A stretch of DNA of 51,945 nt from Akkermansiaceae bacterium (GTDB taxonomy: Bacteria; Verrucomicrobiota; Verrucomicrobiia; Verrucomicrobiales; Akkermansiaceae): contig JAPKCM010000033.1 of the NCBI GenBank assembly GCA_028822935.1, positions 1 through 51,945 of the forward strand. Reading direction: 5' to 3'. The notes beneath the pieces are model-generated. The model was not told the DNA's origin, did not search any database, and saw nothing but the letters and a program-made list of their open reading frames with translations. A program made the translations under genes and the position numbers. Positions 1 to 51,945 of this stretch are shown piece by piece; the stretch's first letter is position 1, and each line of letters starts with the position of its first letter.

Positions 1-272
1 CTTCTTTTTCATGTCTTAGTTTAGGTTCTACGAACCCAAACCTAACATCTCAAATAGTCCAGTTTTTGGAGGTCAGATCAAAAGCCACTCCCAAATAGAG
101 CAGTTAACCCTCTGATTTTGCAGACAATTTTTGAACATCCTATTGCCGTGTTCGAATACCTCATGAATAGCAGCGCTATAGTGTCACCCGGTTCCTTTCC
201 GTGCTAATTCGCGCACAAATAAATGAGACATGATTCAAAAGGAGGGACCGGAGAAACAAAATTAAGAAATCC
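1..272. other. Intergenic left edge, no gene seen
   Basis: No credible coding frame was found in this stretch, which lies downstream of the sulfatase gene. Positions 19-28 and 32-41 form an imperfect inverted repeat (GGTTC, loop TAC, GAACC as the core). It has no T-run on its 3' side on either strand, so a rho-independent terminator cannot be claimed. The rest is unremarkable and fairly AT-rich. Confidence 0.5.
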
Positions 273-2030
273 CTATTTGCGCAAGTTCAGGAGGCGCACA
301 TCCATCACTTGCGACCCCGGGATCTCAAGTGCCCTGAGTGACAGACGTCCTTTTCCCTTCGGCAAATTAATCTTCCCCATTTTCAAGATACGGAAATCTT
401 TCACCAGCGATTCGTTACGCACAAATCGATCTTGGGCGGCGCCAACCAAGGGAGGATCATGGGCGACGGTCACTCGCGCAGTCACTTTTTGATCTCCGAA
501 ACTCAATTCAATCGTGGAGCCAATGTCCCTCTCTGGACAGGTGTAATGGAGTTCAACTTCATACTCCCCGGCCGTCACAACATCTACCTTCCAGAAGATG
601 CGATCCTCCGGCTTTGTCCAGTTGAGGAAAAAGGAACAGTTCGGATGAATTGACGAGCGCTTGATTCCGCCTTCACTATTGCCATCGCGACTTGGCAATT
701 GGTTGTCGATCCCACCAGGATAGCCAACGAGGAAAGGACGAATTGTCATTCGCTTCCCCTTGTTTGGAAGAGTGCTTCTCCACTGAACCATTTCAGCGTT
801 CAATTGATCGACGATTTGAGGGTGCTTCTTCGACAGATCTTTCCGCTGTCCCGGATCAGCAATCATATCGAATAGCTCCCCTTTATCCGAGAGTCGGTAT
901 TGGGAAGTCCTCAATGAAAAGCGATTCGCCCAAGTCGAGAAAATCGTCCGTTCCTTCCACTCCGTTTCCTTCTCCATAAGCAATGGCTTCAAACTCACCC
1001 CGTCAATCGACTTCGGCTCGTCCCGCTGAATCCCCGTGAGAGCGGCAAGCGTCGGAAAAATATCAATCGCGCCGGCAAGCTTCGCCACCCGCTGCCCTTC
1101 GGGAATCTTACCCGGCCAGCGGATAAAAAACGGCACTCGCAATCCCCCTTCATCAGTGGAGCCCTTCTTGCCTCGCATATCTCCGTTCCAGCGATGTCCG
1201 TTAGGACCATTGTCAGAAAAATAAATCACGATGGTATCTTCTTCCAATCCAAGGTCCTCAAGCTGCTTGAGCACTCGCCCGACATTCCAATCGACATTCT
1301 CCACCATTGCCAAAGACGCCCGCTTGTGGGCTTGCTTTTCTCTCTTTGCTTCCCGGTGAACCATCTTCAGATTCTTATCCTTAAACCGGTTCCAAAACTC
1401 ATCAGGCACCTGCATCGGTGAGTGAGGAGTACAATACGGCAAGTAGATCAGAAATGGTTTCTTTGTCTCAGTCTGCTTCTTAATGAAGCGCATCGCCTTT
1501 GTCGTCAGGTCATCCGTGATATAGCCATCACCCTTCACCACTCGCCCATTGTGATCGAGAGCCGGACTGAAATAGTGTCCCCAATGGCCGGAGGTAAATC
1601 CGTAGAATTCGTCGTAACCCCGGGTATTGGGATGATTGGGATACTGCGTTCCATTGTGCCATTTACCAAAGGCGCCAGTTGCGTAGCCCGCCTTTTTGAA
1701 GGCCTCTCCTAAAGTATACTCATCGATATTAAGACGTTCCCTTCCCGTCGAGACTCCGCTCACTCCGGTTTTGGGATGATACCGCCCGGTGAAAAACTCG
1801 GCCCGCGTCGGCGCACAAACCGCACACACGAAGAAGCGATCAAATGAGGCTCCATCCTTGGCCAGAGAATCAATATTCGGAGTATTGATGTCGGTATTTC
1901 CGTGCAACCGCAAATCTCCCCAGCCTTGATCATCGGCGAGAAAGATCACCACATTGGGCGGCTTGCCCGATGCAAAGGAATTAGAGACAGCGAGGCACGC
2001 CACGATACGAATGAAGCATTTCTTAACCAT
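273..2030 (-). CDS. Secreted arylsulfatase, formylglycine type
   Basis: Predicted sulfate-ester hydrolase of the alkaline phosphatase superfamily (sulfatase family S1), 585 aa. Residues 1-20 look like a signal peptide, so it should act outside the cytoplasm. The metal-binding start 'NVVIFLADDQGWGDL' (Asp33, Asp34) and the sulfatase signature 'CAPTR' with Cys72 (the C-x-P-x-R site converted to formylglycine) are both visible. The catalytic core runs to about residue 430, and the last 130 residues resemble a small beta-rich C-terminal domain. It is the last gene of a minus-strand run with the FG-GAP, PVC cytochrome and SGNH genes, 36 bp after the FG-GAP gene. The substrate cannot be read from sequence; sulfated algal polysaccharide is an inference from family and lineage. 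No maturation enzyme gene is in the window. Confidence 0.93.
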   Translation of the reverse strand: MVKKCFIRIVACLAVSNSFASGKPPNVVIFLADDQGWGDLRLHGNTDINTPNIDSLAKDGASFDRFFVCAVCAPTRAEFFTGRYHPKTGVSGVSTGRERLNIDEYTLGEAFKKAGYATGAFGKWHNGTQYPNHPNTRGYDEFYGFTSGHWGHYFSPALDHNGRVVKGDGYITDDLTTKAMRFIKKQTETKKPFLIYLPYCTPHSPMQVPDEFWNRFKDKNLKMVHREAKREKQAHKRASLAMVENVDWNVGRVLKQLEDLGLEEDTIVIYFSDNGPNGHRWNGDMRGKKGSTDEGGLRVPFFIRWPGKIPEGQRVAKLAGAIDIFPTLAALTGIQRDEPKSIDGVSLKPLLMEKETEWKERTIFSTWANRFSLRTSQYRLSDKGELFDMIADPGQRKDLSKKHPQIVDQLNAEMVQWRSTLPNKGKRMTIRPFLVGYPGGIDNQLPSRDGNSEGGIKRSSIHPNCSFFLNWTKPEDRIFWKVDVVTAGEYEVELHYTCPERDIGSTIELSFGDQKVTARVTVAHDPPLVGAAQDRFVRNESLVKDFRILKMGKINLPKGKGRLSLRALEIPGSQVMDVRLLNLRK

Positions 2031-2066
2031 TAGTAAAATAGGCTCAGGATAAAATATCGAGGGATC

Positions 2067-3242
2067 TCAGCGGCTACGAAAAACGTAAACGCCTTTTTTG
2101 TTTCCGATTCCAAGGTCGGTCTTCCCATCACCATTTATATCGGCTGCGGCAAGCTGGGTTCCCGCTCCGGAGTCGGAGTCAATCAAGTGCGGGACGAAGG
2201 AGGCTTTACCATCGTTCCGTTGAAGTTCATACCAATAAAGCACCGCGGCCCCTGCTGAATCGGGGTCGTTTCCATTGTGGGCCCAGTAGCGCTTACCGGT
2301 CGCGAAATCAGTGAGCCCGTCGCCATTAAAATCGCCAACAACCAGCGCATGCGCTTGCGTAAACACCACCCCTCCGACACCCGGTTTCTTCTCTTCAGGA
2401 ATCAACATATGCCTCGTAAAGGACAGGTCATCGTTCTCAAACCAAGCCAATCCCCAGGCATGAGCGGCAATACTTGAGATCACATCATTGTCCCCATCTC
2501 CATCGACATCGTAGACCAGCATCTGCGCCCCACCTTTGACGGAAAAAAGAAAGGGATGAAGAATCCACAGCTCTCCGCTGAGTGGGTTCTTCGGCGCCTC
2601 ATACCAGCCCCCTTTTTCTAAAACATCCACTCGCCCATCTCCATTAAGGTCCCCAAATCCAAGACCGTGGTAATAAGGCGACTTCGTCCGCACCTCCGAA
2701 ATTGCATGAAAGGTCCACGGTTTCTCCGGCGCACTCCAATCAGGTGAAAAGAAACCTACCTTACCTCCCTGCATCGCGATCAGCTCTTCCTTGCCATCGC
2801 CGGTGATATCTCCCAACTCGGGCGACTCATTCCCCATCTTCGTCACCACACGATACTTGGGCCACTCTTCCGATGCCGTCTCCGGCTGAAGATAAAGATC
2901 GAGATGAAAGTTTCCATCGTGGGCCACTTGAAAGAGATCAGCCCTCCCATCGCCATTCATGTCGCGCACCCAGCTCTGAAACGAATTGTGCGCATAGCCT
3001 TTCGCGGGCACCGCCTCACCGGCGCGATAGCGATGGAAGGTTTTAAAATCAGGTCCCTGCCACCACAATGGACCGGCTAAGAGGTCGGTCGCTCCGTCTC
3101 CATTCACATCACCAAAAGAGGCACCCTCGGTATAAACTCCTTTATTCAGCACAAGCCGTTCAATCGGGTCTCCTCCCTCTTGTCGCGCCGCTACTAAAAC
3201 TAAAATGAGCCCCAACGGGCAGAGAAGACTAACTACTTTCAT
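2067..3242 (-). CDS. Secreted FG-GAP/VCBS repeat protein
   Basis: A 391-residue protein with an N-terminal hydrophobic segment (signal peptide, about residues 1-19) followed by repeated Ca-binding-like units such as 'DVNGDGATDLL', 'DMNGDGRADLF', 'DLNGDGRVDVL', 'DVDGDGDNDVI' and 'DINGDGKTDLG'. These are FG-GAP/VCBS repeats, which fold as a beta-propeller like the integrin alpha head. No catalytic motif is seen. It sits between the PVC cytochrome gene (47 bp upstream) and the sulfatase gene (36 bp downstream), so it is probably co-transcribed. A role in carbohydrate or surface binding is inference only. Confidence 0.88.
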   Translation of the reverse strand: MKVVSLLCPLGLILVLVAARQEGGDPIERLVLNKGVYTEGASFGDVNGDGATDLLAGPLWWQGPDFKTFHRYRAGEAVPAKGYAHNSFQSWVRDMNGDGRADLFQVAHDGNFHLDLYLQPETASEEWPKYRVVTKMGNESPELGDITGDGKEELIAMQGGKVGFFSPDWSAPEKPWTFHAISEVRTKSPYYHGLGFGDLNGDGRVDVLEKGGWYEAPKNPLSGELWILHPFLFSVKGGAQMLVYDVDGDGDNDVISSIAAHAWGLAWFENDDLSFTRHMLIPEEKKPGVGGVVFTQAHALVVGDFNGDGLTDFATGKRYWAHNGNDPDSAGAAVLYWYELQRNDGKASFVPHLIDSDSGAGTQLAAADINGDGKTDLGIGNKKGVYVFRSR

Positions 3243-3289
3243 TACTACTAAAATGTCTCAATTTAAAAGAACTCACGAGAAGGAAACCT

Positions 3290-6200
3290 TCATTTCTTTT
3301 CGACCAGCTCAATCAACACCGGAGCGGAACGATAGACGGAATTCACTGACACCGTGAACCGTTCATCATCACCTCCTGCCGGCACTTCAATCGAGGCCGC
3401 GCCCTTCTTAGGAAGAGGAATCTCCTTTTCCCCGTCGAAAAGATGCATCAGCTGCGTTTCGTTGATCTTAAGAATAACTGGACCTTCTCCGTCGCCATCA
3501 AGTCCAAAACGCGCGACTCCATAGCGATTCTTTCCCCGACCCAGAACCTTCGGCATTTCATCGGCAGGCAACGCCCCACTCACCATGCTTCCCATGGGAG
3601 CCCATTGATAGCCCGCGAAACGCTCCGCAAAAATCTTCGGCCCCATATGACCTATCAGATCCCTGGTCCGGGCATGGGGCTGCAACACTTTCCAGTTTCG
3701 CACCAAGGGCCGGGAACTCACCTGAAACTCCCCATCCTTCCCCAACTCGGAAAGAAACCGTACGAGATCGACAAATTCATCTTCACGGAGACTCGCAGTC
3801 AGTCCGGGCGGCATCATCGAGACCGGACTCACGATCTTCGATTTCACATCCGCCTTGGCAATCTTGATGAATCCACCCGCAGAATCGCGCAGCGTGATCT
3901 CCTGATCGCCCTCGCTCACCAATCCACCGGTGTGCGAGTTCCCATCACGAGTCGTCACCAAGGTGGTGTGATACCCTTCCTTGATCTTGTCATTGGGATT
4001 GAGGAGCGAAGTCACCAAATAGTCAATTGGCGCACTTCCTCCAATACTGACCAAATTCGGCCCAACTACCCCTCCACTCACGCCGATCGCGTGACACACC
4101 ATGCACTGAAGTTCCGCCTTCCGGTAAACTCGCTCCCCCTTGCGAGGATCGCCTTCACCCTGAACCCGCGCCACCATCGCTTGCATCTCTGCCGCGCCCA
4201 GTTGCTGCGCCATCGGCTTGAGGTCACCTGCTTTCTCAAATGCCTTGATCAAATCCTGCGGCGGCTTCCCGGTCGTCCCCGCCTTCTGCACACCGAGAAT
4301 GGCAATCTTCCGGGGAAGAGCCTTCCCTTCCAATGCCTTCGCCAAAGCCGAAGAACTCTTCCCATTCCTCAAAAACACATCCAACAGCTGTCCAGCATCA
4401 GAACTCAACTCGCTCTTCTGCAATATCTCTACCGCCCCCTTCGCCGCCCGACTCGGATCAAGATATGCCAACTCCTTAATCGCCATTACCCGCACGTAGC
4501 CCGTCGGACTTTCAGACGCCACTTTCTCAAAGAGCGCGATCACTTCCGCTCCCCCAAAATTCCGCAGCCCTTCCGCGCCTCCACGTCTAGGATACCGCGC
4601 ATTGCTGTCCTGCAAAAACGCCGCCTTCAACGGCTCAAAAGCCGCCCGCTCCTTCCACATCCCCGCCAACACCGCCGCCCGCAAAAAGACCTCTTCCCTG
4701 AGAGACTGCAACGGAACCAAAATCTTCTCCTTCCCCTGATGAGGCTCCAGTTTCCGAATCTGTTTCGCCTCTAACAACGCATCCAAAATTGCGACATCAG
4801 TAGATGACAAAGAAAACAGTCTGCTCAAATCCTGTGCCGATCCCACCTTCGCAATCGTCGAGATCGCACCTGCGCGTTCCTCTCCTTTAAGATTCCCATC
4901 CTCTAGCCCTACGAAAACTCCATCGAGTTTCAAGGGCTTCTCCAAAGCCGCAATCGCGAAAAGCAGATGCTTCAACTTCCCTTTAAAAGTCAACTCACCC
5001 GACTCAAACAAAGGAACCCACTCCCGCTCGTGCTCCCGCACAATCGACCACAAAGCAAAGTCCAAGGTCTCATCCATTGGCTGATCCAGCACCCTCAGAG
5101 CAAAGGGCACCGACGTTTTACCCGGGCGCTGCGCGAGACAACTGACTGCCCAAAGCCGCACCTGAGCATTCTCATCCCCCACCGCCTTCTCAATCATTTG
5201 ATCCACCTTGGGAATTTCGTGATGACGATGATACACCACCCGCAGAGCGGCCGCCCGGAAACGAGGATCACTGGAGTTCGCCAACTTCTCAACCAGCTCC
5301 ACCGGAGTGACATTCAAGGACTGAAAGGTCCACATTGCTTCCACTAATGCCGACTCATTCACTTGCTTCGCGGTCCATGCTCTCAAGGCCGGAAGGACCT
5401 CCTGCCCTCGCTGTCTCAGCTCCTGCTTCGCAAAATCACGTTGAAACCGCTCGGTCGACGTCAATAGCGCCAGCAGAGCCTCCGTTTCCGCGCCCACGAT
5501 CTTCACCTTCTTCACCAAAGGACGGTCCTTAAAAGTCACTCGCCAAATCCGCCCACGCTGATGATCCCGTCGCTTGTCACGGAAGTCCACTTCGCCGTGC
5601 TGAATGATCGGGTTATACCAATCGGCGATGTAAACCGCACCATCAGGTCCCATCTTAACATCGATCGGACGAAAAGCCCGGTGCGCGCTACTCAGAAAAC
5701 CTTCAAGTTGCGTCGACTGATACGAACTCCCCTTCGGCGAAAGCTCATAGCTATTAATACGATGCCCTCGAAAATCCGGTGCAATCATCACTCCACGCAA
5801 ACTCTCAGGCACATGACTCCCCGAGAGAATCTCCAGACCGCACAATTTTGGCTGTCCCGGGTTCAAGCCGCGAATCACTCGCTTGGCTCCTGGCGAAGTC
5901 ACCCCTACTGCTCGTGGAAAGATGAAGTTGATCCCATCACCTCCTGCTCCATCAGTCGCAAATGACTGCCCGTAGTCGTCGAACACGAAGCCCCATGGAT
6001 TCACAAGGCCCTTCGAGAGTACCTCCGCCTGTTGCGTCTCCGGTCGAAAATGCCAAACTCCACCACCCATCAAACGCCGCACCCCGTGAGGAGTTTCAAG
6101 ATGGCTGTGGATGTAGATCGACTGCAAAAAATAAAGCATTCCGTCAGGCCCCTGACTGAAGGTGTGCACCAAATGATGGGTATCCTCGGTTCCAAAACCC

Positions 6201-6649
6201 GATAGCACCACCCGCCGCTCATCCGCAACCAGATCACCATCAGTATCCTTTAAAAAGAGAATCTCGGTCGAGTTCGCGACATAAACGCCCCCATCCATCG
6301 GCAGCACCGCCGTCGGGATGTGAAGATCATCGGCAAAGACGGTTCGCTTGTCAGCAACTCCATCGCCATTCGTATCTTCAAGCACCAGTAACTGATCATT
6401 TTCCTCCGCACCCGGCACGATGTGTGGATACATCCCACTCGACACCAGCCACAGACGTCCTTCCGAATCCCAATTCATCTGAACCGGCTTGGAAATCATG
6501 GGGTCGGAGGCGAAGAGATTGATCTCCATCCCCTCGGGTAGATTAAAGGAAGCTTCCTGCTTCCCGGGATCCGGATCAGGGATATCGCGCAACCCGTTCT
6601 GGGCCTGCAGCGCAATTGTCGTAATAAGAAAAAAGACCGTTAATTTCAT
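3290..6649 (-). CDS. PVC-type heme-binding CxxCH protein (dehydrogenase-like propeller, HEAT repeats, cytochrome c)
   Basis: An 1119-residue secreted protein with a signal peptide at residues 1-17. Residues about 30-370 match the PVC-specific membrane-bound dehydrogenase domain, a glucose/sorbosone-dehydrogenase-like propeller ('LPEGMEINLFASDP', 'KMGPDGAVYIADWYNPII'). Residues about 380-800 are helical HEAT-like repeats. A class I cytochrome c domain follows, with its heme site 'CMVCH' starting at Cys849 and a later 'VSMMPPG' that could supply the axial Met. A further roughly 120-residue C-terminal domain is of unknown type. Its start overlaps the end of the upstream SGNH gene by 4 bp (ATGA), so translation is likely coupled. 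Such proteins are abundant in Verrucomicrobia and Planctomycetes. The electron acceptor and substrate are unknown. Confidence 0.92.
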   Translation of the reverse strand: MKLTVFFLITTIALQAQNGLRDIPDPDPGKQEASFNLPEGMEINLFASDPMISKPVQMNWDSEGRLWLVSSGMYPHIVPGAEENDQLLVLEDTNGDGVADKRTVFADDLHIPTAVLPMDGGVYVANSTEILFLKDTDGDLVADERRVVLSGFGTEDTHHLVHTFSQGPDGMLYFLQSIYIHSHLETPHGVRRLMGGGVWHFRPETQQAEVLSKGLVNPWGFVFDDYGQSFATDGAGGDGINFIFPRAVGVTSPGAKRVIRGLNPGQPKLCGLEILSGSHVPESLRGVMIAPDFRGHRINSYELSPKGSSYQSTQLEGFLSSAHRAFRPIDVKMGPDGAVYIADWYNPIIQHGEVDFRDKRRDHQRGRIWRVTFKDRPLVKKVKIVGAETEALLALLTSTERFQRDFAKQELRQRGQEVLPALRAWTAKQVNESALVEAMWTFQSLNVTPVELVEKLANSSDPRFRAAALRVVYHRHHEIPKVDQMIEKAVGDENAQVRLWAVSCLAQRPGKTSVPFALRVLDQPMDETLDFALWSIVREHEREWVPLFESGELTFKGKLKHLLFAIAALEKPLKLDGVFVGLEDGNLKGEERAGAISTIAKVGSAQDLSRLFSLSSTDVAILDALLEAKQIRKLEPHQGKEKILVPLQSLREEVFLRAAVLAGMWKERAAFEPLKAAFLQDSNARYPRRGGAEGLRNFGGAEVIALFEKVASESPTGYVRVMAIKELAYLDPSRAAKGAVEILQKSELSSDAGQLLDVFLRNGKSSSALAKALEGKALPRKIAILGVQKAGTTGKPPQDLIKAFEKAGDLKPMAQQLGAAEMQAMVARVQGEGDPRKGERVYRKAELQCMVCHAIGVSGGVVGPNLVSIGGSAPIDYLVTSLLNPNDKIKEGYHTTLVTTRDGNSHTGGLVSEGDQEITLRDSAGGFIKIAKADVKSKIVSPVSMMPPGLTASLREDEFVDLVRFLSELGKDGEFQVSSRPLVRNWKVLQPHARTRDLIGHMGPKIFAERFAGYQWAPMGSMVSGALPADEMPKVLGRGKNRYGVARFGLDGDGEGPVILKINETQLMHLFDGEKEIPLPKKGAASIEVPAGGDDERFTVSVNSVYRSAPVLIELVEKK

Positions 6650-7542
6650 TGCGCCACCTCCATCACTCTACTTTTGAGTTCCATAATCTCTGCTTCGCGT
6701 GACACGATGATCGCATCAAACTCGTCCAACTCCTTGGCATTCTGCCCCTGCTCGTGTTTTCGAAAAAGCCTTAAGTAAGTCTCATTGGACGGTCGCCATT
6801 GCTGAAAGAAGAGCTTGTTCTTTTCCATGATTTTCTCCCTCAAGCCATCGCGCTGTTCGGACTTCAGTGAAACCGCTTTCAGCCCCATCGCTTCCACCAG
6901 CTTCGGTGCCACCACCGCATATCCCTTTTCTCCAAAGTGAAGCCCATTCTCCGTAAGCCCCTCACTACTCCCACTCATCGCCTCAAAGAGATCCGCAAAG
7001 CGTAGCCTCCTCTTCGCCGCCAACTCACGAATTGCATTCCGATAAATTTTAAGCCGTCCGTTCTGCTCCGCCATTTTAGGCATTGGTGCCGGAAGCGTCT
7101 CGGCAGGCGGTGGCGACAGCAGAATAACTTCACGTGCGCCCGTCGCCCCTTGAATCATGTCGAGAAGAAGGCCATATCCCGCGATAAACTCGTCTTTCTT
7201 TTTCTCCCCCTCAAACGCCGCCACGGCGCCATAACAAACCATCACCACGGTCGGCTTGATCGCTGTGAGATCATTCTTAAGACGATCAAAGCCCTCCTTC
7301 GGCGGCCCAAAATAGCTCCGCGCCGTCCCAAAGACGGTATCCCCACTCCATCCAAGATTCCGAAAACGCACCTCGGTCACACCCGCAGCCAAAGCCAGCT
7401 CCGTCTCGAGATACCCGAACTGCTGGGCCCTCTCGACAAAAGTATTCCCTATAAACACGACGGTATCCCCTTCCCGAAACGAAAATTCTTCCGCCCTCGC
7501 TAAACACGAAAGCAGCAGCGCAAAACACAAAAGTTGAAGCAT
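6646..7542 (-). CDS. Secreted SGNH/GDSL-like protein with altered catalytic blocks
   Basis: SGNH-hydrolase-fold protein, 298 aa from the ATG at 7542. That start gives a clean signal peptide (MLQLLCFALLLSCLARA), whereas the longer frame from 7593 adds 17 polar residues. Fold blocks are recognisable: 'VVFIGNTFVERAQ' (block I), 'NLGWSGDTVFG' (block II), 'MVCYGAVAAFEG' (block III) and 'NGLHFGEKGY' (block V). The usual Ser of GDS reads Thr, the block III Asn is absent, and the Asp of D-x-x-H reads Asn, so normal esterase activity is doubtful. It is the first gene of the four-gene secreted operon and overlaps the PVC heme protein gene by 4 bp. Confidence 0.82.
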   Translation of the reverse strand: MLQLLCFALLLSCLARAEEFSFREGDTVVFIGNTFVERAQQFGYLETELALAAGVTEVRFRNLGWSGDTVFGTARSYFGPPKEGFDRLKNDLTAIKPTVVMVCYGAVAAFEGEKKKDEFIAGYGLLLDMIQGATGAREVILLSPPPAETLPAPMPKMAEQNGRLKIYRNAIRELAAKRRLRFADLFEAMSGSSEGLTENGLHFGEKGYAVVAPKLVEAMGLKAVSLKSEQRDGLREKIMEKNKLFFQQWRPSNETYLRLFRKHEQGQNAKELDEFDAIIVSREAEIMELKSRVMEVAQ

Positions 7543-7611
7543 GAATATATCAATACGTCTCGAGCCGACTATTCCAATCGAGAATTTTCGCATTTTTTTA
7601 GCTGACGATGT

Positions 7612-7995
7612 TCATCTTGGCCAACTCATTCGTTTCCAGTTGCTACAGTCCCCTCCAATGCGCACTTCCGAAACCTCACCGTCCTCTGCAACAGCCCCTG
7701 CAAAGAGGTAGCTCGGACGTCCCATCTCAAATCCCTGCTCATTGATGATTCCCTTTCCATCGGAAAGCCCGCAGCGCACCAGACAACTCGCAAAGGGGCC
7801 CCACTCCGAGATCGAAAATAAGGCGCTCGCTACTCTTCGGAGCCAAGAGACTCTGGCTCAAGATGGCATAGGCGGTCCCGATGGTAGGATGCCCGGCCAT
7901 GGGAATCTCACAACGAGGCGTGAAGATCCGGACCATGCAATCGCTTCACGGGTTCTTAGATTCTTGCAGAAAAGTCGTCAGGCTCTTGCCCGAAT
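7612..7995 (-). pseudogene. PhzF-family isomerase remnant
   Basis: A decayed phenazine-biosynthesis PhzF-like gene. One frame (7936 to about 7800) reads 'RIFTPRCEIPMAGHPTIGTA', the hallmark N-terminal PhzF motif. A second frame (about 7800 to 7612) reads 'FASCLVRCGL' and 'NEQGFEMGRPSYLFAG' followed by 'EVRIGGD', the hallmark C-terminal part. The middle of the protein (roughly 100 or more residues) is missing and the two halves are in different frames. An in-frame TGA lies just before 'SDCMVRIFTP', and the 5' end runs straight into the 3' end of the SprT-like gene. No intact product is possible. The upper boundary is approximate. Confidence 0.82.
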
Positions 7996-8613
7996 TCAAG
8001 TAAGGCTGATCTCTACCAAGCGGAAGCGTTCGTCATAGTATCCACCTTTCGAATCCTGGCAGCATTGGTAGCAGGCCACCCGGCTTTTAAAGCGGCGGAC
8101 CCGCTCAATCTTAGAACCACAGGATGGACAAAGGTATTTCCATTGCCGTTTCACCTTCCGACTAGGCAGTGGCAGACGATGCGTGGCGGATTCGCCCGGA
8201 ATCCCGAGATCGGAGCATGCCTGCTGCCACTGTTCTCCGTGCGGACTGCAGTTGCCATGACCCAGGCGCTCATAAGTAACCAGGTGAGCCAGCTCATGAA
8301 GCAAGGTGCGGCGCACCTCCTCCTGCGAAATATTGGGAAGATGGGTATTCAGTTCGATCAGACACACAGGCCAGGTGGCTCTTCCCGCTGTCGATCTCAT
8401 GCGGGGGTTCCATTCCACTCCGACACGTGCGGCAAGATCCGGAAGGTCCAGCATGAGACAGAGCCGGGAGCAAATCGCAGTCAGTTCCTCATCGATCCCC
8501 ATCAAGCGTGAACACGCTTCGGCAATCCCCACATCATCTTGAGATTTTACCTCCAAAATCTCAGAAGCCACTGGGTGGAATCCAAACTCTATCTGTCGTG
8601 CCACAGAACGCAT
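7996..8613 (-). CDS. SprT-like zinc metalloprotein
   Basis: A 205-residue SprT-like domain protein. The zinc-protease motif 'HELAH' occupies residues 106-110 (His106, Glu107, His110), followed by 'HGEQWQQACSDLG', which supplies the third ligand region. A C-terminal zinc ribbon is formed by 'CPSCG' and 'CYQCC'. The family includes SprT and the SPRTN core, and the bacterial function is poorly defined. A strong promoter match lies immediately upstream, leaving only 5 bases between the -10 box and this ATG, so the mRNA may be leaderless. It is transcribed away from the MalY gene. The phzF remnant abuts its 3' end. Confidence 0.88.
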   Translation of the reverse strand: MRSVARQIEFGFHPVASEILEVKSQDDVGIAEACSRLMGIDEELTAICSRLCLMLDLPDLAARVGVEWNPRMRSTAGRATWPVCLIELNTHLPNISQEEVRRTLLHELAHLVTYERLGHGNCSPHGEQWQQACSDLGIPGESATHRLPLPSRKVKRQWKYLCPSCGSKIERVRRFKSRVACYQCCQDSKGGYYDERFRLVEISLT

Positions 8614-8618
8614 GTCGA

Positions 8619-8648
8619 AGTATACTACAGAAACCTTTACTATTTCAA
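8619..8648 (-). promoter_or_regulatory. Predicted sigma70-type promoter of the SprT-like gene
   Basis: On the minus strand, TTGAAA (8648-8643) is followed by an 18-base spacer and TATACT (8624-8619), then TCGAC and the ATG at 8613. Both boxes match five of six consensus bases. The expected transcription start falls at or next to the start codon, which would leave essentially no 5' UTR. Confidence 0.6.
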
Positions 8649-8783
8649 GATCTTAACCTTACGATTTATTCACATCTCCATCGTTGAATTTTTAGGAATT
8701 TTCGTAATCACGAAGAAAGTGTTAGATTATCCTGTTAGAACTGTCTCGATTGCATTCACCGACAATTGTGTTTAGTCACTCCC

Positions 8784-9920
8784 ATGGCCAATTTTGAAGA
8801 GGCAATTACCCGGCGTAAAACAGGGTCTTTGAAATGGGACCGCCGTCCCGATCTCGATCCTTTGTGGGTCGCTGATATGGACTTCACCTCTCCCCCTGCA
8901 GTGATCGAAGCCCTTCGCAAAAGAGTCGACCATGGCGTCTTTGGCTACGGTGTTCCACACGCTTCACTGATCGAGACTCTCCTGGACTACTTGCAACGTC
9001 GTATCGGCGTGCAAGTTTCAGAGGAGGCAATCGTCCACCTCGGTGGACTGGTCCCGGCCCTCTCGCTAGGCGCACGCGCCTTCGGCAGCGCAGGAGACGC
9101 AGTCATGACCTGCACCCCGGTCTATCCACCCTTCCTCGGAATTCATCGTGACGCATCAATGGAACTTCAAACAGTCGACCATTGCCTCATCAACGGCTCT
9201 TGGTCCTTCGACTGGGACGCCATGGAAAAAACGGTGACTCCAAAGACGAAAATCTTCATCCTGAGTAATCCCGCGAATCCACTAGGCCGTGCCTTTTCAT
9301 CCGCGGAGATCACCCAGCTTGCGGAATTCTGTGAGCGTCATGACCTCATTCTCCTCTCCGATGAAATCCACTGCGATCTCATTTTCGATGAAGAAAATAC
9401 GCCTCATTTTTCGGCCCTCAATCTCCCCGACGAACTCCGCAAGCGCACCATCACCCTTCTCGCTCCCAGCAAGACTTACAACATTGCCGGACTAGGCTAC
9501 GCCTTCGCAGTGATCCCCGATGAAAAAGTACGCAAGCGCTTCAATGCGGCCAAGGGTCACACCCTCGCCGAAATCAATTGCCTCGCCTACTATGCGGCCG
9601 AAGCTGCTTACAAAGACGGCGAACCATGGAGGCAAGAGCTCCTTGCTTACCTCCGCAAAAATCGTGATCTACTCACTTCAACACTCCGGAATGCTCTTCC
9701 CGGAATCGCCATCCCGGACATCGAAGCCACCTACTTGGCATGGATCGACTGTCGTCCCTTGGAAATAGAAAACCCGACCAAAAAGGCCGAAGACGCTGGA
9801 CTCTATCTCTCCGACGGAGCATTTTTTGGGCATAGAGACTGCGTCCGCATCAACTTCGGCACTCAAACTGATCGACTCGAGAATGCCCTCGAGACCTTGA
9901 TCGCGGCGGTCCGTTCTTGA
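8784..9920 (+). CDS. MalY/PatB-type PLP aminotransferase (probable cystathionine beta-lyase)
   Basis: Fold-type I PLP enzyme, 378 aa. 'RKTGSLKWD' and 'LWVADMDFTSPPAVIEAL' near the N-terminus are typical of MalY/PatB C-S beta-lyases. 'LSNPANPLGRAFS' and 'LLSDEIHCDLIF' hold the usual cofactor-binding Asn and Asp, and the internal-aldimine lysine is Lys230 in 'APSKTYNIAGLG'. The family cleaves cystathionine or cysteine with release of pyruvate, ammonia and a thiol. The start was placed at the ATG at 8784; a TTG 18 bases upstream is in frame but lacks support. The gene is followed after 32 bp by a secreted protein gene. Other aminotransferase activities cannot be excluded. Confidence 0.9.
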   Translation: MANFEEAITRRKTGSLKWDRRPDLDPLWVADMDFTSPPAVIEALRKRVDHGVFGYGVPHASLIETLLDYLQRRIGVQVSEEAIVHLGGLVPALSLGARAFGSAGDAVMTCTPVYPPFLGIHRDASMELQTVDHCLINGSWSFDWDAMEKTVTPKTKIFILSNPANPLGRAFSSAEITQLAEFCERHDLILLSDEIHCDLIFDEENTPHFSALNLPDELRKRTITLLAPSKTYNIAGLGYAFAVIPDEKVRKRFNAAKGHTLAEINCLAYYAAEAAYKDGEPWRQELLAYLRKNRDLLTSTLRNALPGIAIPDIEATYLAWIDCRPLEIENPTKKAEDAGLYLSDGAFFGHRDCVRINFGTQTDRLENALETLIAAVRS

Positions 9921-9952
9921 TCGAATCCTCTCTCCGCGCCATCCTATCTCCG

Positions 9953-10624
9953 ATGAAACTTTGGGCTTTCCTCTTACTCTTCGCCTTTGGTCTTCCTGCC
10001 TCAGCAAAGAAACACGTCATCCTGTGTGGCGGCCCGGCGCTCCGCAAATGGGAGAATCTTCGCGTCGAACGTGATCGCCATGATCGTTGGTGGGCCAACT
10101 TTATCCGCGCTTCCACCATGCGCATGGACGAACTCCACCGTGCTTACGGAAAAGATGCCTCCATCACTTGGATCGTTTATCGTCCGGGATACGTTCTCCG
10201 TGGTCAGGAAGACAGCCAGCCTTACACCATCTGGATCGAGAAACAGGCCACAAAGCGCAAAGTAAAGCTCATCTGGATTAGCACGGGAGACCAGGCCATC
10301 GCCGCGATCAACCGACAGCGCGACATCATCAATTTTGATTTCTTCGGCCACTCAAACAAGCACTGCTTCCTTCTCGATTACGGAAGTGCCGTCATGGCTG
10401 TCAGCCAAGCATGGATTCATGAACGCGATCTCCGCAAAGTGCGCCGGGGTGCCTTTAATAAATTTGCCACCTGCCAGAGCTATGGCTGTCACACTGGCGA
10501 AAGCATGAGCCAGGTCTGGAAATCCCAGCTGGGCATCAAGCTCATCGGTGCCCGTGGAAAAACCGACTACGCCGCTCTCACCTTTGGTAAACTCCCCACC
10601 GTATCCGACATCTGGATCCGCTAA
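9953..10624 (+). CDS. Secreted protein with a caspase/CHAT-like His-Cys pattern
   Basis: No confident family assignment. The 223-residue product starts with a clear signal peptide (MKLWAFLLLFAFGLPASA), which decides the ATG at 9953 over a TTG overlapping the preceding stop. The mature part begins 'KKHVILCGGP', then an Arg/Asp-rich helix, a strand 'ITWIVYRPGY', then 'NFDFFGHSNKHC' with His133 and 'FNKFATCQSYGCHTGESM' with Cys174. A hydrophobic strand ending in G-H, and then another ending in x-C with small residues, is the arrangement of clan CD peptidases (caspase, gingipain, CHAT). This is pattern recognition and is not proven. It precedes bioB by 21 bp. Confidence 0.75.
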   Translation: MKLWAFLLLFAFGLPASAKKHVILCGGPALRKWENLRVERDRHDRWWANFIRASTMRMDELHRAYGKDASITWIVYRPGYVLRGQEDSQPYTIWIEKQATKRKVKLIWISTGDQAIAAINRQRDIINFDFFGHSNKHCFLLDYGSAVMAVSQAWIHERDLRKVRRGAFNKFATCQSYGCHTGESMSQVWKSQLGIKLIGARGKTDYAALTFGKLPTVSDIWIR

Positions 10625-10645
10625 ATAACGTTCTCTCCTTCACCG

Positions 10646-11641
10646 ATGATCTACTCAGACCTAGAAGCCCTCTATCAGCTCCCCCTTTTCGAACTCATCC
10701 AGCGCGCGCGCTCCGTTCACGAAGAGAATTGGCCCGCCGCCGAAGTGCAGCTTTGCACCCTCCTCTCCATTAAAACCGGTGGCTGCTCGGAAGACTGCTC
10801 CTACTGTGCCCAGTCGGCCCGCTATAAAAGCGGTGTTGATGCCGAGCGCTTGATGGAGAAATGCGATATCATGAAGCGCGCCGAAGCGGCACGCGATAGC
10901 GGCTCAACTCGTTTCTGCATGGGAGCAGCCTGGCGCGGAGTCCGCTCAGGGACCAAACGTTTCGACCAAGTTCTCGATATCATCAACGACGTTTCAGAGC
11001 TCGGGATGGAAGTCTGCGTCACTCTCGGTGAAGTCGGCCCGGAAGAAGCTGTCGCTCTCAAAGAAGCCGGCGTCACAGCCTACAATCACAATGTCGACAC
11101 CTCACCGGAATACTATCCGAACGTCGTCACCACCCACACTTTTCAAGATCGCCTCAACACCATCCGTAACGTCCAGGACGCCGGAATGGCCGTATGCTGT
11201 GGCGGCATTCTCGGACTCGGCGAAGACACTTCGGATCGGCTCCGCATGCTCGAAGTCGTCTCCGAGTTTAACCCGCAACCCGAATCCGTCCCCATCAACT
11301 CGCTCATGCCGATGCCCGGCACGCCAATGGCCGAAAATAAAGGGGTCGATGTTTTTGAACTCGTTCGGATCATCGCAATCGCACGGATATCCATGCCCAA
11401 AGCCAAGGTGCGTCTTTCGGCCGGACGCACCAACCTCAGCGAAGAAGGTCAGACGCTCTGTTTCTTCGCCGGCGCCAATTCTATCTTCTACGGAGACAAG
11501 CTTCTCACCGCCAAAAATCCAGCGGTGGAAAAAGATCTCGCTCTCATCGATAAGCTCGGGATGAGTCCCCAGCAACCCAACCGCAAGCAGACCCCACCAG
11601 ACTCCGATGATACCCGACCCAGAGAGCCACAAACGGCCTGA
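10646..11641 (+). CDS. bioB: Biotin synthase
   Basis: Radical SAM enzyme that inserts sulfur into dethiobiotin, the last step of biotin synthesis, 331 aa. The radical SAM cluster motif 'GGCSEDCSYCAQS' contributes Cys47, Cys51 and Cys54. Downstream BioB signatures are present: 'CMGAAWRGVRSG', 'YNHNVDTSPEYY', 'CCGGILGLGE' and 'VRLSAGRTNLS', the last including the unusual Arg ligand region of the [2Fe-2S] cluster. No other biotin genes are nearby, so this is an isolated bioB. Its 3' end overlaps the next gene by 35 bp in another frame, suggesting translational coupling. Confidence 0.97.
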   Translation: MIYSDLEALYQLPLFELIQRARSVHEENWPAAEVQLCTLLSIKTGGCSEDCSYCAQSARYKSGVDAERLMEKCDIMKRAEAARDSGSTRFCMGAAWRGVRSGTKRFDQVLDIINDVSELGMEVCVTLGEVGPEEAVALKEAGVTAYNHNVDTSPEYYPNVVTTHTFQDRLNTIRNVQDAGMAVCCGGILGLGEDTSDRLRMLEVVSEFNPQPESVPINSLMPMPGTPMAENKGVDVFELVRIIAIARISMPKAKVRLSAGRTNLSEEGQTLCFFAGANSIFYGDKLLTAKNPAVEKDLALIDKLGMSPQQPNRKQTPPDSDDTRPREPQTA

Positions 11642-12092
11642 AATTGATCTACGAATCGAGGTCTCGATATCCGAACAGACAGTAAAGCTATCCAAGGAAG
11701 GCACTGTCATTTTCAAAGCTCCAGTATCCACTGCAGCCAACGGCATCGGCTTTAAAGAAGGGTCGAACAAAACACCCACCGGACAATTCATCGTCCGCGA
11801 GAAAATTGGAGAGGGTGCTCCTCTCTTTACCAGTTTCAAAGGCCGCCTCCCCCGCCAAGTTTGGCAAGGCAAGTCCGGCGATGACGCCATTCTCACTCGA
11901 ATTCTCTGGCTCGCTGGGCTTGCAGAAGAGAATAAGAATACCTACCTGCGCTACATCTACTTCCATGGGACCCATGCCGAAAACTTGATCGGCCAACCGG
12001 CTTCCTGTGGCTGCATTCGCTTGCGAAACAATGATATGTTGACTCTTTTCGACCTCACTCCGATTTTCACCTCTGTCACCATTTCCCTATGA
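11607..12092 (+). CDS. L,D-transpeptidase (YkuD) family protein
   Basis: A 161-residue YkuD-domain protein. 'STAANGIGFKEGSNKTPTGQF' is the conserved fold start, 'YIYFHGTHAENLIGQP' carries the active-site His120, and 'ASCGCIRLRN' holds the nucleophile Cys136. The family normally reads S-H-G-C here; this protein has Cys134 in place of the His. Known members make 3-3 peptidoglycan cross-links or attach proteins in the periplasm, yet no signal peptide or membrane segment is visible, so location and activity are uncertain. The start overlaps bioB by 35 bp and the stop overlaps serB by 4 bp (ATGA), which points to a bioB-ldt-serB operon. Confidence 0.87.
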   Translation: MIPDPESHKRPEIDLRIEVSISEQTVKLSKEGTVIFKAPVSTAANGIGFKEGSNKTPTGQFIVREKIGEGAPLFTSFKGRLPRQVWQGKSGDDAILTRILWLAGLAEENKNTYLRYIYFHGTHAENLIGQPASCGCIRLRNNDMLTLFDLTPIFTSVTISL

Positions 12093-12727
12093 AGAAAATA
12101 ATCGCCTTCGATTGCGACTCCACCCTATCTGCCATCGAAGGCGTCGACGAGCTCGCACGCTTTGCCGGAGACGATGTCTTTAAGCAGGTTGAGGACCTCA
12201 CCAGTCAAGCAATGAATGGTGAAATCGCCGTCGAAGCGGTGTTTGGCAAGAGATTGGAACTCATTCAACCCACTCAACAACAGTGTGAACAGGTCGGGCA
12301 AATGTACATCGATCACATCGAGCCCACTGCCAAAGCTACCATCGCCACGCTTCAGCAAAATGGCTGGGAGTGCATCATCATCTCAGGAGGATTTACAGCC
12401 TGCATCCAGCCCCTTGCCAAGGAGCTTGGCATTAACCGAGTCGAGGCCGTTCCACTCTATTTTACAGAAAATGGCAGCTATTCGGGCTTTGATTCAGATT
12501 ATCCCACCACCAGAAATGGAGGGAAGCCGGAGATCATTTCTCAAATTAAAGGAGAACAGAACCCTGATGCCATCGTAATGATTGGAGATGGCGTGAGCGA
12601 CTTAGAGACCCAATCTATTGTAGATACGTTCATTGGATACCTTGGCTACACTGCTAGAGAGAAAGTCCAGGAGGAAGCCAAGAATACCACATATCTCCTT
12701 TCGAAACTCTTAGATATCCTAATATAG
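12089..12727 (+). CDS. serB: Phosphoserine phosphatase-like HAD hydrolase
   Basis: HAD-IB family phosphatase, 212 aa. Motif I 'IAFDCDSTLSAIEGVDELA' has nucleophile Asp8 and general acid Asp10, and the following Glu matches the SerB substrate-binding pattern. Motif II lies in 'CIIISGGFT' and motif IV in 'VMIGDGVSDLE'. The expected reaction is hydrolysis of O-phosphoserine to serine, the last step of serine synthesis, in the cytoplasm. Some related proteins act on other small phosphates, so the exact substrate is inferred. The ATG overlaps the L,D-transpeptidase stop codon, so translation is probably coupled. Confidence 0.88.
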   Translation: MKKIIAFDCDSTLSAIEGVDELARFAGDDVFKQVEDLTSQAMNGEIAVEAVFGKRLELIQPTQQQCEQVGQMYIDHIEPTAKATIATLQQNGWECIIISGGFTACIQPLAKELGINRVEAVPLYFTENGSYSGFDSDYPTTRNGGKPEIISQIKGEQNPDAIVMIGDGVSDLETQSIVDTFIGYLGYTAREKVQEEAKNTTYLLSKLLDILI

Positions 12728-12794
12728 TCGGCAATCTTTTGTAAAAGTTACTATTTCTACTTGCCCAACCCCGTGGAATAAATAACTTAAAAAC

Positions 12795-13112
12795 ATGGTT
12801 AGTAAAAAAGGAAAACGATACACCGCTGCAGAGAAAGTAGAAGTTCTTAACTGGGTAAATGACTACAACGTGACTCATGGCCGCGGTGGAGTTGCTAACG
12901 CAAGTAAGAATTTCGAGATCACTCAACTTACCATCCACAACTGGGTTCGCCAGGGTGGAGCAGTAATGAGCTCAGGCTCTGGAATTCGGATCGCACCGAA
13001 TCACTCCGGAGTTCTTCGTCAACTCGCTGATCTTCTTGATCAGATTTCCGAGCGCGAATCTGAACTTAATAAACTCCGCAAGGAGTATGACGATCTTCGA
13101 AAGAAACTCTAA
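12795..13112 (+). CDS. Small HTH protein with C-terminal coiled coil
   Basis: A 105-residue basic protein. Residues about 8-58 ('RYTAAEKVEVLNWVND' to 'ITQLTIHNWVRQG') look like a transposase-type or homeodomain-like helix-turn-helix. Residues about 75-105 have a leucine/isoleucine heptad pattern ('LRQLADLLDQISERESEL') ending in a lysine-rich tail, which suggests dimerisation. No recombinase or nuclease domain is attached and no terminal repeats flank it, so it is not a plain insertion sequence ORF. It stands alone: 67 bp after serB and just before a strong terminator. It is a candidate DNA-binding regulator or nucleoid protein with unknown targets. Confidence 0.8.
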   Translation: MVSKKGKRYTAAEKVEVLNWVNDYNVTHGRGGVANASKNFEITQLTIHNWVRQGGAVMSSGSGIRIAPNHSGVLRQLADLLDQISERESELNKLRKEYDDLRKKL

Positions 13113-13145
13113 ATACCGAAATTTTCAGTCCCCCCCTGAATTCGG

Positions 13146-13182
13146 AAACCCTGAGTGTTCGCACTCGGGGGTTTCTTTTTTT
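13146..13182 (+). terminator. Rho-independent terminator after the HTH gene
   Basis: AAACCCTGAGTG and CACTCGGGGGTTT pair around a TTCG tetraloop, followed by CTTTTTTT. It lies 33 bp after the HTH gene stop. Read from the minus strand the hairpin has no T-run, so it is oriented for the plus strand. Confidence 0.9.
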
Positions 13183-13188
13183 GGGGCA

Positions 13189-14250
13189 CTAGCCTCTCGG
13201 ATAAAGCTCGTGGAACTTGATCGCTTCCACTCCCAGTGCGGCAGCTGTTCCGAGAATCGTTTCCTCGCTCGCGGTCCGTGGAACCTGGCCTGCCGGACGC
13301 TTGAGTCCGCAAATCAATTGCCCGTAATTTTGCGCCCCACCAAGATGCTGGAGAAGCTTGAGCGATATATGAGCCGCATCCAGCGAGGGAAAGATAAGGA
13401 CATCCACAGGATCCTTGCGCTCTTGCTCAGGAAGCTTAATTTCGGCAGCCGAAGGATCAAGAGCCACATCAGCCTGCAGTTCACCATCGATATCAAAGTC
13501 CAGTGCGGACACCTTCTGACGCGCCAGCGCCGTCGCTGCCTGAACTTTAAGCGCGGGAGCCGTTGTCGAAGTTCCTTTCGTCGAATGACTCAAGAGAGCG
13601 ACATGCACTCGGCGACACATGTAGTGCCTTGCCAATTTCCCGGTTTCGATCGCAATCGAAGCCAGTTCTTCCACGTTGGGCTCAGCAACAAGACCGCAGT
13701 CAGAAAGGAAAAGGATTCCATCTTTGCCAAAATTCGAAAGAGTTTCGGAAACGAGAATCGAGACTGCAAAGACGCGCTCCACTTTCGGATCAGGAGCGAT
13801 GAGATGAAGTAAGGGACGGAAAACACCGGCCGGAGTCGAGATGTTTCCGCTCAGGCAGGCATCCGCCTGACCATACTGCACCATCATGGCCGCAAAATAA
13901 CCCGGCTGGTAAATAATTTCAGCAGCACTAATTCCGGTAATGCCACGATAACGCTCAATACGCTCCAAGCGGTCGCAGAAGAGCTTAAAATCAGAAGCGA
14001 GATCAGGTTGAATCACGTTTACCAAGTCCATCTTAACACCTAGATCCGCCGCCATTGCCCGGATCCGACCACGATTTCCAAGAATAATCGGAACACCGAT
14101 TCCCAGCTCCACCATTCTTTCAGCCACGTGAAGGATCCTGGGATCTTCACCATCGGAAAAAACAATCCGCTTGGGATGCCGTTTCAGTTGGTCAAACAAT
14201 GGTTTGGTGAAGGCGTTCGGAGCAGAAAATAAACGGGCTGAATCGGACAT
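13189..14250 (-). CDS. pta: Phosphate acetyltransferase
   Basis: Short-form phosphotransacetylase (PTA_PTB family), 353 aa, interconverting acetyl-CoA plus phosphate with acetyl phosphate plus CoA in the cytoplasm. Family features are 'RIVFSDGEDPRILHVAERM' at the N-terminus, 'ACLSGNISTPAGVFRP', 'GILFLSDCGLVAEPN', 'LLSHSTKGTS' and 'DVLIFPSLDAAHISLKLLQ'. The length fits single-domain enzymes (about 330 aa) and there is no N-terminal DRTGG extension. An acetate kinase gene is not present in this window. Phosphate butyryltransferase is the main alternative, but the 'STKGT' and 'PNLDAANI'-like motifs favour Pta. Confidence 0.9.
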   Translation of the reverse strand: MSDSARLFSAPNAFTKPLFDQLKRHPKRIVFSDGEDPRILHVAERMVELGIGVPIILGNRGRIRAMAADLGVKMDLVNVIQPDLASDFKLFCDRLERIERYRGITGISAAEIIYQPGYFAAMMVQYGQADACLSGNISTPAGVFRPLLHLIAPDPKVERVFAVSILVSETLSNFGKDGILFLSDCGLVAEPNVEELASIAIETGKLARHYMCRRVHVALLSHSTKGTSTTAPALKVQAATALARQKVSALDFDIDGELQADVALDPSAAEIKLPEQERKDPVDVLIFPSLDAAHISLKLLQHLGGAQNYGQLICGLKRPAGQVPRTASEETILGTAAALGVEAIKFHELYPRG

Positions 14251-14321
14251 GAGAGGTAGGGCTTTGCGCCTTGGGAGGAACTTAGTATAAGGAAGCGTCC
14301 GGCGACAACGTCAAAGCACTT

Positions 14322-15116
14322 ATGCCCGCAGATTATCACACCCACACCCCTCTTTGCCAACACGCTGTGGGAGAGCCCGAACAATATCTCGATGCCGCCC
14401 TCGCCGCGGGCCTTAGTGAGTATGGTATTTCAGACCATGCCCCTCAAACCCCCGAGCCCTTTGATGACTGGCGCATGCTCACGAGCGACTTGCCTGAGTA
14501 TTTCGAGTGGATCGAGCGGGCCCGGAAGCATGTCGACAGCCGCATCCCAGTGAGAGCTGGGCTGGAATGCGATTGGCTCCCTGATTGCCACGAATGGATC
14601 GTCAATCTCCACCGCGCCTACGACTGGGATTATCTCATTGGCTCAGTCCACTACCTCGACGGCTGGGATTTCGACAATCCCGTATGGCTCGGGCGCTGGA
14701 TGGAAACCGATGTCGACGAGGCCTGGGGAACCTACTGGAAGGAATATGCCGAAATGGCCCGAAGTGGCCTCTTCGATTTTCTCGGGCACCCGGATCTCAT
14801 CAAAAAGTTCGCCTATCGCCCCAAAGGCGATCTCAAAAGGTTCTACGAGCCAGTAGTGCAAGCCGTGCTCGATGCCGATGCCGCCATCGAACTCAACACC
14901 GCCGGATTCCACAAACCCTGCGCCGAACAGTACCCCTCGTTTGAATTTCTGGAACTCGCAGCGTCCGCAAACATCCCCATCACCCTTTCCTCCGACGCCC
15001 ACGCCCCCTCCGAAGTGGCCCGAGACTTCAAGAAAGGGGTCTCGCTCCTGAAGGACGCGGGCTTCAAGAGCACCTGCCTTTTTGAAAAGCGGATCCGAAA
15101 GCAGGAAGATTTTTAG
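14322..15116 (+). CDS. hisJ: PHP-family histidinol-phosphatase
   Basis: Predicted histidinol phosphate phosphatase of the PHP superfamily, 264 aa. The metal-binding motif 'DYHTHTPLCQHA' starts at residue 4. 'YGISDHAPQTPEP', 'GLECDWLPD', 'DYLIGSVHYLDGW', 'FDFLGHPDLIKKF' and 'PITLSSDAHAPSEV' are the other metal or active-site blocks of HisJ-type enzymes. It dephosphorylates L-histidinol phosphate in histidine synthesis. It converges on hisD with a 4-bp overlap of the 3' ends (15113-15116), so the two histidine genes face each other and are not co-transcribed. Confidence 0.88.
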   Translation: MPADYHTHTPLCQHAVGEPEQYLDAALAAGLSEYGISDHAPQTPEPFDDWRMLTSDLPEYFEWIERARKHVDSRIPVRAGLECDWLPDCHEWIVNLHRAYDWDYLIGSVHYLDGWDFDNPVWLGRWMETDVDEAWGTYWKEYAEMARSGLFDFLGHPDLIKKFAYRPKGDLKRFYEPVVQAVLDADAAIELNTAGFHKPCAEQYPSFEFLELAASANIPITLSSDAHAPSEVARDFKKGVSLLKDAGFKSTCLFEKRIRKQEDF

Positions 15117-16402
15117 TCCTCTGCCCGAAGAGTCACCGAATTTCCATGCCCGAAAAGCCCTTCCATCTTTGCAAAATGCTCCACGTGCTTCTGTGATTTC
15201 CTCAGCGCCTTTTGATCCATGCGCACCACGCTGGCCCGACGTTGAAATTGGTCGGCCCGAAGACCGGAAAAACTACGACCGCTTCCTTCGGTGGGAAGAG
15301 TGTGGCTCGGCCCGGCGAGGAAATCCCCCACTGCGACCGCGGAGTAGTTTCCGACATAAATCGCACCAGCGGTCCTGACTTGATCGAGCCATTTGTCCTC
15401 GTCCTTCGAGACTAAAACAAGGTGCTCAGGAGCCCAGTCGTTCACGATAGAAATCGCCTCCTTCATCGACTTCACGAGCAGCATGAAGCCCGCCTTCTTG
15501 AAGGCTTGTTTCGCGATCTCTTTCCTCGGCAGACCAGCAAGTTGTCTTTTGACCTCAGCTTGCACATCCGCGAGGAGCTTCTTGGAAGTCGTCACAAAGC
15601 CCACCACACTATCGGGTCCATGTTCGGCCTGCGCCAAGAGATCAGCAGCGAGGAAACGAGGATTCCCGGAAGTATCGGCAGCGATGAGAACTTCCGAAGG
15701 TCCGGGTAAAAGATCGATGGAGACTGCTCCGACCATTTGCCGCTTGGCCTCAACGACAAATTTATTTCCAGGACCAAACACCTTATCGACGGGAGCAATA
15801 GACTTCGTTCCCAAAGACAAAGCCGCAATTCCATGCGCTCCCCCCATCTTGTAAATCTCGGTCGCCCCCGCTTCGGAGAGCGCGTAAAGGAGATCAGGAT
15901 TTACCGAGCCATCAGCTCCCGGAGGTGTTGCCGCAATAATTTCAGGCACGCCAGCAGCTTGCGCAAAAGCACCCGTCATGAGTGCGGTAGAAACGAGGGG
16001 CGCTTTTCCTCCCGGAACGTAAATACCCACCCGATCAAAAGGAACAAATCGCTCCCCCACCTCGGCACCTTCGGCATTTCTGTAGGACCAGTCTTTGCGC
16101 ATCGAGCGCTCGGCAAAGGCGTGAATGTTTTTGCGAGAGGCTGCCACCGCTGCTTTCGTCTCTTTGCTCACCTGTGCCAGCGCTGCCGCAAGCTCCTCAT
16201 CACTGACCCGGAGCTGGGATTTCTTGAGGGTCACCCCGTCGAATTTCTTTGCGAAGTCCACCAGAGCGGCATCGCCTCGTTTCGCGACCTCGGAAATAAT
16301 CGTAGTCACCGACTCGCGCACATCATCGGTGGGGATGGCGCGACGCTTGAGTTTCTTGACAAAGCGAGCGTAGCCGGAGTCGTCGTAGCTCAGAATTTTC
16401 AT
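15113..16402 (-). CDS. hisD: Histidinol dehydrogenase
   Basis: Zinc-dependent NAD enzyme that oxidises L-histidinol to L-histidine in two steps, 429 aa, the usual length. Signatures include 'RVGIYVPGGKAPLVSTALM', 'KVFGPGNKFVVEAKRQM', 'DLLPGPSEVLIAAD', 'AQAEHGPDS' (zinc-ligand region) and 'GPSHTLPTEGSGRSFSGL' (catalytic Glu/His region). The start overlaps the stop of the DUF420 gene by 4 bp, so it is the last gene of the cytochrome oxidase assembly operon, an unexpected place for a histidine gene. Confidence 0.97.
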   Translation of the reverse strand: MKILSYDDSGYARFVKKLKRRAIPTDDVRESVTTIISEVAKRGDAALVDFAKKFDGVTLKKSQLRVSDEELAAALAQVSKETKAAVAASRKNIHAFAERSMRKDWSYRNAEGAEVGERFVPFDRVGIYVPGGKAPLVSTALMTGAFAQAAGVPEIIAATPPGADGSVNPDLLYALSEAGATEIYKMGGAHGIAALSLGTKSIAPVDKVFGPGNKFVVEAKRQMVGAVSIDLLPGPSEVLIAADTSGNPRFLAADLLAQAEHGPDSVVGFVTTSKKLLADVQAEVKRQLAGLPRKEIAKQAFKKAGFMLLVKSMKEAISIVNDWAPEHLVLVSKDEDKWLDQVRTAGAIYVGNYSAVAVGDFLAGPSHTLPTEGSGRSFSGLRADQFQRRASVVRMDQKALRKSQKHVEHFAKMEGLFGHGNSVTLRAED

Positions 16403-17046
16403 CGCTGTTCACTAACCTCTGGCTCGACTTCAGGCAACTCATAGTAGGGCTGCAGCATGAAGTAACAAATCGGGCCGGTCACCGCAACGAAGAGCCAAAG
16501 CGGGAAAACTTTCCGGGCCAGCTTTCGGTGCTTCTCAAAATTGTTCGTCCACGCATGAACAAAAGTCGTCAAGATGAGCGGAAAGCTCACCGCCGCCGCC
16601 AAGATATGAACAAAGAGAAGAACGAGGTAAATCGTGCGCTGTATTCCAGCCTCTGCCTTCTCAGCATCACTCACGTCTCCATCCGCATTGAAGTCACCAA
16701 ACTTCGTCTCCACCGTCGTAAAATGGTAGGCCACATAACTCAAAAGAAAGAGGCCCGAAAAGCCGAGCGCAGCAGTCATGCAGCGCTTGTGCAAAATGAT
16801 CTTCTTTCTCCCAATTGCGAACAGAGCAGCAAAGAGACAAGCCGCGACCAGGCAATTCAAGGCCGCGTGCACCTTGGGAAGAAAGTAAAGATCGACGCCA
16901 TCAGGCAGGGGAATCTTATAGGGCGTCCGCATTGCCACCACGAGTAGAAGGACCAGAATAGTAATGACCCACACCCCTTTTTTGAGCATCCGCGCCCGAT
17001 TTCCCAGAATAGGCTGCTTCAAATAACTCTCTCGCTCGTTCATCAC
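16399..17046 (-). CDS. DUF420 membrane protein, probable cytochrome oxidase assembly factor, with EF-hand loop
   Basis: A 215-residue protein with about five hydrophobic segments (roughly residues 23-40, 58-78, 91-108, 136-158, 182-200). Conserved histidines in 'FLPKVHAALN', 'YVAYHFTTVE' and 'LLFVHILAAAVSFP' fit DUF420 (CtaG/YozB-like) proteins found with cytochrome oxidase genes. Between the third and fourth segments lies a 12-residue sequence, Asp118 to Glu129 (DFNADGDVSDAE), that matches the EF-hand calcium loop at every key position. The gene is coupled by 4-bp overlaps to the SCO gene upstream and hisD downstream. The precise role of DUF420 is not established. Confidence 0.85.
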   Translation of the reverse strand: MMNERESYLKQPILGNRARMLKKGVWVITILVLLLVVAMRTPYKIPLPDGVDLYFLPKVHAALNCLVAACLFAALFAIGRKKIILHKRCMTAALGFSGLFLLSYVAYHFTTVETKFGDFNADGDVSDAEKAEAGIQRTIYLVLLFVHILAAAVSFPLILTTFVHAWTNNFEKHRKLARKVFPLWLFVAVTGPICYFMLQPYYELPEVEPEVSEQR

Positions 17047-17723
17047 TCTTTCTCGTCAGCCTTCAGTTGATCCAAAGCCGTCGCTACGATAGCATTGAGT
17101 TGCTCCAGTGGCAGACCTTCATGCCATTTCTTAAGAAGGGTATCGCCGCGATAGACCTGGATTCCCATGTCGTGCGCCCACTTTCCTTTCGTCTCGATTT
17201 CTACGGGGTCCGTTCGTTCCGAAATGTCACCAAAGAGCATCTCGAAGCGCATGTATTCACGCATCTTTTCCTGCTCGGCCTTCACGAACCACCACTTGTC
17301 ACCATCGACACCGAGCCCCTTTTCAAGGGCGGTGAGATGTTCCAGCGTATCCGTTTCTGGATCGATCGAAAGACAGACCACCTTGAAATCAGGGTTATCC
17401 TTGAAGCGATCGTAAACCTGCAGAAGTCGCGTCCCGTTCCGTTGGGCGCACATCGGGCAGATCGCATGGAATTGCGCCGCAACCCAGACCTTATCTTTGA
17501 GATCGGAGATCTTCACCTCGCCACCGTCCTGTTTCACCAGATCGAGATCTCTCTCAAGGCTCATAATTTCAGTCACCTCAACCTTGCCCACATCTTCGGC
17601 ATAGGGTCGATTTTGATCTTGGTCCTTCTTGAGCGTCGAGAGCCACACCGACATTCCAATAATCAGCGAACAGACGATCGCGACGACACTATAAATCAGG
17701 ACTATTTGCTTCTTCTCAGTCAT
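17043..17723 (-). CDS. SCO1/SenC-type thioredoxin-fold protein with CPMC motif
   Basis: Membrane-anchored thioredoxin-fold protein, 226 aa, related to SCO/SenC copper chaperones that help metallate the CuA site of cytochrome c oxidase. One N-terminal transmembrane helix (about residues 8-28) places the domain outside the inner membrane. 'LKDKVWVAAQFHAICPMC' has Cys89 and Cys92. Canonical SCO proteins have C-x3-C, whereas this has a thioredoxin-like C-x2-C. 'FKVVCLSIDPETDTLEHL' is the typical SCO strand-helix. Context (cyoE, SCO-like, DUF420) supports oxidase assembly. It overlaps both neighbours by 4 bp. Confidence 0.87.
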   Translation of the reverse strand: MTEKKQIVLIYSVVAIVCSLIIGMSVWLSTLKKDQDQNRPYAEDVGKVEVTEIMSLERDLDLVKQDGGEVKISDLKDKVWVAAQFHAICPMCAQRNGTRLLQVYDRFKDNPDFKVVCLSIDPETDTLEHLTALEKGLGVDGDKWWFVKAEQEKMREYMRFEMLFGDISERTDPVEIETKGKWAHDMGIQVYRGDTLLKKWHEGLPLEQLNAIVATALDQLKADEKE

Positions 17724-18499
17724 TTTTGGCCTTTCTCTTCAGGATTTTCGTATAGGTAAGTGATCGAATCGATCAAAAATTGCGTCAAACGCTCGGTCGT
17801 CATTGGAAGAGGCCTAAGCTCCTTGTCAGGATCCGAAATCTTCGCAGCCTCAAATTTTTCTTCCATTCCGGCAACAAGACCGAAGGCCCAGCCCTCATTG
17901 GAACCAGGAATTCCACGGATCTGCAGATGCTGGTCGAGAAGGACGATCTTCGTGTCGTAGACCCATTCGCCATCGCGCTTTTCGGGATAGGTCCCAAAAC
18001 GCATCCGGTTCTTCAAAAAGGCGCGGACCGAAACTTTACCATCCTCGTTGGCCGCAACTCGCCAAACCGTGGTCTCGGCATCAAATTCCTTCAAAACTTC
18101 AGCCATTTCTTCGGGCGCTTCTTCCGAACCATCGAGAACAAACACTAAAAGCTGAGGCTTTTCCGCCCCTTCGGGAATCGATGCCATCGCCGCCCTTAGC
18201 GCCTCAACCGTATTCTCCGAAGCAACTCCTTCCTCAATCGTCGCGATGAGCGACAAGGTCACCTTCCCTTTCAAATCCTGAATATCGCGCTCCTCCCCAT
18301 CCGACGTCACCAGTCGACAATCATCGTTGATTTTATACTCCAGCGCCGGGCGATCACTCTTGCGCGTGCGCTCCCCGAAGGCGTTGTAGGCCCACAGAAT
18401 CAAGAAAGCCCCCACGATCATCGCCGCCACTAATACCAGGGCGGTATTTCTGAGTTTGCGGGGATCACGATCCGCAGGTTCCAGCTGGCTGACGTCCAT
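17720..18499 (-). CDS. SCO-like membrane-anchored protein without active-site cysteines
   Basis: A 259-residue protein with a single transmembrane helix near residues 18-42 and a periplasmic domain. Order and spacing resemble its neighbour: 'CRLVTSDGEERDIQDLKGKVTLSLIAT' aligns in position with the SCO start, followed by 'KPQLLVFVLDGSEEAPEEM' and 'YDTKIVLLDQHLQIRGI'. The C-x(2-3)-C motif is replaced by 'TIEEGVAS', so it cannot act in redox or copper binding the way SCO does. It may be a structural partner of the CPMC protein. It follows cyoE by 15 bp and overlaps the next gene by 4 bp. The assignment to the SCO fold rests on context and pattern. Confidence 0.75.
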   Translation of the reverse strand: MDVSQLEPADRDPRKLRNTALVLVAAMIVGAFLILWAYNAFGERTRKSDRPALEYKINDDCRLVTSDGEERDIQDLKGKVTLSLIATIEEGVASENTVEALRAAMASIPEGAEKPQLLVFVLDGSEEAPEEMAEVLKEFDAETTVWRVAANEDGKVSVRAFLKNRMRFGTYPEKRDGEWVYDTKIVLLDQHLQIRGIPGSNEGWAFGLVAGMEEKFEAAKISDPDKELRPLPMTTERLTQFLIDSITYLYENPEEKGQK

Positions 18500-18514
18500 G
18501 TTCGGGACGCTAGC

Positions 18515-19456
18515 TTAGCCCCACGCAAACGCAAGACCGAGAAGAACGATTGGTAGATAGATCAACGTCCCGAAAAATCCCTTCCGTATTTTGCTCCGGT
18601 CCGCGTCTTTGCCATATTTTAACATCGGAAGCATCATCGCAACGACAATCAAGGCATGAATGCCACCCACCCAGTAGGAATAAAGTCCCATCGAAGCCCC
18701 CAGAACTCCCAATACAATGAGCCCTACCGAGAAAAAATTGTAGAGTCGGGCTGTCCGGAGCCCTTTCACGTCGCCATTCGACCACATTTGGTAACCCGCA
18801 TCCTCATACTCCTCACGACAAAGCCAGCTGATCGCCACGAAATGAGGAAGTTGCCAGAGAAAGAGGAACGCGAAAAGAAACCAACCTCCCGCATCGAACC
18901 AATTGCCGCCGGCCCCGACCCAGCCGATCATCGGAGGAATCGCACCCGGAATCGCTCCCACTAAGGTGTTGCTAGAGTGCCACTTCTTCATCGGCGTATA
19001 AACAAAGACGTAGATCGCAATCGTCGCCGCCGCCAAAATCGCCGCAACATGGTTCACTTTCGCGGCTAGATGAATACAGCCAAAGGCCGAAAGCCCCCAG
19101 GCAATCGCAAAAGCGCGCATTACCCCCATCCTTCGCGAAGGCAGTGGACGGTCCGCGGTGCGCTTCATGAGAGCATCATCCTCGATCTCCATGAGTTGGT
19201 TAAAGGCCGCCGAACCAAAGGCCGCCGCCGCCGTTCCAAGCAGGGTGTGGAAAAGGAGCCACCATTGATCAGTCATCCCCCCCAAGCCTTTAGCTGCGAG
19301 AAAAAATCCAAAGAGCGTCGTAATCAGAACAAAAATGTTCAGACGCATCTTGGTCAACACCTGCAGATCCTTGGAGAGACTGGGAGTTGCTTCGTCAGAC
19401 GATGGTGCTTCTTTGGACAAGGACTGCAGCTTGCCTTGTTGTTCTTCATCCCGCAA
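18515..19456 (-). CDS. cyoE: Protoheme IX farnesyltransferase (heme O synthase)
   Basis: UbiA-superfamily integral membrane prenyltransferase, 313 aa, that adds farnesyl to heme b to make heme O for heme-copper oxidases. The prenyl-diphosphate site 'NQLMEIEDDALMKRTADRPLP' (Asn86 onward) and the second motif region 'YTPMKKWHSSNTLVGAIPGAIPPMIGW' are characteristic of CyoE/CtaB. About eight to nine hydrophobic helices follow an unusual charged N-terminal extension of about 35 residues. It is the first gene of the cyoE to hisD operon, divergent from the Nramp-like transporter gene with 107 bp between starts. Confidence 0.94.
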   Translation of the reverse strand: MRDEEQQGKLQSLSKEAPSSDEATPSLSKDLQVLTKMRLNIFVLITTLFGFFLAAKGLGGMTDQWWLLFHTLLGTAAAAFGSAAFNQLMEIEDDALMKRTADRPLPSRRMGVMRAFAIAWGLSAFGCIHLAAKVNHVAAILAAATIAIYVFVYTPMKKWHSSNTLVGAIPGAIPPMIGWVGAGGNWFDAGGWFLFAFLFLWQLPHFVAISWLCREEYEDAGYQMWSNGDVKGLRTARLYNFFSVGLIVLGVLGASMGLYSYWVGGIHALIVVAMMLPMLKYGKDADRSKIRKGFFGTLIYLPIVLLGLAFAWG

Positions 19457-19563
19457 TCCTCACCATCCAAAGATCAAAAAAACTTCGGTAAATGCGCAGC
19501 TTCTGACGATCTGCCGTGCTTTTTCCTTTTCCTCCTGCTCCCACTTCCTAACAGTTGCCGCAT

Positions 19564-21231
19564 ATGAGCGATCAGTCCCAACGCGAACTCCAGGTCATCG
19601 AATCCGTCGCTGACAAAGGCGGCATCACCAAATTCTTCGCTTACGCGAAGATCTCCGGCCCCGGTTGGCTTCAAGGAGCAATCACCTTGGGCGGCGGCTC
19701 GCTCGCCGGAGCGCTCTATCTCGGAGTCCTCTCAGGCTACGGTTTCCTCTGGGTCCAGCCTCTCGCCATGATCTGCGGGATCATCATGCTTTCCGCCATC
19801 GCTTACGTTACCCTTTCAACCGGACAGAAGCCGCTTCAAGCAATCAACACTCATCTGCACCCCCTTCTAGGCTGGTCATGGGTCATTGCCACCATCATGG
19901 CGAACATCGTCTGGACGATGCCCCAATTCGCTCTCGGGACAGCTGCTATTCAACAAAACCTATTTTCCGACAGCATCAACCAATGGCTCATCATTGCCGT
20001 CTTCTTCGCTATTGGACTCTATGTGAACTATCTTTATCAATCAGAAGGTAGCGGGGCCAAACTCTTCGACCGAATCATCAAGGTCATGGTCGCGATCATC
20101 GTCCTCTCTTTCTTTGCTGTTGTCGTCAGCCTCGGATCGACTCTCCCATGGGGCAAGATCTTCGCCGGCTACATCCCCGATTTTTCCCTCCTTAGCAGCC
20201 CCGCTGATTCCTACAAGCCGCTCATCGCCGCCTCTTCCAATCCCGGATGGTGGGAAGAACTCCTCCTTTCAAAACAGAAGGACGTCCTCTTCACCGCCTT
20301 CGGAACCGCTGTGGGAATCAACATGACCTTCCTTTTACCTTACACTCTCCTCAAGAAAAAATGGGGCCCCAAGCATCGCAGCCTGACCATCACCGATCTC
20401 TCCATCGGGCTTTTCGTCCCCTTCTTCATCGCCACCTCTTGTGTCGTCATCGCCGCAGCCTCATCTTTCCATGGCAGCACCGAAGGACTTCCCAAGGGAG
20501 CAGGAACCAAGACACTTCTTAATGTTCCCGCAATTGTAGAATCGGTCTCGGCATTCAAAGGCGGCGATGATGCCAAAAAAGCCTTCACCGAAACCTCCAT
20601 CGCGGCCCTCCCCGAAGCGGACCGCCAGCTAGCGGCCATGATGGAGAAACGCGACACCAAGTCCCTCGCTGTCACGCTTGCGCCCTTCACAGGAAGGGTC
20701 GTGGCTCAAAAAATCTTTGGAATCGGTGTTCTTGGAATGGCCGTCTCCACCATCATTATTCTCATGCTCATCAATGGACTCGCCTTCCAGGAACTCTTCG
20801 GGAGAGGTAAATCATCAAGTAATGAAACTACTGGAAAGCCCAAATTGATGTCTCCTTATTTCCTCGGCTGTGCCGTCTCTGGTCTTGCTGGCTGCATGTT
20901 CCCCTTCCTCTGGAAAGGAGACTCACTCGCTGCGCTCGCTGTTCCGACCTCGGTCATCGGCGGAGCCCTCCTTCCCATTGCCTATTTCACCTTCTTCCTA
21001 ATGATGAACTCCAAGAAAATCTTGGGAGACAAGCGACCAGAAGGGGTCAGCAGAATCATTTGGAACGTCCTCATGATCTTCGCAACCTCAATGGCTACTA
21101 TCGGATCATTCACAGCGGTCAGTCACAAAAGAGCTTTCGACATCCCGGTGGGAGAGATCGGCATGTGGTTCCTCGTGCTTCTCTTTGTCGTGGGAACCGT
21201 CTCCTTCTTCATCAAGGAGCAGAAGGCCTAA
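19564..21231 (+). CDS. Nramp-related membrane transporter lacking canonical metal motifs
   Basis: A 555-residue polytopic protein with about 11-12 hydrophobic helices. It resembles the Nramp/SLC11 family in its first helix ('ISGPGWLQGAITLGGGSLAGALYLG') and in the sixth-helix region ('GTAVGINMTFLLPYTLL'). The DPGN signature that supplies metal ligands in true Nramp proteins is replaced by GGGS (residues 43-46), and MPH is replaced by LPY (258-260). Divalent-metal transport by the standard mechanism is therefore unlikely and the substrate is unknown. A loop around residues 310-370 is long and charged. The start was set at the ATG at 19564 rather than the TTG 9 bases upstream. Confidence 0.82.
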   Translation: MSDQSQRELQVIESVADKGGITKFFAYAKISGPGWLQGAITLGGGSLAGALYLGVLSGYGFLWVQPLAMICGIIMLSAIAYVTLSTGQKPLQAINTHLHPLLGWSWVIATIMANIVWTMPQFALGTAAIQQNLFSDSINQWLIIAVFFAIGLYVNYLYQSEGSGAKLFDRIIKVMVAIIVLSFFAVVVSLGSTLPWGKIFAGYIPDFSLLSSPADSYKPLIAASSNPGWWEELLLSKQKDVLFTAFGTAVGINMTFLLPYTLLKKKWGPKHRSLTITDLSIGLFVPFFIATSCVVIAAASSFHGSTEGLPKGAGTKTLLNVPAIVESVSAFKGGDDAKKAFTETSIAALPEADRQLAAMMEKRDTKSLAVTLAPFTGRVVAQKIFGIGVLGMAVSTIIILMLINGLAFQELFGRGKSSSNETTGKPKLMSPYFLGCAVSGLAGCMFPFLWKGDSLAALAVPTSVIGGALLPIAYFTFFLMMNSKKILGDKRPEGVSRIIWNVLMIFATSMATIGSFTAVSHKRAFDIPVGEIGMWFLVLLFVVGTVSFFIKEQKA

Positions 21232-21263
21232 AGAGCGATCGCTTCACCAAAAAACTCAACGCT

Positions 21264-21293
21264 AAACCCGGGGCTTATTGCTCCGGGTTTTCT
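21264..21293 (+). terminator. Rho-independent terminator after the Nramp-like gene
   Basis: AAACCCGGGGC and GCTCCGGGTTT pair around TTATT and are followed by a short TCT tail after the T-rich stem end. It lies 33 bp past the transporter stop. The tail is weak but the stem is GC-rich and well placed. Confidence 0.75.
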
Positions 21294-21341
21294 ATTGAGG
21301 TCCTTTTCACGCCCCTTACTCTTGGGCGATCAAACGGCAGC

Positions 21342-21734
21342 TTACTTCAGCTCAACGATCCCCATGTGCTCACTCACGATCTGGATGGCATCTCCACCGC
21401 GAACCGTCTTCTCCGCATAAAGATACCAACCCCAATTTGCGTCATGGAAAAAGGTGCGGTAAAAAATCGATCTCCGACGGCTCCCATCGATCTGTCTGGG
21501 AGCAATGAAGATCACGCATTTTCCCTTCGTCGCCACCACGCCATCGGCGAGCGTTTGATCGACATCGAGCATCGGCCCGACCGTCACTTCCTTGACCCGA
21601 ACTCCCACGGCGGTCGCCGCAAGTTGCGCCACCAACTCCCGCGTCAGCTCCTGCCCCTGAGCAAGCTGCGCGAAACATCCCATCAAAAATGCCGCCCCTA
21701 GGGCTCGTCGAACTGTGTCCTGAATCGTCTTCAT
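21342..21734 (-). CDS. Small secreted protein of unknown function
   Basis: Not recognised. From the ATG at 21734 the 130-residue product has a basic start and a hydrophobic core ending 'AQLAQGQE', which is a plausible signal peptide. A longer frame from 21914 would run antisense through the start of tsaD and is not credible. The mature part has alternating strands ('GVRVKEVTVGPML', 'GKCVIFIAPRQIDG', 'ANWGWYLYAEKTV') and ends 'MGIVELK'. It is divergent from tsaD with about 90 bp between starts, and it converges on the transporter terminator. Confidence 0.7.
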   Translation of the reverse strand: MKTIQDTVRRALGAAFLMGCFAQLAQGQELTRELVAQLAATAVGVRVKEVTVGPMLDVDQTLADGVVATKGKCVIFIAPRQIDGSRRRSIFYRTFFHDANWGWYLYAEKTVRGGDAIQIVSEHMGIVELK

Positions 21735-21822
21735 CCAACTTTTAATGCATCTCAGCGCATTTTTATTCAGTAGAATCCTCACTTTCTCTCTTTCCGAAAA
21801 AGGAATAACGTCAACCCAGCCC

Positions 21823-22833
21823 ATGCTCCTTGCCATCGAATCCTCCTGTGACGAAACCGCAGTCGCCATCATCCGTCGCGGACCCGATGGCCCCCACCTG
21901 CTCAGCTCACTCATTTCCTCCCAGATCGAGATCCACCGACAATACGGAGGCGTGGTCCCGGAAGTCGCCTGCCGGAATCATGCCCAACGCATCCGCCCCT
22001 TGGTCGCACAAACGCTCATCGACGCCGGAGTCACCCTCGAGGAAATCGACGCCTTCGCCGCCACCCGTGGCCCCGGCCTCGCCTCCTCTCTCCTCGTCGG
22101 ACTCGCTTATGCCAAAGGCCTCGCCACCGCCACCGGGAAGCCATTTTATGGGGTCAATCACATGGAAGGCCACCTCCTCTCCCCCTTTCTTGAGCTAGGA
22201 ACGGTCCCTCCGCATCTCGGACTCATCGTCTCCGGCGGCCACACCCTCCTCATCGATGCCCAGAGCCACGGCAACTACCAGCTCGTCGGCCGCACCATCG
22301 ATGACGCCGCAGGCGAAGCCTTCGACAAAGTCGGCCGCATGCTCCAGCTCCCCTATCCCGGCGGTCCCGAGATTGAAAAACAAGCCCGCGAAGGAAGCCC
22401 CAAAACCTTTCGCTTCCCTCGCGCCCTTCTCAAGGACCGCCCCCTCGACTTCTCATTCTCCGGCCTCAAGACCGCCGTTCTTTACCAGCTCCAAAAGCTC
22501 GACGACCCACAAGCGCAACTTGCCGACATTTGCGCCTCCTTCCAAGCCGCCGTCATCGATACCCTGGTCCGTAAAACTCTCCTCGCCGCCGAAAAAACGG
22601 GTCATAAGATCGTCACCCTTTCCGGAGGCGTCGCCTGCAATAAAGCCCTCCAGGAAGCACTCCGCCTCGCCTGCCAAAACGAAGGAATCGAACTCCGTCT
22701 CACCCCGCCTGCGCTCACTACCGACAACGCCGGCATGATCGCCTTCGCCGGACTTCTCGCCCACGAGAACCGCAAGCCGGACCCTCTCAACATCGGAATC
22801 GATCCCAACCTCTCCCTCACCGCTCTAACGTAG
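21823..22833 (+). CDS. tsaD: tRNA N6-adenosine threonylcarbamoyltransferase
   Basis: TsaD/Kae1-type ASKHA ATPase, 336 aa, that transfers the threonylcarbamoyl group from TC-AMP to A37 of ANN-decoding tRNAs together with TsaB and TsaE. 'LAIESSCDETAVAI', 'HRQYGGVVPEVACRNH', 'GPGLASSLLVGL', the metal-binding 'NHMEGHLLSP', 'LIVSGGHTLL', 'GEAFDKVGRMLQLPYPGGP' and 'SGGVACNKALQ' are all present. The start is the ATG at 21823, directly before MLLAIESSCDE. A frame extending to 21745 lacks family support. No tsaB or tsaE is nearby. Confidence 0.97.
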   Translation: MLLAIESSCDETAVAIIRRGPDGPHLLSSLISSQIEIHRQYGGVVPEVACRNHAQRIRPLVAQTLIDAGVTLEEIDAFAATRGPGLASSLLVGLAYAKGLATATGKPFYGVNHMEGHLLSPFLELGTVPPHLGLIVSGGHTLLIDAQSHGNYQLVGRTIDDAAGEAFDKVGRMLQLPYPGGPEIEKQAREGSPKTFRFPRALLKDRPLDFSFSGLKTAVLYQLQKLDDPQAQLADICASFQAAVIDTLVRKTLLAAEKTGHKIVTLSGGVACNKALQEALRLACQNEGIELRLTPPALTTDNAGMIAFAGLLAHENRKPDPLNIGIDPNLSLTALT

Positions 22834-22952
22834 CTGTAGCTTCCAGCCGCAGTCCCCATCTGAAAACTGCGCATCAAACATCTGTGGCAGATCTGTTCCT
22901 AATCGTCTCAAATCTGTGATCAAGTTATTCGTCTCCGCCCTCCGCCCTCAAC

Positions 22953-23762
22953 TCAATCCCTCTCCTTCAGAGGATTGGGCTTCGGCGCTGCTGCCATCTG
23001 GTGAAAAGTCGCTGGCACAGGCGCTTCGAAAGTCATCATTTCCCCACTGAAGGGATGAGCAAAGGTCAACTTATGGGAATGCAACGCGAGCCGCTTATTA
23101 TCCCGAATCTTCCGCCCATACTTTCCGTCTCCCACAATGGGCCAGCCCTTATCGGCCACATGAACCCGAATCTGGTTCTTCCGCCCGGTCAGCAAGCTGA
23201 TCTCTAACAAACTGCGCTCACCCACCGTTTTGATGACCTTGTATTTCGTGTGCGAAAGCCGTCCCTCGTTCTTGTCATTGGTCGAGTAGACCCGACGTGC
23301 TGAACTCTCGACGAGATAGCTGGAAATCGTCCCCTCCTCAGGATCCGGATGCCCCTCCACAAAAGCGAGGTAGGTCTTCTCGACTTCCTTCCAAGTCGAT
23401 TGGAGCTTCTCCTTCACCTCCTCCGTTCTCGCAAAGACCAGCGCTCCCGAAGTATCGCGATCCAAGCGGTGCACGATAAAAATGCGCTCCCGGGATTTGT
23501 AATTCCCCTTGCGAACATAATCGTCCAATGCGGCATGGGCTGTCCGACCGTTGTCATTGCCTGTCCCGATCGTAAGCAATCCCGCAGCCTTATTCACCAC
23601 GATGATATCTCGATCTTCATAGAGAATATCCAGCCCCATAGGCTGGTGCTTACCGCGCCTTGGTTTCTTCGATTTCTTGTCCCCTGCCACAACGATAGTC
23701 TCACCATATCCCCCGCCAATCACAAGCCATAGAAGCTCCGGCGATTTTATTTCCCGCAACAA
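22953..23762 (-). CDS. RluA-family RNA pseudouridine synthase
   Basis: A 269-residue pseudouridine synthase. The catalytic motif 'IVHRLDRDTSGALVFART' has the nucleophile at Asp101. 'DILYEDRDIIVVNKAAGLLT' precedes it, and 'LLTGRKNQIRVHVADKGWPIVGDGKYG' and 'LALHSHKLTFAHP' follow, as in RluA/RluC/RluD enzymes. The N-terminal S4 domain is absent or reduced to a Lys-rich stretch (residues 28-40). The start is uncertain: the ATG at 23762 is used here, but the Met at residue 42 (23639) would give a core-only protein. The rRNA or tRNA target cannot be inferred. Confidence 0.9.
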   Translation of the reverse strand: MLREIKSPELLWLVIGGGYGETIVVAGDKKSKKPRRGKHQPMGLDILYEDRDIIVVNKAAGLLTIGTGNDNGRTAHAALDDYVRKGNYKSRERIFIVHRLDRDTSGALVFARTEEVKEKLQSTWKEVEKTYLAFVEGHPDPEEGTISSYLVESSARRVYSTNDKNEGRLSHTKYKVIKTVGERSLLEISLLTGRKNQIRVHVADKGWPIVGDGKYGRKIRDNKRLALHSHKLTFAHPFSGEMMTFEAPVPATFHQMAAAPKPNPLKERD

Positions 23763-23865
23763 TCACCGCTACGCCCTCTCATCCCTCAAAGTAGAATTCC
23801 GCGAATTTCTCGAAAAAAAATCTCACCTACGACGCAGAATATGCATGGGACTAGTCACCTTCCAC

Positions 23866-24771
23866 TCAACGAAGAACCCAAATTGCCAACACCGCAACGT
23901 AGATTAGGATCACGCAAACCCACCCCACGCTGGGCACGTGACGCGCTCGCTGCAGGAACTCCGGGACATCATTAGTAATCAAACTCTTACGATACTCCAG
24001 TCTTCCAAAAAACCGGTGACGCCTCCAAAAATCCACGCTCTCGCCTTTATCCGTCTTGTTAAAAACTCCTCCACAAGGCGTAATACAAACCATAGCCAAT
24101 ATCAAAAGAGGCACTCCGATCGACATCGAGAGCACCGCATCCAACCAGATCAGATCAAACCTAGCTGGAATCAAGAGTGCACAAAAAATCAAACTCATCA
24201 ATAGTTTTGCTACAACAGGTGAAGCCCCGCCTTCAAGCTCCTTAATGATCCGAATCGGATCAGCTTGCGCCCCCCCCTCTTCCGGCCCCTTTTGGCCCGA
24301 GCGCATCAAGGCGGCTGCCTCTACCGCTTGATCCCCATCCATAAACGGCCCAACCGCAAGTAACACTTCTCCCTCGGGATGCCGCACCGAGACAAAGAGC
24401 TCAGCAACATCATTCCTCCCAATATCGAGAATCTGGCTCTTCGTCGTAGGGACCTTGGGCGCCCAATGTGTCAGACCAAACCACCGCATCCCCGAGCCAA
24501 TACCCACGCGCTCCACTGACCGAAAAACCCTCCGCCCTGCCGCTGCCATCACAAACGCCCCCCCAACCATCGCCCCCAGAATAATCATTTTCATTTGATA
24601 ACGCTCCGTGATCTGAGGAAGCAACATCGCCATCCCGATCATTAGGCTAGCAAACACCACCCCGGCGACTCCACACATCCAACGCAGAGCCTTCTCAGCC
24701 CTCCCCGGGATCAACTCAACCATCTCCAGGGATCTCTCACCCAGGCTAATTGTCTTTTTAGTAATCCTCAT
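23866..24771 (-). CDS. Membrane protein of unknown function
   Basis: Not recognised. The 301-residue protein has hydrophobic segments near residues 31-52, 60-80, 190-205, 212-232 and 283-300. A central soluble part contains 'AELFVSVRHPEGEVLLAVGP', and a second cytoplasmic stretch is rich in Arg ('FWRRHRFFGRLEYRKSL'). A single Cys-rich spot, 'VCITPCGGVF', ends one helix. It lies between the PQQ-repeat gene (143 bp upstream) and the RluA-type gene (103 bp downstream) on the same strand. No catalytic motif is apparent. Confidence 0.72.
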   Translation of the reverse strand: MRITKKTISLGERSLEMVELIPGRAEKALRWMCGVAGVVFASLMIGMAMLLPQITERYQMKMIILGAMVGGAFVMAAAGRRVFRSVERVGIGSGMRWFGLTHWAPKVPTTKSQILDIGRNDVAELFVSVRHPEGEVLLAVGPFMDGDQAVEAAALMRSGQKGPEEGGAQADPIRIIKELEGGASPVVAKLLMSLIFCALLIPARFDLIWLDAVLSMSIGVPLLILAMVCITPCGGVFNKTDKGESVDFWRRHRFFGRLEYRKSLITNDVPEFLQRARHVPSVGWVCVILIYVAVLAIWVLR

Positions 24772-24914
24772 TCAGAAAGGGGTCTAAGCCTTAATCATCA
24801 ACATGTAAAAGAAGCACTCCGTAAAAGTGACAAAAGGCCAAAGGCAACCAATCGCGCAGTTCCTAACTAAAACCAGCAAAATCATAATCGAAAGATTGGA
24901 AAGGACAGTCCCCC

Positions 24915-26576
24915 CTAACGTAAGAACTCAAAGGCAATCGCCTCGCGGTCATTTCTCACCAATAAAATCCGCCCCGCCAGCACCGGGTTATTCCACGTCC
25001 GATGCTCCAGCGCATCAAACTCCCCCACAACCTTCTCCTCCTCCGGACTGATCTCCACAATGGAAATTCCCCCGTTCTCAGTCTGCACGATCATGTGATC
25101 TCCGACCCCAAGCAGCTGCCCATGTCCAAAATTACTCCCCCGCCACCTCAGGCTCCCATCCTTTAGATTAAGACACACCAGACGTCCCTCATTCAGCCCA
25201 TAGACGTTGCCGTCCTTCACCACCATATTGGCAAACTTCGCCTTCAGCTTCCGCGAGTGCCACATCTCTTCCGCTCCGAATCCCTCGCCCTCAGCCATGG
25301 GCGTGATCTTAATCCGATGAGTCCCGTAGCCATACCCGCTACTAGTAATCACGGTGTCATCCACGATCAAGGGTGACGCACAATTCCCCTGCGGATTCCC
25401 AATCGGAAACGACCACAAAATTTCGCCGCTCTCGATCTCATAACCATCGACCGACTTCTGCTGTATCGCCACGATCTGACGCTTTCCAGCCAAAGTCGCC
25501 ACAACCGGCGAGGCATAAGACGAGCTGTAATCCCCAGCCCTCCAGACCAACTCGCCATTTAAAATATTAAAGGCCGCCAAGTTTTTCTCCGCCTCTTTCC
25601 CCAAGGTTACGATCACCTTCCCGTCCACCACCAGCGGACTACAACTCTTCGCCCAAGTCGGCACCTGCTGCCCCACCTCAACCAGAACGTCTTTCCCCCA
25701 AATCATCTCACCCGTGCGCGCATCAAGACAATTCAAAATCCCGGTCGCCCCGTAGGAAAACACTTTTCCATCCACCACCGTCGGAGTCGACCGCGGCCCA
25801 TCATCGCCCATCGACTCTTCAAAGCGCACATCCTCCCCATGCACCCAGACCACATCTCCGGTCCTGAGTTCATAACAAATCGTCGTCTCCTGCTCCCCCC
25901 GCTGTTCCAGCGTATAAGCAAAGCCACCCGCCACTGAAAACGCCGCCCACCCCTCACCAATCTGCTTCCGCCAAAGCTCCTTCGGCTTGGAATTAGACCA
26001 GCCCTCTGGTAGGAGCGCCCCCGATACCCAGTTTTTCATCTCAGCTCCCAGAAAGCGTGCAAAGTGCTCCGCCCCTTCTGTCGAAATCAAGGTCCCTTCC
26101 TTAGCAACCGTCCCAGTCACCTCAGGCATTGCCTTCGCAGACTCCTTCGTCCACCGCCACGAAAACTGCGGGAAAAAACTCCCCGTGTGCCCATCCATCT
26201 TCACCAACCCAAGTAAGGCCAGCATCACCGCCGCCCCAATCAAGCGAACTTTCCACCGAAGCCCACTCAGCAAGAGCAACCAGATCAAGGCCACTACAAA
26301 AACAAGGAGCACTAGAAGCAAATCAACTGCCCCTCCCGCCCCCTTTTCTTCGATCCAGGGCACCATTTTCAACCCACCCCAAAGCAGCACCAAAACCCCT
26401 TCAATCCACACCAAAAGCTTCCACCTCGGCCGCTGCTTCATATCTGAACCGATCTGCGCAAATTCATCCATATCGAAAGCTACAATCAAATCCCGAACCC
26501 TCAAGCTCTCATCTGCCCTCAAAAACCAGATCAACTCCGATACCTCCAAGGTCTCAAGTTGAGCTCGAAGCCTCAT
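24915..26576 (-). CDS. Membrane-anchored PQQ-like beta-propeller protein
   Basis: A 553-residue protein. Three hydrophobic helices lie near residues 53-70, 82-100 and 108-125. A periplasmic PQQ-like/BamB-type eight-bladed propeller (about residues 200-553) follows, with repeated blade motifs such as 'GEMIWGKDVLV', 'GELVWRAGDYSSSYASPVV', 'GEILWSFPIG' and 'GSLRWRGSNFGHGQLL'. Related Verrucomicrobia/Planctomycete proteins are usually annotated as outer-membrane assembly factor BamB family, but no dehydrogenase residues can be assigned. The ATG at 26576 is used; Met46 (26441) is an alternative start just before the first helix. It follows the glycosyltransferase gene by 34 bp. Confidence 0.85.
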   Translation of the reverse strand: MRLRAQLETLEVSELIWFLRADESLRVRDLIVAFDMDEFAQIGSDMKQRPRWKLLVWIEGVLVLLWGGLKMVPWIEEKGAGGAVDLLLVLLVFVVALIWLLLLSGLRWKVRLIGAAVMLALLGLVKMDGHTGSFFPQFSWRWTKESAKAMPEVTGTVAKEGTLISTEGAEHFARFLGAEMKNWVSGALLPEGWSNSKPKELWRKQIGEGWAAFSVAGGFAYTLEQRGEQETTICYELRTGDVVWVHGEDVRFEESMGDDGPRSTPTVVDGKVFSYGATGILNCLDARTGEMIWGKDVLVEVGQQVPTWAKSCSPLVVDGKVIVTLGKEAEKNLAAFNILNGELVWRAGDYSSSYASPVVATLAGKRQIVAIQQKSVDGYEIESGEILWSFPIGNPQGNCASPLIVDDTVITSSGYGYGTHRIKITPMAEGEGFGAEEMWHSRKLKAKFANMVVKDGNVYGLNEGRLVCLNLKDGSLRWRGSNFGHGQLLGVGDHMIVQTENGGISIVEISPEEEKVVGEFDALEHRTWNNPVLAGRILLVRNDREAIAFEFLR

Positions 26577-26610
26577 ACCTTCTTCATATAATCGAAGGCG
26601 ACTCTATCAT

Positions 26611-27321
26611 TCAGCGCCCCGGTTCATACCAATATTCATCACCCGCTGCCTGATCTCTTCCGCTAAATGCGCGGGTAATAAAATCCGCATCCTTCACCAG
26701 ATGCCAATCACCAAACGAATCAAACTTCCGACACGACGTCGTCAGCGCACTGCGCAAAAGGGCCCCAAATTTCTGATCCCGATGCTGCCCCAGTTTTTTC
26801 AAACGCACTGCAAAATCGACATCCTCAATCGTGACAAACTCCGGATTAAAACCCCCAATTGCCTCGCAAGCCTCCCGCGTTGTCCAAAAAGTCCCGAAGC
26901 TCACGCGATACTTCGCGAGATATAACGCCGCCACAAAGCCCGTCGCCAAGATCCCCAACGACCAGCGCTCCGGATACACCATCGCCCCTCCCCCCACATA
27001 GCGACCCGTCGCCAGCTTCTCAACCACATCAACAAAGGAGCAGGGGTGAAAACGACTATCCGCATCCACCGTCATCACGATCTCTCCCGTCGCCACCGCT
27101 AGACCAGCATTCCGAATCATCGCCAGGTTCTTGGCTTCTTCCCTCGCAATTACCGCCCCATGCACGCGCGCAATTTCCTCCGTCCCATCGGTGCAGCGAT
27201 TCAAAACCACGACAACTTCAACCTCCCCGCCCCACTTCTTCTGCGCGACATCGATGCACGAAAGGCAACCCGGAAGAAACTCCTCCTCGTTGTGCGCAGG
27301 GATGATGACCGATAGTTTGAT
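26611..27321 (-). CDS. Family 2 glycosyltransferase with no canonical start codon
   Basis: GT-A fold glycosyltransferase, about 236 aa. The N-terminal core 'KLSVIIPAHNEEEFLPGCL' is in frame with 'VVVVLNRCTDGTEEIA', the metal/nucleotide motif 'VMTVDADSRF' and 'GGFNPEFVTIEDVDFAVRL'. An in-frame stop (TAG) lies two codons before the core, and no ATG, GTG or TTG occurs between that stop and the core. An ATC at 27321 would be the first possible start. The first normal start, GTG at 27210, would delete the nucleotide-binding strand. Either a rare start is used, or a 1-base indel separates it from the upstream frame. It is probably co-transcribed with the PQQ-repeat gene. Confidence 0.75.
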   Translation of the reverse strand: MKLSVIIPAHNEEEFLPGCLSCIDVAQKKWGGEVEVVVVLNRCTDGTEEIARVHGAVIAREEAKNLAMIRNAGLAVATGEIVMTVDADSRFHPCSFVDVVEKLATGRYVGGGAMVYPERWSLGILATGFVAALYLAKYRVSFGTFWTTREACEAIGGFNPEFVTIEDVDFAVRLKKLGQHRDQKFGALLRSALTTSCRKFDSFGDWHLVKDADFITRAFSGRDQAAGDEYWYEPGR

Positions 27322-27487
27322 TCCCTAATCTGCCTTCGATCCCGATCGGATTCAACAAGAGTGTTCAAAATCAAGCGGGCTTTTCCCATCAACGATGACG
27401 ACAAACATCTCCATATGCCCGCGACCCAAAAGCGCGGCGTTGCTGGTAGAGGTTGCCACGCTCCCCCCGCTGAGTTAAGCCCCTCGA

Positions 27488-28342
27488 ATGATTCGTGAAA
27501 TAGTAGTGCATCCCGGTGGCGCGCATAAGGATGACTTCCTCGCCTGCGCCCTCCTCATCGCCAAATATCCCGTCACCATTTCCCGACGGGAACCCACCGA
27601 AGCCGACCTCGCCGACTCGCAAGTCTGTGTCGTCGATGTCGGAGGCGACTGGAATGAGGACCTAATGAACTTCGATCACCACCAGTTTCCCCGCGACTCC
27701 GAACCCCTCTGCGCCATCAGCTTGGTGCTGAAACATTTCAGCCTCTACGAGGACGCACAAAAATTCTGCGACTGGCTCGAAGTCGCCGAGTGGTTCGATA
27801 CCCGCGGCCCTGTCGATACCGGCAAGTGGCTCGGCGTCGAGCGAGAGACCCTCTCCAAGCTCAACTCGCCCGTCGACATCACTCTTCTCCGCCGCTTTGC
27901 CTCCTCCACCGAGCACAACGCCGGACAACCCATCTGGGAAGTCATGCAAATGGTCGGCGAAGACCTCCACAAATACCTTACCGGCATGAAGTCCAAGCTC
28001 AAAGAAGTCGGCCGCCTCGCCGAATGGTGGGATATGGGTTTTGGCAAAAAAGCCCTCTTCATGCCACGCATCGAGCCCCTCAGCGATGACGCCTCATCCG
28101 GCATGGGCCGCTTTGTTAACGACAGCGAATTCTCCGAAGAAACTGTCGCCCTCGTCTATCCCGACCGCCGTGGCTCCGGCTACGGCATGTCCCGTTTCAA
28201 CGACGACAAGCGCCTCGAATTCGTCCGCGTTGGCGACGAAGACGATGTCCACTTCGCTCACGCCAAAGGCTTCATCGCAAAAACTTCCGCCACCGACAAA
28301 GCCCGCCTCAAGGAACTCATCGAGCAATCCTGGATCGGCTAG
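27488..28342 (+). CDS. MYG1/UPF0160-family metal-dependent hydrolase
   Basis: A 284-residue member of the MYG1 family, related to DHH phosphoesterases. 'VVHPGGAHKDDFLACALL' near the N-terminus matches the family T-H-x-G-x-x-H-x-D-D metal site, 'VCVVDVGG' and 'NFDHHQFPRD' supply further ligands, and 'ALVYPDRRGSGYGMSRF' and 'FAHAKGFIAKT' fit the C-terminal part. Eukaryotic MYG1 is reported as a 3'-5' RNA exonuclease; the bacterial function is not established. The 3' end overlaps the convergent small membrane protein gene by 4 bp. Confidence 0.85.
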   Translation: MIREIVVHPGGAHKDDFLACALLIAKYPVTISRREPTEADLADSQVCVVDVGGDWNEDLMNFDHHQFPRDSEPLCAISLVLKHFSLYEDAQKFCDWLEVAEWFDTRGPVDTGKWLGVERETLSKLNSPVDITLLRRFASSTEHNAGQPIWEVMQMVGEDLHKYLTGMKSKLKEVGRLAEWWDMGFGKKALFMPRIEPLSDDASSGMGRFVNDSEFSEETVALVYPDRRGSGYGMSRFNDDKRLEFVRVGDEDDVHFAHAKGFIAKTSATDKARLKELIEQSWIG

Positions 28343-28641
28343 AGTAGCTCGATCACCTTCAAGAGGAAGACTAGTCCAACACTCCACCAGATCCCCAGTG
28401 ACCATCTGCTGAACTTCAGCGTGCACTCGTTAACCAACTGCGTGATCACCACGAGAAGATGGACGGACATGAATACCATCACACTGACGAGCATCATCAT
28501 TTCTGATCTTGGAATAGCGACGAAGTCCGAAAAGTAAGTTCCTAGAGTCGAGATCCCGGTCATCAGGGAAAACATCAAGGTGACCCAACTCAAAATCTCG
28601 ATCTCGTGGCCCTTCAACTTCGGCTTCCTTGTGAATTCCAT
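28339..28641 (-). CDS. Small membrane protein, unknown
   Basis: Not recognised. From the ATG at 28641 it is 100 residues with a short charged start ('MEFTRKPKLKGHEIE') and three hydrophobic segments (about residues 17-37, 46-66, 80-97). An upstream ATG at 28728 would add 29 Arg/Gly-rich residues and cannot be excluded. It converges on the MYG1-like gene with a 4-bp overlap of stop regions. It may be a genuine small membrane protein, but there is no family evidence. Confidence 0.5.
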   Translation of the reverse strand: MEFTRKPKLKGHEIEILSWVTLMFSLMTGISTLGTYFSDFVAIPRSEMMMLVSVMVFMSVHLLVVITQLVNECTLKFSRWSLGIWWSVGLVFLLKVIELL

Positions 28642-31519
<2,878 letters not shown>

Positions 31520-31686
31520 GGCCCCAACCGAGGCGACCCTTGCGTAGCCCAGGGCATCACCCTAGATCCAATCCAGCAAAGCCAAAACAGGCAAGCCTTC
31601 GGCGACGATTCAAATAACCGCGGCCCACTGCCTGCTATTCGAACCCCGACGCCGCCGAACGGCCTGTCAGCATGCGCGCTTAAAAC

Positions 31687-33528
31687 CTACTTCATCAGCG
31701 ACCCAAGTAGATCATTCATCCCCGCCGCAACTCCTGCGGGATTCTTCACCAACCCCGCCGCAAGCAGCGCATTATCCGCAAGCTGATTGGCAACCTTCGC
31801 GGCCACCTCTTCATTCTCGTCCTTCAGCGCAAAAAGTTTCGCGACCAATTCATGATTGGGATTAAATTCCAAACGCGCTTTCTGCTCCGGCGCATTTTCG
31901 CCCATCGCTTCCATCATCGCACGGATCTGTCCACTCGGTGCATCCTGCGATTGCAGAGCCACCACCGGGTGTGAAACGAGGCGCTTACCAAGCTCCACTT
32001 TTTCCACCTTGTCACCAAGCGTCGTGGTGAGCCATTCGACAAGACTGTTCCCATCCTCCTCGCTCAACTTTGATTCACTCTCAGCAAGATCATCGAGTTC
32101 GATCTCCGCGCGATCCGCACTGACAAGTTTCTTCCCCTTGAACTCACGAAGCGTCTCCATGATGTAGTCATCAATGGAGTCAGTGAAGAGAGCGACCTCG
32201 ATTCCCCGCTTTTGGAAAGCCTCCAAGTAAGGACCCGCTGCCATCGCATCACGATCAAGTCCCACGAGGTAGTAAATTTCTTCCTGTCCTTCCTTCGCTC
32301 GTGTGAGGTAGTCCGCCAACGATGTTTTTTCACCCTTGTCCAGCATGCTGGATTCGAAACGAAGTAGTCCTCCCAACGCCTCGTGATGCTCGGGAGCAGT
32401 CGCAATCCCCTCTTTCAAAAAGCGGCCAAAGCGCTCGAAGAATTCCTGATACTTTTCAGGGGCATTCTTCGCCTGACTCGCAAGGTGCTTAAGGAAGCGC
32501 TTCGTCAAAAGACGGTTCAACTTCTGCACCAAGGCGCTGTCCTGCATCGTCTCACGCGAGATGTTCAACGGAAGATCCTCGGAATCAACCACGCCTCGGA
32601 GGAAGCGCAACCACTCGGGAAGGAGTCCCTGCGGTTCGGAATCGATCAGCACCTTTCGGCAGTAGAGCGAAACACCAGGCTTCATCTGCCCCATGCCAAA
32701 GCGCTCGTGGTTTTCATCCGGCGAAAAGAGGAGCGCATTGAGATTCAGCGGAGCATCCGTGCTAAAGTGGAGCGTGTGACGTGGCTCATCAGCAGCGTGA
32801 GCGCAGTACTGATAGAACTCTTTATACTCCTCTTCGCTAATTTCCTTCTTCGACTTCAGCCAGATTGCATCGACCGTGTTGACGCGCTCACCATTAAGAT
32901 TAAGGGGAAAGGAAACGAAGCGGGAATACTGCTCGATGACATTCTTGATGGTGGCCTCCGTGGCAAACTCCTTTGAGTCCTCCTTGAGATATACCACGAT
33001 CTTCGCGCCACGCTGTTGCCCCTCGGACTCGTAAATACTGTAGCCGCTCTGCCCGTCACTCTCCCACTTAAGGTGCTCGGCCTCGGCATCCCACGAATGG
33101 GTGTAAACCTCGACTTTTTCCGCAGCCATAAAGACCGAGTAAAACCCAACCCCGAACTGACCAATCACAGAAGCATTGGTATCGCCCTTTTCCTTGAGTG
33201 CCTCGAGAAACTCCTTGGAACCAGATCGAGCAATCGTGCCGAGGTTGTCCGTAAGCTCCTGACGATTCATTCCGATTCCATGATCGGAAAAAGTGATCGT
33301 GTTCGCTTCCTCATCGGTCGTAATATTGATTTCCAACGGTAGATCTCCTTCGAAGACGCTGTTCTCAGTCAGTTGCTTGAGGCGCAATTTCTCGAGTGAG
33401 TCAGAAGCATTCGAGATCAGCTCGCGCACGAAAATCTCTTTATCGGTATAAAGAGAGTGGATGACGATATCGAGAAGTTGACGGACTTCGGCCTGGAAGG
33501 TCTGTGTTTGGGGCTGTGAATCGCTCAT
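31687..33528 (-). CDS. htpG: Molecular chaperone HtpG (Hsp90)
   Basis: Cytosolic Hsp90 homologue, 613 aa from the ATG at 33528. GHKL ATPase motifs are clear: 'ELISNASDSLEKLRL' (Glu and Asn of motif I), 'ITFSDHGIGMNRQEL' and 'VIGQFGVGFYSVFM'. The middle domain carries 'NISRETMQDSALVQKL' with the catalytic-loop Arg, and the C-terminal dimerisation domain ends 'GMNDLLGSLMK'. A longer frame begins at 33549, but the Met before SDSQPQ is the usual start. A promoter match lies 20 bases upstream of this start. It is divergent from korA. Confidence 0.97.
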   Translation of the reverse strand: MSDSQPQTQTFQAEVRQLLDIVIHSLYTDKEIFVRELISNASDSLEKLRLKQLTENSVFEGDLPLEINITTDEEANTITFSDHGIGMNRQELTDNLGTIARSGSKEFLEALKEKGDTNASVIGQFGVGFYSVFMAAEKVEVYTHSWDAEAEHLKWESDGQSGYSIYESEGQQRGAKIVVYLKEDSKEFATEATIKNVIEQYSRFVSFPLNLNGERVNTVDAIWLKSKKEISEEEYKEFYQYCAHAADEPRHTLHFSTDAPLNLNALLFSPDENHERFGMGQMKPGVSLYCRKVLIDSEPQGLLPEWLRFLRGVVDSEDLPLNISRETMQDSALVQKLNRLLTKRFLKHLASQAKNAPEKYQEFFERFGRFLKEGIATAPEHHEALGGLLRFESSMLDKGEKTSLADYLTRAKEGQEEIYYLVGLDRDAMAAGPYLEAFQKRGIEVALFTDSIDDYIMETLREFKGKKLVSADRAEIELDDLAESESKLSEEDGNSLVEWLTTTLGDKVEKVELGKRLVSHPVVALQSQDAPSGQIRAMMEAMGENAPEQKARLEFNPNHELVAKLFALKDENEEVAAKVANQLADNALLAAGLVKNPAGVAAGMNDLLGSLMK

Positions 33529-33547
33529 AATCTTAATTTGTTGGCGC

Positions 33548-33575
33548 AAAGTAGCGATGAATTGAATCCTGTCAA
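33548..33575 (-). promoter_or_regulatory. Predicted sigma70-type promoter of htpG
   Basis: On the minus strand a perfect TTGACA (33575-33570) is followed by a 16-base spacer and TACTTT (33553-33548), about 20 bases before the htpG ATG at 33528. The -10 keeps only the key T, A and final T. No CIRCE-type inverted repeat was seen. Confidence 0.5.
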
Positions 33576-33696
33576 CGGCGAGGAGAAATGGGCCCCAATA
33601 TCACTAAAAACGACTTCTGTTCATCGTTTACCTGAAAAACATTAATTTTTCACCTCTCTAGCGACCTTTGTCCTTTAGAAAATTGCCGAGGGTGGT

Positions 33697-35523
33697 ATGT
33701 CCCGCTTGAAATTTAATAAATCGCGCTCACCTATGTCGCAATCGACCGCACACGCACCTACGGACTCACCCTCCTCCGCCCTTCGTAACGCCGTTATTCG
33801 CCTCGCTGGAGATTCCCAAGACGGGATCCAGTCGGTCGGCGCATTCCTTGGCCAACTTGCTGGCTCCACGGCCCAGGAAGTCATGACCTACATGACGATC
33901 CCCTCCACCATTTCCGGTGGTCCATCAATCTTCCAGGTCCACCTCGGATCAGGCGATGTTCTTCATCCCGGAGACGAAGCCGACACCCTTGTTGCTTTCT
34001 ACCAGCACTCTTATGACAACCACCTGAAGACCGTCAAAGATGGCGGCATCTGTTTCTACGACAGCGATCAGGTCGAGGAAGTCAAAGAAGAGCGCGGCAT
34101 CATCCACATCGGAGTTCCTTTCACCTCGGCCACTATCGAAGCAATCGGCGGCACCACCAAATCCCGCGGTAAAAACATTTTCGTCTTAGGTCTGCTCTGC
34201 GCTGTCTACCAACTCGACCGCGTGCGCATGTCGGAGATCATTGCCGGTAAATTCGGCAAAAAATCAGAAGATATTCTCCGCAATGCCATGCTCGCATTTG
34301 ATGCCGGCTACGCCTGGCCCGTCCATGACATCGAGCACATGCCGATGGCTCCTGGCGAAAACGAAGGAGACAAAAGGCTTTCCACCGACGGCAACACCAT
34401 GTTGTCCCTTGGCCTCATTGCAGGGGGCGTGCGCTTCGGCGCCGGTTATCCCATCACTCCTTGGACAACCATCATGGAGTTCCTCCGCTCCGAACTTCCG
34501 AAATACAACGGCATGTTCATCCAATGCGAAGACGAACTCGCCGCGGTCTCCCTCGCCATTGGCGCCTCCTTCTCCGGTCATCTCGCGATCACCGGATCAT
34601 CGGGTCCCGGTCTCTCACTCAAATCCGAAGCCATCGGTTACGCCTGCATGGCAGAAATGCCTCTCATCGTAGTGAACATTCAGCGCGGTGGCCCCTCGAC
34701 CGGACTTCCGACCTCAGTCGAGCAGTCCGACCTCTTGCAAGCAATCTACGGTTCACACGGTGACGCTCCTCGCGTCGTCATCGCCCCCAAGAATGTCGAA
34801 GACTGCTTCTATACCGCCATCGAAGCCTGCCGGATCGCGAAAGAATATTCCACGCCCGTTCTGATCCTCTCGGACCAAGCGATCGCGACGCGCCTTGAAG
34901 CCTTCCAAGAGCCCGATCTCAGCAAACACTGGCGCGAACCCACTCTCGATCTCTCCGAGCGCGGTGCAGACTTTAAGCCATACCCACTCGATAAGATCAC
35001 CAAGCACTCTCCTCCCGGAGCTCGCTCTTCCGAAGGAAAGTATCCTGTCGTCACCGGTCTCGAGCACGACGAATGGGGCCATCCTTCCGGCAACCCGGAG
35101 AACCACGAAAAGATGACCGCCAAACGGCGCAACAAGCTTCTCAAACTCGCCGAGAGCTACGGCCCAACCGAAATCTATGGGGAAGAGTCAGGCTCACTCC
35201 TCTTCGTCGGCTGGGGTTCGACCTACGGCCCGATCAAAGAAGCAACCGACCGCATGAATTCCGAAGGTCAAAAAGTGGGCTCCGTGCATCTCCGCCACGT
35301 CCATCCTCTTCCGGGCGATCTTGCCGAAATATTTGACCGTTACGACCACGTCCTCGTCCCCGAGATGAACGACTCCGGCATGTATGGCTACGGCCAGCTT
35401 GCCACCCTCCTCCGCGCTCAAACTTGCAACGCGAAGATTCAATCTACCAACAAGGTCCAGGGCATCAGCTTCCGCGTCCTTGAACTCGTCACCGCCGCCG
35501 AGAAGTTGATCGCTAACAAATAA
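33697..35523 (+). CDS. korA: 2-oxoacid:ferredoxin oxidoreductase, fused gamma-alpha subunit
   Basis: A 608-residue KorA-type subunit. The N-terminal gamma domain (about residues 28-200, 'AGDSQDGIQSVGAFLGQLA') is fused to the alpha/pyrimidine-binding domain (about 230-600) with 'LIAGGVRFGAGYPITPWTTIMEFL', 'SGPGLSLKSEAIGYACMAEMP' and 'VNIQRGGPSTGLPTSVEQSDLL'. With KorB it oxidises 2-oxoglutarate (or a related 2-oxoacid) to the acyl-CoA with ferredoxin as acceptor, as in anaerobic or microaerobic TCA variants. An AGGG sequence 4 bases before the ATG at 33697 supports this start. A Met 12 codons later is possible. korB follows after 12 bp. Confidence 0.92.
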   Translation: MSRLKFNKSRSPMSQSTAHAPTDSPSSALRNAVIRLAGDSQDGIQSVGAFLGQLAGSTAQEVMTYMTIPSTISGGPSIFQVHLGSGDVLHPGDEADTLVAFYQHSYDNHLKTVKDGGICFYDSDQVEEVKEERGIIHIGVPFTSATIEAIGGTTKSRGKNIFVLGLLCAVYQLDRVRMSEIIAGKFGKKSEDILRNAMLAFDAGYAWPVHDIEHMPMAPGENEGDKRLSTDGNTMLSLGLIAGGVRFGAGYPITPWTTIMEFLRSELPKYNGMFIQCEDELAAVSLAIGASFSGHLAITGSSGPGLSLKSEAIGYACMAEMPLIVVNIQRGGPSTGLPTSVEQSDLLQAIYGSHGDAPRVVIAPKNVEDCFYTAIEACRIAKEYSTPVLILSDQAIATRLEAFQEPDLSKHWREPTLDLSERGADFKPYPLDKITKHSPPGARSSEGKYPVVTGLEHDEWGHPSGNPENHEKMTAKRRNKLLKLAESYGPTEIYGEESGSLLFVGWGSTYGPIKEATDRMNSEGQKVGSVHLRHVHPLPGDLAEIFDRYDHVLVPEMNDSGMYGYGQLATLLRAQTCNAKIQSTNKVQGISFRVLELVTAAEKLIANK

Positions 35524-35535
35524 CCCTTTTAAAAA

Positions 35536-36435
35536 ATGTCTGATACCATCTCTGCCGCTCCTGCTGAAAAGCTCACCAAGAAGCAACTCAAAGCCGATCA
35601 CCCTACTTGGTGTCCCGCTTGTGGTGACTTCGCCGTCCTTGCTTCCTTTTTCAACGTCGTGCAAAAGCTCGGCATTCCTCACGAAAAAATCTGCGTGGTC
35701 GCCGGAATCGGTTGCTCTTCTCGATTCCCCTACTTCGTGAACGCCCACGGCATTCACTTTATCCACGGTCGGGCCCTTCCACTCGCCACCGGAATCTCTC
35801 TTTCACGCCCCGATCTCCACGTCTTCGTTTTCGGAGGCGACGGCGACGGCTTCTCCATCGGCGGAAACCATCTGAACCACGCGGCACGCAAGAACGTCAA
35901 CCTCTCTTATGTCGTCATGGACAATTTCGTCTATGGCCTCACCAAGAACCAGACTTCTCCCACCACCCCTCTCGGACGAAAGTCCAAGACGGACCCCCGT
36001 GGAGCGATTGACCGTCCCATCAACCCGATGGCTCAACTTGTTGCTAGTGGGGCCACCTTCATCGCCCGCACCCATGCTGCACAGGTGAAGCACATGAACG
36101 CAATGTTCGAACGGGCCATCCTCCACCCCGGCTTCGCTGTCGTGGAAACTCTCTCTGAGTGCACCATGTTCTTCCCGGGAGCCTTCGATGATGGCAATCC
36201 ACGTAAAGGTGGTGTCTTCGATCTCGTGAACGAAGAGGAGCAAGAAATGGAAAGCACTTCTGCCGCTATGGAACTCAGCCAGGATTTAAGCCCCGGAAAA
36301 TTCGGCGTCTACTACGAGACGAAACGAGATACCAAAAACGATCTCGAACGGGCTTGGTTGACCGATGCTCAGAAGACCGTCGCAGGAATGAGCGAGCAAG
36401 ATATCTTGCGCCAACGTTTCGCCTCCATGCGATAG
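35536..36435 (+). CDS. korB: 2-oxoacid:ferredoxin oxidoreductase, beta subunit
   Basis: TPP-binding beta subunit, 299 aa. 'HPTWCPACGDFAVL' and 'VVAGIGCSSRFPYF' carry cysteines expected to ligate the [4Fe-4S] cluster. 'FVFGGDGDGFSIGGNHLNHAAR' through 'MDNFVYGLTKNQTSPTT' is the TPP/Mg site. 'GRALPLATGISLSRPDLHV' is the conserved KorB stretch before it. It forms a two-gene operon with korA and is followed by a strong terminator. No ferredoxin gene is adjacent, so the electron acceptor is encoded elsewhere. Substrate preference (2-oxoglutarate versus branched or pyruvate) is inferred from similarity only. Confidence 0.94.
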   Translation: MSDTISAAPAEKLTKKQLKADHPTWCPACGDFAVLASFFNVVQKLGIPHEKICVVAGIGCSSRFPYFVNAHGIHFIHGRALPLATGISLSRPDLHVFVFGGDGDGFSIGGNHLNHAARKNVNLSYVVMDNFVYGLTKNQTSPTTPLGRKSKTDPRGAIDRPINPMAQLVASGATFIARTHAAQVKHMNAMFERAILHPGFAVVETLSECTMFFPGAFDDGNPRKGGVFDLVNEEEQEMESTSAAMELSQDLSPGKFGVYYETKRDTKNDLERAWLTDAQKTVAGMSEQDILRQRFASMR

Positions 36436-36460
36436 ATCCCCCTAAGATCTCAATCTCTCC

Positions 36461-36493
36461 AATGACCCTGCCGGTGCAGGCTCATTCTTTTTT
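36461..36493 (+). terminator. Rho-independent terminator after korB
   Basis: AATGACCCTGC and GCAGGCTCATT pair (one C-C mismatch) around CGGT, then CTTTTTT. It lies 26 bp after the korB stop. Confidence 0.9.
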
Positions 36494-36708
36494 ATCTCGC
36501 TTAGACGAAACGATGTCGATCCGCGGCGCTTAAAAGCTAGGACCGTCAAACAGCGAATCCTCTTTCTCCAGCCAAGAAAAAGATAGATACTATTTCCTTG
36601 ATCGCTATTTTAATTACCACAAAGAACTAGAGCAAGTCAACAATAGCCGAACCAATCTTGCTGAACTCCGATTTGACAAAGCTTCGTGCACAAGGAACCC
36701 TCTCAACC

Positions 36709-37224
36709 ATGAACTGGGACACTCAATTTCTCGATCTCTTCCGCCGCTGCCTCGCTCTTTATCAAGGAGGAAATACTGACTACCTGAGCTACTACAGCTC
36801 CGAGGATCTTTGCTTTCTTGAGAGTGTTGGATACAAGCTCCGTGAACTTTTTGACTTCGTCGAAGATTTTGCTGATGAAGGCGTTCCTAGCGAAGCCAGC
36901 GCACTCTTAATTGCCGCAGCCCGAAGAGACTACTTCATCAATGTCCAAGGAGGACAGAAAAGCGACAAGGAGATCACGCGCGACGAAATCCCCTCATTCG
37001 GAGAAGAAATTGGAGGATTTTCCTACTTGCCTCGAATCATTGCCAAAGGGGAAGCAAAGCTGAGAGGTGAACTCCATCCTGACCTCATGTTCAGCTGCGG
37101 CGGGGATCGTAAATTTCTCCAAGAAAACCAAATCCATGCCGCCGACTTCTTACGCCACCTTTGGTCGGCAAACGGCGACTACGAAAAGCTTGTCTCTTTC
37201 GTCAAAGAATCGACAGCACGGTAG
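36709..37224 (+). CDS. DUF5069-like protein
   Basis: A 171-residue protein of unknown function. The second half resembles DUF5069 proteins: 'SFGEEIGGFSYLPRIIAKGEAKLRG' followed by a short aromatic strand ('LMFSCGGDRKFLQ') and a helix before 'ANGDYEKLVSFV'. The first half is acidic and helical ('YYSSEDLCFLESVGYKL'). No signal peptide or membrane helix is present. The start at the ATG at 36709 was chosen over a TTG 51 bases upstream. The NUDIX gene begins 20 bp after the stop, so the two are probably co-transcribed. The DUF5069 link is moderate. Confidence 0.72.
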   Translation: MNWDTQFLDLFRRCLALYQGGNTDYLSYYSSEDLCFLESVGYKLRELFDFVEDFADEGVPSEASALLIAAARRDYFINVQGGQKSDKEITRDEIPSFGEEIGGFSYLPRIIAKGEAKLRGELHPDLMFSCGGDRKFLQENQIHAADFLRHLWSANGDYEKLVSFVKESTAR

Positions 37225-37244
37225 AGCCATGGCAGCCTTCCCCC

Positions 37245-37853
37245 GTGAAGGACTACAAAGGTGAAGAGATTCTCGTAATCCCCCGCTCTCTTTTCGATGA
37301 GCTGGGTTCGTTTCAAGGCATCGAAAAAGATGTGGACCGTTATCTCGACGCCATTCTCGATCCAAAGAATAATTTTTTCATGGACCGGGCCGCTGCCGAG
37401 GAAGATCCAGGGTTCAAGCAGCTCATTCCATACTGCCTTTTTCGCCACGGAGATCACTACCTTCACTACGTCCGGGGGAAAAGTGGTGGCGAGAACCGAC
37501 TCCATGCGCAAGGATCAGTCGGAATCGGCGGGCACATCAACCCGGTCGATGAACGGGAAGACCACCTCGGCATGGCAACCTACCTGGCCGGAGTCGAACG
37601 GGAAATCACCGAAGAGCTCAACATTATTGGCGGCCATAGCAATCGTGTCGTTGGCTTGTTAAACGATGACAGCAATTCCGTGGGCCAAGTTCACCTCGGA
37701 GTGGTTCATATCTTTGACCTTGAAACTGACCAGGTCACTTCCAACGAAGACGCCCTCGCCGAACTCTCCTTTTACGAAGCATCCCAGCTTAAAGGCGATA
37801 TGCTGGATCGTCTTGAGACTTGGTCAAAGAGCTGCGTTGAGACCTTGGTCTAG
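37245..37853 (+). CDS. NUDIX (MutT-like) phosphoesterase
   Basis: A 202-residue member of the predicted MutT-like phosphoesterase group. 'EEILVIPRSLFDELGSFQGI', 'KQLIPYCLFRHGDHYLHYVRGK' and 'GSVGIGGHINPVDERED' lead to the NUDIX box 'YLAGVEREITEELNI' (REx2EE), then 'VGLLNDDSNSVGQVHLGVVH'. The frame is open from 37161, but the family N-terminus fits a GTG start at 37245, 20 bp after the DUF5069-like stop. No ATG is available before residue 44 of that frame. The expected reaction is hydrolysis of a nucleoside diphosphate derivative; the substrate is unknown. Confidence 0.85.
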   Translation: MKDYKGEEILVIPRSLFDELGSFQGIEKDVDRYLDAILDPKNNFFMDRAAAEEDPGFKQLIPYCLFRHGDHYLHYVRGKSGGENRLHAQGSVGIGGHINPVDEREDHLGMATYLAGVEREITEELNIIGGHSNRVVGLLNDDSNSVGQVHLGVVHIFDLETDQVTSNEDALAELSFYEASQLKGDMLDRLETWSKSCVETLV

Positions 37854-37879
37854 TCGATAGCCCACCCTACTTATCGAAC

Positions 37880-37908
37880 AAAAAACGACGACCTCGCGGC
37901 CGTCGTCC
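37880..37908 (-). terminator. Rho-independent terminator after gyrA
   Basis: On the minus strand GACGACGGCC and GGTCGTC form a hairpin around GCGA, followed by GTTTTTTG. It lies about 30 bases past the gyrA stop. On the plus strand the same hairpin has only a weak CCTTTG tail, so it may serve the NUDIX gene poorly. Confidence 0.85.
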
Positions 37909-37936
37909 TTTGAGTTGCTATGTGTGATCAGCAAAA

Positions 37937-40582
37937 TTACTCTTCCCCAGCCTCGCCGCCAGTTTCGCTTTCAGCTTCCTCCTGATCCTCATCCTCAGCG
38001 GAATCATCATCAGGCATCACTCGGGCGATCGCTTGAAGTTTTTCACCTTTGGTAAGAGTCACAAGCTTCACCCCCTGCGTGTTTCGTCCGCATTCGCGAA
38101 CATCACTTACTCGGATGCGAATACTCTGACCACCATCGGTCATCAACATGAGTTCATCTTCCTCCTCGACTGAGGTCGCGCCAATGACCTGGCCGGTCTT
38201 CTCGGTGCACTTCATCGTGATCATTCCGACTCCACCGCGATTCTTCGCCATGTAGTCGCCGAATGGGGTGCGCTTCCCGATGCCATTTTCAGAAGCTACG
38301 AGAAGGCGGGCGTCATCATTGACAACAGCAAGTCCCACTACGAAATCCCCTTCCCTCGGCCTAATGCCTCGAACACCAGCAGAGTTACGTCCCATAACAC
38401 GAGCTTGGCTCTCATTGAAGCGAGTGCTCATCCCCTTATGGGTGACGAGCATGACGTCATCCTTACCAGAAGTGAGACGGACTCCGATCAGTTCATTGCC
38501 CTCATCGAGCTTAATCGCAATCGTTCCTGCCTTCCGGTAGTTCCGGAAATCATTAAGAGTTGTTTTCTTAACCTTCCCCGCACGGGTCGCAAAGAAGACG
38601 TTTCCGCTATCTTCGGCAAAGGTGACATCAACTCCATCTTCATCCTTGCGGAATTCCAGCCGCAGCACCGCCGCGATCGACTCCTCGGGAAGCAAGTTGA
38701 GAACATTTTGAAGACTCCGCCCTTTCGAGGCACGAGATCCTTCTGGAAGACCATAGACACGCTCGACATAAACACGCCCGGTGTTGGTGAAGAACATGAG
38801 GTAGTCGTGCGCTTGTGCGGTGAAGAGATGCTCCACGAAATCGCTCTCGTCTTCCTCACTCGCATTCGCATTACGCGTCTCCATGCCCCGGACCCCTTTT
38901 CCGCCACGAGCTTGCACGCGATACTCGCTGGCTGCAGTGCGCTTGACGTAGCCCCGGTGGCTGAGTGTGACGATCATGCCGTCATTGGAAATAAGGTCCT
39001 CAATCGCAATCTCTCCCTCATCAGGAAGGATCGGGCAGCGACGCGCGGTAGCGTGCTTTTCTTTGATCTCTAGGAGTTCCTCTTTGATAATCGCAAGCAC
39101 GCGCTGCTCACTAGCTAGGATGTCGAGTAAGTCGGTAATCTCTGCAAGGATCGAGTCATACTCAGCCTTGATCTTATCCCGCTCCATCGCAGTAAGCTGA
39201 TAGAGGCGGAGTTCAAGAATGGAATTCACCTGACGATCAGTGAAGATATATTTATCCCCGACGATACTTGGCTGGCTGCGAATCAAGATCCCAAGGGCCT
39301 GAGCGGCCTCGAGGCTAAAGTGGTAACCCTTGATCTTCTGGCGTGCTTCATCGCGATTCTTAGAATCACGAATCATCCGAATGAAATCATCAAGGTGACC
39401 CAACGCAAGGAGGTAGGCCTCCAGGTTCTCGGCGCGCTCTTCCGCCTTCTTAAGGAGATAGCGAGTGCGGCGAATAATGACCTCACGGCGGTGCTCGATG
39501 AAGGCATCCAGCGCATCAAGCAGACCAAGCTGCTTGGGACGACGCTCGTGAATCGCGAGCATATTGACACCAAAGGAGGTCTCCATTGCGGTGAGCTTGA
39601 AGAGCTGGTTCACCACAACCTGAGGACGGGCGTCACGCTTCAAGGTGATCTCGATGCAAGTATCGTCAGCAGAAAGGTCCCGCATGCCCGAGATATCGAG
39701 AAGGACTTTCTCACGGACGAGCTCCGCAATTCTGATCTGCAGGGTCGCACGGTTTACTCCATGAGGAACCTGGCGAATCATGATTTGGGCAGCACCGGTT
39801 TTACTCTCGGTGACTTCCATGACACCCCGCATTTTGATACTGCCGCGTCCGGTGCGGAAGTAGCTATCGATACCTTTGAATCCACGAATCTCACATGCAG
39901 AGGCAAAGTCAGGCCCTTTGATATACTCCTTCATCTCTTCGATGGTGATGTAAGGATTATCGATACGAGCACAAACACCATCGATCACCTCACCCATGTT
40001 ATGAGCAGGAATATTGGTCGCCATACCGACCGCGATACCGGTGCCTCCATTAACAAGAAGGTTCGGGATGGCTGCGGGAAGGACGACAGGCTCAGTGGAG
40101 TTTTCGTCGTAAGTGGTCTGATGATCGACGGTCTCTTTTTCAAGGTCGATCATCATGGCAGATCCCATGTGAGTGAGGCGGGCCTCAGTGTATCGCATGG
40201 CAGCCGGGGCATCACCCTCAACCGAACCGAAGTTGCCCTGGCCATTGACAAGCGTCTCACGCATCGTCCAAGGCTGAGCCATGTTCACGAGGGTCGGGTA
40301 GATCGCGCCATCACCGTGTGGGTGATATTTACCCATGGTCTCACCCACGATACGGGCGCATTTTAAGTGGGCTTTCGATGCCGACAAGGAAAGGTCGTGG
40401 TGCATCGCATAAAGTAAACGGCGCTGGGATGGCTTTAAGCCATCACGGGCATCGGGAAGTGCACGAGAAATGATGACGGACATCGAGTAGTCCAAAAAGG
40501 ACTTCGACATTTCGTCGGCGACGTTGATCGATTCAACATAATCGCGCGGTGCGTCTGGCTCAGGAATGGTGTCGTCTGACAT
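37937..40582 (-). CDS. gyrA: DNA gyrase subunit A
   Basis: Type IIA topoisomerase breakage-reunion subunit, 881 aa, which with GyrB introduces negative supercoils. 'SMSVIISRALPDARDGLKPSQRR' and 'AAMRYTEARLT' with catalytic Tyr131 mark the core. 'VQARGGKGVRG' is a GyrA box, indicating a DNA-wrapping C-terminal propeller, so this is gyrase and not topoisomerase IV. In the quinolone-determining stretch 'HPHGDGAIYP', Gly92 and Pro96 stand where E. coli has Ser83 and Asp87. The C-terminus is a strongly acidic tail. It is 40 bp downstream of gyrB on the same strand. Confidence 0.97.
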   Translation of the reverse strand: MSDDTIPEPDAPRDYVESINVADEMSKSFLDYSMSVIISRALPDARDGLKPSQRRLLYAMHHDLSLSASKAHLKCARIVGETMGKYHPHGDGAIYPTLVNMAQPWTMRETLVNGQGNFGSVEGDAPAAMRYTEARLTHMGSAMMIDLEKETVDHQTTYDENSTEPVVLPAAIPNLLVNGGTGIAVGMATNIPAHNMGEVIDGVCARIDNPYITIEEMKEYIKGPDFASACEIRGFKGIDSYFRTGRGSIKMRGVMEVTESKTGAAQIMIRQVPHGVNRATLQIRIAELVREKVLLDISGMRDLSADDTCIEITLKRDARPQVVVNQLFKLTAMETSFGVNMLAIHERRPKQLGLLDALDAFIEHRREVIIRRTRYLLKKAEERAENLEAYLLALGHLDDFIRMIRDSKNRDEARQKIKGYHFSLEAAQALGILIRSQPSIVGDKYIFTDRQVNSILELRLYQLTAMERDKIKAEYDSILAEITDLLDILASEQRVLAIIKEELLEIKEKHATARRCPILPDEGEIAIEDLISNDGMIVTLSHRGYVKRTAASEYRVQARGGKGVRGMETRNANASEEDESDFVEHLFTAQAHDYLMFFTNTGRVYVERVYGLPEGSRASKGRSLQNVLNLLPEESIAAVLRLEFRKDEDGVDVTFAEDSGNVFFATRAGKVKKTTLNDFRNYRKAGTIAIKLDEGNELIGVRLTSGKDDVMLVTHKGMSTRFNESQARVMGRNSAGVRGIRPREGDFVVGLAVVNDDARLLVASENGIGKRTPFGDYMAKNRGGVGMITMKCTEKTGQVIGATSVEEEDELMLMTDGGQSIRIRVSDVRECGRNTQGVKLVTLTKGEKLQAIARVMPDDDSAEDEDQEEAESETGGEAGEE

Positions 40583-40622
40583 TAAAAATTAGGCTGAAAT
40601 TTAAAGGTAAGTGGGCTCCGAT

Positions 40623-43250
<2,628 letters not shown>

Positions 43251-43301
43251 TTAAAAAAGAGCAGCGCATTTAAAGCCAAACTCTAAAAAAAAAATGAGTT
43301 G

Positions 43302-43721
43302 TTAGAGCCCTTGGAACTGGGACTTTAAGAAATATCCGACAATAAAAACTACTGCAAAGACGAGCAGTCCAGCAATCAGCATTTTTACAATTGCTGCGAC
43401 CTCTACTTTCTCTTGATGGCTTTCGGATAGCCCGGTATCCGGTCTCACCGCCATCTGCCCAAGCGAAGAGGAAGAGCGGCTCTGACCAGATGATTGGGCC
43501 ACCACAGCCCCATCCCCCGTAGCTCCACTGCGCTTTTTGATAGCCCTCGGCCTAAGGACGATACCTTGAGAAGCTAGTGAGTGAGGAGCAGTCACATCTC
43601 GACCACACGAAGGACAAGGTCCTGTGACTCCTGCAAAAGACTGATCGACCGTCAGAGAAGTCTGGCATTCACCACACATAAAATGGATCACCTCACTATT
43701 GTCACCTTCGGTGCCTAGCAT
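43302..43721 (-). CDS. Zinc-ribbon, tail-anchored membrane protein
   Basis: A 139-residue protein from the ATG at 43721. The N-terminal zinc ribbon has 'MCGECQTSL' and 'GPCPSCGRDV'. A middle low-complexity Ser/Gln/Arg linker and a single C-terminal hydrophobic helix ('VKMLIAGLLVFAVVFIVGYFL') follow, leaving the ribbon in the cytoplasm. The layout is common among uncharacterised Verrucomicrobia/Planctomycete proteins. It is 47 bp downstream of rnd and 123 bp upstream of gyrB on the same strand. Function unknown. Confidence 0.78.
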   Translation of the reverse strand: MLGTEGDNSEVIHFMCGECQTSLTVDQSFAGVTGPCPSCGRDVTAPHSLASQGIVLRPRAIKKRSGATGDGAVVAQSSGQSRSSSSLGQMAVRPDTGLSESHQEKVEVAAIVKMLIAGLLVFAVVFIVGYFLKSQFQGL

Positions 43722-43768
43722 GATATTTTGAATACAATGAAATATTAATTCAGCCAACTACAGATTGT

Positions 43769-44824
43769 CTAAATTCCCAGAAGAGTTTGCTGCCAACTTA
43801 AAAGAAGATCTTCTGGAGCGCCCCTCTTTCCAACGATTTGCTCCAAGACAGGGCGGGAGGAAATTATTGAAGGTGTAATTTCCAACTCCGCCGCAATCTT
43901 ATCTCGTCGAGCCATAATCTCCTTCAATTGACTTTCGAACAGGGGATCCTTGTTACGCCGCTCCCTTTTGGGGCGGGTTGGCCAATCTTTCTCGGGGATT
44001 TTCTTGGTTTTCTTGACCGCCTCCTTGAGACGCTCCTGGCGGTCTGGACGCAGTTTCGGGGGAATATTGATCTCCCTTCCTTTCGAAAGAAGTTCGGACC
44101 ACTCGATTAACTGCTTATTTCCAGTGATCATAAAACTAGGGCGATTCCAAGCTGCTGCCTCTTGATCTCTCCAACGCCAAAGTTCACGAAGAAAAATAAG
44201 ACCATCAGAATGTAATTTTCCGCTCCCTCCAATTCTCCAGGATTCCTTTTCCTGAGACTCGCGGGCAAGCACCTTAGATTGGGAAGATCGACATGATTCG
44301 ATAAACCATTCATAGCGGCCTAATTGGTGCAACTTTTCTTTCACCTTCGAAGCAAGTGGAAGGAGATAGCGAACATCATTGATGGCATACTCCAACATCT
44401 TGTCACTCAAAGGTCGCTTTCCCCAGTCTGCCTTTTGCGAACTTTTCGACAATTCCACATCAAAGTATTGCTCTACCAAACTGGCATATCCAAATCGCTC
44501 GTGCCCCAGGAGCTGAGCTGCGATTTGCGTATCATAGAGCATAGGAGGAACAAAACCCCACTCACGAATCATGAGCGACATATCGTAATCGGCTCCATGC
44601 ATCCAAACTTTTGCTGAACGAATCCATTCCACCAAAGAATCTAAGGGACGATTATCAAGTGGATCGACTAAAGCAACTTCCTGGCCGTAACAAACTTGAA
44701 TCAGACAAATACGTTCGGAGTGCCTATATAAGCTATCAGCCTCGAGATCGAGACCGACTTCCCCATCCCCACCTGGAAGCAGGCTAACAAGCTTGGACGA
44801 ATCTGAATATTGATCGGAAGACAT
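43769..44824 (-). CDS. rnd: Ribonuclease D
   Basis: DEDD-family 3'-5' exoribonuclease, 351 aa, acting on tRNA and other small RNA 3' ends. Catalytic motifs are 'GLDLEADSLYRHSERICLIQV' (Asp, Glu), 'WMHGADYDMSLM' (Asp) and 'MLEYAINDVRYLLPL' (Tyr, Asp). An HRDC-like helical domain follows ('ELWRWRDQEAAAWNRPSFMI'). The ATG at 44824 is the start, because a longer frame to 44887 would run through the terminator hairpin of the upstream gene. It is followed by the zinc-ribbon gene and gyrB. Confidence 0.93.
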   Translation of the reverse strand: MSSDQYSDSSKLVSLLPGGDGEVGLDLEADSLYRHSERICLIQVCYGQEVALVDPLDNRPLDSLVEWIRSAKVWMHGADYDMSLMIREWGFVPPMLYDTQIAAQLLGHERFGYASLVEQYFDVELSKSSQKADWGKRPLSDKMLEYAINDVRYLLPLASKVKEKLHQLGRYEWFIESCRSSQSKVLARESQEKESWRIGGSGKLHSDGLIFLRELWRWRDQEAAAWNRPSFMITGNKQLIEWSELLSKGREINIPPKLRPDRQERLKEAVKKTKKIPEKDWPTRPKRERRNKDPLFESQLKEIMARRDKIAAELEITPSIISSRPVLEQIVGKRGAPEDLLLSWQQTLLGI

Positions 44825-44858
44825 ATATAAAAAAGCGGGGAAGCTTTGCCTCCCCGCT
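44824..44858 (-). terminator. Rho-independent terminator after the subtilisin-like protease gene
   Basis: On the minus strand AGCGGGGA and TCCCCGCT pair around GGCAAAGCT, followed by TTTTTTATATAT just before the rnd ATG. It is about 65 bases downstream of the protease stop. It implies that rnd needs its own promoter or read-through. Confidence 0.88.
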
Positions 44859-44922
44859 CTTGTAGAACTATTTTTCAGGCACGACAATCTTTGCTGTGCG
44901 TAATTCAGAGAATACCATCTCC

Positions 44923-47900
44923 TTATTTCAGCTTCACATCCACGCGATAGAATCGCTTCGGAGCGGTCGGATCTTCAAAGATTGGAATGCGATAGACTTG
45001 TTTGTCACCCTCCTTGCGCTCAGGAAATGCATAAGAGGTCTTGGTCCAAGTCACCATGTCCGTTGACTCTTCGGCAACCATTTCAAGATCCGATTTCGAG
45101 CCATCGATACCGAATTCGATCCAGGTCGTCCCGAATGCTGAAACTAACTGAGGTGCATAACGGGGAACCTCAGCGACTGCAGCATCACCTCCGAAGGCAT
45201 ACTCGAGGAGGTTGTTATATCCGTCGCCGTCGGAATCAAGATCGGGATCGGAATATCCTGATGAGAGGAAGCTGGATTGCTGGGTGACTGAGATATTATC
45301 AAGCCACACCGCATCTTCACCGACACTCTCACCGGAGAAATCCTTTCGGAATCGAATTTGAACATAGTGGCGCCCTTCAGGTAGGACATCAGTTACATTG
45401 GTCCAACCCTGAGAACCGGTTCCAATAACAGGACTAGCAAGGGAGCCATTTTTGATGAGACTCCCTACAAGATACTCCATTCCGTCTCCAAGAACTGTCT
45501 CGGTTCGGAAATCGAAAGAAACTGTAACAGGGCCATCTACCCAGCCCGCAAGAGCGACCGTCTGACCATCACCAATCGCTGAAGAGCGAATCGCCATACC
45601 ATCAGAGGCCGTTGGATCTGCCACCGGCAGAAAAAGAGTCTTTCCTGTCTGTTCATAATTGAAGCTCAATGGGTCGAGGTTCGCTGCCGACTCAACATCA
45701 TCATTGAATGATTTAATGTCGACCAATTTAACCTGATCCACGAAACCCTGACTGGAGCCGGTCTCCTGAGCAAATCCATCAACATCAAGATCATCTGCAT
45801 CGCGACTAAAGGTCCAATCTACTCGATTAGAGATCGCCGGGAGTCGAACTGCAATAGGGGCCCAAGAAATGCGACGACCATCGATAAAGGCATACCACTG
45901 GTAAGGGACAGCTCCTCCATCGTTGATCCAAAGACGGTCAGCACCGTCCTGAGATGAAACTTTCCACTGGGATACGAGAACCATCTCAGGGAGATTGGCA
46001 AATCCGAAGCGAGACTCCGAATCCGCAGGTAAATTTGAAGCACTCGCAACCGCATCGATGCCATCAGAGGTTTCTCCAAATTCGAAATTCCAAGGAGCTT
46101 GACCACCGGAAGTGGTGCTTCGGCCATCTTGCTCCACCGCTTGTCCTAAGGACAAAGCGACAGGGGAGACGATAAACCTGAGAGGGAACACTTTAGTGCC
46201 TAATGGACCGGTCAAAGTCACATCAGTTACGAAGATTCCAGGAGCGGTCGGGGACCCAGTAATATGGGAGGAGCCGTTGTATACTAGCCCTGCAGGAAGA
46301 TCTCCGACTGTGACTGAAGTCGCACCAAGCACCTCAAAAGAATAGGATAATGGGACACCTTGGATCGCATTGATCACTTGATCACTGACAAGAAGAGGAG
46401 CGGGCTGAATTGGAGCAGTTGGATCATCCACTCCATGAATGATCAGTTGAGCGTTATTAAGAACAGCCAGATTTCCAGTCACCTTATCCGTCAGACGGAG
46501 AACCCAAACCCCTTGGGAACCTTCGCCCCAGTTTCGAACCGTTGAAAATGTCCAGTTTGTGATCCCTACTTCATCACTACCACTGTGCGATTGAGCGAGA
46601 ACACTCTGGGTTCCATTGGGAGAAACTAAAACAATATCCAGGTCGGCACGTCTCTCGGTTGAAATTTTCATTCTGAGCTGAACATGTTCAATTCTCCGGT
46701 TGGGCGCTTGAGACAAGTCGAAATTGAGAAGCAACGAGTTGCCGTCATTATCAGGAATCCCTGCGATTGGAGTCTGGTTTGGGTTGAGAGGTGCATCACG
46801 CTCGGCAAGAATGTCAGCTCCACGTGCAATGGCTGCGATTACTGCTGCCTCCGCGTTCACCAAACCTGAACCATAGCTATGGCTAAAGGTGTTACCTGCT
46901 CCATTGGTGACCCAAGTTCCCCCGTTTTGATCATTCTGCGTTGCCGTCTCAATGAGGATCTCTTGAATATCTCTCCAACCAAGATTGGGATTGGCATCCA
47001 TCATCAGTGACACCACCCCAGCAACAACTGCTGACGCAGCAGATGTTCCACCGAAGTCATTTGTCAGACCATCGATAGCCTCAGCGTCAGCTTCCACTGC
47101 AGTCGTAAGAACACCTTGCGCACCGCCGCTTGATGGCCCGGAAACTACCAAGTTTGCACCCCTTTCGGAATAGGGAGCCTTTCTCCCCTGATCAGTAATG
47201 GCACCAACCGCGATCGTCTCAGGCAGGTTGGCGAAACCATCGTAGTTAGAGTTATCACCGACTTCGCTTCCATTACCAGCGGCCCAAACGTAAATAGTCC
47301 CCGTCCCTTCAACATCACTGCTAACGGCTCTGCTTTCCTTTTCGATGGCCGTGCGAACAAGAATCGATGCGGCTACCATATCAGTCTCAAGGTCACTTGG
47401 GCCCCAACCATTCACTGAGATCCCTTTGATTTCCCTAAAACCAGAGTCTGTCCCAGGATTTTCATAGTCCAATGCTGCAGCGATCAAAGAATCATCAACA
47501 GGACCTGCGGTCAGACGCACGCTTGAGAATCCACCTTGAGTGATGCCAGTGATCCCTAGCTCATTACGAACAGCCGAAATAATTCCAATCATCATCGTCC
47601 CATGGGTGTCTGTAGGATTTTGACTAGAAGAGTCCAGTCCAACCCCATTGAAGTTGTTTCCGAGAACCGGAATACCGGAACCCAACAAATCAGGGTGGTC
47701 ATAGAAAATTCCGTCGTCGACGATCATCAGCGGAGCAGTAAGACCATTTACTGGAGAGACGCCGTCAGCCTTAACAAGATCCAAGGCAGCCTCAAGCTTG
47801 ATATCCACCCCAGCGATCCCTTGATTTTGCCCCGTATTATTGAGGCCCCACTGATATCCAATTTTGGTAGGATCATAGGCGTAATAAGCATCAAGAGGAA

Positions 47901-48621
47901 CGGCACGTTTCGATAGCTCACGAATAAAAAGAGGCTCCACGGTCTCAACCGCCGCATCTTGAGCAACCGAGAAAATCCGCTGTAACGCATCGTAAGAATG
48001 AGCCGCTTCACAAATTAGCACCCCGTCCGCTGGATACGCATTGGTGAAGTTTTCGATACCCTGTCGAGCGATGAATTGTCCCACCTGCGCCGTAGAAGAG
48101 AATGCCTCCTTAAGCTTCACGACATAACTGGCACGCAGTACATGACGCTTAGATGCATTGCGGCTCTCACCTACCGGATAGAACACCAATGATGGGAACG
48201 CGGCAGCGGGAGGTGTTCCCTGAGGAAAAAGGAATTGCAGTTCAGCTCCAAAAGCAGCTGGATTAAAGCTTCCGTCATAAAACGCTGCAAATGAACCGGA
48301 TCCATCAGTGAAGAAATCCTCAATGCCAGCCAACCCCCCTGCCGGAGGAAGTCCATTTGTAAAAGCAAATTCAGCAGAGAGCAGATCGACCACTCCCCGT
48401 AATGCGGGCTCAGGATACATCTGGAAGTTCACGTCAACAGCGGCCAAATTGGTTACATCGGAGGCAACATCGGCAACTTCAACAGCGCTCATTTGGAGAT
48501 AGTATGGCTGACCAGAACGTTTGAATTCGAAGATCCGGCCGATTGTACCTAAGCCATCTTGGGCAAAGACATTACTGATCGCCAAAGACGAAATGATGAG
48601 AATAGAAGGAAAAAATTTCAT
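44923..48621 (-). CDS. Large secreted subtilisin-like (S8) serine protease with P-domain
   Basis: A 1232-residue secreted protease. It has a signal peptide (residues 1-20), then a long prodomain of about 250 residues. The S8 catalytic domain has Asp about 303 ('LMIVDDGIFYDHPDL'), His about 340 ('DTHGTMMIGI'), the oxyanion Asn in 'WAAGNGSEVGDN' and Ser about 526 ('GGTSAASAVVAGV'). A proprotein-convertase P-domain (about 625-735, 'RRADLDIVLVSPNGTQ') and Ig-like repeats follow. The C-terminal module starts 'DPDLDSDGDGYNNLLEYAFGG' and ends 'RFYRVDVKLK'. The enzyme should act outside the cytoplasm. The adjacent secreted protein gene ends 36 bp upstream of its start. Confidence 0.93.
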   Translation of the reverse strand: MKFFPSILIISSLAISNVFAQDGLGTIGRIFEFKRSGQPYYLQMSAVEVADVASDVTNLAAVDVNFQMYPEPALRGVVDLLSAEFAFTNGLPPAGGLAGIEDFFTDGSGSFAAFYDGSFNPAAFGAELQFLFPQGTPPAAAFPSLVFYPVGESRNASKRHVLRASYVVKLKEAFSSTAQVGQFIARQGIENFTNAYPADGVLICEAAHSYDALQRIFSVAQDAAVETVEPLFIRELSKRAVPLDAYYAYDPTKIGYQWGLNNTGQNQGIAGVDIKLEAALDLVKADGVSPVNGLTAPLMIVDDGIFYDHPDLLGSGIPVLGNNFNGVGLDSSSQNPTDTHGTMMIGIISAVRNELGITGITQGGFSSVRLTAGPVDDSLIAAALDYENPGTDSGFREIKGISVNGWGPSDLETDMVAASILVRTAIEKESRAVSSDVEGTGTIYVWAAGNGSEVGDNSNYDGFANLPETIAVGAITDQGRKAPYSERGANLVVSGPSSGGAQGVLTTAVEADAEAIDGLTNDFGGTSAASAVVAGVVSLMMDANPNLGWRDIQEILIETATQNDQNGGTWVTNGAGNTFSHSYGSGLVNAEAAVIAAIARGADILAERDAPLNPNQTPIAGIPDNDGNSLLLNFDLSQAPNRRIEHVQLRMKISTERRADLDIVLVSPNGTQSVLAQSHSGSDEVGITNWTFSTVRNWGEGSQGVWVLRLTDKVTGNLAVLNNAQLIIHGVDDPTAPIQPAPLLVSDQVINAIQGVPLSYSFEVLGATSVTVGDLPAGLVYNGSSHITGSPTAPGIFVTDVTLTGPLGTKVFPLRFIVSPVALSLGQAVEQDGRSTTSGGQAPWNFEFGETSDGIDAVASASNLPADSESRFGFANLPEMVLVSQWKVSSQDGADRLWINDGGAVPYQWYAFIDGRRISWAPIAVRLPAISNRVDWTFSRDADDLDVDGFAQETGSSQGFVDQVKLVDIKSFNDDVESAANLDPLSFNYEQTGKTLFLPVADPTASDGMAIRSSAIGDGQTVALAGWVDGPVTVSFDFRTETVLGDGMEYLVGSLIKNGSLASPVIGTGSQGWTNVTDVLPEGRHYVQIRFRKDFSGESVGEDAVWLDNISVTQQSSFLSSGYSDPDLDSDGDGYNNLLEYAFGGDAAVAEVPRYAPQLVSAFGTTWIEFGIDGSKSDLEMVAEESTDMVTWTKTSYAFPERKEGDKQVYRIPIFEDPTAPKRFYRVDVKLK

Positions 48622-48657
48622 CGCAAATTAGATTTTAATAGGTGTGGAAGGGGGAAT

Positions 48658-50169
48658 TTAGTCCTGGGTGATTAGGATGCGGAGGAGGCAGGAAGCTGGT
48701 GGTGACTGGCGACTTCTTACTTCATAGACTGCTGCATCGTCCTGAATAATCGCCCATTGGGAATCTCCAGGTAGGATCGTCGTCCAAGTAACCAAATCGC
48801 TTGTATATTGAACTTTATAGCTTAACAGAGAACCAACAAGTCCACGCTTGGGAATAGAAAGGACACACTGCCCTGTTAGATCGTCAAGGAAAGGGGTAAT
48901 GGAGGGAACTGAAGCGGGGTTTACTGGATCTGTTTGGAGAGCAAACTCCTCCAGATTGGTAAAGCCGTCGTCGTCGTAATCGCTTCCTTCAGCAAGAAGA
49001 GTATCATCATCGGTCGGCGGAAAAGCATTCCGAGCATACCCGGGGTAGGTTTCAACAAAGCGAACATTCCATCGAAACTGACGGCTAGAGTTATCAATTG
49101 TCCGCTGTCCAAGATTTCTATTGAAGTCCAGAACCCCAGTCCACTCATCGCCAACTTGTGCGAAATTCGGACCCAATTCATACCCACTCGATGGTGTCGA
49201 GATCAATTCAGTAAATCTCTGGGCATCTGGGACCGCAAAATTGTAGGGAGGGAAAACCACCTGCCCCGCAGGACCTTCATCAGTGGCATTTGTTCTCTCC
49301 ATTGAGAAGAAGGTTGTATCGGCATTGGTGATCGTCGTGACTCCATTGAAACCCCGCCACTCAAACCTGAAAAAGAGATTTGGATCCACCTCAAGTGCTC
49401 CATCTACCCACAACCCATCGTTGGTCAAAACAAATTCGTTGGGCCCCGGCGCCTTGCCCCGTCCCGGCCAAGCCTCGATCATTTGCCTATGGCCAATACT
49501 GAAAGGGAAAGGGTTGACGGGAACCTCAGGGCTGCTCGGGTTGATAGCTACATTCAAACGGGGCACCTGGTAAATCCAGACCCCGGGAACGATCTCATCA
49601 TTCTGCCTCTCGAGCTCGGCCTCACTTGCACCATAAACCCGCTGCGAATCATAACGCGTGATCTCGTAAGAATTAATCGGACGGTTAATTTGATCATACC
49701 AAAGAACCAGAGCGCTATCAACCCAATTGGCGCCACCAGCGGGCCTACTTAGAGACGACGGAGGCGCAGCAATCAAGCTAATCTGCTCAGGACGAAACGG
49801 CTCAACCTGAACCGCACGAGTCACCGAACTTACAGAGATATAAAGATCGACATCAGAGAACCCATCCCCATCAACATCCCCAGACCCGACAAAGGCAGTC
49901 GTTCCAAGCGGACAGGTAAGGTTAGGGGAAATTAATCGAGTGAAGGCACCAGAAGGAATAGCACCCCCACTGGCATCAATACCCTCACAAGGCGATAAGA
50001 CAAAGGATCCGTCTCTGATCGACAAAGTTAAGTTGCCGCCAAGAAACTCAAAAAGGCGATCATCATATTGACGAAAGGTCTTGTTGTCCCCGAAAGAAAA
50101 TGAAACTTGGCCGGATGAAAGCAGTGGCGCGAGGGCCAAAGCCGCTAGAAAACTCTTTTTGAAGTTCAT
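48658..50169 (-). CDS. Large secreted protein with verrucomicrobial C-terminal module
   Basis: Not recognised as an enzyme. From the ATG at 50169 (signal peptide MNFKKSFLAALALAPLLSSG) it has 503 residues. A longer frame to 50316 lacks support. 'GDVDGDGFSDVDLYISV' is a Ca-binding-like turn. The C-terminal 100 residues ('DYDDDGFTNLEEFALQTDP', 'YKVQYTSDLVTWT') match in layout the C-terminus of the neighbouring protease. The central part is beta-rich with no Cys pairs or active-site motifs. It is encoded just upstream of the S8 protease gene on the same strand and may be co-transcribed with it. A surface or substrate role is inference. Confidence 0.8.
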   Translation of the reverse strand: MNFKKSFLAALALAPLLSSGQVSFSFGDNKTFRQYDDRLFEFLGGNLTLSIRDGSFVLSPCEGIDASGGAIPSGAFTRLISPNLTCPLGTTAFVGSGDVDGDGFSDVDLYISVSSVTRAVQVEPFRPEQISLIAAPPSSLSRPAGGANWVDSALVLWYDQINRPINSYEITRYDSQRVYGASEAELERQNDEIVPGVWIYQVPRLNVAINPSSPEVPVNPFPFSIGHRQMIEAWPGRGKAPGPNEFVLTNDGLWVDGALEVDPNLFFRFEWRGFNGVTTITNADTTFFSMERTNATDEGPAGQVVFPPYNFAVPDAQRFTELISTPSSGYELGPNFAQVGDEWTGVLDFNRNLGQRTIDNSSRQFRWNVRFVETYPGYARNAFPPTDDDTLLAEGSDYDDDGFTNLEEFALQTDPVNPASVPSITPFLDDLTGQCVLSIPKRGLVGSLLSYKVQYTSDLVTWTTILPGDSQWAIIQDDAAVYEVRSRQSPPASCLLRILITQD

Positions 50170-50340
50170 GAAGTAGATTGTCGAAGGTGTTTCCAATGTA
50201 TTTACATGCGCCAGAAAACGGTGGCAAGGAGAAATTACCTCGAAGGGCAGTAAATCCATCCTATTTTGGACGAAAGAGAAAGCATTCTTGGCATTTTTAA
50301 AAATGCTAGCGATCACGTAGTAGTCCCGGCAAGCGTAAAA

Positions 50341-51945
50341 TCAACGCAATCCTTTTAAGAGCAGTTCTGCATTGGTTTTCGTCTTAGAAAGACCGCTCAA
50401 AAGAGTCTCAATCGCCTCTCCTATCGGTAAAGCTGCAAGATGGCGTCGAATATCGAGAACCCGGGGAAGCTCATCAGGGTGGTAGAGTCGGTCGTCATTT
50501 CGAGTGCCGCTCTGGGGAATGTGAATCGCGGGATAAATTCGCTGTTCCGCAAGAAGTTGATCGAGCCGGACCTCCATATTTCCGGTTCCTTTGAGCTCTT
50601 CAAAGATCACATCATCCATGCGACTCTCCGTCTCGATCAAGCAAGTCGCTAAAATGGTAAGACTCCCCCCATCTTCGACATTTCTTGCCGCGCCAAAGAA
50701 CTTACGGGTTTCCGTAATCGCCTTGGGACTAATTCCTCCTGACCCGATGGGCCCTCCCCGCATCGAATTATTGTAACCTCGGGCAAGTCGGGTCAATGAG
50801 TCCAAAAGGATGACGACATCTTTCCCCTGCTCCACGAGCCGACGCGACCGTTCCAGCACTAGGCTTGCGACCTGAGCGTGCCGCTTCGAGGACTCATCGA
50901 AAGTAGAGGCAAAAACGCTCCCCCCCACCATGTCTTCAAAATCAGTAACTTCTTCGGGACGCTCATCCAAGAGAAGAACAACGAGTTCAGCTTCTGGGTG
51001 ATTTTTCTGAAGCGACTTGGCGATTTGCTTCAGCAAGATCGTTTTTCCTCCTCTCGGAGGAGCTACAATCAATCCTCGCTGCCCTTTTCCAAGTGGAGCG
51101 ACTAGATCGACGACGCGAACAGCAAGCCCTTCATCATCCTCCAATTCGAGCACATAGCGCTCTTCAGGAAAAAGAGATGTCAAGAAATCAAACGGAGCCG
51201 GCGCCTTGTAGTCAGCGAGCGGACACCCCTCGATTTCGAGGACTTCATCCACCGAGAGATACTTGTCCCGCCCTTGGGGTGGACGGATCGACACCTTGAG
51301 CAGCTGCCCTTCACGGAGATTCAACTCGCGGATGGCAGTCATGGGCAAATAAAGGTCATCCGGAGAATTGCGGAAACTCCTCAAAGGATCTCGCAGCATG
51401 CCGAAATTGTCATTTGCGAACTCAAGCACCCCCTCACCCACGAGGTGAGTGCCATGAATAGCGTAACAAGATAAGATGGTGTAAATCAGCTGCGCTTTGG
51501 TCGGTTGGGTAGGAACGCGAACCGGTAAACGCTCGATTTCCTCATAAAGCGCAACCAGAGGTTGTTCGCGAAACTCTGAAAGTGAGACCGTTTTAGGAAC
51601 CTCGGGAGGAGGTGGCGGAGGGGCCTTCTCTCTTCTGGGAGGACGCTCTTTGGGCTGTGCTTTTGTTTGCGCTTTTTTCTCTTCAGCCTCCGCCTTTGGG
51701 GCACCTCTCGACTCCCCATTTTCTTCGCATGGTTCCTTCTTGGATGACTTTTCCAAAGGAATGACCTCCTCTTTGATTTCGACAAACAGATCCAAGGGAG
51801 CTAGATCGGGCGCCGCGACTTCTTCACTACTTTCCGTAGGCGTCCTCTTGGCAGCTTTCTTAGCCGCCTTCTTTGTCGTTTTCTTAGCTGCTTTCTTCAC
51901 AGCTTTCTTCACAGCTTTCTTCACAGCTTTCTTCGCTGCTTTCTT
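50341..51945 (-). CDS. rho: Transcription termination factor Rho (N-terminus outside the window)
   Basis: Hexameric RNA-dependent ATPase that terminates transcription. The RNA-binding OB region ('[15 protein letters not shown]'), Walker A ('[18 protein letters not shown]'), Walker B ('[17 protein letters not shown]', '[17 protein letters not shown]') and '[25 protein letters not shown]' are present, and the C-terminus ends 'ELLLKGLR'. The N-terminal extension, over 130 residues, is rich in Lys/Ala repeats, then acidic and Pro-rich ('PPPPPPEVP'). The frame is open to the right edge with no confirmed start, so the gene is partial; several in-frame GTG codons lie in the repeat tract, the one at 51924 among them. 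Confidence 0.96.
51849..51945. repeat. 12-base quasi-tandem repeat in rho
   Basis: Units of AGCTTTCTTCAC and close variants repeat in register at 51889, 51901, 51913 and 51925 and, less exactly, to the left of this. They encode Lys-Lys-Ala-Val/Ala blocks on the minus strand. The array reaches the window edge, so its full length is not visible. Such tracts can vary in copy number. Confidence 0.8.

What the first reader, a model, noticed from the sequence alone, without database searches (positions are those of the whole stretch)
9953..10624. Possible new secreted clan CD-like peptidase family
A signal peptide is followed by a strand-helix layout with a hydrophobic strand ending Gly-His133 and another ending Thr-Cys174, as in caspase/CHAT/gingipain folds. 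The rest of the sequence is unlike any family I recognise.
Basis: inference. Interest (0 to 1): 0.55.

Follow-up and report, generated by a model that had tools for sequence, protein, structure and literature searches.

The report
Exported caspase-fold peptidase of Verrucomicrobia
This gene encodes a small exported protein that is predicted to have the fold of caspases and legumain; it is found in about half of the sampled genomes of its bacterial class, nearly always with a second uncharacterised exported protein, and relatives of it sit at the ends of likely bacterial weapon proteins.

Summary
The nucleophile was misplaced: His133 is kept in 150 of 150 rows with a letter there, but Cys174 in only 108 of 151; the invariant cysteine is Cys179, 151 of 151. 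No Pfam, NCBIfam, PHROGs or PADLOC model matches it. A weak sequence bridge leads to DUF4347, the domain reported for the T6SS effector Tce1. The gene is in 72 of 141 genomes of its class; a second unannotated exported or lipid-anchored protein is in 73 of them, 71 shared. The second gene lies directly downstream in 30 of 71, in 12 families, while other neighbours are scrambled. Related domains end three RHS-type proteins, each followed by an immunity-like gene. Best reading: a new clan CD-like family of exported cysteine peptidases with a dedicated partner. Activity, substrate and partner role are untested.

The parts
9953..10624 (+). Clan CD-like exported putative cysteine peptidase, 223 aa
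   Evidence: ORF; matches in 137 of 144 relatives; models and fold comparison
9953..10006 (+). Predicted signal peptide, residues 1-18, by eye; no lipobox seen
   Evidence: Sequence; a hydrophobic N-terminal segment in 119 of 143 scanned members by a simple scan, against 0 of 68 BioB and 2 of 27 aminotransferase controls
10349..10351 (+). His133 codon, candidate catalytic base
   Evidence: H in 150 of 150 distinct sequences with a letter there; after strand 125-131
10472..10474 (+).
   Evidence: C in 108 of 151 distinct sequences
10487..10489 (+). Cys179 codon, candidate nucleophile in S-[YW]-G-C-H-T-G
   Evidence: C in 151 of 151 distinct sequences; aligned by hhalign to the Cys of DUF4347 YGC
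10646..11641 (+). bioB (biotin synthase), next gene downstream, a frequent neighbour in this clade
   Evidence: TIGR00433 above cut-off at this place; directly downstream in 55 of 90 loci with a called neighbour
8766..9920 (+). PatB/MalY-like aminotransferase upstream (name from recall, not scanned); directly upstream in 13 of 88 loci
   Evidence: ORF; neighbour counts

Best explanation
The gene encodes an exported cysteine peptidase with a minimal caspase/legumain-type domain. After removal of the signal peptide, the roughly 205-residue domain works in the cell envelope with His133 as base and Cys179 as nucleophile. Shown here by computation: the fold match, conservation of the two residues, the signal-like N-terminus, broad presence, mostly as one copy, in one large clade, and an ancient link to a second exported or lipid-anchored protein (the partner), encoded in this genome at G000:C57:81813-82106. 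Inferred: that it cleaves peptides or proteins, and that the partner regulates it or is processed by it. A dedicated inhibitor or regulator is slightly favoured over a substrate, because the related domains on RHS proteins are followed by what look like membrane-anchored or exported immunity genes.
For: Fold: legumain Z 11.9 (4n6o: rmsd 3.7, 167 aligned), Tce1 11.2 (rmsd 3.0, 143), SAVED-CHAT 10.7, metacaspase 8.9, against 9.5 for the best Rossmann enzyme (5z2l). Second model: legumain 11.6, Tce1 10.9, CHAT 9.9, gingipain RgpB 9.9, metacaspase 9.6, against 8.5 for 5z2l. Viral library: 7 of its top 9 rows are named caspase, caspase-like or peptidase C14. Residues. Bridge: a family profile (one of whose 31 rows, L127, is itself RHS-borne) finds the RHS domain L162 at 1.5e-8, and L162 hits PF14252 DUF4347 at 1.2e-6, above its cut-off, over the same stretch. 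Direct hhalign with DUF4347, without L127, scores 24.0 over 85 columns and puts His133 and Cys179 on its His and Cys; the best of 30 neighbour-ORF controls scores 20.0 over 7 columns. Partner: both genes in 71 of 141 genomes, neither in 67, one alone in 3; adjacent in 30 of 71. Neighbour control: no other neighbour family is shared by more than 2 taxon families. RHS copies. Purifying selection between two 0.9 Mb genomes: dN 0.105, dS 0.83.
Against: No activity data. Foldseek itself lists no clan CD chain in its top 50 against the PDB, and metacaspase (8.9) ranks below one Rossmann enzyme. The distance between His133 and Cys179 in the model could not be measured. The hhalign probability is only 6%, and the same test on DUF4347 against C25, which I had taken as a positive control, scored 16.1, inside the controls, so the test is weak at this distance. 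On an rpoB tree the shared presence of the two genes is mostly one clade: 4 and 3 changes, 2 of 4 independent pairs agree and 2 do not differ, not significant. The two genes can part: G451 has the peptidase alone, G028 and G551 the partner alone, and G173 has an intact peptidase with a broken partner gene.
Confidence: 0.7

Rival explanations
1. A pseudo-enzyme or a non-proteolytic hydrolase on a caspase-like scaffold, for example a binding protein or an amidase, in which Cys179 and His133 are kept for structure.
For: No activity known. His is followed by Ser in the stand-alone family (S134 in 147 of 151 rows), not by Gly as in the motif recalled for clan CD. Other residues (W73, R83, S176) are about as invariant as the dyad.
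Against: Both dyad residues are kept in every distinct sequence that has a letter there. RHS-borne relatives L127, L161 and L162 keep the His and the Cys too, and each is followed by an immunity-like ORF.
Confidence: 0.17
2. A Rossmann-like protein unrelated to caspases (dehydrogenase-like or nucleotide-binding) whose match to clan CD is general alpha/beta similarity.
For: Foldseek's top rows are mostly dehydrogenases and other Rossmann proteins; such chains follow at Z 7 to 9.5.
Against: Legumains, Tce1 and SAVED-CHAT lead both second-look lists, and viral caspases lead the viral list. The sequence bridge to DUF4347 aligns the His and Cys. Cofactor motifs of dehydrogenases were not looked for.
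Confidence: 0.06
3. It takes part in biotin metabolism, for example releasing biotin from biotinylated peptides, since bioB lies next to it.
For: bioB is directly downstream in 55 of 90 loci, and also in f2, f3, f10, f18 and f107, f109.
Against: G173, G194 and G273 carry the gene but no bioB above cut-off; G028, G238 and G264 have bioB but no gene. In the other clade the downstream gene is the partner, not bioB. The product looks exported.
Confidence: 0.05

Closest known systems
Legumain / asparaginyl endopeptidase (peptidase family C13)
   Same: Best structural match in both second-look lists (4n6o: Z 11.9 and 11.6, rmsd 3.7 and 4.3, 167 and 174 residues); His before Cys (recalled for legumain).
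   Different: No Pfam peptidase family for the window protein; 13 and 17% identity to 4n6o; no room in 223 aa for legumain's C-terminal prodomain (recalled).
DUF4347 (PF14252), with the T6SS effector Tce1/PA0256
   Same: Tce1 structure 9qpe has the lowest rmsd of the clan CD-like rows (Z 11.2, 3.0 A over 143). PA0256 is reported to contain a DUF4347 domain (PMC8262886, passage), with a proposed His186/Cys240 dyad (PMC13323088, passages). hhalign pairs the His and Cys.
   Different: No Pfam match for the window protein. DUF4347 matches over the cut-off in this phylum sit in open frames of 291 to 16,206 codons; here it is a small stand-alone protein. DUF4347 itself was found in 16 of 115 genomes of the phylum, not in G000 and in 0 of 14 control genomes.
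CHAT / SAVED-CHAT, gingipain C25, metacaspase C14
   Same: Fold: Z 10.7 and 9.9 (CHAT), 9.9 (RgpB, second list), 8.9 and 9.6 (metacaspase).
   Different: No Pfam match for the window protein; no further domain in the 223 aa ORF.
Tox-Caspase domains of polymorphic toxins (PMC3482391, passages read)
   Same: Three related domains sit directly after an RHS core, as C-terminal toxin domains do, and are followed by immunity-like ORFs.
   Different: The window protein is stand-alone with its own signal peptide. Verrucomicrobia are not in that paper's Tox-Caspase row.

Membership tests
Clan CD (caspase-like superfamily) | Caspase-like alpha/beta/alpha fold | tested here: met
   Top rows of both second-look lists are legumain, Tce1 and SAVED-CHAT; metacaspase and (second list) gingipain lower. 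Foldseek alone did not show it in its top 50.
Clan CD (caspase-like superfamily) | Conserved His then Cys, each after a core strand | tested here: met
   His133 150/150, Cys179 151/151; strands 125-131 and 168-176
Clan CD (caspase-like superfamily) | His followed by Gly (motif recalled) | tested here: not met
   Ser134 in 147 of 151 rows; two of the three RHS-borne relatives (L127, L161) have His-Gly, L162 has His-Ser
Clan CD (caspase-like superfamily) | His and Cys adjacent in a pocket; thiol-dependent peptidase activity | not testable with these tools
   No coordinates were given out and no assay is possible
Peptidase_C13, C14, C25, CHAT (Pfam) | Profile match above cut-off | tested here: not met
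   No family for the window protein up to E 10; of the 31 members of A2 one, the RHS domain L127, hits PF01364 at 0.11, below cut-off
DUF4347 (PF14252) | Profile match above cut-off | tested here: not met
   Window protein: none. Distant RHS relative L162: 1.2e-6, above cut-off
DUF4347 (PF14252) | Remote homology with matching His and Cys | tested here: inconclusive
   hhalign score 24.0 against at most 20.0 in 30 controls, probability 6%; DUF4347 against C25 scored only 16.1; transitive link through L162
Polymorphic toxin C-terminal domain | Follows an RHS core | tested here: not met
   Not for the window ORF. Met for L161 and L127 (TIGR03696 above cut-off) and sub-threshold for L162

The most novel reading that the evidence does not exclude
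A two-protein envelope system of one large clade of Verrucomicrobiia: an exported, minimal caspase/legumain-type processing or transpeptidating enzyme and a dedicated, often lipid-anchored partner that controls it. The same catalytic domain has been recruited onto RHS toxins together with membrane-anchored or exported immunity proteins, so one fold serves both in envelope housekeeping and as a weapon.
Probability: 0.3. Interest if true: 0.75.

Novelty: new variant of a known kind. Interest (0 to 1): 0.56.

Why it matters
About half of the sampled genomes of a bacterial class keep this gene (72 of 141), two 0.9 Mb genomes included, yet no curated model that I searched describes it or its partner. 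If it is a peptidase, it would be a new family of caspase-like enzymes in the cell envelope, with a ready test of what such enzymes do outside cell death and virulence. The partner and the RHS relatives give two routes to finding substrates and inhibitors.

Tried and rejected
Cys174 as nucleophile: rejected on conservation. Biotin pathway role: not supported as general. Phage or plasmid origin: no match to the window protein in 50,697 phage or 72,556 plasmid records, and no confirmed relative among 39 pattern matches in viral contigs. Direct sequence match to solved structures: none meaningful (best E 0.051 to a designed protein). Direct link to C25: hhalign aligns His133 but scores 18.9, within the controls. 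Families absent from the second-look lists were not taken as excluded. The first rpoB tree had 8 rows in a long false clade that I took for wrong-frame translations; it was replaced. A window versus L031 substitution-rate comparison and a first look at the G173 partner failed in a script error; the second was done, the first was not repeated. Essentiality: in the V. spinosum screen (PMC12283558, passages only) I saw no gene that I could match, and its supplements could not be opened. Literature searches (listings, with passages of four papers read) showed no described family of this kind; this covers only the held open-access library and those terms.

Rows dropped before counts: 26 of 117 loci had the gene hidden by a longer overlapping ORF and were left out, leaving 91, of which 90 had a called downstream neighbour and 88 a called upstream one. 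In one search, 3 of 26 loci had no called peptidase ORF. In one search, L127 and the second L126 copy were left out of the family set. One search counts distinct sequences after removing duplicates. In one search the split peptidase of G547 was entered by its tail on C46, beside the partner; without it the adjacency count is 29 of 71 and the number of families unchanged. The partner counts are from simple ORF picks, some start sites are guesses. Some of the 30 hhalign control clusters may be antisense ORFs.

Full report
Observation. The ORF 9953-10624 (+) encodes 223 aa. It occurs once in its own genome and has matches in 137 of 144 relatives (113 of 115 of the more complete, less contaminated ones); one search found 112 relatives by pattern and kept 80 named loci. 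Neither Pfam nor NCBIfam matches it up to E 10, nor PHROGs or PADLOC up to E 1. The nearest named relative (L031, 83% identity) is an Akkermansiaceae metagenome-assembled genome, so the window is most likely from Verrucomicrobiales (inference).

Residues. Among 151 distinct sequences, Cys179 is present in 151, His133 in 150 with one gap, Ser176 in 151, Arg83 in 150 with one gap, and Cys174 in 108; the other 43 have A, V, I, S, M, N or T there. In the 81 sequences of the near set Cys174 is also invariant, which is why it looks catalytic at short range; among 132 rows it is lacking in 12, mostly from further out.

Fold. AlphaFold2 with 81 sequences gave mean pLDDT 90.7. A second model, of L110 without its signal peptide and with 78 sequences, gave 93.8; the two alignments share nearly all their rows. 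In the second-look structural comparison the first list is led by legumains (Z 11.9), Tce1 (11.2) and SAVED-CHAT (10.7), then BdcA (5z2l, a Rossmann enzyme by recall) at 9.5 and metacaspase 9 at 8.9. The second list has legumains 11.6, Tce1 10.9, SAVED-CHAT 9.9, gingipain RgpB 9.9, metacaspase 4 9.6 and RgpB again at 8.6, before BdcA at 8.5. Against viral models, 7 of the top 9 rows are named caspase, caspase-like or peptidase C14, at E 0.011 to 0.035. Foldseek alone against the PDB put mostly Rossmann enzymes first and no clan CD chain in its top 50, with no match at E 0.001 or better, so the evidence is good but not overwhelming. The tools give no coordinates, so the His-Cys distance was not measured.

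Sequence bridge. The family profile A2, one of whose 31 rows (L127) is itself RHS-borne, finds a domain in G292 (L162) at 1.5e-8. That protein hits DUF4347 (PF14252) at 1.2e-6, above its cut-off, over the same stretch. A profile-profile alignment, made without L127, with DUF4347 domains collected scores 24.0 over 85 columns and pairs His133 and Cys179 with the DUF4347 SHG and YGC residues. Thirty neighbour-ORF control alignments score at most 20.0, over short stretches. The probability is only 6%, and DUF4347 against C25 scored just 16.1, so the test has little power. Independently, the Tce1 structure among the top fold matches is of PA0256, reported to contain DUF4347 (PMC8262886, one passage) and proposed to be a cysteine protease with a His186/Cys240 dyad; in the same paper the active-site mutant of Tce2 lost toxicity to yeast, while Tce1 itself was not toxic there (PMC13323088, passages).

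Export. A simple hydrophobicity scan finds an N-terminal segment in 119 of 143 family members, against 0 of 68 BioB and 2 of 27 aminotransferase controls. Some misses are probably mis-picked starts.

Distribution and partner. In 141 genomes of the class the gene is in 72. Neighbours in other families pointed to a second unannotated protein. Its profile finds it in 73 of the same 141 genomes, 71 of them shared; the exceptions are G451 (peptidase only) and G028 and G551 (partner only). In 288 genomes of the phylum the partner is in 52, all within the class. It lies directly downstream on the same strand in 30 of 71 genomes, in 12 families, and elsewhere in 41, the window's genome included. A neighbour control over 23 loci shows the partner directly downstream in 20, from 11 families, while no other neighbour family is shared by more than two taxon families. 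Of the three others, f107 and f109 have bioB there (66-67% identity to the window's). In the separate-type genomes 14 of 17 distinct partner sequences pass a lipobox scan; the f8 and f12 sequences do not, and L178 does. Eight partner sequences match no Pfam model, and five no NCBIfam model, above a cut-off. In 24 partner sequences ten positions are invariant: G, R, W, G, P, R, D, Y, G and Y.

Control for ancestry. On an rpoB tree of 90 of the 141 genomes the peptidase needs 4 changes, the partner 3 and adjacency 1; of 4 independent pairs 2 agree and 2 do not differ, so shared presence alone is weak evidence. The one genome nested among those lacking both, G506, has both genes, adjacent. The conserved adjacency amid scrambled neighbours is the stronger argument.

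RHS copies. Related domains follow an RHS core directly in L161 and L127 (TIGR03696 above cut-off) and in L162 (below it). Each is followed by a short ORF with a hydrophobic N-terminus, of 157, 153 and 170 aa, starting 14 to 25 bases after the domain's stop. In L162 another RHS-like stretch follows. A fragment of the domain in L163 has such an ORF too, overlapping its end as picked; those of L161 and L163 are homologous (5e-14). This is how toxin-immunity pairs look (recalled), and a membrane-anchored or exported immunity protein would fit an enzyme that acts outside the cytoplasm (inference).

Two 0.9 Mb genomes, G173 and G194, keep the peptidase under purifying selection (dN 0.105, dS 0.83). 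In G173 the partner gene is split between reading frames.

Mechanism. Most likely an envelope cysteine peptidase using His133 and Cys179 (0.7 for the whole statement). Whether the partner is inhibitor, cofactor or substrate is open; the parallel with RHS immunity genes tilts towards regulator. G173, with an intact peptidase and a broken partner, speaks against an inhibitor that is always needed.

Noticed in passing
G000:C57:81813-82106 (L265:4647-5360:+): The window genome's copy of the partner: a lipoprotein-like protein of no family that I could find, on another contig than the peptidase gene.
   Followed up: partly
L161:4947-6032:-, L127:1084-2376:-, L162:2788-3933:-, L163:4809-5219:+: RHS-type proteins, or a fragment, ending in a related domain with an immunity-like ORF next to it; L162 has a further RHS-like stretch downstream.
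   Followed up: partly
L126:4959-5576:-: A tandem second copy beside the normal one that lacks the block with W-E, H-D and W-W-x-N-F in the alignment; probably decaying or diverged.
   Followed up: no
L172, L173, L174, L178: Match coordinates of peptidase and partner overlap slightly (gap -6 in 7 of 30 adjacent pairs), as in translationally coupled genes.
   Followed up: no
window 11607-12727: An L,D-transpeptidase-like ORF (11607-12092) overlaps the end of bioB and is followed by a phosphoserine phosphatase-like ORF (12089-12727); names recalled, not scanned. They may share a transcript with the peptidase gene.
   Followed up: no
window 273-7593 (-): A block of secreted sulfatase-like, FG-GAP-like, large c-type-cytochrome-like and SGNH-like ORFs (names recalled, not scanned).
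   Followed up: no
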